Assembly: GCA_023382435.1 (NCBI GenBank)
Contig: JAHDVS010000019.1
Span: 1 to 43,228 of the forward strand
Reading direction: 5' to 3'
DNA length: 43,228 nucleotides
Origin: Thermoleophilia bacterium
GTDB taxonomy: Bacteria > Actinomycetota > Thermoleophilia > Gaiellales > Gaiellaceae
Shown: positions 1 through 43,228 of the stretch, in pieces
How the letters are laid out: the number at the start of each line of letters is the position of its first letter
Position numbering within the stretch: position 1 is the first letter of the stretch
Notes under the pieces: generated by a model
What the model was told of the DNA's origin: nothing
The model's input: only the letters and a program-made list of their open reading frames with translations
The model's database searches: none
Program-made: the position numbers and the translations under genes

Positions 1-150
1 CCGCCCGGCGCTCCAACCCAGCGACCTGTCAACACGGGACCGGGGAGCGGGGCAGTCGCCGCCATCCGTCGTCAAGCTGGAGGGGGATGTCTGATGCCGG
101 CAGCCCACTACTGCACCGGGATCGGTAACCGAAGAGCGCGCCACTGCACG

Positions 151-156
151 TAGGCT
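151..156 (+). promoter_or_regulatory. -10 element (TAGGCT) for the MFS gene
   Basis: TAGGCT lies 8 bases before the ATG at 165, the spacing expected if transcription begins at the start codon. It overlaps the alternative TTG start at 156, so it argues for ATG 165. The same TANNNT-to-start arrangement recurs through the window. Confidence 0.55.
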
Positions 157-164
157 TGGCCCGC

Positions 165-1382
165 ATGGGGCGGGCGGCGGGTGAGAGCGTCGGTGTCCGG
201 TCGATCCTCGCCGACCCGGCGGTCGGGTCGGTCGTCGCGGTCGCGCTCGTGATGATGGTGGGCGTCGGACTCGTGCTACCCGTGCTGCCCCTCTACGCCC
301 GCTCGTTCGGCGTCGGCTACGGCGGCGTCGGCATCCTCATCGGCGCCTACGGGCTCGCTCGGCTGGGCGCCGATCTCGCCGCCGGCCTCGTCGTCGACCG
401 GATCGGCGAGCGCCGTGCCGCGGCCGTCGGGCTGGCCTCGCTCGCCGTGTTCGCGCTCGCGACCGGGCTCGCGCCGAGCTTCCCGGTCGCGGTCGCCTGC
501 TGGGCCGCCGCGGGCGTCGGCTCCGCGGTCGTCTTCGCCGCCCTCTACAGCCATCTGCTCCGGGCCGTCCCGGGAGAGCGGATGGCGCGCACGCTCTCCA
601 TCTTCTACGGCTCGTTCAACGCGGGCGTCATCGCCGGCGGCTTTCTCGGCGGCGTGCTCGCCCACCACCTCGGGCTCGCGGCCCCGCTGCTCTTCGACGC
701 CGGCCTCGCCGCGCTCGCGGCCATCCTCTGCCTGCGGCTGCTGCCGGCGCTCGCCTCGCCGACGGCGGTGGGGCCGGTCGGAGCGCGCGGCCTGCGCGGC
801 CTCGGCGGGCTGCTGCGCACGCCCGGGCTCCTCACCGTCGCCGCGGCCAACCTCGCCTACATGTGGATGGTCGCCGCCGTCTTCGACACGCTCGTGCCCC
901 TGTTCGCGCAGGACGAGCTCGGCATGTCGACGGTCGGGATCGGGGTCGTGTTCGCGGTCGCGCTCGCGGCCGAGTTCGCCGTCCTCTACCCGGCCGGGGC
1001 CGCCGCCGACCGCCACGGACGCCGGGCGGTGCTCATTCCGGCCCTGGCCGCGCTCGCCGCCGCGACCTGCGTGCTCGGCCTCGCCTCCACGCCTCTCGTC
1101 TTCGGCGTGTTGATCGCGCTGCTCGGGATCGCCTCCGGCGTCGCGGGCGTGCCGCCCGGAGCGATGCTCGCCGACGTCGCCGTCCCCGGCCAGGCCGGGG
1201 CGAGCGTGGGCGTCTTTCGGTTCTTCGGCGACCTCGGCTTCACGCTCGGGCCGCTCGCCGCCGGCTTCGCGAGCAGCGCCGTCGGGTTCGGCGCAGCGTT
1301 CGTGCTCGCCTCGGTCCCGACCGCCGTCGCGCTCGCGCTCGTCGCCCGGGCTCCGGAGACGATGCGCCCGCCGCCCGCCTAG
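165..1382 (+). CDS. MFS transporter
   Basis: A 405-residue integral membrane protein with about 12 hydrophobic segments, resembling the major facilitator superfamily drug or small-molecule efflux group. Seen: after a short basic N-terminus the first helix starts near residue 25 (VVAVALVMMVGVGLVLPVLP). The loop with LARLGADLAAGLVVDRIGER matches the conserved MFS loop between helices 2 and 3, and a second copy follows helix 8 (GAAADRHGRR), reflecting the two-fold repeat. ATG 165 is preferred over in-frame TTG 156 because a TAGGCT hexamer sits 8 bases upstream. Its TAG stop forms the first half of a TAGACT hexamer before the next gene. Substrate cannot be told from sequence. Confidence 0.9.
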   Translation: MGRAAGESVGVRSILADPAVGSVVAVALVMMVGVGLVLPVLPLYARSFGVGYGGVGILIGAYGLARLGADLAAGLVVDRIGERRAAAVGLASLAVFALATGLAPSFPVAVACWAAAGVGSAVVFAALYSHLLRAVPGERMARTLSIFYGSFNAGVIAGGFLGGVLAHHLGLAAPLLFDAGLAALAAILCLRLLPALASPTAVGPVGARGLRGLGGLLRTPGLLTVAAANLAYMWMVAAVFDTLVPLFAQDELGMSTVGIGVVFAVALAAEFAVLYPAGAAADRHGRRAVLIPALAALAAATCVLGLASTPLVFGVLIALLGIASGVAGVPPGAMLADVAVPGQAGASVGVFRFFGDLGFTLGPLAAGFASSAVGFGAAFVLASVPTAVALALVARAPETMRPPPA

Positions 1383-1397
1383 ACTGGGGCCGCACCC

Positions 1398-2198
1398 ATG
1401 GCAGTCGTCCTCCTCGACATCGACGGCGTGCTCCAGGTCTCCGGCGCCGCGATCCCGGGTGCCCCCGAGGCGGTCCGGAAGCTGCGCGCGGACGGACACC
1501 GCCTCCGTCTCGTCACCAACAACACGATCCGCTCCCGGGCCGGCCTCGCCGCCGAGCTGCGCTCGCTCGGATTCGATGTCGACGCCGCGGAGATCGAGAC
1601 GACGCCGCTCGCCGCCGCTCACGCCCTCGCCGGCTCCCGCGTCCTCGCGCTCACCGCCGCCGCGATCCACGAGGACCTGGCCGGCCGGGTCACGCTCGTC
1701 GAGCGGGACGCCGACGCGGTCCTCGTCGGCGGCGCCGAGGAGACCGACGAGTCGGCCCGGATCTACGCCTACGACACGCTCAACCGCGCATTCGCCGAAC
1801 TCCAGCGCAACGCCCGGCTCGTGGCGCTGCACACGAACCGCTGGTGGCAGACCGCCGCGGGCCCGCAACTCGACGGCGGCGCGTTCGTCGCGGCGCTCGA
1901 GTACGCGGCCGGGGTCGAGGCCGAGATCGTCGGCAAGCCGAGCCGCGCCTACTTCGAGGCCGCGCTTGCCGAGGTCGGCGCCCGGCCCGAGGAGGCCGTG
2001 ATGGTCGGCGACGACGTCGAGACCGACGTCCAGGCGGCCATGGCGCTCGGACTGCGCGGCGTGCTCGTCCGCACGGGCAAGTTCCGGGAGGAGAGCCTCG
2101 CCGCCGCCGACCCGCAGCCCGACGCCGTGCTCGACTCCGCTCGCGATCTGCCGAGCTGGCTTGCCCGGGCCCGAGGGGGCAGTGGCCGCCGCCCGTAG
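1398..2198 (+). CDS. HAD superfamily hydrolase, subfamily IIA
   Basis: A 266-residue cytoplasmic phosphatase of the haloacid dehalogenase superfamily. Motif I is the N-terminal DIDGVL, with nucleophile Asp7 and general acid Asp9. Motif II is LVTNN. Motif III is the Lys in EIVGKPS, and motif IV is MVGDDVETDVQAA. The small-domain insertion between motifs II and III (type IIA cap) and the length match the LHPP/HDHD2/NagD-like group, whose substrates include phospholysine, phosphohistidine, pyrophosphate and sugar phosphates; the substrate here is not predictable. It is the first gene of a long rightward run. A TAGACT at 1380-1385 lies 12 bases upstream. Confidence 0.88.
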   Translation: MAVVLLDIDGVLQVSGAAIPGAPEAVRKLRADGHRLRLVTNNTIRSRAGLAAELRSLGFDVDAAEIETTPLAAAHALAGSRVLALTAAAIHEDLAGRVTLVERDADAVLVGGAEETDESARIYAYDTLNRAFAELQRNARLVALHTNRWWQTAAGPQLDGGAFVAALEYAAGVEAEIVGKPSRAYFEAALAEVGARPEEAVMVGDDVETDVQAAMALGLRGVLVRTGKFREESLAAADPQPDAVLDSARDLPSWLARARGGSGRRP

Positions 2199-2210
2199 AA
2201 TCGACCAGTC

Positions 2211-2582
2211 GTGCAGATCGGCATCGACCTGATCGAGATCGCGCGCGTCGAGCAGGCGCTCGAGCGCTACCCGGGCTTCCGCGAGCGCGTCTTCACGGAG
2301 GCCGAGCGCGCCTACTGCGAATCGCGCCCGCGCCCGGCCCAGCACTACGCGGCCCGCTTCGCAGGCAAAGAGGCGGTCGGCAAGGCGCTCGGCTGCGGTG
2401 TGCGCTTCACCTGGAAGGAGATCGAGATCGCCGGCCGCCCGAAGCCAGAGGTGCGGTTGAGCGGAAAGACGCTCGCGTTCGCCGAGCGCCTCGGCGCCGG
2501 GCGGATCGACCTCTCGATGACGCACTCGAAGGGGCTCGCCGCCGCGGTCTGCAGCGTCGTCGCTGCGGGGGCGACCGCCTGA
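2211..2582 (+). CDS. acpS: Holo-[acyl-carrier-protein] synthase
   Basis: Transfers the 4'-phosphopantetheine arm of CoA to the serine of apo-acyl carrier protein, in the cytoplasm. At 123 residues it is the family's usual size. Seen: the N-terminal GIDLIEI with Mg-binding Asp6, FTEAERAYC, and the signature FAGKEAVGKALG with catalytic/metal Glu54. The GTG start is supported by TAGAAT at 2196-2201, nine bases upstream, whose first three bases are the stop codon of the preceding HAD gene. The stop overlaps the ATG of nnr (TGATG), so the pair is probably translationally coupled. acpS next to nnr is a common bacterial arrangement. Confidence 0.96.
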   Translation: MQIGIDLIEIARVEQALERYPGFRERVFTEAERAYCESRPRPAQHYAARFAGKEAVGKALGCGVRFTWKEIEIAGRPKPEVRLSGKTLAFAERLGAGRIDLSMTHSKGLAAAVCSVVAAGATA

Positions 2583-4057
2583 TGCCTACCGAGCCGCTGT
2601 ACACGGCGGCCGAGATGCGCGAGGCGGAGGCCACCCACGAGGGGCCGACCCTCGAGCTGATGGAGCGCGCCGGCGCCGCGGTCTCCGACGCGCTCCTGCG
2701 TCGCCACCCCGACGCGGGCCGCGTCTCCGTCTGGTGCGGCGGCGGCAACAACGGCGGCGACGGCCTCGTCGTCGCCCGCCTGCTCCACGCGGCCGGGCTC
2801 CAGGTGGAGGCGGCTCTGCTCGCGCCGGAGGAGCGATACCGCGGCGACGCCGCCGAGAGCCTGGGGCGCGCCAAGGAGGCTGGCGTCCCACTCGTCCAGG
2901 AGGCCGGCCCTGCCGACGTGGTCGTCGACGCGCTCTTCGGCACCGGCTTCGCCGGTGCGCCCCGGCGCGAGGCGGCCGAGTCGATCGTGACGATCAATGC
3001 ATCCGGCAACCCGGTCGTGTCCGTCGACGTCCCTTCCGGCATCGACGCGTCGACGGGCGAGGTCGCGGGCGCCGCTGTCCGCGCCTCCCTGACCGTGACG
3101 TTCCACGGCCGCAAGGTCGGCCTCGCCGTCGCCCCCGGGCGCTTCCATGCCGGCGACGTCGAGGTCGCGGACATCGGCCTCGAGCACGGGAGCACGCTCC
3201 ACCACCGGGCCGGTGCCAGCGCGCTCTCGCACGTGCCTCGTCGCGCCCCCTGGGACAGCAAGTACACCGCGGGCGCCGTGCTCGTCGTCGGCGGCTCGAC
3301 CGGCCTGACCGGCGCCCCGATCCTCGCCGCCGCGGCGGCGCTACGCGCCGGGGCCGGCGTCGCCTTCCTCTGCGTCCCCGCCGGCATCTACCCGGTCGTC
3401 GCGAGCCGCACGCTCGAGGTGATGACGCACGCGTGCCCCGACGACGGCGAGGGCAACCTGACACCCGAGGCCGCCGGCGTGATCCTCGAGCTCGCCCGCC
3501 GCTCCCGGGCGGTTGCACTCGGGCCGGGCCTGGGCCGCAGCGAGGGAGCCGCCCAGCTCGTGCGGGTGCTGCTCGAGCGGCTCGACCTGCCGGTCGTGGT
3601 CGACGCCGACGGGCTGTTCGCCCTCGCCGGCCACCTCGACTGGGTGTTCAGCAGGGACGCGCCGACGGTGCTCACCCCGCACTCGGGCGAGCTCGGCCGC
3701 CTGCTCGGTCGCAGCTCCGCCGCCGTGGCGGCGCGCCGGCTCCACTCCGCGCGGGCAGGCGCCGACGACGCGGGCGCGACCCTGCTCCTGAAAGGCGCCG
3801 ACACGATCGTCGCCGCGCCCGGCCAGGGCGTGCTCGTCGCCGACCTCGGCAACCCCGGCCTCGCGACGGCCGGCAGCGGCGACGTTCTGACCGGGGTCGT
3901 CGCCGCGTTCCTCGCCAGGGGCGTCGAGCAGCGGGGCGCGGCGGCCGCGGCCGCGGTCGCCCACGGGCTCGCGGCGGGGGTCGCGGCGGAGCGGGTCGGC
4001 TATGCCGGGCTGATCGCGAGCGATGTCAGCGACGCGCTCCCCCGGGTGCTCTCCTGA
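2582..4057 (+). CDS. nnr: Bifunctional NAD(P)H-hydrate epimerase / ADP-dependent (S)-NAD(P)H-hydrate dehydratase
   Basis: Repairs hydrated NAD(P)H. The N-terminal YjeF_N/NnrE domain (about 1-205) epimerises the R form and the C-terminal carbohydrate-kinase-like NnrD domain (about 215-491) dehydrates the S form using ADP. Seen in order: CGGGNNGGDGLVVARLL near residue 60, VDALFGTGF, SVDVPSGIDASTG, then in the dehydratase WDSKYTAGAVLVVGGS, ALGPGLGRS, VVDADGLFAL, LTPHSGELGRLLG, and the terminal nucleotide/Mg motif ATAGSGDVLTGVVAA. The 491-residue length fits the fused enzyme. ATG 2582 overlaps the acpS stop; long upstream extensions in this frame belong to other genes' shadow frames. Confidence 0.96.
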   Translation: MPTEPLYTAAEMREAEATHEGPTLELMERAGAAVSDALLRRHPDAGRVSVWCGGGNNGGDGLVVARLLHAAGLQVEAALLAPEERYRGDAAESLGRAKEAGVPLVQEAGPADVVVDALFGTGFAGAPRREAAESIVTINASGNPVVSVDVPSGIDASTGEVAGAAVRASLTVTFHGRKVGLAVAPGRFHAGDVEVADIGLEHGSTLHHRAGASALSHVPRRAPWDSKYTAGAVLVVGGSTGLTGAPILAAAAALRAGAGVAFLCVPAGIYPVVASRTLEVMTHACPDDGEGNLTPEAAGVILELARRSRAVALGPGLGRSEGAAQLVRVLLERLDLPVVVDADGLFALAGHLDWVFSRDAPTVLTPHSGELGRLLGRSSAAVAARRLHSARAGADDAGATLLLKGADTIVAAPGQGVLVADLGNPGLATAGSGDVLTGVVAAFLARGVEQRGAAAAAAVAHGLAAGVAAERVGYAGLIASDVSDALPRVLS

Positions 4058-4070
4058 GCGCCGCTGCATC

Positions 4071-4105
4071 TATCGTGGCAGGCGGCAACCGGCGACCCCG
4101 GAGGT
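4071..4105 (+). promoter_or_regulatory. Possible promoter and Shine-Dalgarno for the LiaF-like gene
   Basis: TATCGT at 4071-4076 resembles the TANNNT -10 used elsewhere in the window but lies 33 bases before the GTG at 4110, so the transcript would have a leader. GGAGGT at 4100-4105 is a strong Shine-Dalgarno match. It decides for GTG 4110 over the in-frame GTG at 4104, which it overlaps. This is one of few clear ribosome binding sites in the window. Confidence 0.45.
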
Positions 4106-4109
4106 GACC

Positions 4110-4424
4110 GTGAACCTTGCGCTGTTCGGTGGATTCGAGAAGAACGCGTTCGCGCCCGGCTGGACGAAGGAGACCGTCGTCGCGCTGTTCGGCGGCGGCA
4201 CGCTCGACCTGCGCGGCGCCCCTCCGGCCGAGGGCGCGCGCCTGACCGGCGTCGCCGTCTTCGGCGGGATCGACATCGTCGTGGCGCCCGGGACGCGGGT
4301 CTCGATGAGCGGTGCCTCCGTGTTCGGCGGCCGCACGGTCACGGTCGAGGCCGGCGACGGGCCCGCGGTCGCGATGAAGCTCGTCGCCGTGCTCGGGGGC
4401 ATCGAGGTCAAGGATCGCGACTGA
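4110..4424 (+). CDS. Small LiaF-type (cell wall stress response) domain protein
   Basis: A 104-residue protein built of short repeated beta units, each ending in a phenylalanine-glycine-glycine or leucine-glycine-glycine turn: ALFGGFEK, VALFGGGTLDL, VAVFGGIDIVV, ASVFGGRTV, VAVLGGIEVKD. This periodic xxxFGG pattern is characteristic of the C-terminal beta domain of LiaF/YvqF-like and DUF1707-associated proteins linked to envelope stress sensing. Here it stands alone, without the N-terminal membrane segments of full LiaF. No signal peptide is visible. It sits between nnr and alr, so a link to cell-wall precursor supply is possible but is inference. Confidence 0.72.
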   Translation: MNLALFGGFEKNAFAPGWTKETVVALFGGGTLDLRGAPPAEGARLTGVAVFGGIDIVVAPGTRVSMSGASVFGGRTVTVEAGDGPAVAMKLVAVLGGIEVKDRD

Positions 4425-4436
4425 GGCGCCGCCCGC

Positions 4437-5471
4437 GTGCGACGCTCCGAGCTCACGATCGACCTGGGTGCGCTGCGCCGCAACGTGCGGCGCCTGCGCG
4501 AGGCGGCCGCACCGGCCGAGCTCTGGGCCGTCGTCAAGGCCGACGCCTACGGGCACGGCGCGCAGGACGCCGCGCGGGCCGCGCTCGAGGCCGGCGCCGC
4601 CGCCCTCTGTGTCGCCACCGTGCAGGAGGGCGCCGCCCTGCGCCGGGCCCACCCGGATGTGCGGCTGGTCGTGCTCGGCCCGCTCGCTCCCGGGGAGGAG
4701 CGGCTCGCCCGTGACGCCCGGCTCGAGGTGACCGTCTCGACACCGGCCCTGCCAGACGGCCTCGACGTGCACGTCAAGGTCGACACCGGGATGGGCCGCT
4801 GGGGGATGAGCCCGGCCGAGCTGGCGGACGTCCCGCCCGGGCCGGTGGTCGGGCTGATGAGCCATCTCGCGACCGCCGACGAGCCCGACCCGGGCCCGGC
4901 TCTCGCCCAGCTCGAGCGGTTCGCGGTGGTGGCCGACCGCTTCCCCGGTGTCGTGCGGCACCTCGCGAACAGCGCCGCCACGCTGCGCTTGCCGGACGCC
5001 CGCTTCGACGCGGTGCGCTGCGGGATCGCGATCTACGGCCTCTCCCCGTTCGGGGACGATCCCGCCCGGCACGGGCTCGAGCCGGTGCTCGCCTGGCGCA
5101 GCCAGGTGGCGCTCGCGAAGACGCTCGCACCGGGGCAGAGCAGCGGCTACGGGCGGCGCTTCGTCGCCCGCGAGCCGTCCCGGATCGGGATCGTCCCGGT
5201 CGGCTACGCCGACGGTTTCCGCCGCGGGCTCACCGGCGCGCAGGTGCTCGTGTCGGGGCGGCGGCGGCGGGTGCTCGGCGCCGTCTCGATGGACGCCTTC
5301 GCCGTCGAGCTGGGCCCCGGCGACGCCGCCGGTGCGCCGGTGACGCTGATCGGCGACGGGCTCACCGCGGAGGAGCACGCGAGCCACCTCGGCACGATCA
5401 CCTACGAGCTCGTATGCGGGATCGACTCGCGGCCGGGCCGCGCCGATCGACGGATCATCGATGGATCCTGA
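4437..5471 (+). CDS. alr: Alanine racemase
   Basis: PLP-dependent interconversion of L- and D-alanine, supplying D-Ala for peptidoglycan. Seen: AVVKADAYGHG with the PLP-linking Lys34, ending the first strand of a fold-type III barrel. HVKVDTGMGRWG, LMSHLATADEP, HLANSAATLR, VRCGIAIYG and GIVPVGYADGF follow. The C-terminal beta domain contains AVSMDAFAVEL and VTLIGD. At 344 residues it is slightly shorter than typical alanine racemases (about 360-380). GTG start; no clear Shine-Dalgarno. It overlaps the next gene by 11 bases. Confidence 0.95.
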   Translation: MRRSELTIDLGALRRNVRRLREAAAPAELWAVVKADAYGHGAQDAARAALEAGAAALCVATVQEGAALRRAHPDVRLVVLGPLAPGEERLARDARLEVTVSTPALPDGLDVHVKVDTGMGRWGMSPAELADVPPGPVVGLMSHLATADEPDPGPALAQLERFAVVADRFPGVVRHLANSAATLRLPDARFDAVRCGIAIYGLSPFGDDPARHGLEPVLAWRSQVALAKTLAPGQSSGYGRRFVAREPSRIGIVPVGYADGFRRGLTGAQVLVSGRRRRVLGAVSMDAFAVELGPGDAAGAPVTLIGDGLTAEEHASHLGTITYELVCGIDSRPGRADRRIIDGS

Positions 5472-6489
5472 GCGGATCCGCGCCGCCGTCGCCGGCGAGG
5501 AGGCGTACGTCGTCGGTGGAGCCGTGCGTGACGAGCTGCTCGGCCGTCCCGTGCTCGACCTCGATGTCGCCTGCCGGGAGCCGCAGCGGGCCGCGCGTGC
5601 CTACCGCGCCGCCGCCGGGGGCGCCGCGTTCCTGCTCTCCGAGCGGCACGGCGCCTGGCGGGTGGCGCTTCCCGATGGGCGCACGGTCGACTTCACGGAG
5701 CTTCGGGGCACGGTCGAGGACGATCTGGCCGGACGTGACTTCACGATCAACGCGATCGCGGTCCCCGTCGCGGGCGGAGCTCCGATCGACCCCCACGGCG
5801 GTCGTGCGGACGTATCCGCGCGGATACTCCGCGCGGTCTCCGACCGTGTGTTCGAGGAAGACCCGCTCAGGCTCCTGCGTGCCGTCCGGCTCGAGGACGA
5901 GCTCGGCTTCCGACTCGAGCTCGCCACGGAGGCGCTCGTCCGTCGCGACGCCGCGCTCTGCGCGCGCCCCGCCGGCGAGCGGATCCTCGCCGAGCTCGCG
6001 CGGCTGTCGGCCGCAGGCTACCGGCGGCTCGCGGAGCTCGGGCTGCTGTCGCCGCTCGGCGGCTCGCCGGGGCCGCTGGACCGCCTGCCGCCGGACGCGC
6101 CAGCGGACGTCCTGCTCGTGGCCGCGCTCGGGCCTGCGGTCGAGCGCCTGCCCGTCTCGAACGAGCAACGCCGCTTCGCGCGGGCGCTGCTGCGAGCCCG
6201 CCGTCCCGCCGATGCTTCGCCGCGGGAGCTGCACCGCTTCCGCCGCGCGACCGAGCCGTGGGCGCTCGAGGCGCTCGCATTCCTCGGCGCCGGCGATCTG
6301 CGCGGCGACGTGGAGGCGGCGCGGGCGGCCGACCCGCCGGCTCCGCTGCTGCGCGGCGACGAGCTCGGACTGCCGCCGGGCCCCGAGATCGGGAGGCTGC
6401 TCGAGCTGATCGAGGAGGAGCGCGCGGCCGGTACGATCGCGACGCGGGAAGACGCGCTCGAGCTCCTCGCGCGCGAGACCTGCAGATGA
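5461..6489 (+). CDS. CCA tRNA nucleotidyltransferase / poly(A) polymerase family protein
   Basis: A class II nucleotidyltransferase that adds CCA (or A) to tRNA 3' ends. Seen: VVGGAVRDELLGR (nucleotide-binding GG and VRD), LDLDVAC with the two catalytic aspartates, GRDFTINAIAV, and the base-recognition element LRLLRAVRLEDELGF. At 342 residues it is shorter than most bacterial CCA enzymes, and no C-terminal HD domain is visible, so it may be a compact CCA- or A-adding variant. The encoded tRNAs in this window lack CCA, so such an activity is needed. ATG 5461 lies inside the end of alr; the stop overlaps the next ATG (ATGA). Confidence 0.88.
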   Translation: MDPERIRAAVAGEEAYVVGGAVRDELLGRPVLDLDVACREPQRAARAYRAAAGGAAFLLSERHGAWRVALPDGRTVDFTELRGTVEDDLAGRDFTINAIAVPVAGGAPIDPHGGRADVSARILRAVSDRVFEEDPLRLLRAVRLEDELGFRLELATEALVRRDAALCARPAGERILAELARLSAAGYRRLAELGLLSPLGGSPGPLDRLPPDAPADVLLVAALGPAVERLPVSNEQRRFARALLRARRPADASPRELHRFRRATEPWALEALAFLGAGDLRGDVEAARAADPPAPLLRGDELGLPPGPEIGRLLELIEEERAAGTIATREDALELLARETCR

Positions 6490-7277
6490 CCCACGATGAC
6501 CTGACCAGAGCGCGGTTCGCCGCCACCGCCGACCGGCTGGCGGAGCTCGGCGAGCAGCGCGTGGGCCCGCTGCGCGAGCGTCTCGCTCGCTTCGCCGCCC
6601 CGAGCGGAGACGAGCGCGCTCTCGACGCCGGTACCGGCACCGGCCCGATCGCGCTCGCGCTCGCCCCGCTCGTGCGCGAGGTGATCGGCGTCGATCTCGT
6701 TCCCGAGCTGCTGGCGCATGCCCGTCACGCTGCCGCGGGTATCCCGAACGTGGCGTTCGTGGAGGGCGACCTGACGCGGTTGCCCTTCGAGGACGAGAGC
6801 TTCGATCTCGTCGTGACCGTGCGGACTGTCCACCACGTCGAGTGGCCGGGGGTCGTCCTCGCCGAGCTCGTCCGCGTGTGCCGGGTCGGCGGTCGGCTCG
6901 TGCTCGCCGACCAGATCGCCTCGCCAGATCCGCTCGAGGCGCTTGTGCACAACCGCCTCGAGCGGCTGCGCGACCCGAGCCACGTGCGTGTGCTCTCCGA
7001 TCAGGACATCCGGGCCCTGCTCGACGTCAATAACCTCGCCGTCCGGCGTGTCGAGAGCGAGCGCGAGGACGTCTCGCTCGACACGTACCTCGAGCGTGCG
7101 GGCTGCGAGGGCGCCGCGAGGGAGGCTGTCCTGGCCGAGGTCGAGCACCTGCTCGGGCGCGGCCAGACCGCGGGCGTACGGCTCCGCCGCGTGGGCTCGG
7201 ACTACGGCCTGACCCTGTCGATCGCCTGGTACCTCGCGGAGAAGCGGCCGCTGCCGTCCCTCACGACCGCCACTTGA
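6486..7277 (+). CDS. Class I SAM-dependent methyltransferase
   Basis: A 263-residue methyltransferase of the UbiE/Methyltransf_11 type. Seen: motif I LDAGTGTGPIALAL near residues 45-58 binding SAM, acidic end of strand 2 IGVDLVPELL, FVEGDLTRLPFEDESFDLV (motif II region), and the post-motif HHVEWPGVVLAELVRVCRVGGRLVLADQ. The substrate is not identifiable; similarity to menaquinone/ubiquinone-type C-methyltransferases is only at fold level. The ATG overlaps the preceding stop by four bases, so it is the last gene of the rightward run. Its 3' end overlaps the convergent thioredoxin-fold gene by 17 bases. Confidence 0.9.
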   Translation: MTHDDLTRARFAATADRLAELGEQRVGPLRERLARFAAPSGDERALDAGTGTGPIALALAPLVREVIGVDLVPELLAHARHAAAGIPNVAFVEGDLTRLPFEDESFDLVVTVRTVHHVEWPGVVLAELVRVCRVGGRLVLADQIASPDPLEALVHNRLERLRDPSHVRVLSDQDIRALLDVNNLAVRRVESEREDVSLDTYLERAGCEGAAREAVLAEVEHLLGRGQTAGVRLRRVGSDYGLTLSIAWYLAEKRPLPSLTTAT

Positions 7278-7779
7278 GCGTGCACCCGACCGGCGGCGTC
7301 TCGACCACCGGTGGTGTCTCCCCCGCGAGGACGGCGTCGAGCGCCTGGCGCAGGTAGGGCTGCGCCCCGTCCCCGTCCTGGTAATTCGAGTCGGGGGAGC
7401 CGTGGTAGACGAGACGGCGTGAGGCGTCGAACAGGAATACCTCGGGCGTTCGCGCCGGCTGGTAGGCCTCGGCGACAGTCTGGGACTCGTCACGCAGGAA
7501 CGGAAACACGAACGCTTTGTCGCGAGCCCGCTCGGTCATCCGGTCGATGCTGTCGCCGATGTGGTCGTTCGAGTTGACGCAGACCAGGCCGGCGCGGCCC
7601 TCGTAGTCCCGGGCGATCGCGTTGAGACGGTCCTCCCAGGCGATCACGTACGGGCAGTGCACGCAGGTGAAGACGACGGCCACCGGCTGCCCGGGATAGT
7701 CGTCCAACGAATGGATCTCACCGTCGACGCCGGGGAGCTGAAAGGGGGGAGCGGGGTCCCCCGGCCGGAGGCGCGGCAT
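7261..7779 (-). CDS. Thioredoxin-fold (AhpC/TSA-redoxin type) protein
   Basis: A 172-residue cytoplasmic redox protein. The N-terminus LRPGDPAPPFQLPGVDGE is typical of the peroxiredoxin/TlpA superfamily, followed by VAVVFTCVHCPYV with a CxxC pair at Cys39 and Cys42, and the cis-Pro region ARTPEVFLFD. VNSNDHIGDSIDRM matches the group usually annotated as thioredoxin family protein, for which no defined substrate is known. ATG 7779 is supported by a TAGCAT hexamer 7 bases upstream on the minus strand. That element overlaps the -10 of the divergent acyltransferase. Confidence 0.88.
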   Translation of the reverse strand: MPRLRPGDPAPPFQLPGVDGEIHSLDDYPGQPVAVVFTCVHCPYVIAWEDRLNAIARDYEGRAGLVCVNSNDHIGDSIDRMTERARDKAFVFPFLRDESQTVAEAYQPARTPEVFLFDASRRLVYHGSPDSNYQDGDGAQPYLRQALDAVLAGETPPVVETPPVGCTLKWRS

Positions 7780-7786
7780 GCCCGTA

Positions 7787-7796
7787 ATGCTACCCT
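7787..7796. promoter_or_regulatory. Overlapping divergent -10 elements
   Basis: On the minus strand TAGCAT (7792 to 7787) lies 7 bases before the ATG at 7779. On the plus strand TACCCT (7791-7796) lies 8 bases before the GTG at 7805. The two hexamers share bases 7791-7792. RNA polymerase could open only one at a time, so the two genes are expected to compete. This supports GTG 7805 rather than ATG 7778 for the plus-strand gene. Confidence 0.55.
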
Positions 7797-7804
7797 GCGC
7801 GGCC

Positions 7805-9046
7805 GTGCGGGAGCCAGCGCAGCAGGAGCGGGCATGCGATCTCCTCTACGGCGCCGTCGCGCTGGGAATGTGGACCTACGTGCACGCGGCATTTCGCGTT
7901 CAGGTGCTCGGCGTTGCCGGCTTCCGACTTCGCAGCGGAGACGTTCTCGTGGCGACGCACCGGGCCGAGACCGACGTGCCGCTCATCTGCCCGGCCGTGT
8001 ACATCGCCGGCCAGCTGTGGCGTCCCTCGCGGCCGCGCCTGCGCTTCGCGGCCCGGGACGACATGTTCGACAGGGGCTTCTTCGCGGGTTTCCCGCCCGG
8101 GCTCTCGCCTCGCGCCCGCAGCCTCCTGTACCCGATCCGCGCGGGTGGGGTCCTCCCGTGCGTGCGGGTGCACCCGTTGCCGTATCCGAGCCCCGAGACT
8201 CTCCGGCTCGGGCGCGCGCTCGAGCTACTCCCACACTCGACGCCGCTCGTCGACGTCGTGCCCGAGGCGGCGCTCGCCGGGCTTGCAAAGCGGGCTGCCG
8301 AGGTCGGGCTCCCCGGACCGCTCACGGCCCGCGACGCGCTCAGGGGCGAGTACGCCGACCTGCTGTGGCGTGCCTATTCGCGCGACGAGCTGCCGTCGCC
8401 CGTGCTCGACACGGCGTGGAGCCACCGCGCGCTTCTCGCCGGTGAGCAGGTGCGCGGTCTCATCGAGCTCGTCCGCTCCGGCGAGCCGATGCTGTTCTTC
8501 CCCGAAGGCAGGCCGAGCCCGGACGGCTCGATCGGCCCGCTTCGCCGAGGCCTCTCCCTGATCGTCCGCCGCGGCCGGCCCGGGCGCCTTCGTGCCGTCT
8601 CGATCGCCTACGACCCCCTCACGCGCGGCAGGCCACACGCGCTGTTGGCGTTCGGGGAGCCCTTCGCGCCCCGGCCGGAGGACGTCGATGGCCAGGTGCT
8701 GTCGGCGTTGCGTCGCGCGCTACCGCTCACGTGCGGCCAGGTAATCGCCCGCTGCCTGCTCGATGCCGCCCGTGCGGGGCGTGCCGCCCTCGACACGTCG
8801 GAGCTCGACCTGGCTCTGGCGTCCGAGGTGGAGCGTGCGAGATCAGAGGGCCGACCGGTCGATCGCGCACTGCTGAACGGGGAGACAAGGAGGCGTCGAC
8901 TGTCCGCTGCACTTGTCAGAGCATGTGATCTGCGGCTGGTGCGGACACCTGACCGGCGGACGCTCGTCCTCGACGCGGAGCGGATCGCGCTCGACCCCGT
9001 GATCGCCCGGGCCGCTCTGGAACACCGCAGCGCGCGGGCCGGGTAG
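7805..9046 (+). CDS. PlsC-like glycerophospholipid acyltransferase
   Basis: A putative membrane-associated acyltransferase of the PlsC/LPLAT superfamily, transferring acyl groups onto (lyso)phospholipid or a related acceptor. Seen: block I HRAETD (His52, Asp57; HX4D) and block III FFPEGRPSPDG (Glu234; usual form EGTRS). The two blocks are about 180 residues apart, against roughly 70 in typical PlsC, so a large extra segment (about residues 95-210, rich in Arg/Leu) is inserted. The C-terminal third (about 290-413) has no motif I recognise. An in-frame ATG at 7778 overlaps the divergent gene's start and the -10, so GTG 7805 was chosen (413 residues). Confidence 0.8.
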   Translation: MREPAQQERACDLLYGAVALGMWTYVHAAFRVQVLGVAGFRLRSGDVLVATHRAETDVPLICPAVYIAGQLWRPSRPRLRFAARDDMFDRGFFAGFPPGLSPRARSLLYPIRAGGVLPCVRVHPLPYPSPETLRLGRALELLPHSTPLVDVVPEAALAGLAKRAAEVGLPGPLTARDALRGEYADLLWRAYSRDELPSPVLDTAWSHRALLAGEQVRGLIELVRSGEPMLFFPEGRPSPDGSIGPLRRGLSLIVRRGRPGRLRAVSIAYDPLTRGRPHALLAFGEPFAPRPEDVDGQVLSALRRALPLTCGQVIARCLLDAARAGRAALDTSELDLALASEVERARSEGRPVDRALLNGETRRRRLSAALVRACDLRLVRTPDRRTLVLDAERIALDPVIARAALEHRSARAG

Positions 9047-9054
9047 CGGGGGCC

Positions 9055-10071
9055 CTACGCCTCCCGGTAAGCCTCGTGAGCCCGCTCGGAGCGGGCCGCA
9101 CCGAATACGCGCGGGAAGGCCGAACGCAGGAAGAACGCACCGATGATCGTCACCGGGATCACCACCATCGCGTGGACGGTCAGCACGTACGGCGTTCCGA
9201 GGCTCTCGGGCATGCCCAGCTCCCGGGCGGAGACCAGAGTCAGGTAGTCGAACGACCCGAGACCCGCCGCGGTCGCCGGGACTCCCAGGGCGAGGTTGCC
9301 GACCCCTTCGAGGAGGAGGTAGCCGCCCGCGTCGAGACCCACCCCGAAGCCGAGGCCGACGACCCAGTACATGCCGAGGTCGGCGAGCCAGATCGCGGCC
9401 GAGGTCCAGAGCACCCGCATGAGCGGCTGGCGGGCGCGAAACGCGCCGAGTCCCTCCACGAAGTTCGCGGTCCAGCGTCCCGCGCGAACGTGCCACTGGC
9501 CGGGCAGCCGCTTCGTCCACTTCCAGACCAGCTCCTCGGCCCGCTCGGGCCTGCGCGCCGCGAGAGCGACGATCACGATGCCGAGCGTGCAGCCGGCGGA
9601 GAGCCCGATCCCGGCGAGCAAGAGGATCCCGGTTTGCCCGCTCAGCAGGGCGCCGACCAGGATCCAGACCGAGAGGACGACGCCGTCGAGGAGGCGCTCT
9701 GCGAACAGGGTGCCTGCTGTCACGAACGGCGGTATCCGGTAGTGCTGGCGAACCGACTCGATCCGCAGGAGGTCGCCTCCGCGGGCCGGCAGGATGTTGT
9801 TCGCGCCCGCCCCGACGCAAAAGATCGCGAACAGCCGCCCCGAGCCGGTCCGGTAGCGGGCCGCAGAGAACAGGTAGCGCCAGCGCAGCGCGATGAACGC
9901 GCTGTTCAGGACGACGAAGCCGACGGCCGCGGCGGCTGACCACCACGGCAGATTCATGATCTCGCGCCACGCGTCGCCGAGGTGCGCGATGCGAAGGAAG
10001 AGGAGCAGGAAGGCCACGGTGGCGGCTGTCCCGATTGCAAGCCGGAGGATTGTCTGCCAACGGTGTCCCAT
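9055..10071 (-). CDS. Lysylphosphatidylglycerol synthase TM-region (UPF0104/flippase-like) membrane protein
   Basis: A 338-residue integral membrane protein with about 8 hydrophobic helices, of the LPG_synthase_TM family (UPF0104, related to the MprF flippase domain). Seen: MGHRWQTILRL start followed by a first helix, FAIFCVGAGANNILPARGGDLLRIE (the conserved N-x-x-x-P-x-x-x-G-D segment), and GNLALGVPATAAGLGSFD near residue 265 (usual P-x-x-GG-x-G). Members are thought to flip lipids or lipid-linked sugars. Longer readings of this frame run over the divergent gene and are not supported. Convergent with the acyltransferase gene, eight bases apart; a lipid-handling theme across 7805-10836 is plausible inference. 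Confidence 0.87.
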   Translation of the reverse strand: MGHRWQTILRLAIGTAATVAFLLLFLRIAHLGDAWREIMNLPWWSAAAAVGFVVLNSAFIALRWRYLFSAARYRTGSGRLFAIFCVGAGANNILPARGGDLLRIESVRQHYRIPPFVTAGTLFAERLLDGVVLSVWILVGALLSGQTGILLLAGIGLSAGCTLGIVIVALAARRPERAEELVWKWTKRLPGQWHVRAGRWTANFVEGLGAFRARQPLMRVLWTSAAIWLADLGMYWVVGLGFGVGLDAGGYLLLEGVGNLALGVPATAAGLGSFDYLTLVSARELGMPESLGTPYVLTVHAMVVIPVTIIGAFFLRSAFPRVFGAARSERAHEAYREA

Positions 10072-10131
10072 CTGCGACGAGCAAGTATCGCGCGCGGCGC
10101 GCCCGGCCGCCAGATAGTAAAGACTTGGGCG

Positions 10132-10836
10132 GTGCCGGTCAGGAAGGGGAGAGTGCGGCGGTTCTCGGTCGGCCGTGAGGTCGCGATCGGCCTCGGCGTG
10201 TACGCGGTGTACTTGCTCGCGCGTCGTGCCGCGCTCCGCGGCGACGGTCGCGAGCGGGCCGAGAGCAACGCACGCCGGATCGTGGCGCTCGAGCGGCGGC
10301 TCGGCATCCACGTGGAGCCGGCGCTTCAGCGGACGGTGCTACCGCAGCGGCGCCTCGTCGTCGCGCTCAACCTAGGCTACGCGACGCTCAACGTCGGGCT
10401 CACGGTCGCGTGGCTGATACGGCTGTTTCACCGCCGCGACCACCGATTCCACCGCTATCGCCGGGCGACCGTGGTCGCGATGCTCGGTGCCCAGCCGATC
10501 TTCCTGCTCTTCCCGGTTGCGCCCCCGCGCAAGCTCGAGCACCTGGTCGACACGATCGCCGAGGTGAGCGGTGTCGACCTGGATAGCGGCCTGATCGAGA
10601 AGCTCTACCACCCCCTGGCGGCGATGCCGAGCATCCACGTGACGATCGCGATCGTCACGGCTCGCGGCCTGAGGGAGACGAGCGCGAGCCCGCTCGTGCG
10701 CCGGCTCGCTCCGGGATATCCGTTGCTCGTGACCGCGATCGTGTTCGTGACCGCGAACCACTACGTGCTCGACGCGGTGGTTGGCGGCATGCTCGGGCGG
10801 CTCGCGCTCCGCCTGACCCGGGGTGCGCGCGCGTAG
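10132..10836 (+). CDS. PAP2-family (Aur1/inositol phosphotransferase-like) membrane protein
   Basis: A 234-residue membrane protein with five or six hydrophobic helices. Seen: near residue 155-170 HPLAAMPSIHVTIAIV, matching the central PAP2 motif (PSxH), and NHYVLDAVVGG near the C-terminus, matching the third motif with catalytic His and Asp. This arrangement is typical of the Aur1/Ipt1-like branch that transfers phosphoinositol or phospho-headgroups, rather than soluble phosphatases. GTG 10132 follows AAGACT by 6 bases (GTAAAGACTTGGGCG). It is divergent from the flippase-like gene and may act on the same lipids; this is inference. Confidence 0.82.
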   Translation: MPVRKGRVRRFSVGREVAIGLGVYAVYLLARRAALRGDGRERAESNARRIVALERRLGIHVEPALQRTVLPQRRLVVALNLGYATLNVGLTVAWLIRLFHRRDHRFHRYRRATVVAMLGAQPIFLLFPVAPPRKLEHLVDTIAEVSGVDLDSGLIEKLYHPLAAMPSIHVTIAIVTARGLRETSASPLVRRLAPGYPLLVTAIVFVTANHYVLDAVVGGMLGRLALRLTRGARA

Positions 10837-10860
10837 GGGCGGGTCATGACCCGCCCCTAC
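10833..10860. terminator. Perfect 28-base palindrome at a convergent junction
   Basis: Bases 10833-10860 read identically on both strands (arms GTAGGGGCGGGTCA and TGACCCGCCCCTAC). The arms contain the TAG stop of the PAP2 gene (10834-10836) and the TAG stop of the FIST gene (10859-10857 on the minus strand). A 14-base-pair stem with no T tract is the common actinobacterial style of intrinsic terminator. It should act in both directions. Confidence 0.75.
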
Positions 10861-12032
10861 CAGCGCTCCGGGTCGTCCGACGCGAACACGGCCATCGTGG
10901 CCGTGAAGCCGTGCAGGAACGTCCGCCCGCCGACGGGCCCGATCTCGCCTCCGCAGAAGAAGCCCGCGAGCGCCGGCGCTCCCAGAGCCGCGCAGACGGC
11001 GTCGACGTCGTGGTCGGGCCCGCCGAACATGCCCGCGCCGCGCCCGTTGCACGTGAACAGGAGCGCCCCCGCGGGACGGCCCGGAAGCGTGTCGAGCGTC
11101 TCGTCGAGCGCCAGCCTGAGGTCGCGGTCGGCCGACTCCGCGTCGCGTGCGTGGAATCGCAGAGTCTGGCCGGTCCGCACCTGCTCGGCGATCGCGATCG
11201 CGCCGCTTTCCTCGTCTGCGCCGAGGATCCCCCGCATCAGGAAGTCGCCGCGCCCGTACTCGGGCCGGTTCTCGTCGATCACGAGCCCGGCGAGCAGGCC
11301 TCGTGCGGCGAGCAGGCGCTGATCCGGCAGCAGGCCGCCGATGACGCCGCGGAGCCGCTCGAGCGCGGGCATCCCGGCCAGCTCGAAGATGACGTTGCCC
11401 TCCGCGCGGGTGATCACCGAGTCCGGGCCGAGCGGCGCGCAGCCCTGGGAGACGACGGCCCGGACGGAGACCCCGGACAGCGCGACGCCGACGGCGCCGC
11501 CCTCCTCGAGTGCACCGTCGAGGAGAAGAGCCTGGCTTCCCGGCTCCCCTCCGCCGGTCGCGATGCCGCCGACTGCGGGGACGCCCGGATAGTCCGCGTT
11601 GAGCCGATCGAGCAGCCCCGTGGCCGGCAGCGAGAACGGGTCGAGGAGGAGCGTGACGAGATCTGCGCCGGCGATGTCCGGGAGGCCGTCCGGTGCCTCG
11701 CCGTCCCCGTCACCTGTCGGGGCGACATGGAAGGGAAGAAGCTGCGCGCCCGGAAGTGAGGCCGCCCAGAGCGCCACGGCCGGGCCGCTCTCGAGCTCTC
11801 GTCCGCGTCCGATCACTCCCTGGGCCACGCACCCGAGCAGATGCCGCGGCCCGAGCGTCTCGTGCACGGCCGCCGCCGCCTCGGCGGCCGTGGTGAGGTG
11901 GTCGGGCGTGAGGAACAGGAAGGCCAGGTCGGCGCTGCGGCCTGCGAGCCCGGCGGATACCTGCGCAGCCGCGTCCGCGACCGCGGCGGCGGTGATGCTC
12001 GCTGTGGCGAGCCCCGCCGCGACGCGCGTCAC
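10857..12032 (-). CDS. FIST-domain sensory protein (FIST_N + FIST_C)
   Basis: A 391-residue cytoplasmic protein. The N-terminal FIST domain starts with LAGRSADLAFLFLTPDHL and contains HLLGCVAQGVIGRGRE. The C-terminal FIST_C ends with GALLFTCNGRGAGMFGGPDHD and FFCGGEIGPVGGRTFLHGFTATMAVF. FIST is a predicted small-ligand sensory domain, usually fused to or neighbouring signalling proteins; here no output domain is attached. GTG 12032 overlaps the MarR stop (GTGA), so it is the last gene of an SDR-MarR-FIST operon. Pairing with a MarR regulator suggests both respond to the same small molecule (inference). Confidence 0.88.
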   Translation of the reverse strand: MTRVAAGLATASITAAAVADAAAQVSAGLAGRSADLAFLFLTPDHLTTAAEAAAAVHETLGPRHLLGCVAQGVIGRGRELESGPAVALWAASLPGAQLLPFHVAPTGDGDGEAPDGLPDIAGADLVTLLLDPFSLPATGLLDRLNADYPGVPAVGGIATGGGEPGSQALLLDGALEEGGAVGVALSGVSVRAVVSQGCAPLGPDSVITRAEGNVIFELAGMPALERLRGVIGGLLPDQRLLAARGLLAGLVIDENRPEYGRGDFLMRGILGADEESGAIAIAEQVRTGQTLRFHARDAESADRDLRLALDETLDTLPGRPAGALLFTCNGRGAGMFGGPDHDVDAVCAALGAPALAGFFCGGEIGPVGGRTFLHGFTATMAVFASDDPERW

Positions 12033-12451
12033 GATCGGCGCTGCCGACCGCCGGGCGCGGCGAAAAGCACTTCTAGGCGCTTGCGCTCCGGGCCGAGCTC
12101 GCGCACCGTCGCGGCGAGTCTGCGCTCCCCCTCGACGGTGAGGCTGAGGAAGACCACGCGGCCGTCGCGCGGGGACGGCTTCCGGTGGATCAGACCGGCG
12201 TCCTCGGCGCGCCGAACGAGCTCCGTGACTGTGCTCTGGGCGAGCTGGAGGCGCTCGGAGAGCGCCGTCACGGTCGAGTGCTCGCTCCCGTCGGGCGCGC
12301 CCTTGATCATCAGGAGCAGGCTGTAGCGCTGCGGGGTGAGGCTGTTGCCCCGGGCGGCGCGCTCGCTGACGCGCAGGAAGCGCCTGAGCTCCTCTCGCAG
12401 CTCCGCGGCCCGGCGGTACTCGTCGGGACGGGGTTCGTCTGCTCGTCTCAC
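12029..12451 (-). CDS. MarR-family transcriptional regulator
   Basis: A 140-residue winged-helix DNA-binding regulator, expected to act as a dimer repressor relieved by small aromatic ligands. Seen: helix-rich N-terminus ELREELRRFLRVSERAARG, then SLTPQRYSLLLMIKG, the recognition helix LSERLQLAQSTVTELVRRAEDAGL, and the wing HRKPSPRDGRVVFLSLTVEGERRL with the conserved DGR. GTG 12451 overlaps the SDR stop (GTGA), and its own stop overlaps the FIST start in the same way. Probable targets are its own operon promoter near 13223-13228. Confidence 0.92.
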   Translation of the reverse strand: MRRADEPRPDEYRRAAELREELRRFLRVSERAARGNSLTPQRYSLLLMIKGAPDGSEHSTVTALSERLQLAQSTVTELVRRAEDAGLIHRKPSPRDGRVVFLSLTVEGERRLAATVRELGPERKRLEVLFAAPGGRQRRS

Positions 12452-13215
12452 CTGTCTCGAGTGTAGCGGCCCGGTGGGCGTCGCGAGGCGAGCCGGGTGA
12501 CGGTGCCCGGGGCGAGCCCCTGGAGTGCCGTCGCTGCCCGGTAGTAGCCGGGCACGAAGATCTCGCCCCGGCCGCTGTCGAGAGCGGCCACGATCGCCGC
12601 GGCCACACGCTCGGCGGAGACGACGGCGTGGCGCCACACGGGGTGGTCGAGGAAGCGATCCTGCGGGAACCCCTCCGTGTCGGTCAGGCCGGGATTGACT
12701 GTGACGGTGCGGATCCCGCGCGGGGCCAGCTCGGCGCTGACGGTCCGGGAGAACGCCACCTGCGCGTGCTTCGAGGCCGAATAGGGGCCACTCGGGCCTC
12801 CCGAGACGGTGCCGGCGACCGAGGCCACGTTGACCACCGCGGACGGTGCTCCGGCCTCGAGCAGGGGCAGGAACGCGCGCAGGCACCAGACGCCGCCGAG
12901 GTAGTTGATCCGCATGACCTCCTCGATCCGCTCGGGCTCGAGCTCGAGGAATCCGGCCCGTCCGGGCACGCCCGCGTTGTTGACGAGCAGGTGAACGGCC
13001 GGATGCCGTTCCCCGATCCGCCGGGCGGCCGCCTCGACCGCAGCCCGATCGGCGACGTCGCAGACCTCGGCCTCGCAGCCGGTCTCTCCGGCCAGGAGCT
13101 CGAGCCGCTCGCGCCCGCGTGCGATCAGGACACAGTGGTAGGAGCGTTCCGCGAGACGGTGCGCGAGTGCCGCTCCGATGCCGCTCGAGCCCCCAGTGAC
13201 GACCGCGACCCGCAC
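12448..13215 (-). CDS. Short-chain dehydrogenase/reductase
   Basis: A 255-residue classical SDR oxidoreductase. Seen: nucleotide-binding TGGSSGIG (residues 7-14), LVNNAG near 78-82, catalytic Ser132, Tyr145 and Lys149 in PYSASKH, and the post-active-site VNPGLTDTEG. The basic residues IARGRERL after the second strand favour NADP(H). Substrate unknown. GTG 13215 has a TACCCT hexamer 7 bases upstream on the minus strand (13228 to 13223), so a leaderless transcript for the three-gene operon is likely. The basic C-terminal tail (ASRRPPGRYTRDR) is unusual for the family. Confidence 0.93.
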   Translation of the reverse strand: MRVAVVTGGSSGIGAALAHRLAERSYHCVLIARGRERLELLAGETGCEAEVCDVADRAAVEAAARRIGERHPAVHLLVNNAGVPGRAGFLELEPERIEEVMRINYLGGVWCLRAFLPLLEAGAPSAVVNVASVAGTVSGGPSGPYSASKHAQVAFSRTVSAELAPRGIRTVTVNPGLTDTEGFPQDRFLDHPVWRHAVVSAERVAAAIVAALDSGRGEIFVPGYYRAATALQGLAPGTVTRLASRRPPGRYTRDR

Positions 13216-13222
13216 CGGACGG

Positions 13223-13228
13223 AGGGTA
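13223..13228 (-). promoter_or_regulatory. -10 element (TACCCT) for the SDR-MarR-FIST operon
   Basis: TACCCT on the minus strand lies 7 bases upstream of the GTG at 13215, matching the leaderless pattern seen elsewhere in the window. Confidence 0.55.
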
Positions 13229-13243
13229 CCCGGCACGGATCGG

Positions 13244-13501
13244 TCAGTCGTCCGCGTCCTCGCCGTGCTCCTCGTCCTGCTCCCGCCCGTCGTCGTCGCT
13301 CCGCCCGGTGAGAGGGTCGGCGGGAGCTTCCGCCGGCGGCTCCGTGACCGCGACGGCGGCCCCGCGCGGCCTGAGCCTGCCGACGGGCTCGTCGCTCGTG
13401 TCCGAGACCGCGAGCAGGAGCAGGCTGGCCGCTGCCGCCGCTGTCGCCGCGAGAACGGCAACGGCGAGCAGGAGGGCGACGCGTCCTCTCGATCCGGTCA
13501 T
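13244..13501 (-). CDS. Small single-pass membrane protein with acidic C-terminal tail
   Basis: An 85-residue protein of unknown function. Seen: short basic start (MTGSRGRV), one hydrophobic helix of about 24 residues (8-32), a linker rich in Pro/Ala, and a C-terminal tail with many Asp and Glu (SDDDGREQDEEHGEDADD). By the positive-inside rule the tail should be extracytoplasmic. ATG 13501 overlaps the stop of the heme-protein gene (TGATG), which supports its reality as the last gene of a five-gene leftward operon. The tail resembles that of the first gene of the operon (15195-15545). An acidic tail could bind Ca or Fe ions, but this is inference. Confidence 0.65.
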   Translation of the reverse strand: MTGSRGRVALLLAVAVLAATAAAAASLLLLAVSDTSDEPVGRLRPRGAAVAVTEPPAEAPADPLTGRSDDDGREQDEEHGEDADD

Positions 13502-14070
13502 CAACCCGAGGGTACGCGTCGCGAGGCCGGCCGGGCACGCCTTGCCGGCGGCGCGAGGAGCCGCCAGCCGGCAGCGGCGCCGACCGCGCCCAGCGAGCCC
13601 GCATAGAGGGCGAGCGCCCAGCCGCGACCGCTGTCCGACCCCGCCATCAGCCCGTGCGCTGTCGCGGCTGCGAAGACCGCGTAGGCGCTCCAGTGCAGCC
13701 GCCGCCAGACCTTCGAGCCGATCAGCCGGCGGACCGAGAACGAGACTGCGACGAGGAGCGCGAGCTCCGCGGCGAGCACGCCGAGCCCGGTCCAGAACGG
13801 CCGGTACGACGCGAGCCCCGGAACGACCAGCGCCGGCCAGGAGATCGGCGAGGCGGCGTCGGCGGCGAGGGTGACGCCGTGGATAGCGACCGCGCCGACG
13901 CCGAGCAGGCTCAGGAACCGATGGAGGTCAATCGCGGTTGCCGGTCTGAGCGCCGCTCCGAACGGCCTCGCCTTCGCCGCGAGCCCGACCAGAACGGAGG
14001 CGGTGAGGAGCAGGTACGCGGTCAGGCCGCTGGCCCGCGCCAGCGTCCAGAAGGTCGGATCAGTCCTCAC
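13501..14070 (-). CDS. Ferric-reductase-like (MsrQ-type) transmembrane heme protein
   Basis: A 189-residue integral membrane protein with about 5-6 helices of the ferric reductase-like transmembrane domain family (PF01794). Seen: histidines suited to bind b-type heme in LHRFLSLLGVGAVAIHGVTL and in WRRLHWSAYAVFAAATAHGL, two per helix pair about 13 residues apart. No FAD/NAD-binding domain is attached, as in MsrQ and YedZ-like proteins, so it probably passes electrons across the membrane to a partner. GTG 14070 overlaps the ApbE stop (GTGA). ApbE next door suggests that a covalent flavoprotein partner exists, but none is visible in this window. Confidence 0.82.
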   Translation of the reverse strand: MRTDPTFWTLARASGLTAYLLLTASVLVGLAAKARPFGAALRPATAIDLHRFLSLLGVGAVAIHGVTLAADAASPISWPALVVPGLASYRPFWTGLGVLAAELALLVAVSFSVRRLIGSKVWRRLHWSAYAVFAAATAHGLMAGSDSGRGWALALYAGSLGAVGAAAGWRLLAPPARRARPASRRVPSG

Positions 14071-14945
14071 GCGAGACCTCCCGCGAGGACAGTGCGTCCG
14101 TCCAGCGTGACGAGGACGCAGGGGGAGCCGGTCGCGTCGCACCCGGCTGCCGCGCTGTCCGCCCCTGCGAGGAAGAGGCTCTTCGCCAGCACCTCCGCCT
14201 CCGCCGCCGTGCCGGCGGCGACCGTCACGCGCAGCAGATCGGAGGCGGCAGGCCGCCCGGTCGCCGGATCGATCAGGTGGTGGCGCTCCTCGTCGCCGCA
14301 GCGCCAGCGGCGGCGGTCGCGGCCCGACGTGGCTACTCCGCCCCGCCGGACCGCGAGTGTGACCGAGCCCGTTGGCGTCTCGACCGACACCGGCCACGTG
14401 CCGGCGCGCGGCACGCCGCGGACGGCGAGGTCGCCGCCAGCGTTGACGAGGCAGGGGCCGGCGGCGCGCAGGAGCGAGCACGCCCGATCGACCGCGTCAC
14501 CCTTCGCGATGCCGCCCAGGTCGAGCCTGACTCCCGGGTCGAGGCGGATCTCCCCGAGCTCGCGGTCAACATGAACACGTCCCTCGCAGCGGCCCGGCGG
14601 GTCGCTGCCGCGTGCCGGTACGGCCGCGACCTCGGAGAACGTGCGGTCGTAGCCCGCCGCGACGACCGCGTCGTGCACCGTCGGATCGAAGCGCCCGGCC
14701 GTCGAGGCTCTCCCGGCCAGCGCAAGCTCGACGACCCGGAGGAGGTCGGGGCCGGCGACGATCCGCCCCTCGCGGTTCAGCCGCGACAGCTCGGAGTCCG
14801 GGGAGAATCGGGAGAGCGTGGCCTCGAGCCGCCGGATCTCCGCCTCGGCCGCGTCGAGCGCTTCACGGGCCCGGGGCGGGACATCGCTCTCCACGAGGCA
14901 TTCCACCTCGGTACCCATCGCCTCGAACGTGTGGCGGAGCATCAC
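14067..14945 (-). CDS. apbE: FAD:protein FMN transferase (ApbE)
   Basis: Attaches FMN through a phosphoester to Ser/Thr of target flavoproteins, usually outside the membrane. Seen: MGTEVECLVES at the N-terminus, LSRFSPDSELSRLNREG, DLGGIAKGDAVDRA, LVNAGGDLAVRG, and the catalytic segment HHLIDPATGRPAAS. At 292 residues it is normal for the family. No lipoprotein signal peptide is visible, so it may act in the cytoplasm. Start GTG 14945 or ATG 14942 (GTGATG overlapping the upstream TGA); both give nearly the same protein. Known substrates carry a D-x-x-(S/T)-G-A-T site in an FMN-binding domain; no such site occurs in the neighbouring small proteins. Confidence 0.93.
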   Translation of the reverse strand: MMLRHTFEAMGTEVECLVESDVPPRAREALDAAEAEIRRLEATLSRFSPDSELSRLNREGRIVAGPDLLRVVELALAGRASTAGRFDPTVHDAVVAAGYDRTFSEVAAVPARGSDPPGRCEGRVHVDRELGEIRLDPGVRLDLGGIAKGDAVDRACSLLRAAGPCLVNAGGDLAVRGVPRAGTWPVSVETPTGSVTLAVRRGGVATSGRDRRRWRCGDEERHHLIDPATGRPAASDLLRVTVAAGTAAEAEVLAKSLFLAGADSAAAGCDATGSPCVLVTLDGRTVLAGGLA

Positions 14946-15194
14946 GAGCTCCTCGTGGCGGTCACCGGCGGGAGCGCCGTCAGCTGCACGGCGGGGGTCG
15001 CGTCTTCACCCGGGCGGGAGGTGGACGAGATCTTCGCCGCCAGGGACTGCAGGCGCTGCTCGCGGGCCGCGAGTGTATTGAGCCGTGGATCGCGAGACGG
15101 CCCTTGCTCCCGCCAGGGGTGGGCCGCGATCGCTGCCCAGAGAACGAAGAACACGGCGATCGTCGTCGCTAGCGCGTAGAGGCGGACGACCTGG

Positions 15195-15202
<8 letters not shown>
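14942..15202 (-). CDS. Small membrane protein with short coiled-coil segment
   Basis: An 86-residue protein of unknown function: one hydrophobic helix (about residues 7-27, VRLYALATTIAVFFVLWAAI) and a likely extracytoplasmic part with a heptad-like segment LNTLAAREQRLQSLAAKISS. The tail is rich in Thr/Pro/Ala. Its ATG at 15202 lies 8 bases inside the end of the upstream acidic-tailed gene, and its TGA overlaps the apbE start. Both overlaps support it as a real operon member. Its layout (helix, then a K/R-x-x-R-L-x-x-L segment) resembles that of the upstream gene, suggesting the two associate. Confidence 0.68.
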
Positions 15203-15545
<343 letters not shown>

Positions 15546-15615
15546 GTCGTCCCTCCGGAGTCGGGTTGCCACCGACGGTAAGCCGGGGCGGGGAAGGGGC
15601 GGGCCAGGCGCTCGC

Positions 15616-15650
15616 AAGGTTCGGCGAGGGATCGGTAAAGACTTCGCCAG
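15616..15650 (+). promoter_or_regulatory. Candidate response-regulator binding direct repeat
   Basis: Two related 13-base units, AAGGTTCGGCGAG (15616-15628) and AAGACTTCGCCAG (15638-15650), start 22 bases apart, or two helical turns. They lie in the 145-base divergent region between the acidic-tail operon and the OmpR-type regulator. OmpR-family regulators usually bind such tandem repeats. The second unit overlaps GTAAAGACTT, which also precedes the PAP2 gene and may itself be a -10, so the assignment is tentative. Confidence 0.3.
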
Positions 15651-15690
15651 GCGGCGGGCGAAGATCCGCGAGCCCGGCGAGAATGCCATC

Positions 15691-16350
15691 GTGAAGGTCC
15701 TGATCGTCGAAGACGAGGACTCGATCGCCGAGCCGCTCGCCCGCGGCCTCGAGCGGGAGGGCTTCCAGGTCGTGCGCGTGGCGACCGGCGGCGAGGCGCT
15801 GCGGGCGGCCGAGCCCGATGTCGTCCTGCTCGATCTGCGGCTGCCCGACATGGACGGCTTCGACGTCTGCCGCGAGCTGCGGGCGCGCTCGCGAGTGCCG
15901 GTGATCATGGTGACCGCCAAGGGGGAGGAGCTCGACCGCGTGCTCGGTCTCGAGCTCGGCGCGGACGACTACATCGTCAAGCCGTTCGGCTTCCGCGAGC
16001 TCGTTGCGCGGATCCGGGCGGTCACTCGGCGCGCCTCCGCACGGCCGGACGACCGGGGTCCGCTTCTCGCCGGAGCGCTCTCGATCGACGTGCGCGCGCG
16101 GCGGGCGCGGCTGGGCGAGCGCGAGCTCGAGCTGACTCTGAAGGAGTTCGACCTGCTCGCGCTGCTCGCGTCCGACCCCGGCACGGTCTTCAGCCGGCAG
16201 CGGATCCTCGAGGCGGTCTGGGACACCCACTGGTACGGGCACACGAAGACGATCGACGTCCACGTGGCGGCGCTGCGGCGCAAGCTCGGCGACCCACGCT
16301 GGATCGAGACGGTGCGCGGGGTCGGCTTCCGCCTCGTCGAGCCTGCCTGA
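15691..16350 (+). CDS. OmpR-family response regulator
   Basis: A 219-residue two-component transcription factor. Receiver domain 1-115: VLIVEDED acidic pocket, phosphoacceptor Asp48 in LLDLRLPDMDGFD, VTAKGEELDR, and DYIVKPFGFRELVARI with the conserved Lys. C-terminal winged helix about 130-219: LTLKEFDLLALLASDPGTVFSRQRIL and the recognition region KTIDVHVAALRRKLGD, ending VRGVGFRL. GTG 15691 was chosen because the receiver motif starts immediately; GAGAAT lies 6 bases before it. Its TGA overlaps the kinase ATG. Likely targets are the divergent operon at 15545-13244. Confidence 0.95.
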   Translation: MKVLIVEDEDSIAEPLARGLEREGFQVVRVATGGEALRAAEPDVVLLDLRLPDMDGFDVCRELRARSRVPVIMVTAKGEELDRVLGLELGADDYIVKPFGFRELVARIRAVTRRASARPDDRGPLLAGALSIDVRARRARLGERELELTLKEFDLLALLASDPGTVFSRQRILEAVWDTHWYGHTKTIDVHVAALRRKLGDPRWIETVRGVGFRLVEPA

Positions 16351-17771
16351 TGGGCCGCCGGCTGCTCGCGAGCTACCTGGCGCTGACCGCCTGCGTGCTC
16401 GCCGTTCTCGTCGTGCCGCTCGGGCTCTCCTACTCCCACAACCAGCGTCAGGACCTGACGGCGAAAGTGGAGCGCGACGCCGTCGTCCTGACGACGTTCG
16501 CGGAGGACCTGCTCGGAGGCTCGCCCGGCATCTCCCGGGCGAGCCTCGAGGAGATCGTGACCGGCTACGAGGAAGACACGGGCGCCCGGGTGGTAGTCGT
16601 GGACTCGGAGGGGCTGTCGATCGTCGACTCCGCCGACCCCGGCGGGTCATCCCGGTCGTTCGCGTCGCGTCCGGAGCTGGCGCGAGCGCTCGCGACGGGC
16701 GACGTCGTCGTCGGCGTCCGCCGCTCGGAGACGCTCGGCGCGGATCTCCTCTACGTCGCGGTTCCCGTCGCGTCGAGCGGCAGCGTGCACGGCGCCGTTC
16801 GGGTCACCTATCCGATGTCCGCCGTCCAGGCGCGCGTGCGGCGCTACTGGTTGATCCTCGCGGCGGTGTCCGCCGTCGTCCTCGCCGCCGTCGCCGCGGT
16901 CGGGATGCGGCTCGCGCTCTCGATCACGCGCCCACTCGCCGGGGTGGAGCGCGCCGCGACCGCGGCGGGAGCGGGCGATCTGACCGCGCGAGCGCCCGAG
17001 GCGCAGGGCCCGCCGGAGGTGCGCGCGCTCGCCGCGAGCTTCAACGAAACGGTCGGGAAGCTCGACGAGCTGATGCGCTCGCGCGAGGCGTTCGTGGCCG
17101 ACGCCTCACACCAGCTACGCACGCCGCTGGCGGCGCTTCGCCTCCGGCTCGAGAATCTCGAGTCAGCCGTCTCGCCGGACGGTCGGCCCGACCTCGAGGG
17201 CTCGCTCGCCGAGGTCGAGCGGCTGTCGCGGCTCGTCGATGGTCTACTCGCGCTCGCCCGCACCGACTCGACGACCGCGCATCCCCGCCCGATCGACGTG
17301 GGGACGATCGTGGCGGAGAGGCTCGAGGCCTGGTCACCGCTGGCCGAGGAGCAGCGGGTGGCGCTCTCCGGGGACGTCACGCGCGGCATGCGCGCGCTGG
17401 CGACGCCGGGGCGGCTCGAGCAGGTGCTCGACAACCTGCTCGCGAACGCGCTCGAGGCGTCCCCCGCGGGCGGGACGATCTCGGTTTCGGCCGCTCCGGC
17501 CGGCCGGAGCGCGGAGCTCCACGTCGTCGACGAAGGGCCGGGACTCGGCGAGGAGCAGCGGGCCCGGGCGTTCGACCGCTTCTGGCGCGCCGGCCCATCC
17601 GGGGGCGGCTCCGGCCTCGGGCTCGCGATCGTCGAGCGACTCGTCTCCTCAGACGGCGGCGAGGTCACGCTCAGCGCGGCCTCGACGGGCGGCCTCGACG
17701 CTCGCGTGCGGCTGCCCCTCGCGCCGGATGCGCCCCCTCGTTCTTCGCTGGCGGACCCGGGCGGGGCATGA
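16350..17771 (+). CDS. HAMP-containing sensor histidine kinase
   Basis: A 473-residue membrane kinase partner of the preceding regulator. TM1 at about residues 4-26, an extracytoplasmic sensor domain about 30-165 (contains GARVVVVDSEGLSIVDSAD, a PAS/Cache-like ligand fold), TM2 about 167-189, HAMP about 190-243, HisKA H-box VADASHQLRTPLAALRLRLE with His254, then HATPase_c with N-box LEQVLDNLLANALEAS, DEGPGLGEEQR, FDRFWRAG and GSGLGLAIVERLV. The ligand is unknown. TGATG overlap with the regulator gene indicates translational coupling. Confidence 0.95.
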   Translation: MGRRLLASYLALTACVLAVLVVPLGLSYSHNQRQDLTAKVERDAVVLTTFAEDLLGGSPGISRASLEEIVTGYEEDTGARVVVVDSEGLSIVDSADPGGSSRSFASRPELARALATGDVVVGVRRSETLGADLLYVAVPVASSGSVHGAVRVTYPMSAVQARVRRYWLILAAVSAVVLAAVAAVGMRLALSITRPLAGVERAATAAGAGDLTARAPEAQGPPEVRALAASFNETVGKLDELMRSREAFVADASHQLRTPLAALRLRLENLESAVSPDGRPDLEGSLAEVERLSRLVDGLLALARTDSTTAHPRPIDVGTIVAERLEAWSPLAEEQRVALSGDVTRGMRALATPGRLEQVLDNLLANALEASPAGGTISVSAAPAGRSAELHVVDEGPGLGEEQRARAFDRFWRAGPSGGGSGLGLAIVERLVSSDGGEVTLSAASTGGLDARVRLPLAPDAPPRSSLADPGGA

Positions 17772-17795
17772 CATGTTCGGTCGGCACGGGCCGGA

Positions 17796-17801
17796 TAGAC
17801 T
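17796..17801 (+). promoter_or_regulatory. -10 element (TAGACT) for fabI
   Basis: TAGACT is 7 bases upstream of the GTG at 17809. It decides the start, since the same frame stays open upstream through the kinase gene. Confidence 0.6.
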
Positions 17802-17808
17802 CCCGGGC

Positions 17809-18588
17809 GTGGGAGGGCTGTTCGAAGGGAAGCGAGGTCTCGTCCTCGGGGTCGCGAACAAGCGCTCGATCGGCTGGGCGATCGCGCAGCGGCTCGCCGA
17901 CGAGGGCGCGTCGCTCGCGTTCACCTACCAGGGCGAGCGCATTGCCGACGGCGTCCGGAGCCTCGCCCAGTCGGTCGGGAGTCCGCTCGTGACCGAGTGC
18001 GACGTCCGCTCCGACGGCGATGTCGAGCGCGTCTTCCGGGAGGTCGGGGGTGCGTTCGGCGGCGAGCTCGACCTGCTCGTCCACGCCGTCGCGTACGCGG
18101 ACGCGGCCGACCTCGAGGGTCGCTTCACGGACACGCCCCGCGATCGCTTCTGGCTCTCCCTCGACGTCTCGGCCTACTCGCTCGTCGCGTGCGCCAGAGC
18201 CGCGGAGCCGCTCATGGCGGCGGCGGGCGGGGGCTCGATCCTGACCATGACCTACCTCGGCGGCGAGCGCGCCGTCCCCCACTACAACGTGATGGGGGTC
18301 GCGAAGGCCGCGCTCGATGCCTCGGTGCGCTACCTCGCCTGGGATCTCGGCCCGAAGAACATCCGCGTCAACGCCATCTCGGCCGGGCCGGTGCGCACGC
18401 TGGCCGCGCGCTCGATCCCCGGCTTCTCGACGATGGAGGCGATCGTCGAGGAGCGCTCGCCGCTGCGCCGCAGCATCGGGGCCGAGGACGTCGGTGCGGC
18501 CGCCGCCTATCTCCTCTCCGACGGCGCCGCGAACGTGACCGCGACGACGCTCTACGTCGATTCCGGCTTCCACGCGATGGGCCTGTAG
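17809..18588 (+). CDS. fabI: Enoyl-[acyl-carrier-protein] reductase (NADH)
   Basis: Last reduction of each fatty acid elongation cycle. A 259-residue SDR-fold protein of the FabI type: GLVLGVANKRSIGWAIAQ is the altered nucleotide-binding loop of FabI/InhA, LLVHAVAYA follows strand 4, and Tyr149, Tyr159 and Lys166 have the same spacing as the E. coli FabI Tyr146/Tyr156/Lys163. VRTLAARSIPGFSTM matches the substrate loop containing A-x-x-I-x-x-F. GTG 17809 is supported by the TAGACT hexamer. It is transcribed alone, converging with the large membrane protein gene. Confidence 0.95.
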   Translation: MGGLFEGKRGLVLGVANKRSIGWAIAQRLADEGASLAFTYQGERIADGVRSLAQSVGSPLVTECDVRSDGDVERVFREVGGAFGGELDLLVHAVAYADAADLEGRFTDTPRDRFWLSLDVSAYSLVACARAAEPLMAAAGGGSILTMTYLGGERAVPHYNVMGVAKAALDASVRYLAWDLGPKNIRVNAISAGPVRTLAARSIPGFSTMEAIVEERSPLRRSIGAEDVGAAAAYLLSDGAANVTATTLYVDSGFHAMGL

Positions 18589-18591
18589 CCG

Positions 18592-18610
18592 GGCCGCCTA
18601 CGGGGCGGCC
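18592..18610. terminator. Hairpin between fabI and the convergent membrane protein gene
   Basis: GGCCGCC and GGCGGCC (7 base pairs) enclose the loop TACGG. It lies immediately after the fabI stop and contains the TAG stop of the minus-strand gene. No T tract, so the assignment rests on position and stem only. Confidence 0.45.
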
Positions 18611-20625
18611 ATGTCCGTCGTGGCCTCCGTCCGCCGGAAAGTGAGCCTGACGATCTCGAGCCCCTGAGGCGGCGACGTGTCGAGCAGCGCCCCGACCTGG
18701 AAGTGGAGCCTGTGCCAGCGGTTTCCGCGCAGCTCGACGACGAGCGTGACGCTCGGACCGACTTCGATGCGGCGGGGCTGCCCGCCGTCGACTCGCACGA
18801 TCGCCGGGATCGCCTCCGGTGCCGCGACCTCGATCTCCAGGTCGACCTCGCCGAAGACCCACAGGGGCGCGTCGCGCTCCTTCATCGTCCAGCCGTCCCA
18901 GCCCTCGCAGAACACGGGCGCCGAGCGGTCGGGCTCCGGTACCGGGGCGGCCTGCACCGGGCTCCCCGCTCGCGCGACCAGCGGGAACGCCCAGACGCGG
19001 CCGCCCCGCGCGGCCGAGCGGTAGCCCCGCCGCTGCAGGAGCTGCCACGCGAACCAGGCGCCCGGGCGGCCCGACTGCGCGAACGCGCCCGCGTGGAAGA
19101 GCACGGTGCCCACGCCGAGCGCGCGTAGCCGGCTCCAGTCGCCGGGCAGCGCGACGCCGCAGTTGAGGCGGTTCAGGTCCCAGAAGAAGCTGTAGGCGAC
19201 CGTCGGGGCGAGCGACGAGTAACCGCTCGGACGCTCCCGAGGCGCCTGCAGCGCGTAGTAGTGGTAGACGCTCCCGTGGTGGATGCCGGGCTCGAACAGG
19301 GGCAGCTCGACGATCCGCCCGGGGCTCGCCCCCCGCGCGAGCATCGCGTAGGCGCCGTTGTCCGGGTCGGCCGCGGTCGCGCGCAACGGCAGCACGAGCA
19401 GGTCGCCGGCGACGAGGAGCAGCGCGGCGGCGAAGGCTGCCCGCCGCCAGCGTGGCCCGGCCCGCTGCAGCGCCCAAGTCGAGGCGAGCGCGGCGAGCGC
19501 GGCGAGTGCGAGGCACGCGATCGGCACCAGCCGCCCGGGCACGCGGGGGTAGCCGAACCCCGGGACGTAGCGCCAGAGCAGCTCGTACGTCGGCAGGTGT
19601 GTCCCGAGCGCCAGCAGGAGCGGCAGCAGCGCGGCGAGACCGAGGAGCGCAGCGAGCGCTGGCCGGCGGCGCCAGGCGAGCACGACGCCGGCCAGCGCGG
19701 CCAGCGGCGTCAACCAGCCGACGAAGACGTACTGCTCGAGGCCCCTGTCGCCGCGGAAGCGGTCGACGAGGTCGAGCCAACCCGCCTGGAACATCCGCAC
19801 CTGGTCGAGCGTGCGGCCACCCGCCGCGGCCGACTCCAGGATCACCGCCTCCCGGATCAGGAGACCGAGTGCGACCGACGCCCCCGCGGCGGCGACCAGC
19901 CAGAAGAACGGTGCGCGCCGGAAGCGAAGCGCCCCGTAGGCGAGGGCCAGCGGCACCGCCCCGAGCGCGAGATGCACCTGGCCGGAGAGCGGGATCGAGA
20001 CGAGCGACCCGGCCGCGAGCGCCCCCCACGCCTGGCGGCTTGCTGGGCCCGTGGCGACCCGGGCGCGCTCGTATGCCCAGAGCGAGAGCGGCAGGAAGAC
20101 CGCCGTCCAGCCGAGCAGGTGGCCGCCGCTCTGGGCGAGCCGGTAGGGGGCGAGCGCGAACGCGAGCCCGCCGATCGCCGCCGCGGCCGGCGGCAGCCGC
20201 AGCAGCGCCAGCCAGCCATAGGTGGCGAGGCCGGCGGCGACGATCGTCGCGAGCAGCAGCAGGTTCCAGGCGACGACGGGCCCGAACGCGGCCTCGAGCG
20301 GCCAGAACGGGAGCCCGAACGGCCAGCCCGCCAGGCTGAGCTGGTCGCCCGCGAGCGGCTGGAACGTGTACGGGTCGCGCCAGGGGGCCGCTCCGCGCTC
20401 GAGCTGGTGCCCGACCAGCCAGAAGCGGTAGACGGACTGGAGGTGATCGCCGCCGGCGGCCTCGCCGAAGCCCGGAGCTCCGCCGGCGACGAACGCCGAG
20501 CGGAAGCTGCCGATCCCCGGGGACGTGGCGGCCGCGGCCGCGGCCGCGTAGAGCGCTACGAGAGCGAGCGGGCGGCGGCGAGCAAGACGTCGAAGTCGGG
20601 CACCTCGCTCGGCTCGTACGCCCAT
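18598..20625 (-). CDS. Large polytopic membrane protein, GT-C glycosyltransferase-like
   Basis: A 675-residue protein with roughly 11-12 hydrophobic helices in residues 20-420 and a soluble, probably extracytoplasmic C-terminal part of about 250 residues with beta-rich segments. Seen: after the first helix, GEAAGGDHLQSVYRFWLVG carries an acidic/His loop in the place where GT-C enzymes hold catalytic acids; FALAPYRLAQSGGHLLGW is also suggestive of YfhO-like or GT-C proteins. No definite family is recognised. The ATG at 20625 lies 70 bases inside the end of the peroxiredoxin gene; no later start in this frame precedes the first helix, so real overlap is likely. Confidence 0.72.
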   Translation of the reverse strand: MGVRAERGARLRRLARRRPLALVALYAAAAAAATSPGIGSFRSAFVAGGAPGFGEAAGGDHLQSVYRFWLVGHQLERGAAPWRDPYTFQPLAGDQLSLAGWPFGLPFWPLEAAFGPVVAWNLLLLATIVAAGLATYGWLALLRLPPAAAAIGGLAFALAPYRLAQSGGHLLGWTAVFLPLSLWAYERARVATGPASRQAWGALAAGSLVSIPLSGQVHLALGAVPLALAYGALRFRRAPFFWLVAAAGASVALGLLIREAVILESAAAGGRTLDQVRMFQAGWLDLVDRFRGDRGLEQYVFVGWLTPLAALAGVVLAWRRRPALAALLGLAALLPLLLALGTHLPTYELLWRYVPGFGYPRVPGRLVPIACLALAALAALASTWALQRAGPRWRRAAFAAALLLVAGDLLVLPLRATAADPDNGAYAMLARGASPGRIVELPLFEPGIHHGSVYHYYALQAPRERPSGYSSLAPTVAYSFFWDLNRLNCGVALPGDWSRLRALGVGTVLFHAGAFAQSGRPGAWFAWQLLQRRGYRSAARGGRVWAFPLVARAGSPVQAAPVPEPDRSAPVFCEGWDGWTMKERDAPLWVFGEVDLEIEVAAPEAIPAIVRVDGGQPRRIEVGPSVTLVVELRGNRWHRLHFQVGALLDTSPPQGLEIVRLTFRRTEATTDMAAP

Positions 20626-21023
20626 GTTCCGCGGATGATGCCGTCTCCGGCCACGAGGAAGGCGCTCCTCGTCGGGATCTCGCGCATGCCGCGGTACTCG
20701 TGACCGACCCCGAAGCCGCGCACCGCGTCCCCGTTCCAGTCGGACAAGAGCGGGAACGTCAGGTCGAGCACCTGGGTCCAGGCGGCGTGCGACCAGGGGC
20801 TGTCGCGGGAGATCCCGAACACCCGCACGCCCGCCTCGTCGAACTCGCCCTTCCTGTCACGCAGGATCGTCAGCTCTTCCTGTCAGGTGCCGGTCCAGTC
20901 GTAGAGGTAGAAGAGAAGCAGGAACGGCCCGTCCGCGGCGAGCTCCGCGAGCGTCACGCCCTCCGCGTCCGCCGCGCTCCTCCACACCCGCGCCGCCGGC
21001 ACCCGCTCGCCAGGCCCGATCAT
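20556..21023 (-). CDS. Probable selenocysteine-containing AhpE-type peroxiredoxin (in-frame TGA at codon 47)
   Basis: Reads as 155 residues from ATG 21023 to TAG 20556 if the TGA at 20885-20883 is decoded as selenocysteine. The peptide around it is FYLYDWTGT-U-QEELTILRD. In AhpE-type peroxiredoxins the same place reads F-T-G-x-C-Q-x-E-L, with the peroxidatic Cys at the TGA position and the conserved Thr three residues before (Thr44). Downstream features fit: ISRDSPWSHAAW, FPLLSDW, and the conserved Arg119 in PTRSAFLV. The protein has no cysteine, so it would be a one-Sec enzyme reducing peroxides. A hairpin at SECIS distance follows the TGA. The 90-residue ORF from GTG 20828 is only the C-terminal part. 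A Cys-to-stop mutation (pseudogene) is the alternative. Confidence 0.8.
20847..20874 (-). promoter_or_regulatory. Candidate bacterial SECIS hairpin after the in-frame TGA
   Basis: On the coding strand TCCTG (20866-20862), loop CGTGA (20861-20857) and CAGGA (20856-20852) form a 5-base-pair hairpin. Its loop begins 22 bases after the TGA and has G at the second position, as bacterial SECIS loops usually have G among the first two bases. A lower helix GCT/GGC (20874-20872 with 20849-20847) can extend it across an internal loop. CAGGA directly after the TGA can compete for TCCTG. Confidence 0.5.
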
Positions 21024-21032
21024 GCGCACCGG

Positions 21033-21054
21033 CGGCGGCCGCTAGGGGCCGCCG
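21033..21054. terminator. Stem-loop at the ridA stop, before the peroxiredoxin
   Basis: CGGCGGCC and GGCCGCCG (8 base pairs) enclose a 6-base loop that carries the ridA TAG stop. It sits 10 bases before the peroxiredoxin ATG on the minus strand. It could be a partial terminator or could limit ribosome entry to the downstream gene, which has no visible Shine-Dalgarno. Confidence 0.4.
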
Positions 21055-21428
21055 ACGACGGCCTCGACCTCGATCTCGACCCGCCAGCGCGGGTCGAGCA
21101 GGCCAGCGAGCACCGTCGTGTTGACCGGGCGGACGTTGGCGAACGCCTCCCCGTGCGCCCTGGCGAAGCCGTCGAAGTCCTCCGGGTCGACCAGGAAGAC
21201 TCGGGTGCGGACGACGTCCTGGAGGCCGGACCCGGCTTCGGCCAGCGCCGTGGCGATGATCGCGAGGCAGCGCTTCGACTGCCCGTACGCGTCGGAGGGC
21301 GGGTCGGCGCCGTCGGGCATGACCGGGGCCGTGCCGGCGACGAAGACCCGGTCGCCCACCCTGACCGCCCGGCAGTAGCCGGCGATCGCCTCGTAGGGCG
21401 ATCCGGAGAAGACCCGTTGGCGTTGCAC
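21042..21428 (-). CDS. RidA/YjgF family protein
   Basis: A 128-residue protein of the RidA (YjgF/UK114) family; founding members deaminate reactive enamine/imine intermediates from PLP enzymes. Seen: GYCRAVRVGDRVFVAGTAP, QSKRCLAIIATALAEAGSGLQDVVRTRVFLVD with the conserved Arg, and a C-terminus WRVEIEVEAVVG matching the trimer-interface strand. Some RidA subgroups lack the deaminase Arg; here VVRTRVFLVD retains it. GTG 21428 chosen because MQRQRVFSGSPYEA begins the domain. It is the first gene of a leftward unit with the peroxiredoxin 18 bases downstream. Confidence 0.9.
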   Translation of the reverse strand: MQRQRVFSGSPYEAIAGYCRAVRVGDRVFVAGTAPVMPDGADPPSDAYGQSKRCLAIIATALAEAGSGLQDVVRTRVFLVDPEDFDGFARAHGEAFANVRPVNTTVLAGLLDPRWRVEIEVEAVVGGP

Positions 21429-21452
21429 GGCGTAAGTACTATCAGGCGGGCC

Positions 21453-22289
21453 ATGGACACGGCCGGCAGGCGCTCCGCGCTCGAGGCGATCGACGTGTGG
21501 CCCACCCCTCACGTCGCCGCCGGCATCGTCGCCGGCGAGGCGGTCGTCGAGACCCGCGGCGACCCCGATCTCGTCCTCCCGTGGGCCTCGGTGACGAAGC
21601 TCCTGACCGCCGGCGCTGTCCTCGTGGCGGCCGAGGAGGGGACGCTCGAGCTCGACGAGCCGGCCGGGCCGCCCGGCTCGACCGTCCGCCACCTGCTCGC
21701 CCACGCGTCCGGTCTGCCGCCGGACGGGGGGCCGCCACTCGCGCCGCCCGGCGAGCGGCGGATCTACTCGAACGCCGGCTACGAGCTCGTGGCCGACCTG
21801 CTCGCGGAACGGGCGGGGATGCCGTTCGCCGAATACCTGCAAGGCGCCGTGCTCGAGCCGGTCGGGATGGCCGCCACCGAACTGAGCGGCTCGCCCGCCT
21901 GGGGGGCGGCCGGGCCGCTTCGCGACCTGATCGCGTTCGCGCGCCAGCTCCTGCGCCCGGCGTTCGTGGCGCCCGAGACGCTTACCGAGGCGACCGCGGT
22001 CGCGTTCCCGGGCCTCGCGGGCGTGCTGCCGGGGTTCGGGCGCCAGCAGACGAACGACTGGGGGCTCGGGTTCGAGCTGCGCGACGCCAAGAGCCCCCAC
22101 TGGACGGGCGCGGCCAATTCGCCCGAGACGTTCGGGCACTTCGGCCGCTCCGGCTGCTTCGTGTGGGCAGACCCGCGCGCCGACATCGCGCTCGCCTGCC
22201 TCGCCGACCTCGAGTTCGGCGACTGGGCGGCGAGCGCCTGGCCCCTGCTCTCCGACGCCGTGCTCGGGCGGGTAGCCCGGCGCAGCTGA
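21453..22289 (+). CDS. Beta-lactamase-like serine hydrolase
   Basis: A 278-residue protein of the class C beta-lactamase/DD-peptidase (PF00144) family. Seen: nucleophile motif SVTK in PWASVTKLLTAG, the second motif YSNAGYEL, and FGHFGRSG replacing the KTG-type third motif, as in esterase and EstB-like members. HLLAHASGLPPDGG is the conserved segment before the second motif. No signal peptide, so it is probably cytoplasmic; substrate unknown. TACTAT at 21437-21442 is 10 bases before the ATG. Divergent from ridA. Confidence 0.88.
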   Translation: MDTAGRRSALEAIDVWPTPHVAAGIVAGEAVVETRGDPDLVLPWASVTKLLTAGAVLVAAEEGTLELDEPAGPPGSTVRHLLAHASGLPPDGGPPLAPPGERRIYSNAGYELVADLLAERAGMPFAEYLQGAVLEPVGMAATELSGSPAWGAAGPLRDLIAFARQLLRPAFVAPETLTEATAVAFPGLAGVLPGFGRQQTNDWGLGFELRDAKSPHWTGAANSPETFGHFGRSGCFVWADPRADIALACLADLEFGDWAASAWPLLSDAVLGRVARRS

Positions 22290-22304
22290 GCCAGCCGGCT
22301 CAGC
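22285..22304. terminator. Hairpin containing both stops of a convergent pair
   Basis: GCTGAGCC and GGCTCAGC (8 base pairs) with the loop AGCC. The left arm holds the serine hydrolase TGA and the right arm the TGA of the minus-strand cyclic-nucleotide-binding gene. Confidence 0.65.
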
Positions 22305-22641
22305 CCGGCTCGGTGCCGAGCACGGGGCGGATCAGCTCCTCGAACGTGGCGTCGTCGCAGCTCGCGACGATCGCCGGCGTGATCGCCCGCACGGTCGCGT
22401 CGAGCGGCTCGAGGCCGCCGAGCGTGTCGCCCGGTCGCAGCGTCCGCCCGCTCCCGCCGAGGACGCCCGAGACGACGACGTGGAAGCGCCCGTGGGCGTC
22501 ACCGCCCTCGAGGATCGTGTCGCCCGGCGAGAGCGTGCGCCGGATCATCCGCCCCGCCAGCCGGCCGAGCGTCTCGCCCGGCAGCCCGGCGAGCAGCTCG
22601 ATCCGGGCGAGCTCGTGAATCGAGGCGAGCTGATGCTGCAC
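22300..22641 (-). CDS. Stand-alone cyclic nucleotide-binding domain protein
   Basis: A 113-residue protein matching a single Crp/cAMP-binding beta-roll domain. Seen: IHELARIELLAGLPGETLGRLAGRM, RTLSPGDTILEGGDAHGRFHVVVSG, and LRPGDTLGGLEPLDATVRAITPAIVASCDDATFEELI. The phosphate-binding cassette (usually G-E-L-A with R-x-A-x-x) is degenerate: GGLEPLDATVRAIT, so nucleotide binding is uncertain. No DNA-binding domain follows. GTG 22641 has TACGAT 6 bases upstream on the minus strand (22653 to 22648). Confidence 0.82.
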   Translation of the reverse strand: MQHQLASIHELARIELLAGLPGETLGRLAGRMIRRTLSPGDTILEGGDAHGRFHVVVSGVLGGSGRTLRPGDTLGGLEPLDATVRAITPAIVASCDDATFEELIRPVLGTEPG

Positions 22642-22660
22642 GCCCCGATCGTACGGAATC

Positions 22661-22686
22661 GCGGGGCGGCGGCGCCGCCGCCCCGC
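22661..22686 (-). terminator. Perfect 26-base palindrome downstream of trxA
   Basis: Bases 22661-22686 are a perfect palindrome of G and C only (half-site GCGGGGCGGCGGC), 19 bases beyond the trxA stop. It is a likely intrinsic terminator for trxA, separating it from the leftward cyclic-nucleotide-binding gene whose -10 starts 8 bases further on. Confidence 0.65.
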
Positions 22687-22705
22687 GCGGAGGGGAAGGA
22701 GACGT

Positions 22706-23023
22706 CTACGCGGCCACGAGCCCGAGATTGCGCTCGAGCATCTGCTTGGGCTGCGCGCCGACCGCGGCGGCGGCCGGCTGGCCGCCCTCGAACAGGATGA
22801 TCGTGGGAATGCTCATCACGCCGTAGCGGCGAGCGAGGTCGGGCTCCTCGTCGATGTTCACCTTGACGACCTTCAGCTCCGTGCGCTCCTCCGCGATCCG
22901 GTCGAGCACAGGCGCCACGGCTCGGCACGGCCCGCACCATTCGGCCCAGAAATCGACGATCACCGGCTGCTCGCTGGCGAGCACCTCCGAGTCGAACGTG
23001 GACGTTGTCACTGTGGTAGTCAA
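22706..23023 (-). CDS. trxA: Thioredoxin
   Basis: A 105-residue canonical thioredoxin, cytoplasmic dithiol reductant. Seen: VIVDFWAEWCGPCRAVAPVL with Cys30 and Cys33, KVVKVNIDEEPDLARRYGV, and the cis-Pro SIPTIILFEGG. Starts with TTG at 23023: GGAGG lies 5 bases before it, which favours TTG over the in-frame GTG at 23011. Possible reductant for the peroxiredoxin about 1.7 kb away, though no operon link exists. Divergent from ileS. Confidence 0.96.
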   Translation of the reverse strand: MTTTVTTSTFDSEVLASEQPVIVDFWAEWCGPCRAVAPVLDRIAEERTELKVVKVNIDEEPDLARRYGVMSIPTIILFEGGQPAAAAVGAQPKQMLERNLGLVAA

Positions 23024-23087
23024 TGCGGCCTCCGGTTCGGTTTCTTGCAGATCACAACGAACCGGCGGGCGCGAAAAATCCCCCGGC

Positions 23088-23093
23088 TAGACT
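23088..23093 (+). promoter_or_regulatory. -10 element (TAGACT) for ileS
   Basis: TAGACT is 6 bases upstream of GTG 23100, with no Shine-Dalgarno, as at fabI. No T-box-like leader fits the short 76-base divergent space to trxA. Confidence 0.6.
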
Positions 23094-23099
23094 GACGCG

Positions 23100-26000
23100 G
23101 TGTTCGAGCGGCTCCCATCCGTTCCCGATCATGCTGCGCTCGAGCAGGACGTGCTCGAGCTCTGGGAGGAGCGCCGCGTGTTCGAGCGGCTGCGGGAGCG
23201 CAACGCGGACGGCCCGGTCTGGAGCTTCATCGACGGTCCGATCACCGCGAACAAGCGGATGGGCGTGCACCACATGTGGGGCCGCACCCTCAAGGACGTG
23301 TTCCAGCGCTACAAGGCGCTGCGCGGCTACCACCAGCGCTACCAGAACGGCTTCGACTGCCAGGGGCTCTGGGTCGAGGTCGGCGTCGAGCGCGAGCTCG
23401 GGCTGAACTCGAAGCGGGAGATCGAGGAGTTCGGGCTCGCCGAGTTCTCGCGGCGCTGCCGCGACAAGGTCGCGTGGTCGGCCGGGGCGATCACCGAGCA
23501 GTCGAAGCGGCTCGGCATGTGGATGGACTGGGGAAACGACTACTTCACGTTCTCGGACACGAACATCGAGTACATCTGGCGCTTTCTCGCGATCGTCCAT
23601 GAGCGCGGCTGGCTCTACCGGGGGCACCGCTCGACGGAGTGGTGCCCGCGCTGCGGGACGTCGATCTCGCAGCACGAGCTGGCCGGCTACTACTTCGACA
23701 AGGTCGATCCCTCCCTGTTCGTCCGCTTCCCGCTCGTGGGGCGGGAAGGGGAGGCGCTCGTCGTCTGGACGACGACCCCGTGGACGCTGCCCGCGAACGT
23801 CGCGGCCGCCGTGCTCCCGGACGCGGACTACGCGCTGCTCCCGGGGGGCGACTGGGTTGCCGCCGCCCGTCACCCGGACGCCGAGCCGGTGCGGGTCGTC
23901 AAGGGATCGGAGCTCGTCGGGCTCGCCTACACGGGGCCGTTTCACGAGCTGCCGGCGGCGGGCGGGGTCGAGCACCGCGTGATCGCGTGGGACGAGGTCT
24001 CCCTCGAGGAGGGCAGCGGGATCGTCCACATCGCCCCCGGCTGCGGCGGCGAGGACTTCGAGCTGTCGAAGACCCATGAGCTGCCGGTTCTCGCCCCGGT
24101 CGACGAGGCGGGCCGCTTCTACCCGAGCTACGGGTGGCTCGCCGGGCTCTCGACCGTGGAGGCTGCCGACCGGATCGTCGACGACCTGCGCGAGCGCGGG
24201 CTGCTCGCGGGCGCCGGCGAGATCGAGCATCGCTACCCGTTCTGCTGGCGCTGCGAGACGCCGCTGATCTTCCGGCTCACGGACGACTGGTTCATCGCCG
24301 CCGACCCGGTCCGGCCGCAGCTGCTCGAGGCGAACGCGGCCGTCGAGTGGACGCCCGACTACTTCGGCAAGCGGATGGACGACTGGCTCAGGAACATGGA
24401 CGACTGGAACATCTCCCGCCAGCGCTACTTCGGCCTGCCGCTGCCGTTCTACCCCTGCGCCTGCGGCCACCTGAACGTGATCGGGTCGCTCGCCGAGCTG
24501 AACGAGCGCGCGACGGCCGGCCTCGAGGGGCTCGAGGAGCTGCACCGGCCCTGGATCGACGAGGTCACGATCCGCTGCGAGAGCTGCGGCGGGGACGTCC
24601 ACCGGATTCCCGAGGTCGGGGACGTCTGGCTCGACGCGGGCATCGTCCCGTTCGCGACGCTCGGCTGGCGCAACCCGAGCGCGGTCGCGGGCGGCTACGC
24701 GACCGGCGCGTCGCGTGGGCTGTCCGGCGCGGACCTGCCCGACCACTCCTACTGGGAGCGCTGGTTCCCGGCCCACTGGGTCTCTGAGATGCGCGAGCAG
24801 ATCCGGCTCTGGTTCTACTCGCTGCTCTTCATGTCGGTCGTGCTCGAGGGCCGTGCCCCCTACCGCCAGGTGCTGTCGTACGAGAAGCTGCTCGACGAGG
24901 ACGGCCGCGCCATGCACGGCTCGCTCGGGAACGCGATCGACGCGGATGAGGCGTTCGCCCGGATGGGCGCGGACGTGATGCGCTGGATGTACTGCGCGCA
25001 GCCTCCGAGCCAGAACATCCGCTTCGGCTTCGGCCCCGCCGAGCTGGTCAAGCGCAAGCTGCTCACGACCTGGAACTCCGTCTCGTTCCTCGTCACCTAC
25101 GGCGGAATCGAGGGCTTCCGCCCCCGCTACGACGATCTCGCCGGCACGATCGCGAGCGCGGAGCTGCGGCCGCTCGACCGCTGGCTCCTCGCGCGCACGC
25201 AGGAGCTCCTCGCCGACGCAACCCGCGCCTACGAGTCGTTCATGACCGTAGGCGTGATCCGCGCATTCGAGGCGTTCGTCGACGACCTCTCGAACTGGTA
25301 CATCCGCCGCTCCCGCCGGCGCTTCTACGAGTACGACGACGCGGCTTTCCGCACGCTCTGGTACGCGCTCGTCCAGGCCGTCCGGGTGATCGGGCCCGTG
25401 ATGCCGTTCCTCGCCGAGCACCTCTGGCAGCGTCTCGTTGCCGGGCCATGCGACGACGCTCCCGACAGCGTCTTCCTTGCCGGCTGGCCGGAGCCGCTCG
25501 CGGAGCTCGCGGACGAGGCGCTCGTCGCGGAGGTCGCGGACGCCCGCCAGGCGATCGAGCTCGGCCGGGCCGCGCGCCAGGCGGCCGGGGTGAAGCTGCG
25601 CCAGCCGCTTCGCCGCGTCGTCGTCTGCGCGCCCGATCCGGAGCGCCAGGAGGCGATCGCCCGCCAGGTGGAGGAGGTCGCGGGCGAGCTGAACGTGAAG
25701 GAGGTCGAGCTCGCCCCCGACCCGTCCGGGGTGGCGACGCTGCGGGCGACGTCTCGGCTCGACCTCGTAGGGCCCCGGATCGGAGCCGGCCTGCCCGACC
25801 TGCGCCGCAGGCTCGCCGAGGGTGACTTCGACGTGGACGGCGGTCGCCTGCGCGCCGGGCCCCACGAGCTGGTCGCCGGTGAGTACGCGCTCGAGTACGT
25901 GGCCCGGGACGGATACGCGGTCGCGCAGGACGCCGATCTCGTCGTGGCGGTCGACACGCGCATCGACGGCGCGCTCGAGCTCGAGGGCCGCGCGCTCGAC

Positions 26001-26183
26001 GTGATTCACCAGGTGCAGCGGCTGCGCAGGGAGGCGGGGCTCGAGATCACCGACCGGATCCTGCTCGCCCACGACGACGAGGCGGTGTTCGCCGCCCACG
26101 GCGAGCGGATCGCGCGCGAGACGCTCGCCGTCGGGATCGAGCGACGGGCGGGCGAGAGCCTCTCGGTCGTCAGGGTGTCGTGA
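23100..26183 (+). CDS. ileS: Isoleucyl-tRNA synthetase-like class I tRNA ligase, atypical signature motifs
   Basis: A 1027-residue class I aminoacyl-tRNA synthetase best matching IleRS of the long (type 2) form. Seen: editing domain with VVWTTTPWTLPANVAAAV and GIVHIAPGCGGEDFEL, zinc-type cysteines WCPRCG and FCWRCETPLIF plus CACGH and CESCGG, the tryptophan-rich SRQRYFGLPLPFYPC, and the anticodon-binding C-terminal region. The HIGH site reads HHMW (residues 57-60) in GVHHMWGRTLKD. The KMSKS site reads AMHGS (604-608) in AMHGSLGNAID, lacking both lysines. Such motifs occur in a divergent group usually annotated IleRS (from memory). Function as the essential IleRS is likely but not proven. The stop overlaps convergent ispH by 14 bases. 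Confidence 0.82.
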   Translation: MFERLPSVPDHAALEQDVLELWEERRVFERLRERNADGPVWSFIDGPITANKRMGVHHMWGRTLKDVFQRYKALRGYHQRYQNGFDCQGLWVEVGVERELGLNSKREIEEFGLAEFSRRCRDKVAWSAGAITEQSKRLGMWMDWGNDYFTFSDTNIEYIWRFLAIVHERGWLYRGHRSTEWCPRCGTSISQHELAGYYFDKVDPSLFVRFPLVGREGEALVVWTTTPWTLPANVAAAVLPDADYALLPGGDWVAAARHPDAEPVRVVKGSELVGLAYTGPFHELPAAGGVEHRVIAWDEVSLEEGSGIVHIAPGCGGEDFELSKTHELPVLAPVDEAGRFYPSYGWLAGLSTVEAADRIVDDLRERGLLAGAGEIEHRYPFCWRCETPLIFRLTDDWFIAADPVRPQLLEANAAVEWTPDYFGKRMDDWLRNMDDWNISRQRYFGLPLPFYPCACGHLNVIGSLAELNERATAGLEGLEELHRPWIDEVTIRCESCGGDVHRIPEVGDVWLDAGIVPFATLGWRNPSAVAGGYATGASRGLSGADLPDHSYWERWFPAHWVSEMREQIRLWFYSLLFMSVVLEGRAPYRQVLSYEKLLDEDGRAMHGSLGNAIDADEAFARMGADVMRWMYCAQPPSQNIRFGFGPAELVKRKLLTTWNSVSFLVTYGGIEGFRPRYDDLAGTIASAELRPLDRWLLARTQELLADATRAYESFMTVGVIRAFEAFVDDLSNWYIRRSRRRFYEYDDAAFRTLWYALVQAVRVIGPVMPFLAEHLWQRLVAGPCDDAPDSVFLAGWPEPLAELADEALVAEVADARQAIELGRAARQAAGVKLRQPLRRVVVCAPDPERQEAIARQVEEVAGELNVKEVELAPDPSGVATLRATSRLDLVGPRIGAGLPDLRRRLAEGDFDVDGGRLRAGPHELVAGEYALEYVARDGYAVAQDADLVVAVDTRIDGALELEGRALDVIHQVQRLRREAGLEITDRILLAHDDEAVFAAHGERIARETLAVGIERRAGESLSVVRVS

Positions 26184-27117
26184 GCGCCTCGCCGGGCGCG
26201 AGCACCGGCAGGCGGAACGTCACGTCTTCGCGCACCGAGCTGTGCGGCCGGACCTCCACGGCGCCGCGCTCGCGAAACCACGCGCAGACCGATCGGACGA
26301 GGTGCTCGGGCGCGGACGCCCCGGAAGTGAGCCCGACGGTGTCGACGCCGACGAGCCAGCGCTCGCGGATTCCCGCCTCGTCGTCGATCAAGTGGGCGGG
26401 CACACCGCCGGCGCGCGCCACCTCGACGAGCCGGGTCGAGTTCGAGCTGCTCGAGGAGCCGACGACGAGCACGAGCTCGACCTCGCGCAGGAGCGCCTTG
26501 ACCGCCCGCTGGCGGTTCGCGGTCGCGTAACAGATGTCATCGCGGCGGGGTGCCTCGATCCCGGGGAACCGGTGCCGGAGCACGTCCACGATCGCTGCGG
26601 CGTCGTCCACGGACAGGGTCGTCTGCATCACGTAGGCGACCGGGCCCGGGCGGGGGAGCTCGATCAGCTCGGCCTCAGCCGTCGTCTGGACGAGCACGAT
26701 CGAGCCGGGCGCCTCCCCGATCGTCCCGACCACCTCGTCATGGCCTGCATGACCGATCAGCACGATCGTGTAGCCGAGCGCGGCATAGGTGCGCGCCTCG
26801 GAGTGCACTTTCGACACGAGCGGACACGTGGTGTCGACGACGCGCAGCCCGCGGGCGCGGGCGGCCGCGTACACGTCCGGTGCGACCCCGTGGGCGGCGA
26901 GGATCACGACCTCGCCTGCCGGCACGTCCTCCTCCGAGTCGACGAACACGACGCCGCGCTCCTCGAGATCGCGGACGACGTGGGTGTTGTGGACGATCTG
27001 GCGGCGCACGAAGACGGGAGCACCCCAGAGCTCGAGAGCCTGCTCAACCGTGTCGATCGCCCTCTCGACCCCCGCGCAGTAGCCGCGGGGCGAGGCGAGG
27101 AGAACTCTTCGTACCAC
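26170..27117 (-). CDS. ispH: 4-hydroxy-3-methylbut-2-enyl diphosphate reductase
   Basis: The [4Fe-4S] enzyme that makes isopentenyl and dimethylallyl diphosphate at the end of the MEP pathway. A 315-residue protein with all three cluster cysteines: Cys14 (RGYCAGVERA), Cys98 (VVDTTCPLVSKVH) and Cys196 (DDICYATANRQ). Substrate histidines are present in HNTHVVRDL, AAHGVAP and IGHAGHDE, as is the conserved SSSSSNSTRLVEVA segment. GTG 27117 has TACCAT 8 bases upstream on the minus strand (27131 to 27126). Confidence 0.97.
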   Translation of the reverse strand: MVRRVLLASPRGYCAGVERAIDTVEQALELWGAPVFVRRQIVHNTHVVRDLEERGVVFVDSEEDVPAGEVVILAAHGVAPDVYAAARARGLRVVDTTCPLVSKVHSEARTYAALGYTIVLIGHAGHDEVVGTIGEAPGSIVLVQTTAEAELIELPRPGPVAYVMQTTLSVDDAAAIVDVLRHRFPGIEAPRRDDICYATANRQRAVKALLREVELVLVVGSSSSSNSTRLVEVARAGGVPAHLIDDEAGIRERWLVGVDTVGLTSGASAPEHLVRSVCAWFRERGAVEVRPHSSVREDVTFRLPVLAPGEALTTP

Positions 27118-27172
27118 CGCGACCGATGGTAGCCACGCGACCCGCGCGGGCGGGCGGTGAACCGCCGCTCCG

Positions 27173-28159
27173 CTAGCCGGGCGCCCTCGTCACGCGCGCG
27201 GTCTGGGCGAGGCCGACGCCGAGCAGGACGAGCAGGCAGCCGGCAATCTGCCCGCCGGCGAGCTCCTCGCCGAGCCACGCGTACGCGACGAGAGCCGCGA
27301 CCACCGGCTCGAGCATCGCGATCACCGTCACGCGGGTCGGCGAGAGGTGGCGCAGCGCCCCGAAGACGAGCAGGAACGGGACGAACGTGCCGAGGACGAG
27401 CACGAGCGCGAGCAGCACCGGGAACGGCAGGTTGACCTGGGCGATCCGACCGAGCAGCGAGACGTCGTCGTCGAGCACACCTGCCGGGAAGGTCCACCAC
27501 GGCTGCGCGAACGTCCAGAAGACGAGCGTGACGATGAAGCCGATCGCGGGCAGCGAGAGCGTCTCACGCCCGCGCTCGAGGCTGCGGTCGGCGAGCAGGA
27601 TCCAGCCCGCGTAGGCGAGCGAGGCGACGAGAGACGCCGCGACGCCGCCGCCGTCGAGGCCGCTGGCGCCGCTCCACAGCTCGACGACGAGCGAGAGCCC
27701 CGCGAGGGCGAGGGCGAGCGCGAGCCAGAGACGCCGCCTCACCGGCTCGCGGACGTAGAAGCGCGCCCAGAGGGCCACCCAGACCGGGGACAGGTACTGG
27801 AGCACGAGCGCGACACCGATCTCCAGCCGCTCGATCGCGACGAAGTAGAAGAACTGGACGAACGCGAGGCAGAGACCGAACGCGACCAGCCACGGCAGCT
27901 CGCGCAGGCGGACGAGCAGCGCCCTGGGCTTCACCGCGAGGACGAGCGCGGTGAACAGGATCGCCCCGCCGAGGGCGCGCACCTCGGAGAGACGGAAGCT
28001 CGAGAGCCCCGACTGGAGGATCACCTTGCTCAGCACCCCGTTTGCGGCCCACAGCGACGCAGCCGACACGACCATCGCATACCCGAGCAGGGGCCGCTGC
28101 CGCGCGGCCGGCCGGGCCTCGAGCTCGGCCAGCTCGGGCGTGGTCGGGGCGTCGAGCAC
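27173..28159 (-). CDS. EamA-family (DMT) transporter
   Basis: A 328-residue membrane protein with ten hydrophobic helices in two EamA repeats (about 25-155 and 170-310). Seen: SLWAANGVLSKVILQSGLS after the first helix, conserved Pro-containing helix ends such as YLSPVWVALWARF, and in the second half LSPTRVTVIAMLEPVVAALVAY, the typical repeat end. Probably exports a metabolite, unidentified. GTG 28159 has TAGCCT 6 bases upstream (28171 to 28166, minus strand). Confidence 0.92.
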   Translation of the reverse strand: MLDAPTTPELAELEARPAARQRPLLGYAMVVSAASLWAANGVLSKVILQSGLSSFRLSEVRALGGAILFTALVLAVKPRALLVRLRELPWLVAFGLCLAFVQFFYFVAIERLEIGVALVLQYLSPVWVALWARFYVREPVRRRLWLALALALAGLSLVVELWSGASGLDGGGVAASLVASLAYAGWILLADRSLERGRETLSLPAIGFIVTLVFWTFAQPWWTFPAGVLDDDVSLLGRIAQVNLPFPVLLALVLVLGTFVPFLLVFGALRHLSPTRVTVIAMLEPVVAALVAYAWLGEELAGGQIAGCLLVLLGVGLAQTARVTRAPG

Positions 28160-28216
28160 CGCCCGAGGCTACCAGCGTCCCGCCCGCCCGGCGGCGCTGT
28201 CACACTGTGGGCGAGA

Positions 28217-28290
28217 CGGGACGTGGCGCAGCCTGGTAGCGCACCTGCTTTGGGAGCAGGGGGTCGCCGGTTCGAATCCGGCCGTCCCGA
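28217..28290 (+). tRNA. tRNA-Pro (anticodon TGG)
   Basis: Acceptor arms CGGGACG and CGTCCCG, discriminator A at 28290, anticodon stem CCTGC/GCAGG around TTTGGGA (anticodon TGG), and T-loop GGTTCGAATCC. CCA is not encoded. The 3' end (GCCGTCCCGATC including two following bases) is duplicated at 31013-31024. Confidence 0.96.
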
Positions 28291-28292
28291 TC
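28281..28292 (+). repeat. 12-base direct repeat, tRNA copy (left end of RM island)
   Basis: GCCGTCCCGATC: the last ten bases of tRNA-Pro and the two following bases. The identical sequence occurs at 31013-31024. The flanking bases differ (G/A on the left, G/A on the right), so the match is exactly 12. Confidence 0.8.
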
Positions 28293-28297
28293 GAGCG

Positions 28298-29272
28298 CTA
28301 CTGCTGCTGGCCCCCGCCCCGTGGCTCTCGCGGTACGCCCCCCGCCTGGAGGAAGGCATCGAGAGCGCCGAGGTCGTGATCGAAGAAGATCAGCATCCCC
28401 TGGCCCTGTGCGTCGAGCAGGTTCTTTGCGCTGTAGACACCCGAGATCACGGCGGCCGTCTGGACCCCGCCGCCGAACTGCTCACGCCACGCGCGGCGCT
28501 TGCCGTCCGTCTCCCGAATCAGTCTCTTGTAGGAGTTGGTCGCTGAGTTCGAGACCTTGCACTCGATCGTCAGCAGGACGCCGCTACGCAGGAGCACCGG
28601 CACGTCGGACTTGTGCCCGGCGACAAGCTGCTCGGTGGTGAACTCGCCGAGGCCGAGGAGGTCGCGAACGTTCGCGGGCACGATCCCGAGCGATTGGACG
28701 TACCGCGGCCCGAGTGACTGCGATCGCTTCCCGAACTCCGCAGGAGATACGAAGGTCAAGCCGGAGGCGGTTAGCTGCGCTCGTACCGCCTTCTCCTGGG
28801 CGCGGGAGCTCTCCATGCGCTGACTTGTGCCCTGCTGCTGGATCGCCCACAGCTCGGCCGTAACATCGACGGCACGCTGGATCAACTCGGGTGTCGGATC
28901 GCCCGGCGGATCCTCGGCCATCCACGGGAACCGCTCGCGACCCAGGAAGGCAAGCAACGTCTCGACCGGGCCCAGCGTTCTGGCGATCACCTTGAAGTTG
29001 TCCTCGCTGAGCTGGGGGACGGTGATGAAGCGCGCCGGTGCCAGAAGCGTGCGGTTCTCGGGCCGAGTGAAGAACGCCGGGTCAGCCCGGAGCGCGCGCA
29101 GGTTGTCGGTCCTGGCGAGCAGCTGGCTGACCGCCTGAGTACACCGCGCCTTCAATTCAATGTATTCGTCCTGGAGCCCGCGGCCCCAGCTCGCCACGAA
29201 GAGCTCGATCGAGCGCTCCCGGCGCTCCGCCAGCTCCGCCTCGCTCCAGAACGGAAAGGGGACGTGGGTCAC
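28298..29272 (-). CDS. XamI-like type II restriction endonuclease
   Basis: A 324-residue protein resembling the XamI restriction endonuclease family, whose prototype cuts within GTCGAC (family recall). Seen: an alpha-helical N-terminal half with WSEAELAERRERSIELF and LLAFLGRERFPW, then a PD-(D/E)xK-like core: SDVPVLLRSGVLLTIECKVSNSATNSYKRL with Asp, then Glu-Cys-Lys as the metal-binding ExK. AAVISGVYSAKNLLDAQGQGMLIFFDHD completes the core. GTG 29272 has TAGGCT 9 bases upstream (29287 to 29282). Paired divergently with the methylase. Confidence 0.75.
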   Translation of the reverse strand: MTHVPFPFWSEAELAERRERSIELFVASWGRGLQDEYIELKARCTQAVSQLLARTDNLRALRADPAFFTRPENRTLLAPARFITVPQLSEDNFKVIARTLGPVETLLAFLGRERFPWMAEDPPGDPTPELIQRAVDVTAELWAIQQQGTSQRMESSRAQEKAVRAQLTASGLTFVSPAEFGKRSQSLGPRYVQSLGIVPANVRDLLGLGEFTTEQLVAGHKSDVPVLLRSGVLLTIECKVSNSATNSYKRLIRETDGKRRAWREQFGGGVQTAAVISGVYSAKNLLDAQGQGMLIFFDHDLGALDAFLQAGGVPREPRGGGQQQ

Positions 29273-29281
29273 GGTCGCAAC

Positions 29282-29384
29282 AGCCTAGATCGACCGCGTG
29301 CGGATTGGGAAGCTGGCGTGACCGTGGCGAAACGGTGCCGAAATCGTCCAGCCACCGGCAGTCATCCGGTCGCGGCCCTACCCT
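29282..29384. promoter_or_regulatory. Divergent promoters of the restriction-modification pair
   Basis: The 118-base space between the two genes has TAGGCT (minus strand, 29287 to 29282) 9 bases before the endonuclease GTG and TACCCT (29379-29384) 6 bases before the methylase ATG. Both resemble leaderless -10 elements used by the host genes. No control-protein box or regulator gene is seen. Confidence 0.45.
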
Positions 29385-29390
29385 GGGAAG

Positions 29391-31013
29391 ATGACGCCCG
29401 AGGCGGTCATCGAGTCGCTCGTCGTCAGCACGCAACTGCGCGCCGGCTGTCGCGACGAGGAAGGGCTTCGCGCCGCCTGGAAAGAGGTGCTCTCCGGGCT
29501 CGATCTGCCACCTCTTGCGCTCGCTGCAGCGCGGAACGGGATCGACGTCATCGGGGCTGCCTATGCACGCCTCTTCACCGGCCGGCAGCGTCGACCGCTG
29601 GGGCAGTTCTACACGCCGTTCTGGGCGGGTGACGTGATGGCCGGCTGGATTCTCGAAGGGGCTCCCGAGCGCGTGCTCGATCCCGGCGTTGGCTCGGGAG
29701 CGCTCTCGATCTCGGTCGCGCAGCATCCGCGACGAGGACCCGCGCGGATCCTGGGCGTTGACGCCGATCCGGTGGCGATAGAGATGGCCCACGCGAATGC
29801 CAGGCTGCGGGGCATCACGGGCTTCGAGGGCCGCGTCTGCGACTTCCTGTCGGACGAGGTCGGGATCACGCCCGACGCGGTGATCTGCAATCCGCCCTAC
29901 TCGCGCCACCATGCGATCCCGGAGCAAGAGAAGCGCGCGATTCACGAAGGACTTGAGCGCCGGCTCGGGCTGAAGCTGAGCGGCCTGGCCGGCCTGCATG
30001 TCCTCTTCCTCGTCCGCGCCCTCGAGCTCGCAGCGCCGGATGCGCGACTTGCGTTCATCACGCCCTCGGACTGGCTCGACGTCAACTACGGGCGGAAGGT
30101 CAAGGAGTACCTTCTGGAGCGGGCGCAAGTCGAGGCCATGATCCTGATCGAGCCCGAGCGCCTGTTCTTCGATGGCGTGCTTACGACTGCGGCGATCACG
30201 TTGATCCGGAAGGGATGCACGGGCGGCGAGACCGCGCTCATCCGGCTCAGCGGTGATCTTCCCGCTCCCGAGGACGTGATCGCGGTGATCTCACACGGCC
30301 AGGGTGGGTTGCCGCGCGAGAGCGTTTGCCTGAGTGCAGACGCAAAGTGGGCACGGCACCGGCCGCGGAAGCGCAGAGGGATGCGCCTTGGAGAAGTGGC
30401 TCGTATCCGCCGGGGGATCGCGACCGGGGCAAACGGCTTCTTCGTCTTGTCCGAGCGGGCGCGACGCCGGCTGGGCATCCCGACTGCGCAACTCGCGCCC
30501 TGTCTGGCCTCACCGAAAGTGATCGAAGGCAATGAGGTCTCCGCTGAATCGCTGGAATCGCTGCCCGAGGATGTTCCGCGCTGGCTCGTCGATTGCCGCG
30601 ACGGCAGCGAGATCGAGCGTGATACCCCGCTCGGACGCTACCTCAGGCACGGTCGTGATCGCCTGCGGGTGCACGAGGGCTACCTGGCGTCTCGACGACG
30701 ACCGTGGCACGCCCAGGAGATGCGCGCGAGCTGCCCAATCGTGTTCTCGTACTTCAACCGCGAGCGCCCCCGCTTCGTCAGGAATCGTGCCGGGGCGGTT
30801 CCGCTCAACAACTGGCTCATCGTGGAGCCGAAACCGGGAGTCAACACCGATCGCCTCTTCGAGACGCTCACGAGCCCGGCATTCATCGAGCGCCTGGCCG
30901 ACCACAGCAGGGTCTATGGCGGAGGGCTCTGGAAACTCGAGCCGAAGGAGCTCGAAGCCGTACGGCTTCCGCGTGGCGGCCGAGGCTCGCTCATAGCGCC
31001 CGATCTGACATAG
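29391..31013 (+). CDS. DNA N6-adenine methyltransferase (gamma class, restriction partner)
   Basis: A 540-residue DNA methylase partnered with the neighbouring endonuclease, expected to protect the same site. Order of motifs is X-I-IV: RRPLGQFYTPFWAGDVM (motif X), LDPGVGSGALSIS (motif I, SAM binding), VDADPVAIEMA (II), and catalytic NPPYSRHH (IV), as in TaqI/Eco57I-type adenine methylases. A C-terminal target-recognition region (about 330-530) contains GEVARIRRGIATGANGFFVL and ends LKLEPKELEAVRLP-like sequence. TACCCT is 6 bases before the ATG. No restriction domain is fused. Confidence 0.92.
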   Translation: MTPEAVIESLVVSTQLRAGCRDEEGLRAAWKEVLSGLDLPPLALAAARNGIDVIGAAYARLFTGRQRRPLGQFYTPFWAGDVMAGWILEGAPERVLDPGVGSGALSISVAQHPRRGPARILGVDADPVAIEMAHANARLRGITGFEGRVCDFLSDEVGITPDAVICNPPYSRHHAIPEQEKRAIHEGLERRLGLKLSGLAGLHVLFLVRALELAAPDARLAFITPSDWLDVNYGRKVKEYLLERAQVEAMILIEPERLFFDGVLTTAAITLIRKGCTGGETALIRLSGDLPAPEDVIAVISHGQGGLPRESVCLSADAKWARHRPRKRRGMRLGEVARIRRGIATGANGFFVLSERARRRLGIPTAQLAPCLASPKVIEGNEVSAESLESLPEDVPRWLVDCRDGSEIERDTPLGRYLRHGRDRLRVHEGYLASRRRPWHAQEMRASCPIVFSYFNRERPRFVRNRAGAVPLNNWLIVEPKPGVNTDRLFETLTSPAFIERLADHSRVYGGGLWKLEPKELEAVRLPRGGRGSLIAPDLT

Positions 31014-31024
31014 CCGTCCCGATC
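31013..31024 (+). repeat. 12-base direct repeat (right end of RM island)
   Basis: GCCGTCCCGATC, identical to the 3' end of tRNA-Pro at 28281-28292; its first base is the last base of the methylase stop codon. Confidence 0.8.
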
Positions 31025-31068
31025 AGCATCCCTTACACCGGCCTGCTTTTCTCCTCACACGGGCCGCC

Positions 31069-31074
31069 TAGGGT
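31069..31074 (+). promoter_or_regulatory. -10 element (TAGGGT)
   Basis: TAGGGT is 7 bases before the GTG at 31082 and defines the start of the exported protein, whose frame is open far upstream through the methylase. Confidence 0.5.
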
Positions 31075-31081
31075 GGGGCCC

Positions 31082-32143
31082 GTGACTGCTCTCGGACGCA
31101 TCGTCCTCGCCATCGCCCTCGCGACGGTCGCGCTCGCCCTGCCCGCCCCTGCGGCGGCGGAGTCGCTCGGTTTCAACAACGCGCGCCAGCTTGTCGCGAC
31201 CGGCGCCAAGACGTACGCGCTCGTGTGGCTCGATGGCGAGCGACGGGTCATCGTGGGGGAGCGCCGGGTGGATGGCTCCGCGTTCACCTCGGAGAGAACC
31301 GTCTCGGAGGGTGGGACATCGACGCCGGCGATCGCCGTGCGGGGTCGCACGCTTGCCGTGGCCTGGGCGAGCGGCGGCTCGGTGTACGCGCGTGTCCGTG
31401 CCGGAGGGGCGTGGCGGCCGACCGAGCGTCTCGGCGCGGGCGCCGCCCCGTCGCTTGCCGCCGTGAACGGCACCCTGGGGATCGTCTGGCACTCCCGCGA
31501 CGAGAGCGAGATACTGTTCTCCCGCCGCACGACCGGGGTGTCCGGATCCTGGTCGGCCCCCGTGACCCTCGCCAGCGGCTCGGGCGAGCGTGTCTCGTTC
31601 GCGGGCCTCGCCGGCTCCGGCTCGCGCTTCGCCGCCGCGTGGAAGCGCGGCGACCGCGGCAGGTGGGAGGTGGAGCTGCGCCGCTCGGGCGACCGCGGCG
31701 CGCACTGGGTCGCCACCCGCTCGCTGGGCGAGGGCGGCGACCCGGCCGTCTGCCTCACCGGCACGTCGCGGATCTGGGTCGGACTGCAACGGCGGGGAGG
31801 GGGAATCTCCGTGCTCGGCTCGACCGACGGGGGCGCGACGTTCCGGACGCGGTCGGTCGGCGAGGGCTGGTTCGCCCATCTATCCTGTTCCCGCTCCCGC
31901 GCGCTCGTCTCCTGGGAGCAGACCCGCTACCCGCCGCAGCATCCCGACGAGAGCGCGAAGAGCTTCGGGCTCGCCCGCGTCTCGGCCGCCGGTGCCGTAA
32001 CCGCGCTTCCGTCGCCCGCTAGCTCGTACGTCGCCTCGCCGACAGCGTTGCTCCACGGCAAGCGCGCCGTGGTCGCCTGGATCGACACCAGCGACGGCCG
32101 CGGCCTCTTCGGCAAGCTGCTGCTCGCGACCGTCGCGCTCTGA
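31082..32143 (+). CDS. Exported sialidase/BNR-like beta-propeller protein
   Basis: A 353-residue exported protein. A signal peptide occupies residues 1-28 (hydrophobic run VLAIALATVALALP, likely cleavage after PAAAA-type Ala). The rest is a series of short strands with repeated elements: VWLDGERRVIVGERRVDG, LGIVWHSRDESEILFSRRTTG, VELRRSGDRGAHW, VLGSTDGGATFRTRSVG. The S-x-D-x-G-x-x-(W/F) units are BNR/Asp-box repeats of six-bladed propellers. No sialidase catalytic residues are recognised, so ligand or enzyme activity is unknown. Placed just after the right repeat of the RM island. Confidence 0.75.
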   Translation: MTALGRIVLAIALATVALALPAPAAAESLGFNNARQLVATGAKTYALVWLDGERRVIVGERRVDGSAFTSERTVSEGGTSTPAIAVRGRTLAVAWASGGSVYARVRAGGAWRPTERLGAGAAPSLAAVNGTLGIVWHSRDESEILFSRRTTGVSGSWSAPVTLASGSGERVSFAGLAGSGSRFAAAWKRGDRGRWEVELRRSGDRGAHWVATRSLGEGGDPAVCLTGTSRIWVGLQRRGGGISVLGSTDGGATFRTRSVGEGWFAHLSCSRSRALVSWEQTRYPPQHPDESAKSFGLARVSAAGAVTALPSPASSYVASPTALLHGKRAVVAWIDTSDGRGLFGKLLLATVAL

Positions 32144-32165
32144 GCGCTCTCCCGGCCGCGGCCGC

Positions 32166-32171
32166 TACGCT
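32166..32171 (+). promoter_or_regulatory. -10 element (TACGCT)
   Basis: TACGCT is 6 bases before the GTG at 32178. Confidence 0.5.
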
Positions 32172-32177
32172 CCCCGC

Positions 32178-32825
32178 GTGAGGCGCGTCGGAGCAATCGC
32201 GCTCGTTGCAGCGCTCGTCGGCGTCCCGGCTGCGCAGGCGGCCGCGCCGCCGTTCCAGGGTGCCGTGTCGGTGATCCGGAAGCCCATGCGCGAGCGCATG
32301 ACGGGCGTCTCCTGGCACCGCGGCTGCCCGGTCGGGCTGCGCAACCTGCGCATCGTCACGGTCCGCCACTGGGGGTTCGATCACCGGGCGCGGAAGGGGA
32401 AGCTCGTCGTCCACCGAGACGTTGCCGCCGACGTCGTCTCGGTCTTTCGCACCCTCTACGAGGAGCGGTTCCCGATCCGCCGGATGCGTCTCGTCGACGC
32501 CTACGGGGGCAGCGACTTCGACTCGATCGAGGCCGACAACACCTCCGCGTTCAACTGCCGCGCGGCCACCGGATCGTCGAGCTGGTCGCAGCACGCGTAC
32601 GGGCTCGCGATCGACGTCAACCCGATCGAGAACCCCTACGTCGAGGCCGGGCGCGTCTACCACGCCGCGAGCCGCCGCTACGTCGATCGCTCGAGGCGCC
32701 TGAAGGGCATGATCCATCCGGGCGCTGCCGTCGTTCGCGCATTCGCCCGCATCGGCTGGGCCTGGGGTGGCAACTGGACCGGAACGGTGAGGGACTACCA
32801 GCACTTCGCGGCCCCGCGCCGCTAG
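32178..32825 (+). CDS. Exported M15-family peptidase (D-Ala-D-Ala carboxypeptidase-like)
   Basis: A 215-residue secreted zinc peptidase of the M15 (VanY-like, Peptidase_M15_4) fold, probably acting on peptidoglycan crosslinks. Signal peptide about residues 1-22 (VGAIALVAALVGVPAAQAA). Catalytic-site motifs: SSWSQHAYGLAIDVNP with zinc His and Asp, and WGGNWTGTVRDYQHF with the second His. RMRLVDAYGGSDFDSIEADNTSAFNCR is the usual preceding element. GTG 32178 chosen from the -10. Confidence 0.92.
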   Translation: MRRVGAIALVAALVGVPAAQAAAPPFQGAVSVIRKPMRERMTGVSWHRGCPVGLRNLRIVTVRHWGFDHRARKGKLVVHRDVAADVVSVFRTLYEERFPIRRMRLVDAYGGSDFDSIEADNTSAFNCRAATGSSSWSQHAYGLAIDVNPIENPYVEAGRVYHAASRRYVDRSRRLKGMIHPGAAVVRAFARIGWAWGGNWTGTVRDYQHFAAPRR

Positions 32826-32828
32826 CCG

Positions 32829-33839
32829 GTGGGGCCCGAGCTCGCGCTGGCGGTCGCGCTCGCGCTCGCGTTTGCCCTGACGAACGGCATCCACGACACG
32901 GCGAACGCGATCGCGACGCTCGTCGCCACCCGTGCGGCCACGCCCTTCCAGGCGGTGCTGCTGGCTGCCGTGTTCAACCTGCTCGGGCCGCTGCTCGTCG
33001 GCGGGGCCGTCGCGGGCACGATCGCGGGGATCGTGGACGTGCCGCAGGTCGATGTCGTGTCCGTGGCCGGAGCGGCTCTGCTCGGCGCGATCGCCTGGAA
33101 CGTCGTCACGTGGCGCTTCGGCCTGCCCTCGAGCTCCGGTCACGCGCTCCTCGGCGGGCTGGTCGGCGCCGCGCTCATGGCGGCGGGGCCGGGAGCCGTC
33201 ACCTGGGGCGGCCTCGACGGCTGGAGGCCCGTTGGCGCCGCGGGCGTCGCTCTCTACCTCGCGGTCGCCCCGGTCGCGGGCGCCCTCGCGGGTCTGCTCG
33301 CGGCGCGGGCGGCGCGACGTGCGCTGCGCCGCGCGACGAGAAGGGTCGAGGCGCCGCTGCGCGGCGCCCAGTGGGCGATGGCGTCCGGGCTCGCCTTCAG
33401 TCACGGGTCGAACGACGCGCAGAAGGCGGTCGGCGTGATCGCCGTCGTGCTGGCCGCCGGGGGCGAGACGGACGGTCTCGGGGCTCCGCTGTGGGCTGTC
33501 GTGGCCGCCGCTGGAGCTCTGACGCTGGGCGTGGCGCTCGGCGGCTGGCGGATCGTGCGGACGATCGGCCGCCGGATCTACGACCTCCGGCCGCTCGACT
33601 CCCTTGCGAGCCAGTCGAGCTCCGCCGCCGTGATCCTCGCCGCCTCGCTGGCGGGGGCGCCAGTCTCGACGACGCACGTGGTCGCGGCGTCGGTTGTCGG
33701 GGTCGGTGGCGGCCGGCGACGGTGGCGCCACGTGCGCTGGGAGGTCGTGCGTGAGATGGGGGCGGTCTGGGTCACTACGATTCCCGCGACCGCGGCGCTC
33801 GCCGCGGTGGCCCTGCTGGCCTGGAGGTTGGTGACGTGA
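32829..33839 (+). CDS. Inorganic phosphate transporter, PiT family
   Basis: A 336-residue membrane transporter taking up phosphate as metal-phosphate with protons. About 10 helices with two inverted signature repeats: TNGIHDTANAIATLVATRAATP near the N-terminus and FSHGSNDAQKAVGVIAVVLA in the second half, each with the conserved N-D/H-D-x-x-N/Q-A. SSSAAVILAASLAGAPVSTTHVV is typical of the C-terminal repeat. GTG 32829 lies 4 bases after the M15 stop; its stop overlaps the DUF47 start (GTGA). Confidence 0.94.
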   Translation: MGPELALAVALALAFALTNGIHDTANAIATLVATRAATPFQAVLLAAVFNLLGPLLVGGAVAGTIAGIVDVPQVDVVSVAGAALLGAIAWNVVTWRFGLPSSSGHALLGGLVGAALMAAGPGAVTWGGLDGWRPVGAAGVALYLAVAPVAGALAGLLAARAARRALRRATRRVEAPLRGAQWAMASGLAFSHGSNDAQKAVGVIAVVLAAGGETDGLGAPLWAVVAAAGALTLGVALGGWRIVRTIGRRIYDLRPLDSLASQSSSAAVILAASLAGAPVSTTHVVAASVVGVGGGRRRWRHVRWEVVREMGAVWVTTIPATAALAAVALLAWRLVT

Positions 33840-34450
33840 CGCTCCATCGGTGGTTTCTCCCGAGCGCCCCCGACGTGCTCGGGACGCTTCGCGAGCAGCT
33901 CACGGTCACCCTCGAGGGGCTCGAGGCGCTGCGGTCCTGGGCCGGTGGCGATCCCTCGCAGGCTGACGTCGTGCGCGCCTGCGAGCACCGGGCGGACGTG
34001 CACAAGCGCGAGGTCAGCGAGCTCCTCACGACCGCGTTCACGACGCCGCTCGAGCCCGAAGACCTGCTCAGCCTCTCCCGCGGGATCGACGCGGTCATGA
34101 ACGGCGCCAAGGATGCGGTGCGCGAGGCGGAGGTGATGGCGCTCGCGCCGGACGGGCCGATCGCGGAGATGGCTGCGCTGCTCCTCGAGGGCATGCGCCG
34201 TCTGGGCGAGGCGCTCGAGCTGCTGGAGGCGAAGGCGACAGAGCGTGCGACGGCGGCGGCTGACGCGGCGATCAAGAGCGAGCGGCGGATCGAGCGCGTC
34301 TACCGGCGGGCGATGGCGACGCTGCTCGAGGTCGACGATCTGCGCGAGGTGATGGCCCGCCGGGAGCTGTACCGGCGGTTCTCGCGGCTCGGCGACGGTG
34401 TTGTCGACGTGGCCGAGCGCATCTGGTACGCGGTCGTGAAGGAGGCGTGA
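33836..34450 (+). CDS. DUF47/PhoU-like phosphate transport accessory protein
   Basis: A 204-residue all-helical cytoplasmic protein of the DUF47 family, PhoU-like. Such genes commonly follow pit genes and appear to regulate uptake. Seen: LTVTLEGLEALRSWAGGD, ADVHKREVSELLTTAFTTPLEPEDLLSLSRGIDAVMNGAKDAV (the E/D-x-x-A-D motif region of PhoU bundles) and RIERVYRRAMATLLE. GTG overlaps the pit stop, so production is coupled. Confidence 0.92.
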   Translation: MTLHRWFLPSAPDVLGTLREQLTVTLEGLEALRSWAGGDPSQADVVRACEHRADVHKREVSELLTTAFTTPLEPEDLLSLSRGIDAVMNGAKDAVREAEVMALAPDGPIAEMAALLLEGMRRLGEALELLEAKATERATAAADAAIKSERRIERVYRRAMATLLEVDDLREVMARRELYRRFSRLGDGVVDVAERIWYAVVKEA

Positions 34451-34453
34451 GGC

Positions 34454-35011
34454 GTGGCGGACGGTGTCGAGTCTCTCCAGGGGTGCCTGCTGGTTGCGTC
34501 GCCGGCTCTGCTCGATCCGAACTTCCGCAGGGCCGTCGTGCTCGTCACCGAGCACACGGCGGAGGGTGCGATGGGGCTCGTCCTGAACCGCCCCGCTCCG
34601 ATCGCCGTCGCGGACGCGGTCCCGCACCTGGCGTGCCTCGTCGAGGAAGGCGCCTTCGTGCATGTCGGCGGTCCGGTTCGGCGCGACGCCGTCGTCGCGC
34701 TCGCGGAGCTCGACGATCTGTCTCAGGCGGCCGCGGTCGCGCTCGACGGCATCGCCTTCCTGCCCGCCGACGCCGACCCCGACGCTCTCGCGAGATCGGT
34801 TGGTCGCGTCCGCGTCTACGCGGGCTACTCGGGCTGGGGACAGGGCCAGCTCGAGTCGGAGCTGGCCGAGTCGGCCTGGATCGTGGTGAGCGCCGAGCCG
34901 GCCGACGTGTTCTACGCCGACGCGGACGGGCTGTGGGCGGCCGTGCTGCGCCGCCAGGGCGGCTCCTACGCGCTGCTCGCGCTGATGCCGCTCGACCCGT
35001 CGCTGAACTGA
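34454..35011 (+). CDS. YqgE/AlgH family protein
   Basis: A 185-residue protein of the UPF0301 (YqgE/AlgH) family of unknown biochemical role. Seen: LQGCLLVASPALLDPNFRRAVVLVTEHTAEGAMGLVLNRP, the family signature, and RVYAGYSGWGQGQLESELAESAW. Starts with GTG three bases after the DUF47 stop, so likely in the same transcript as the phosphate genes. Confidence 0.93.
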   Translation: MADGVESLQGCLLVASPALLDPNFRRAVVLVTEHTAEGAMGLVLNRPAPIAVADAVPHLACLVEEGAFVHVGGPVRRDAVVALAELDDLSQAAAVALDGIAFLPADADPDALARSVGRVRVYAGYSGWGQGQLESELAESAWIVVSAEPADVFYADADGLWAAVLRRQGGSYALLALMPLDPSLN

Positions 35012-35014
35012 CGC

Positions 35015-35677
35015 TCAGGGAGCAGGCTCGAGCGCGACCCGTCCCGGCGCGGCGAGCGGGGAGCGCCCGAGCGCGTAGAAGCAGATCTCGACGGAGGGGC
35101 CGATCAGGAGCGCGAACGCGACCGTCCCGACACCGATCTTCCCGCCGAGCACGGCGCCCGCCGCGAGAGCGGCCAGCTCGATCCCGGCGCGGGCGGCGCC
35201 GACCCGGATCGCGAGCCGCCTCGCCGCCACGAGCATCAGGGAGTCGCGCGGCCCCGCGCCGAGCCCGGCGCCGATGTAGAAGGCCGAGCCCGCGCCGAAG
35301 AGCAGGATCGACGCCGCGAGCAGGCCGACCCGCCCTCCGACCGGTAGCTGGGCGAGCGAGCGAATCGCCGGGGAGCGCAGCAGCAGGTCGATGAAGGCGC
35401 CGATCAGGATCGCGTTGGCGACCGTCCCGACTCCCGGCCGGGAGCCCATCACCCACGCGACGAAGAGCACGATCACGCCGACGGTGATGTTCGCGACCCC
35501 GAACGAAAGCGGGGTCGTACGCTCGATCCCCTGGTGCAGCACGTCCCACGGAGACAGGCCGAGCCGCGACTCGAGCAGGAGCACGATCCCGAGCGAGCAC
35601 AGGAAGAGGCCGAAAAGGAGGCTCGCCGAGCGGGCGGACAGCGGGCCGCGCACGGATGGGGGAGCTCCACGGCGCAC
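35015..35677 (-). CDS. YczE/YyaS/YitT-like membrane protein
   Basis: A 220-residue membrane protein with five hydrophobic helices. Seen: SLLFGLFLCSLGIVLLLESRLGLSPWDVLHQGI, the hallmark of the YczE-type family, and later GAGLGAGPRDSLMLVA, a repeat of the same element. Function unknown; YczE influences lipopeptide synthetase activity in Bacillus. Start: GTG 35677 is supported by TAGTGT 8 bases upstream (35691 to 35686). An in-frame GTG at 35731 would add 18 residues not typical of the family; both remain possible. Confidence 0.78.
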   Translation of the reverse strand: MRRGAPPSVRGPLSARSASLLFGLFLCSLGIVLLLESRLGLSPWDVLHQGIERTTPLSFGVANITVGVIVLFVAWVMGSRPGVGTVANAILIGAFIDLLLRSPAIRSLAQLPVGGRVGLLAASILLFGAGSAFYIGAGLGAGPRDSLMLVAARRLAIRVGAARAGIELAALAAGAVLGGKIGVGTVAFALLIGPSVEICFYALGRSPLAAPGRVALEPAP

Positions 35678-35760
35678 CGGCTCGAACACTAGAGCGCGGC
35701 TGCCGTCCGGGGTCGCGGCGGCCTCCGCCACTACAATCCGGCATCCGGCCGAGCAGGATT

Positions 35761-36243
35761 ATGGATGCAGCGCCGCCACCACTCCACCCCGATCTGGCGG
35801 AGCTCGCGTTCCTGCTCGGGGCCTGGCGCGGGGGCGGCGAGGGCGAATACCCGACGATCGACCCGTTCGCCTACGAGGAAGAGATCCGCTTCTGGCACCA
35901 CGGCACCGGCTTCCTCGCGTACGCCCAGCGCGCCTGGGTGCCCGCGGACGGGGAGACGCTGCACTCGGAGCTCGGCTTCTGGCGGCCCGTCGGCGCCGGG
36001 CGGCTCGAGGCTTGCCTCGCCCACCCGTTCGGCCTGACCGAGATCGCCGCCGGGGAGCTTGACGGCACGGCCGCGCACCTCGCCTCTCTCGACGTGCCGC
36101 GTGGCCCCACCGGCCTTCCGGTCACGCGGCTCGAGCGCAGCTACCGGGTCGAGGGCGACCGGCTCTCGTACGAGCTCTGGATGGCGACGGAGCGCACGCC
36201 CCTGGCCCGCCACCTGACCGGGCGGCTCGAACGAACGTCATGA
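35761..36243 (+). CDS. Nitrobindin-like heme-binding beta-barrel protein
   Basis: A 160-residue protein of the FABP-like/nitrobindin (THAP4, DUF1794) family. Seen: LAFLLGAWRGGGEGEYPTID, the family G-x-W-x-G-x-G-x-G-x-Y-P motif; YEEEIRFWHHG; LHSELGFWRPVG; and a C-terminal LARHLTGRLER with a His where nitrobindins coordinate ferric heme. Such proteins bind heme and isomerise peroxynitrite. TACAAT at 35732-35737 gives a short leader; start ATG 35761. The stop overlaps the ROK kinase ATG (ATGA). Confidence 0.88.
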   Translation: MDAAPPPLHPDLAELAFLLGAWRGGGEGEYPTIDPFAYEEEIRFWHHGTGFLAYAQRAWVPADGETLHSELGFWRPVGAGRLEACLAHPFGLTEIAAGELDGTAAHLASLDVPRGPTGLPVTRLERSYRVEGDRLSYELWMATERTPLARHLTGRLERTS

Positions 36244-37244
36244 CGAGCGGGGGAGGCGTGGCGGCGAAGCAGGCGGCCCTCTACGGCGGTATCGATCTGG
36301 GCGGGACGAAGATCCAGGCGGTCGTGGCTGGCGCACGCGGACGCGTGGCCGGCGACGCCCGTGTCGCGACCCCGAGGGACGGGCTACCCGGCGTGGTCAC
36401 GGCCATGGCGCAGGCGCTGGGGCAAGCCGCTGCTGCCGCCGGCTGCTCGACCGCGCAGCTCGCCGGGGTCGGCGTGGGGGCGCCCGGACCGGTCGACGCG
36501 GACGCGGGTCTGCTGCTGAGCGCCGGGAACCTCCCCTCCTGGGATGGGCCGTTCCCGCTCGCCGACGCGCTCGCCGAACGGGTCGGTGCTCCCGTCCGGC
36601 TGGGCAACGACGTCCAGGCCGCCGTCGAGGCCGAAAACAGGATGGGAGCGGGGAGGCCCTACCGCTCGTGGCTCGCGGTCTGGTGGGGAACCGGCGTCGG
36701 CGGGGGGCTCGTCCTCGACGGCCGCTCCTGGGTCGGTCGCGGCGCCGCGGGCGAGCTCGGCCACGTGGTCGTGCGCGCGGGCGGGGCCCGCTGCCCGTGC
36801 GGCCGGCGTGGGTGCCTCGAGGCGTACGCCGGGCGTGGCCCGATGGAGGAGCGAGCGAGGCGCGCCGCCGCGCGCGGCGAGAAGACCCGGCTCTTTCGGA
36901 TCATGGAGCGCCAGGGGAGGGGGAGGCTGTCAAGCGGCGTCTGGGCAGAGGCGCTCGAGGCTGGCGACCCGCTCGCCGTCACGCTGGTCGAGCGGGCGCT
37001 CGGGGCGCTCGGGGCCGCGATCGGGTCGGTCGTGAACCTCCTCGACCTCGAGGCGGTCGTGATCGGCGGCGGCCTCGGCTCGCGTCTCGGGCAGCCCTAT
37101 GCCGAGCGGGTCGCGGACGCCATGCTCCCGCACCTGATCGTGCCGGAGCGCCCGCCGGCCGTCCACGTCTCCGAGCTGGGCGATCGGGGCGCCGCGATCG
37201 GCGCGTCGATGCTCGCGCAAGTTTTTCGCGGCAGGACGCTCTAG
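36240..37244 (+). CDS. ROK-family sugar kinase
   Basis: A 334-residue kinase of the ROK family, closest in layout to glucokinase. Seen: GIDLGGTKIQAVVA phosphate loop, GVGAPGPVD, catalytic VRLGNDVQAAVEAE, GELGHVVVRAGG with zinc His, and the zinc cluster CPCGRRGCLEAYAG. VVIGGGLGSR follows in the second domain. No helix-turn-helix precedes it, so it is an enzyme rather than a repressor. Substrate is not certain. Translation is probably coupled to the nitrobindin-like gene. Confidence 0.92.
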   Translation: MTSGGGVAAKQAALYGGIDLGGTKIQAVVAGARGRVAGDARVATPRDGLPGVVTAMAQALGQAAAAAGCSTAQLAGVGVGAPGPVDADAGLLLSAGNLPSWDGPFPLADALAERVGAPVRLGNDVQAAVEAENRMGAGRPYRSWLAVWWGTGVGGGLVLDGRSWVGRGAAGELGHVVVRAGGARCPCGRRGCLEAYAGRGPMEERARRAAARGEKTRLFRIMERQGRGRLSSGVWAEALEAGDPLAVTLVERALGALGAAIGSVVNLLDLEAVVIGGGLGSRLGQPYAERVADAMLPHLIVPERPPAVHVSELGDRGAAIGASMLAQVFRGRTL

Positions 37245-37278
37245 CAGAGTGAGCGTACTCTCCCCCTCCCAGCGGAGT

Positions 37279-37313
37279 GCCCCGACGGGGGATGCCGGAT
37301 CCCCCGTCGGGGC
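37279..37313. terminator. Strong hairpin after the ROK kinase gene
   Basis: Arms GCCCCGACGGGGGAT (37279-37293) and ATCCCCCGTCGGGGC (37299-37313), a perfect 15-base-pair stem with the loop GCCGG. It follows the kinase stop by 34 bases and precedes the DUF1800 gene by 42, so it ends the upstream transcript. Confidence 0.8.
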
Positions 37314-37355
37314 CTACGAAGAGAGACACAGCGAGGGGTCGAGACCGCGCACAGC

Positions 37356-38720
37356 ATGGTAGGGGCGATCGAGTATCCACCGGTTCCGGACGTCCCGCTC
37401 GAGCAGGCGCTCGAGCGGCTGTTCTGGCGCGCCGGCTTCGGGCCGTCGGCCGCCGACCGCAAGCGTTTCCGCCGCGACGGTCTCGGCGCCGCGATCGAGT
37501 ACCTGTTGAAGCCGCAGACCCGCGGCGTGTTGCGCGGCCCCTCGCCGGGGGTCGAGGATCGCAACGGCACGCTCCGGCCGCTTCGCCCGCTCGAGGAGTA
37601 CGGCCACGACGTCCTCTGGTGGCTCGACCGCATGGTGCGCACACGCGCCCCGCTCGTCGAGCGCATGACCCTGAACCTGCACGACCACTTCGCCACTTCG
37701 AACGAGGGCCTCGCCGACCAGCGGCTCTCGCTGCGTCAGAACGCGCTCCTGCGCCGCCACGCGCTCGGCGACTTCGGGACGCTCGCGCACGGGATCCTGC
37801 ACGACTTCGCGATGCAGTTCTGGCTCAACCTGATCGGCTCGCACCGCGACGCGCCGAACGAGAACTTCGCCCGGGAGCTGATGGAGCTGTTCACGCTCGG
37901 CTCCGGCTACACGGAGGCCGACATCCGCGAGGCGGCGAGGTCACTGACCGGCTTCGAGTTCGACTGGGACGGCGAGGAGTACGCGAACCCGCGGCGCTAC
38001 TCCTGGAGCCGCGAGGCCTGGGACCCCGGCAGGAAGCGGGTCTTCGGGAAGAGCGGCCGCTTCCGGCCCGACGACGTGATCGACCTCTGCCTGCGCCACC
38101 CGGCGCACCCGCCGTTTCTCTGTCGCAAGCTCTGGGGCTACTTCTCCCCGGACGAGCCGCCCGCCGGCACGCTCGCGCAGCTGACGAGCGCCTACACGGC
38201 GTCGGGGCGCAAGCTCGTCCCGGCTCTCCGGGTGATCTTCCGCTCGCGTGCGTTCTACGACAACCTCGACGAGCCGGACCTCGTCAAGCCGCCGGTCGTC
38301 TTCCTGGCCGGGGCGATGCGGGCGACCGGGACGTTCGTCCGCTCCGACGCCTGGGTCTGGCTCCTGTTCGGGATGGGGCAGGCGCCGTTCTACCCGCCCC
38401 ACGTGGGCGGCTGGGACCAGAACGAGTCGTTCCTCTCCGCCGCCGCCTACCTGTCGCGCTCCCACGCGGTCGCGCACCTGCTCGAGGAGCACGCGTTCCC
38501 GGACCGCGACGTACCGGCGAGCGAGACCGCTGCCGCGGCGCTCGCCGGCGCGAAGCGCTTCGCGGGCTCCCCCTGGACCTCCCCTGCCACGGACGCCCGG
38601 CTCGCGCGCCTCGCCGCAGAGCTCGGGCCGGGGTGGGACGGCGACGACCACTGGGCGGCCGAGCGGCGGCGCGTCCTGCGCCACCTGCTGCTCGCCGGCC
38701 CCGACGCGCAGGTTCACTGA
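37356..38720 (+). CDS. DUF1800 domain protein
   Basis: A 454-residue protein of the DUF1800 family, unknown function. Seen: ALERLFWRAGFGPSAADRKRF, the family N-terminus; RMTLNLHDHFATSNEG; NALLRRHALGDFGTLAHGILHD; NENFARELMELFTLG, the most conserved segment; and WLLFGMGQAPFYPPHVGGWDQNESFLS. No signal peptide. The stop is 1 base before the ATG of the DUF1501 gene. DUF1800 and DUF1501 genes are regular neighbours in bacteria and are thought to act together. Confidence 0.92.
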   Translation: MVGAIEYPPVPDVPLEQALERLFWRAGFGPSAADRKRFRRDGLGAAIEYLLKPQTRGVLRGPSPGVEDRNGTLRPLRPLEEYGHDVLWWLDRMVRTRAPLVERMTLNLHDHFATSNEGLADQRLSLRQNALLRRHALGDFGTLAHGILHDFAMQFWLNLIGSHRDAPNENFARELMELFTLGSGYTEADIREAARSLTGFEFDWDGEEYANPRRYSWSREAWDPGRKRVFGKSGRFRPDDVIDLCLRHPAHPPFLCRKLWGYFSPDEPPAGTLAQLTSAYTASGRKLVPALRVIFRSRAFYDNLDEPDLVKPPVVFLAGAMRATGTFVRSDAWVWLLFGMGQAPFYPPHVGGWDQNESFLSAAAYLSRSHAVAHLLEEHAFPDRDVPASETAAAALAGAKRFAGSPWTSPATDARLARLAAELGPGWDGDDHWAAERRRVLRHLLLAGPDAQVH

Positions 38721-38721
38721 C

Positions 38722-40140
38722 ATGGTGCCCCGGCGGCCCGCGCCCCGCCCGCACGAGCTCCACCGCGCCTGCTCGGACTTCCGGCGTACGACGCGACGGG
38801 CCCTGCTCGGCCGGGGCGCCGCGCACGTGCTGCCTCTCCCGGAGGCCCTGCTCGAGGCGGGCGCCGCCGGCTTCGCGGCGGAGCGGCGAACCCGGCGTGA
38901 GCTGCTCGCGGGCGGAGTCGGCGCGTTCGTTGCGCTCGCCGCGGCCAGCCGGCTGACCCCCTGGGATCTCGTCGCGCGCGCGAGCGCCGCCGAGACCGGC
39001 GATCCGATCCTCGTCACGCTGTTCCTTCCCGGCGGCAACGACGGGCTCGGCACCGTGATCCCGCTCGCCGGCGCGGACCGCGACGTCTACGAGCGCAGCC
39101 GGCCGCGGCTCGCGATCCCGCCGGAGGCGGCGCTGCCGATCCCCGGCCACCCCGAGCTGGGCTGGCACCCGGCCGCCTCGGGCCTGCGCGACCTGTACGA
39201 CGCGGGGCGGCTCGGCGTCTACCTTGCGGCCGACTACCCGAACCCGGACTTCTCGCACTTCCACTCGGCGAAGTTCTGGCGCAGCGGCACGCTCGACCTG
39301 TCGGCTGCGACCGGCTGGCTCGGCCGCTACCTCGACGAGGCCGGCTCGCTCGACAACCCGCTCCAGGGAATAGCGGTCGAATGGTCGACTGACGACGTCC
39401 TGGCGAGCCGCCGCGCGCCGACCTGCGCCCTGTTCTCGCCCGGCGACTTCGATTTCTGGTCCCCTGACGTCTGGGACACGGACCGCATGCTCGACGCGCT
39501 GCGCGAGCTCGGCGGCAGCCCGGCCGCCCCGGCGCGTCGAAGGGCGGTCGAGATCGCCCGGCAGGCCGTGCAGGTCCGCGACGCGCTCGGTCCGCTGCGG
39601 GCCGAGGACGAGCAGGGCGGAGCCGCGGCACCCCCGCGTGCCTACCCCGACTCCGACACCGGCGCCGCGCTGCGAAACCTCGCGCGCCTGCTCGGCGCCG
39701 GGCTCGGCGTGCGGGTCGCGACCGTCCAGAGCGCGGGCATGTTCGACACCCACGAGGGCCAGCCGGACCAGCTTCGCTGGAACCTCTCCGACCTCGGGGC
39801 CGCGCTCGTCGCGTTCCAGGCCGACCTCGAGCGGCGCGGGCTTGCCGAGCGGGTGGTGACGCTCGTCTGGTCGGAATTCGGCCGGCGCGTCGAGGACAAC
39901 GACTCGCTCGGGACCGACCACGGCGCCGGTGGCCTTCTGCTCGCGGTCGGCCCACGCACCAACGGCGGCCTCGCCGTGCCCGCCTGGGGCCTCGACGACC
40001 TGGACGCGACCGACGGGAACGTCCCGGTCGCGATCGACTTCCGCGACGTCTACGCGGGCGTGCTCGAGCAGCACCTCGGGATCGAGGCAGCCCGGGTCCT
40101 CCCGGGCTACGCGGGCGACCCCCTCCGGGTCATCGCGTAG
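38722..40140 (+). CDS. DUF1501 domain protein, probable Tat-exported
   Basis: A 472-residue sulfatase/alkaline phosphatase-like DUF1501 protein. It has two Tat-like arginine pairs: TTRRALLGRG near residue 24 and ERRTRRELLAGGVGAFVALAAASR near residue 55-75, the second followed by a hydrophobic run, so Tat export from there is plausible. Family segments: ILVTLFLPGGNDGLGTVIP, YPNPDFSHFHSAKFW, SAGMFDTHEGQPDQL, LVWSEFGRRVEDNDSLGTDHGAGG. Metal-binding residues of related sulfatases are only partly kept. Overlaps convergent ctaG-like gene by 11 bases. Confidence 0.9.
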   Translation: MVPRRPAPRPHELHRACSDFRRTTRRALLGRGAAHVLPLPEALLEAGAAGFAAERRTRRELLAGGVGAFVALAAASRLTPWDLVARASAAETGDPILVTLFLPGGNDGLGTVIPLAGADRDVYERSRPRLAIPPEAALPIPGHPELGWHPAASGLRDLYDAGRLGVYLAADYPNPDFSHFHSAKFWRSGTLDLSAATGWLGRYLDEAGSLDNPLQGIAVEWSTDDVLASRRAPTCALFSPGDFDFWSPDVWDTDRMLDALRELGGSPAAPARRRAVEIARQAVQVRDALGPLRAEDEQGGAAAPPRAYPDSDTGAALRNLARLLGAGLGVRVATVQSAGMFDTHEGQPDQLRWNLSDLGAALVAFQADLERRGLAERVVTLVWSEFGRRVEDNDSLGTDHGAGGLLLAVGPRTNGGLAVPAWGLDDLDATDGNVPVAIDFRDVYAGVLEQHLGIEAARVLPGYAGDPLRVIA

Positions 40141-40894
40141 GCGCCGGCGCCCGCACCCGGTCCTCCTCGGCCAGGAAGCGCAGGAAGAAGAAGGCGACGA
40201 GGCCGAAGAAGAGCACCGCCTCGGACGCGGCCATCAGCACGCCCGCCACCTGCTGGTCGGCGAGCGGGGAGAGCCCGAAGACGCGGGGCGCCTGCTCGTA
40301 GAAGCCGTAGAGGGGGCGGGGCAGGAACGTCAGCAGGAGGCCGAGCGGGCTCGCGAGCAGGAACGCCGCTGCCAGGTAGCCGGCCTTCGCACCGGGGCCG
40401 AGCGCCCGCGGCGCGGCCTGGAAGACGGGCCAGAAGAGCAGGACCCCGGCGGCCGCGTAGCTCGCGTGCTCGAGCACGAGCAGCGAGCCCTGCCGGCGCA
40501 GCGCGGCCTCGTAGAGCGCGGGGACGTGCCAGACGGCGATCGTGGCGAGCCAGAGCGGGAGCGCCACGAGCGGGTGGACGAGCGCCCGCAGCGGGGCGCG
40601 CCTCGCCAGCGCCGCCGCCGCCGGCGGCCCGAGCGCGAGCACGGCGAGCGCGGGCGCCCACTCGGCCAGGACGACGTTCTGGAGCACGTGGGCGGAGAGC
40701 AGGTACGTGGTCGCGAGCGTCTCGACGGGCGTCGTGAAGATCGCGAGCGCGAGCAGCGCGGCGCCGCCGCCGGCGAGGCGCCGGAGCACGGGGGCGCGCC
40801 GGCGGTGCTGGACGATCGCGGCCGCCGCGCCGAGCGTGGCGACGAGTCCCACCTCGAGCCAGGCGGGCTCCCAGGCCCACGGGGAGGGCTCCAC
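40130..40894 (-). CDS. CtaG-like cytochrome c oxidase assembly membrane protein
   Basis: A 254-residue membrane protein with about 7 helices of the caa3-type CtaG family (PF09678), linked to maturation of cytochrome c oxidase, probably copper insertion. Seen: TYLLSAHVLQNVVLAEWAPALAVL, LATIAVWHVPALYEAAL and LLVLEHASYAAAGVLLFWPV, with the three conserved His-containing helices. PLYGFYEQAPRVFGLSPLADQQVAGVLMAASEAVLFF completes it. GTG 40894 has TACCCT 6 bases upstream. No oxidase subunits occur in the window. Confidence 0.88.
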   Translation of the reverse strand: MEPSPWAWEPAWLEVGLVATLGAAAAIVQHRRRAPVLRRLAGGGAALLALAIFTTPVETLATTYLLSAHVLQNVVLAEWAPALAVLALGPPAAAALARRAPLRALVHPLVALPLWLATIAVWHVPALYEAALRRQGSLLVLEHASYAAAGVLLFWPVFQAAPRALGPGAKAGYLAAAFLLASPLGLLLTFLPRPLYGFYEQAPRVFGLSPLADQQVAGVLMAASEAVLFFGLVAFFFLRFLAEEDRVRAPAPTR

Positions 40895-40900
40895 GCGGGG

Positions 40901-40917
40901 AGGGTAGCCGCTACCCT
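40901..40917. promoter_or_regulatory. Back-to-back divergent -10 elements forming an inverted repeat
   Basis: AGGGTAG (40901-40907), CCG, CTACCCT (40911-40917). Read outward, TACCCT points at the GTG of the CtaG-like gene (6 bases away) and at the GTG of the ligase gene (8 bases away). Two divergent leaderless promoters would occupy the same site. Confidence 0.55.
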
Positions 40918-40925
40918 GGGCGCGA

Positions 40926-41936
40926 GTGCCGCCGCCTGCCAGGCTGCCGTTCCCGCCGATGGAGGCGGAGCTCGTCCGGGAGCTGCCCGACGGCCCCGGC
41001 TGGCAGTACGAGCCGAAGTGGGACGGCTTTCGCGGCGTGCTCGAGAGCCTGGATGGGGAGCCGCGCCTCTGGAGCCGCAACGGACGGCCGCTCCTTCGCT
41101 ACTTCCCCGAGCTTGCCCCGACCGGCGCGCTCCTGCCGCCCGGGTCGGCGCTCGACGGGGAGATCGTGATCGAGCGCGGCGGCGTGCTCGACTTCGACGC
41201 TCTCCAGCAGCGTCTGCACCCGGCGGAGAGCCGTGTCCGGAAGCTCGCCGCGGAGACCCCGTCGCGGCTCGTCTGCTTCGACCTCCTGCTCTGGGCGGGC
41301 GAGGAGGTGTGGCGCCTGCCGCTCGCGGACCGCCGGGCCCGCCTCGAGGGTCTCGGACTGCCGCTCGCGCTGTCTCCGGCCACGCTCGAGCGGTCGGTCG
41401 CCGAGGGCTGGCTCGAGCGGCTCGAAGCCGCCGGCTTCGACGGCGTCGTCGCGAAGCGGCTCGAGCGGCCCTACCGCTCCGGCGCTCGCGACGCGGTGGT
41501 GAAAGTCAAACGGCACCTGACTGCGGACTGCGTCGTCGCGGGCGTGCGTTTCGACGCGGCCAGCGGGCGGATCGCGACGCTCCTGCTCGGCCTCTTCGAC
41601 GAGCGCGGGCGGCTTCTCCACGTCGGCTCCGCCGCCGTCGGGGCGCGCCGCCACGACGAGGTCGCGGCGCTCGTCCTGCCGCTGCTCGACGGCGCCTCCG
41701 GGCGGGTCTCGGAGCCGAGCCGCTGGGGCGCGAGCGGGCTCGAGGAGGTCAGTGTCCGGCCGGAGCTGGTCGTCGAGGTCCGCTACGACAAGTGGCAGGG
41801 AAGGCGCTTTCGTCACGGGACGCGACTCCTGCGCTTCCGTCCGGACACCGACCCGGACGCCTGCACGGTCGAGCGGGTGCGCCCGCGGCCGCGGCCCGGC
41901 GACCCGACGGTCGCCTCCCTGCTCGGCCCCGCGTAG
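40926..41936 (+). CDS. ATP-dependent DNA ligase
   Basis: A 336-residue ATP-dependent DNA ligase of the LigC/LigD-ligase type. Seen: EPKWDGFRGVLES with adenylated Lys31, LWSRNGRPL (motif Ia), LDGEIVIER (motif III), FDLLLWAG (IIIa), GFDGVVAKRLERPYRSG (motif IV), and AVVKVKRHLTADCVV (motif V), followed by an OB domain containing VRPELVVEVRYDKWQGRRFRHGTRLLRFR. It lacks polymerase and nuclease domains, which in fused LigD are in the same protein. The polymerase-like part is the convergent gene next door. Confidence 0.94.
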   Translation: MPPPARLPFPPMEAELVRELPDGPGWQYEPKWDGFRGVLESLDGEPRLWSRNGRPLLRYFPELAPTGALLPPGSALDGEIVIERGGVLDFDALQQRLHPAESRVRKLAAETPSRLVCFDLLLWAGEEVWRLPLADRRARLEGLGLPLALSPATLERSVAEGWLERLEAAGFDGVVAKRLERPYRSGARDAVVKVKRHLTADCVVAGVRFDAASGRIATLLLGLFDERGRLLHVGSAAVGARRHDEVAALVLPLLDGASGRVSEPSRWGASGLEEVSVRPELVVEVRYDKWQGRRFRHGTRLLRFRPDTDPDACTVERVRPRPRPGDPTVASLLGPA

Positions 41937-41946
41937 CCGCCGCTAC
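41933..41946. terminator. Short hairpin between ligase and polymerase genes
   Basis: GTAGC, loop CGCC, GCTAC; the left arm carries the ligase TAG and the right arm the TAG of the minus-strand gene. Five base pairs, so weak alone; flanking G/C runs may extend it. Confidence 0.35.
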
Positions 41947-42866
41947 CCGGCCGGGGGCTTGAGTCCCAGCCGCGGGAACAGCGGCAGCAGGCTGACCGCA
42001 CGCTCGCGCATCCCGGCGGTCAGGTCGCCCGCGTCGGCGACCCGGTCTCGCATCGTCGCCAGCGTGAACGCGCCCGGGTCGGCCTCGGCCACCTCGGGCC
42101 AGGCGAGCGGGGCGGAGGCGCGCGCGTCGGGGGTCGGGCGGATCGAGTAGGCGGAGGCGATCGTCCGGTCGCGGGCGTTCTGGCCGTAGTCCACGAAGAC
42201 GCCGGTGCGATCGGCGACCCTCCAGGTGGTCGTCGCCAGCTGGGGGACGAGTGCGACGACCCGCCGCGCGATCGCCCTGGCGGCGCGGCGAACGTCGGGG
42301 AACTCGAGCTCGGGCAGGATCGGGCAGAGGATGTGGATGCCCGTTGCGCCCGACGTCTTCGGGTAGCTCGCGAGCCCGAGCCCGTCGAGCACGTCGCGGG
42401 CGGCGAGCGCGATCTCGCACACCGCCTCCCACGGGTCCTCCTCGCGGGGGTCGAGGTCGACGAGCAGGTAGTCGGGCCGCTCGATGTGCTCGACCCGGGA
42501 GGGCCAGACATTGAGGTCGATGCAGCCGAGGTTCGCGACCCACGCGAGCCCGGCGGCATCGTCCACGACGGGGAAGTCGGCGCTGCGTCCGCTCGGAAAC
42601 TCGACGTGAACCGTGCGCACCCATCCGGGGCGATGCTGCGGTGCCCGCTTCTGGTAGAAGAACGTGCCGGCGGCCCCGTCCGGGTAGCGCTTCAGCAGCA
42701 TCGGCCGGCCCGCGACGTGCCCCAGCACGAACGGCGCCAGATCGACGTAGTAGCGAACGAGGTCGCCCTTCGTCAGCCCGCCGCGGGCGAAGAACACCTT
42801 GTCGAGGTTCGTCAACGCGACGTCCCGCCCGGCCACGAGCACGTTCCAAGGGTTGCAGATCACCAT
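41943..42866 (-). CDS. LigD-type polymerase (archaeo-eukaryotic primase) protein
   Basis: A 307-residue protein matching the LigD polymerase domain of bacterial non-homologous end joining. Seen: VALTNLDKVFF and LLKRYPDGAAGTFFYQKRAP at the N-terminus, FPVVDDAAGLAWVANLGCIDLNVWPSR, metal-binding Asp137 and Asp139 in PDYLLVDLDP, ASYPKTSGATGIHILCPI, and FVDYGQNARDRTIASAYSIRPTP. Encoded apart from the ligase and convergent with it. No Ku gene is in the window. Starts at ATG 42866 (or GTG 42863); TACCCC lies 5 bases upstream, close to the usual pattern. Confidence 0.92.
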   Translation of the reverse strand: MVICNPWNVLVAGRDVALTNLDKVFFARGGLTKGDLVRYYVDLAPFVLGHVAGRPMLLKRYPDGAAGTFFYQKRAPQHRPGWVRTVHVEFPSGRSADFPVVDDAAGLAWVANLGCIDLNVWPSRVEHIERPDYLLVDLDPREEDPWEAVCEIALAARDVLDGLGLASYPKTSGATGIHILCPILPELEFPDVRRAARAIARRVVALVPQLATTTWRVADRTGVFVDYGQNARDRTIASAYSIRPTPDARASAPLAWPEVAEADPGAFTLATMRDRVADAGDLTAGMRERAVSLLPLFPRLGLKPPAG

Positions 42867-42914
42867 CCGGAGGGGTAGCCCCCGTCCGGCGGCGGCGGTA
42901 GGCTGCCGCGACAG

Positions 42915-43124
42915 ATGACGGCAGGAGGCGAACGAGGTGACGCGCTGCTCCTGCGGCACATTGCAGCGGTCGAGCGTCTCGTCTCCCGCGACGGTGACAG
43001 CGGCAGCGCTCGCACCCGCCTCGAAGCCGAGCTTGGTGTCGAGCGCGCGCGCCTGCTCCTCGGAGCGCTCGACCGCTCGCCGGGCCGCGGGGTCCGGCGG
43101 TTCCGTCCGGCCGCGTCCGCGTGA
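42915..43124 (+). CDS. Small hypothetical protein
   Basis: A 69-residue ORF with a charged helical centre (LRHIAAVERLVSRDGDSGSARTRLEAELGVERARLLLGALD) and a basic tail. No family recognised. TAGGCT at 42899-42904 lies 10 bases before the ATG, slightly longer than the usual 6-9. Divergent from the polymerase gene. The helix-rich composition could be real, but it may be a chance ORF. Confidence 0.45.
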   Translation: MTAGGERGDALLLRHIAAVERLVSRDGDSGSARTRLEAELGVERARLLLGALDRSPGRGVRRFRPAASA

Positions 43125-43143
43125 GCTAGGCTAGTCCCCGAAC

Positions 43144-43217
43144 GCGGGCGTAGCTCAGTTGGCTAGAGCGTCAGCCTTCCAAGCTGAGGGTCGCGGGTTC
43201 GAGTCCCGTCGCCCGCT
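43144..43217 (+). tRNA. tRNA-Gly (anticodon TCC)
   Basis: Acceptor arms GCGGGCG and CGCCCGC with discriminator T at 43217, anticodon stem TCAGC/GCTGA around CTTCCAA (anticodon TCC), and T-loop GGTTCGAGTCC. CCA is not encoded. Confidence 0.96.
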
Positions 43218-43228
43218 TCTCCGAGCTG

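Follow-up and report, generated by a model that had tools for sequence, protein, structure and literature searches.

A predicted selenocysteine peroxiredoxin, with UGA at the peroxidatic position, is the prevailing form of its family in the Gaiellales

The main finding of this work was the identification, in a window of 43,228 nucleotides (the whole stretch of DNA that was analysed, contig JAHDVS010000019.1 of a Thermoleophilia bacterium of the Gaiellaceae), of a gene that very probably encodes a selenocysteine (1-Sec) peroxiredoxin. The reading frame, the selenocysteine machinery, the conserved UGA, an RNA hairpin and the fold family were established at the sequence level, and from these we infer both the insertion of selenocysteine and the peroxidase activity of the product, which likely works as a 1-Sec peroxidase and resembles AhpE and Bcp4 in fold. 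An earlier sequence-only reading of this DNA had proposed a frame running from ATG 21023 through a single TGA (20885-20883) to TAG 20556, with peroxiredoxin sequence on both sides. Both points were reproduced: translation of the minus-strand frame gave one in-frame TGA, at codon 47, in the context YDWTGT-U-QEEL, and the match to the Pfam family AhpC-TSA (PF00578), obtained with codon 47 read as Cys, spans it (residues 17-131, E = 7e-24, 84.6 bits against a cut-off of 26). As that reading had also claimed, there is no Cys in the frame besides U47, and an open reading frame list made without recoding contains a 90-residue fragment alone (20556-20828), the one expected from automatic annotation. 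Thr44, at position -3 relative to codon 47, and Arg119 are both present, and the conservation supposed for the latter proved complete, the residue being invariant among 35 aligned relatives. When solved peroxiredoxins in the PDB were matched by sequence, Aeropyrum Bcp came best (1e-17), and Sulfolobus Bcp4 and Mycobacterium tuberculosis AhpE were also matched. The coordinates of the features are given in Table 1.

Table 1. Features of the predicted selenoprotein locus, in window positions.
Feature	Position	Strand	Basis and remarks
Sec-peroxiredoxin coding sequence	20556..21023	minus	155 codons, ATG 21023 to TAG 20558-20556; Pfam AhpC-TSA match and homologues
UGA codon 47, predicted selenocysteine at the peroxidatic position	20883..20885	minus	aligned TGA or Cys in homologues; helix start in the model
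Predicted bacterial SECIS hairpin, UCCUG-CGUGA-CAGGA	20852..20866	minus	loop 20861-20857; 5 bp; invariant core in TGA genes
RidA/YjgF-like gene (presumed family)	21042..21420	minus	directly upstream, 18 nt before the ATG; 5' limit approximate

The UGA is conserved across the order. Among 129 Gaiellales genomes, 101 contained a match at E <= 1e-10, a number that includes remote Cys paralogues. At the exact aligned codon, the close homologues carried TGA in 72 copies (44-64% identical), far beyond chance, and TGC or TGT in 7, which agrees with the claim that the TGA stands in place of the catalytic Cys, three residues past the Thr. This alignment at codon 47, which had been proposed as a check together with a search for unrelated stops, revealed no other stop inside the gene in the homologues; one row has a TAG, which precedes the TGA by 37 codons and falls in the N-terminal region of variable starts. 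A second set of relatives, overlapping the first and composed mostly of MAGs from Actinomycetota, Thermoleophilia, Gaiellaceae, yielded 66 TGA loci and 9 Cys loci; the assignment of the order to Gaiellales follows the names of these relatives. At E <= 1e-22, a search of 399 genomes from the class found the gene within the order alone. The TGA carriers are about 70 relatives from soil and sediment, separately assembled. Contrary to the expectation that such a protein would be unusual in this lineage, the Sec form is therefore the rule in the Gaiellales. One genome (G122) has both a Cys and a Sec copy of the family (L084 and L086), the Cys copy with a TAA within the aligned stretch by one search. 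A divergent peroxiredoxin-like selenoprotein candidate was also observed in two genomes (L097 in G084 and L098 in G082), with TGA in GGU-QxQL and without T/S at -3; its relatives L099 and L100 have Cys at the TGA site.

A near-fixed hairpin, CUCCUG-CGUGA-CAGGAG, is common to the 72 TGA genes, whereas the Cys genes are without it. Its 5-nt loop, CGUGA, begins 21 nt past the UGA, and the stem comprises 5 bp in the window copy and 6-7 bp in most relatives. The bacterial SECIS has been modelled as a stem-loop with a loop of 3-9 nt, a G at loop position 1 or 2, a distance of 16-37 nt from the UGA and a folding energy no higher than -7.5 kcal/mol (PMC13188914). The window hairpin follows the rules for loop, guanosine (G second) and spacing; its folding energy is -6.1 kcal/mol for the tight 22 nt and -12.8 for 47 nt, with values of -8.7 to -12.4 kcal/mol in four sampled relatives. 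It is the weakest among the copies folded singly, with a folding z-score of -0.97, and since it is not unusually stable alone, its support is comparative. At the protein level the hairpin reads LLRDR, a peptide that the Cys homologues produce with ordinary codons. The first Arg is CGT in 66 of 69 TGA genes, as against 32 of the 691 Arg codons elsewhere in those genes (5%), and the second is AGG in 68 of 69, as against 27 of 691 (4%); in the Cys genes the codons here are CGC, CGG and, in one case, AGG. We consider these frozen codons the strongest single evidence for the selenoprotein, since the RNA sequence is preserved solely in genes whose UGA needs decoding. Pairing was found in 94% of cells at the hairpin, compared with 31-58% in neighbouring registers. 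Compensation was seen at the outer pair only, as a double change from G-C to C-G in five sequences, and RNAalifold returned the 5-bp core alone, without compensatory change inside it; the core pairs hardly vary, and covariation there is therefore weak.

A search for selA, selB, selD and tRNA-Sec (selC), also suggested with the sequence-only reading, found the complete set in the genome to which the window belongs (2.73 Mb, 96% complete). One contig (C17) carries SelA (E 8.5e-130), SelB including the wing domain (E 9e-15) and a tRNA-Sec scoring 63.8 bits, whose anticodon ARAGORN gives as TCA; SelD is on another (C4, E 3.5e-97). Furthermore, contig C25 bears a gene for the alpha subunit of formate dehydrogenase (FdhA) with a TGA in frame at CNRT-U-H. 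A strong hairpin, its loop GGUCUG, comes after this codon, and with the peroxiredoxin the genome thus holds at least two selenoprotein genes. At this FdhA locus (L183, G000 contig C25, 20758-22629) the profile match begins at position 50; some 3 kb further downstream, L188 matches profile positions 1-54, which may point to a split or rearranged gene. Past the tRNA-Sec gene, contig C17 (L010) carries a run of further genes at 11280-17610, which we take to be a hydrogenase-4/formate hydrogenlyase-type membrane complex, plausibly the partner of the FdhA selenoprotein. In the order, SelA was found in 23 of 25 TGA genomes of at least 90% completeness, and over all 129 genomes in 57 of 73 with the TGA peroxiredoxin versus 25 of 56 without it (Fisher p = 1e-4, weakened by the incompleteness of the MAGs and uncorrected for kinship). 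In eleven TGA genomes, mostly incomplete MAGs, none of selA, the SelB wing domain and a strong tRNA-Sec was found. The tRNA-Sec was counted at 58 bits or more and 91-92 nt among 27 re-checked genomes, since weaker, shorter hits (about 49-53 bits, 85-89 nt) turn up in genomes lacking selA or SelB too. In a 5-contig genome (G062), where a close Sec-peroxiredoxin was not found, selA is matched in two adjoining pieces (contig C1, 1901216-1902255), which suggests a frameshift.

In-gene stop codons mostly originate from nonsense mutation or assembly error, and the gene might be no more than a Cys peroxiredoxin gene damaged in this way, a pseudogene. Given that 72 separately assembled homologues have TGA at this codon, that no further stop lies in the gene and that the protein is constrained alike on both sides of the TGA (dN/dS 0.54 before it versus 0.49 after), such an origin appears extremely improbable; the identical TGA in about 70 separate assemblies rules out sequencing error, and by these comparisons pseudogene, sequencing error and simple truncation can be considered excluded for practical purposes. 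The UGA might otherwise be a true stop between a conserved 46-residue leader and a separate C-terminal protein of 90 amino acids, with the hairpin regulating re-initiation at GTG 20828, where the mechanical open reading frame indeed begins. However, this split would break the modelled fold at the catalytic loop, the Cys homologues form one continuous protein over the site, and the hairpin accompanies TGA alone and conforms to the SECIS rules, all of which makes a leader peptide highly improbable. Decoding of the UGA as another residue, for instance Trp, by a reassigned code or a near-cognate tRNA can be given hardly any weight, because homologues without TGA always have Cys and never Trp, and because the genome has a tRNA-Sec and Sec enzymes, as well as another UGA gene, which has the Sec site of FdhA.

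A rival of another kind accepts selenocysteine insertion and differs from our interpretation in function only: the protein may be a selenoprotein that is not chiefly a peroxidase, such as a selenol sensor or a reductase on a peroxiredoxin scaffold. It draws on the loss of a signature residue. The Pro of the PxxxT/SxxC motif, which shields the peroxidatic Cys, is missing at position -7 of the window copy, where Leu40 stands. The 72 Gaiellales Sec copies have Leu in 69 cases, Ile in 1 and Pro in 2, and 7 Sec copies elsewhere in the phylum have Val or Thr, whereas among Cys homologues at a greater distance 28 of 30 have Pro. Leu is also found in 5 of the 7 Gaiellales Cys copies, as would be expected if these descended from Sec forms. 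Since the Sec copies form one clade, the Pro loss reflects a single event or a handful of them, and does not establish a rule. Against a sensor or reductase, S/T at -3 is retained in 72 of 72 Gaiellales Sec copies, along with a mostly Glu +3 position and the invariant Arg119, and the fold is fully that of a peroxiredoxin, so we regard this function as unlikely. In the AlphaFold2 model (mean pLDDT 96.2), residue 47 lies in the first turn of helix 45-63, and the best fold match was Sulfolobus Bcp4 (Z 24.1, 1.6 A), followed by M. tuberculosis AhpE (Z 22.6, 1.9 A). The earlier description as AhpE-like was thus a fair one; that reading had mentioned neither the hairpin nor the Sec-to-Cys replacements nor the missing Pro. 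Bcp4 and AhpE rank first by fold and a resolving Cys is absent, and the protein may belong to the AhpE/Bcp-type 1-Cys group; given its fold and domain, we retain it among the peroxiredoxins despite the altered motif.

A tree of 86 proteins placed the Gaiellales family in a single group, in which 69 rows are Sec and 7 are Cys. The Cys rows are nested among the Sec rows at four separate places, and the simplest reading of this topology suggests at least four replacements of Sec by Cys. Genomes with Cys copies retain SelA or SelB, and therefore these replacements did not result from losing the machinery. A phylum-wide sample contained further Sec copies (L202-L208) in other actinobacterial families, with TGA at the same site and different hairpins; two of them (L207 and L208) have AGUU-loop hairpins whose stems are unlike each other. 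The Sec rows all group into a single, modestly supported clade (92/84), and one origin of Sec is possible on this tree, not proven. We tentatively hypothesize, with considerable doubt, that the gene belongs to an old actinobacterial Sec-peroxiredoxin lineage in which Sec came with the loss of the active-site Pro, and that Cys returned on at least four occasions, with the machinery kept and Leu mostly kept, the Pro being needed to shield a thiolate and not a selenolate.

In the mechanism that we propose, SelA, with selenophosphate from SelD, would form Sec-tRNA(Sec) with anticodon UCA, and SelB would bind the hairpin, which starts about 17 nt past the UGA of codon 47, and deliver Sec, after which the ribosome would read on to the TAG at 20556. 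Sec47, at the helix start of a thioredoxin-like fold and with Thr44 and Arg119 as its expected active-site partners, would be oxidized by H2O2, alkyl peroxides or peroxynitrite to the selenenic acid. Because a second Cys is absent, an outside thiol or a thioredoxin-type partner must reduce the enzyme. Mycothiol was rejected as this reductant, as the genome search for its ligase MshC gave nothing over the cut-off, and so was the product of the thioredoxin gene at 22706-23023, which is near the peroxiredoxin in just 3 of 76 relatives. The upstream gene, presumably RidA/YjgF-like, is possibly co-transcribed with the peroxiredoxin; in 33 of the 76 relatives' loci a homologue of it precedes the peroxiredoxin in the same orientation, usually further off, often at about 1.2 kb.

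When such genes are annotated as truncated fragments, an antioxidant enzyme of Gaiellales from soil and sediment is overlooked. The many Sec genes, together with four apparently independent Cys replacements, constitute a natural experiment on what Sec buys a peroxiredoxin, and this gene set could show whether only thiol enzymes need the active-site Pro. A SECIS of near-fixed sequence may also be useful for studying its recognition by the SelB of Gaiellales.

Selenocysteine peroxiredoxins are an established family, reported as 12 bacterial proteins (PMC1794560) and as 43 genes from the Sargasso Sea (PMC1088965), and their PxxxTxxU motif has been termed highly conserved (PMC13188914). Our literature search found no paper tying Gaiellales or Thermoleophilia to selenoproteins. 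Like the known forms (the PrxU type and the COG1225-type of the Sargasso Sea), the Gaiellales proteins have the predicted peroxidatic Sec in T/SxxU and a SECIS just 3' of the UGA; unlike them, they are near-fixed in an order and not scattered. When compared with the published motif, nearly all have Leu for the Pro of PxxxTxxU. The window protein scores 42.3 bits against the PrxU equivalog (NF040737), whose curated cut-off is 270. Since the family is established and this protein lies far below the PrxU cut-off, we consider it a new clade-wide Sec-peroxiredoxin, possibly with a variant active site. The 1-Cys AhpE of M. tuberculosis shares its fold over 150 residues (33% identity), its length, the catalytic Arg and the lack of a resolving Cys, but has Cys for Sec and is without a SECIS. 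Bcp4 of Sulfolobus solfataricus is the best structural match (28% identity), and Bcp4 and the Aeropyrum Bcp-PrxQ are the best PDB sequence matches, although both are thiol enzymes and not selenoproteins. Finally, the UGA/SelB logic is shared with E. coli-type FdhA and its SECIS, as in the genome's own FdhA with its GGUCUG-loop hairpin, whereas the peroxiredoxin hairpin has another loop, the 5-nt CGUGA.

Follow-up and report, generated by a model that had tools for sequence, protein, structure and literature searches.

The window, by which we mean the whole 43,228-nucleotide stretch of DNA analyzed here, carries a peroxiredoxin gene on its minus strand with an in-frame TGA and a potential mRNA hairpin closely behind it (Table 1). 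When the TGA is read through, the frame runs from an ATG at 21023–21021 to a TAG at 20558–20556, and the product (P0003) has 155 amino acids with selenocysteine (Sec) at position 47. Compared with the AhpC-TSA family model PF00578, this product scores 84.6 bits against a curated cut-off of 26. The RidA-family gene upstream lies on the same strand, 18 nt before the ATG. Downstream, the frame 18601–20625 (minus strand) encodes a protein without a Pfam family, and its true start probably lies downstream of 20625; at 17 of 30 loci, the window included, a strong match to this protein (score above 600) follows the peroxiredoxin at an equal distance. The window holds two further AhpC/TSA-like places, at 7405–7764 and 22745–23002, both on the minus strand and without a TGA. 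The genome as a whole (2.73 Mb in 79 contigs) has six AhpC-TSA places, and only the gene described here contains a TGA.

Table 1. Features of the peroxiredoxin locus (positions in the window)
Feature	Position	Strand	Basis
Predicted selenoprotein peroxiredoxin gene, AhpC/TSA family	20556..21023	-	Read-through translation, PF00578 match
In-frame TGA, predicted Sec codon of the peroxidatic site (WTGTU)	20885-20883	-	TGA in 72/79, TGT/TGC in 7/79 close orthologues
Predicted SECIS apical hairpin	20852..20866	-	Five core pairs in 71/72 TGA versus 0/7 Cys orthologues
Possible lower helix GAGCU 20876-20872 / AGUUC 20845-20841	20841..20876	-	48-54 nt folds of the window
Direct repeat TGACAGGAAG, proposed switch element	20885-20876 and 20859-20850	-	First CAGGA in 1/72
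RidA/Endoribonuclease L-PSP family gene, upstream neighbour	21042..21428	-	PF01042, 88.7 bits

The peroxiredoxin and its orthologues

Of 129 genomes of the order that were searched, 85 gave matches, and 85 loci were aligned. The counts rest on the 79 close orthologues, which score 290 or more; six distant paralogues (L102–L107) were left out, as were the weaker, unfetched matches of the search and a second fragment from genome G103. Loci from an alignment scan of contig records come for the most part from these same assemblies and did not enter the counts. The 79 include L083, whose underlying match carries an extra TAG, and L090 (G122:C105), which has Cys and an in-frame TAA; the genome of L090 also has a TGA copy (L092), and L090 is perhaps a decaying paralogue. 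Among the distant paralogues, L102 and L103 represent a second type of Sec peroxiredoxin in the order (FTGSxEGGU), and L104 and L105 resemble the Cys counterpart of that type. Most of the labelled records that carry the window's peroxiredoxin gene are MAGs named Gaiellaceae, Thermoleophilia, Actinobacteria or Actinomycetota. Two records that contain the gene are labelled Acidobacteriota and Burkholderiales (L126 and L135), and these labels are probably wrong.

Selenoprotein peroxiredoxins have long been known (PMC1794560, PMC2398784, PMC5029168, PMC13188914). The family is described by PF00578 and a TxxU motif (PMC13188914), and it has been reported from 78 organisms (PMC5029168). The window protein resembles it in belonging to AhpC/TSA, in the predicted Sec at the peroxidatic place and in a bSECIS-like hairpin just behind the UGA. 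The residue three before Sec is Thr in the window and Ser or Thr in all 72 TGA orthologues, and Sec exchanges with Cys in 7 of the 79. In contrast to the canonical motif PxxxTxxC/U, the window protein has a Leu instead of a Pro seven residues before Sec, and a Pro at this position is found in only four of the 79 orthologues (L087, L089, L096 and L100). Judged by its sequence, the protein is nevertheless inside the PF00578/TxxU family because the TxxU entry omits the Pro. It is far from the curated PrxU model NF040737 (42.3 bits, cut-off 270) and is not filed as PrxU.

A further difference from the known selenoprotein peroxiredoxins is that most members here contain no other Cys. Besides Sec-47, the window protein has no cysteine at all, and the same holds for the residues outside the Sec/Cys position in 54 of the 79 orthologues, the window included. 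The window protein would therefore be a one-Sec peroxiredoxin that depends on an external reductant. A single Arg in the stretch PTRSAFLV (R108 of A2) is invariant in all 29 aligned rows and is presumably the catalytic active-site Arg. Among solved structures, the Bcp-type thiol peroxidase 2cx3 (98.9 bits) and the mycobacterial AhpE chains 1xxu and 4x0x (about 70 bits) come closest by profile, matching along nearly the full length. We take these Rv2238c chains to be AhpE, a one-Cys enzyme. Both 2cx3 and AhpE are Cys enzymes, whereas the window protein would have Sec in place of the Cys.

The hairpin behind the TGA

The stem of the hairpin is formed by UCCUG (20866–20862) and CAGGA (20856–20852), which enclose the loop CGUGA (20861–20857) on the minus strand. 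Counted from the TGA, the loop begins at base 22, so that 21 nt lie between UGA and loop, and the second loop position is a G. The original prediction of a hairpin at bacterial SECIS distance, with the loop starting at base 22 and a G at loop position 2, agrees with these coordinates. Published rules for bSECIS elements, which restate the model of Zhang and Gladyshev, give a loop of 3–9 nt, a stem of 4–16 bp, 16–37 nt from the UGA to the apical loop, a G in the first two loop positions that is usually followed by G or U, and an MFE of at most −7.5 kcal/mol (PMC13188914). In loop size (5 nt), stem length, loop sequence and UGA spacing, the hairpin is like these bacterial elements. The stem has 5 bp in the window, and of seven tested pairs all seven can form in 48 and six in 20 of the 72 TGA orthologues. 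The loop G is present in all 72, followed by U in 69 and by G in 3. The energy depends on the stretch that is taken: it is −8.5 kcal/mol for 40–43 nt counted from the UGA, and −4.8 kcal/mol for the bare hairpin.

Judged on the window alone, the hairpin is unremarkable. It has only five base pairs and an A-A mismatch at a position that is paired in most relatives. Partition functions give the core a pairing probability of 0.89–0.99. The fold of 63 nt has a z-score of −0.36, with 66 of 200 shuffled sequences folding as well, and the fold of 43 nt has a z-score of −0.52 (54 of 200). When the codons of the window were replaced synonymously, a rule-conforming hairpin of equal or better stability arose in 4.35% of 2000 trials. 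A 121-base stretch gave no match at E values up to 5 in Rfam, which may lack a model suited to bSECIS elements. When the window's own genome was scanned with a covariance model of the hairpin, one strong place came up, the window itself (53.3 bits), followed by places of 24.6 bits and below; around the three of these that were inspected there is no selenoprotein gene.

The lower helix of the original prediction, GCU/GGC (20874–20872 / 20849–20847), can be drawn but is missing from the minimum-energy folds and was rejected for this reason. Folds of 48–54 nt pair GAGCU with AGUUC instead. Over the 72 TGA orthologues, 83.1% of the cells of this alternative helix are paired, and one of its pairs is unpaired in 47 of the 72. 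The possible GAGCU/AGUUC helix is weak and probably mostly codon-driven; its bases belong to conserved Glu and Phe/Leu codons.

Conservation with TGA and loss with cysteine

The five core pairs can form in all but one of the 72 TGA orthologues and in none of the seven Cys orthologues, even though these encode almost the same peptide, (L/T)LRDR in all seven, by other codons. A conserved stem-loop in the orthologues that retain the TGA, on which the original prediction had made its hairpin depend, is therefore found. A 15-mer, CTCCTGCGTGACAGG, is shared by 66 of the 72. Under synonymous recoding the core is expected in a mean of 0.18% of cases per gene, against 71 of 72 observed in related sequences that are not independent of each other. 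Conservation of the five pairs to this degree greatly exceeds what chance would give. The nucleotide conservation was assessed inside a single order.

The codon choice in the loop follows the same division. The loop Arg codon is CGT in 69 and CGG in 3 of the TGA forms and never CGC, which is the codon in five of the seven Cys forms. Elsewhere in the same genes, Arg is encoded by CGC in 59.6%, by CGT in 4.8% and by AGG in 4.2% of cases. For the second Arg, 71 of the TGA forms use AGG and one uses AGA. Because the loop Arg codon is CGT or CGG, loop positions 2 and 3 are G-[U/G] in all 72, in agreement with the published consensus (PMC13188914).

A pair outside the core (columns 18/36) is G-C in 42, C-G in 5 and G-U in 2 of the TGA orthologues and unpaired in 23. 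Covariation, which had been suggested as a check, is present to a limited extent: changes on both sides occur in only one of seven pairs (5 cells). The support for the stem is thus small from covariation, large from synonymous constraint and consists mostly of invariance. On the window alone the hairpin is barely beyond chance, but the comparison of the orthologues decides for a SECIS.

On a tree of the 79 proteins, calculated with the Sec/Cys column set to X, the Sec/Cys label changes at least four times, and the starred branches force four changes. The Cys rows are interspersed among the TGA rows, and the likeliest history is therefore that Sec was replaced by Cys several times, with the five-pair core lost each time. 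Sec-to-Cys conversions have been described for other families, some of them with remnant SECIS-like structures (PMC1794560). SelB or a further factor might read the bases of the stem, so that the peroxiredoxin SECIS of this order would be fixed in its bases and not only in its fold; this would account for 15 nt that are nearly frozen in diverged genes and broken up in each Cys lineage. We regard such a reading as rather unlikely.

A search of 396 genomes of the phylum found distant homologues, at least 13 of them with a TGA among the matches listed. By a simple scan, nine of these 13 have a rule-conforming hairpin and four have none; the hairpin of L227, included in the nine, has a positive energy and ought to be discounted. 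The strong distant hairpins again have AGU loops (L224, L228, L229 and L230). The sequence of the hairpin is thus not conserved beyond the order. Four of the homologues (L223, L226, L227 and L231) lack a good rule-conforming hairpin and show arms of the kind GUAU...AUAC by eye, perhaps representing another class of SECIS.

Selenocysteine decoding and alternative readings

The window's own genome contains the genes expected for decoding of Sec. A tRNA-Sec was found with 63.8 bits and is called tRNA-SeC (tca) by ARAGORN. It is accompanied by selA (529.6 bits), selD (325.2 bits) and selB (315.4 bits), the last with the SelB beta-barrel and SelB-wing_3 domains. The gene for formate dehydrogenase alpha (FdhA, G000:C25:20749-22701, L235) has one in-frame TGA (C25:20995-20997) with a strong hairpin behind it, in which GGUCU is a possible reading of the loop, and FdhA is a candidate for a second selenoprotein of this genome. 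The covariance model of the peroxiredoxin hairpin did not list the FdhA SECIS and is therefore no general SECIS finder.

Throughout the order, selA is found in 53 of the 72 TGA genomes and in three more as fragments that were counted as selA (G065, G066 and G070). Among the listed TGA genomes that are at least 90% complete, it is present in 22 of 24. The other 16 TGA genomes have no selA match, and they count against a perfect link between TGA and selA. Most of them are fragmented assemblies; G032 and G072 are listed as 91% complete and the other 14 are less complete. In G032 and G072 there is no match to the SelB barrel, and the tRNA-Sec matches of about 50 bits are not convincing; matches near this value were not taken as proof, as controls such as Caulobacter and Thermus also pass the cut-off. 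Three of the 16 (G067, G106 and G108) have a tRNA-Sec above 58 bits, and G021 has a piece of SelB. Compared with all other genomes of the order, TGA and selA are associated with an odds ratio of 4.2 (Fisher p 0.0002, uncorrected for kinship).

The in-frame TGA of the peroxiredoxin gene is almost certainly read as selenocysteine, and it is highly probable that the hairpin is the SECIS directing its incorporation, as the original prediction had it. The computed basis of this reading is the conserved TGA, the hairpin, its loss with Cys and the presence of tRNA-Sec, selA, selB and selD. When a ribosome reaches the UGA, SelB-GTP with Sec-tRNA(Sec) would bind the hairpin, probably by contacting N-G-[U/G] in its loop, and would deliver Sec to the A site. 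The product would be an AhpC/TSA-type peroxiredoxin with Sec-47 as its only Cys-like residue at the peroxidatic position. It would reduce peroxide by way of a selenenic acid and would be recycled by an external thiol.

Other explanations of the locus were weighed against this one. The hairpin of the window, taken by itself, is no more stable than shuffled sequences, as would be expected if the TGA were an ordinary nonsense mutation that truncates a pseudogene and the hairpin a coincidence. Within one order, 72 orthologues nevertheless carry the same TGA and 71 the hairpin core, the reading frame is intact on both sides of the TGA, and the Sec machinery is present. The conservation of TGA and hairpin already refutes a pseudogene, and the chance that it is one after all is negligible. 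The residue inserted at the TGA is deduced, and it might instead be Cys, Trp or another amino acid, inserted by near-cognate read-through or a changed code, with the 15-mer serving as a binding site for a protein or as a pause. Against this, the TGA stands at the redox position and is exchanged only for Cys codons among the 79 orthologues, the 15-mer is lost in the Cys forms, and the genome contains selA, selB, selD and tRNA-Sec. We consider insertion of another amino acid very improbable.

The original prediction also included a two-state RNA switch. A CAGGA directly after the TGA is complementary to UCCUG, and pairing of the two would hide the SECIS and lead to termination, whereas Sec would be inserted when the SECIS forms. 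The repeat TGACAGGAAG does occur twice, but the copies are 26 bases apart and not 27 as had been stated, which puts the second TGA out of frame. The CAGGA after the TGA is found in one of the 72 TGA orthologues, the window itself. The rival pairing has a probability of 0.011–0.017 in stretches of 40–43 nt and of 0.000 in stretches of 48–54 nt, and forcing it costs about 2.9–6.8 kcal/mol. During decoding of the UGA, the first CAGGA would also lie in or near the mRNA channel of the ribosome. Whether a ribosome terminates or inserts Sec is normally set by the supply of Sec-tRNA and SelB, so no RNA switch is needed. With its lack of conservation and its unfavorable fold energies the switch was rejected, and there is hardly any likelihood that it operates; we regard the repeat as fortuitous, a product of the Gln and Glu codons that come after the TGA in this gene.

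As a SECIS-directed selenoprotein, the TGA-containing peroxiredoxin with its hairpin adds one more case to an arrangement that was already known. No paper on selenoproteins of Thermoleophilia or Gaiella was found among the titles and the beginnings of abstracts in the open-access literature. The gene would usually be annotated as two fragments or as a pseudogene. With its recognition, an uncultured actinobacterial order, represented chiefly by assemblies from soil and sediment, gains a widespread selenoprotein. Taken in pairs, the Sec and Cys orthologues amount to a clean natural experiment, in which synonymous sites behind the codon are frozen with Sec and released with Cys. They make a good test set for the prediction of bacterial SECIS elements and for what SelB reads.
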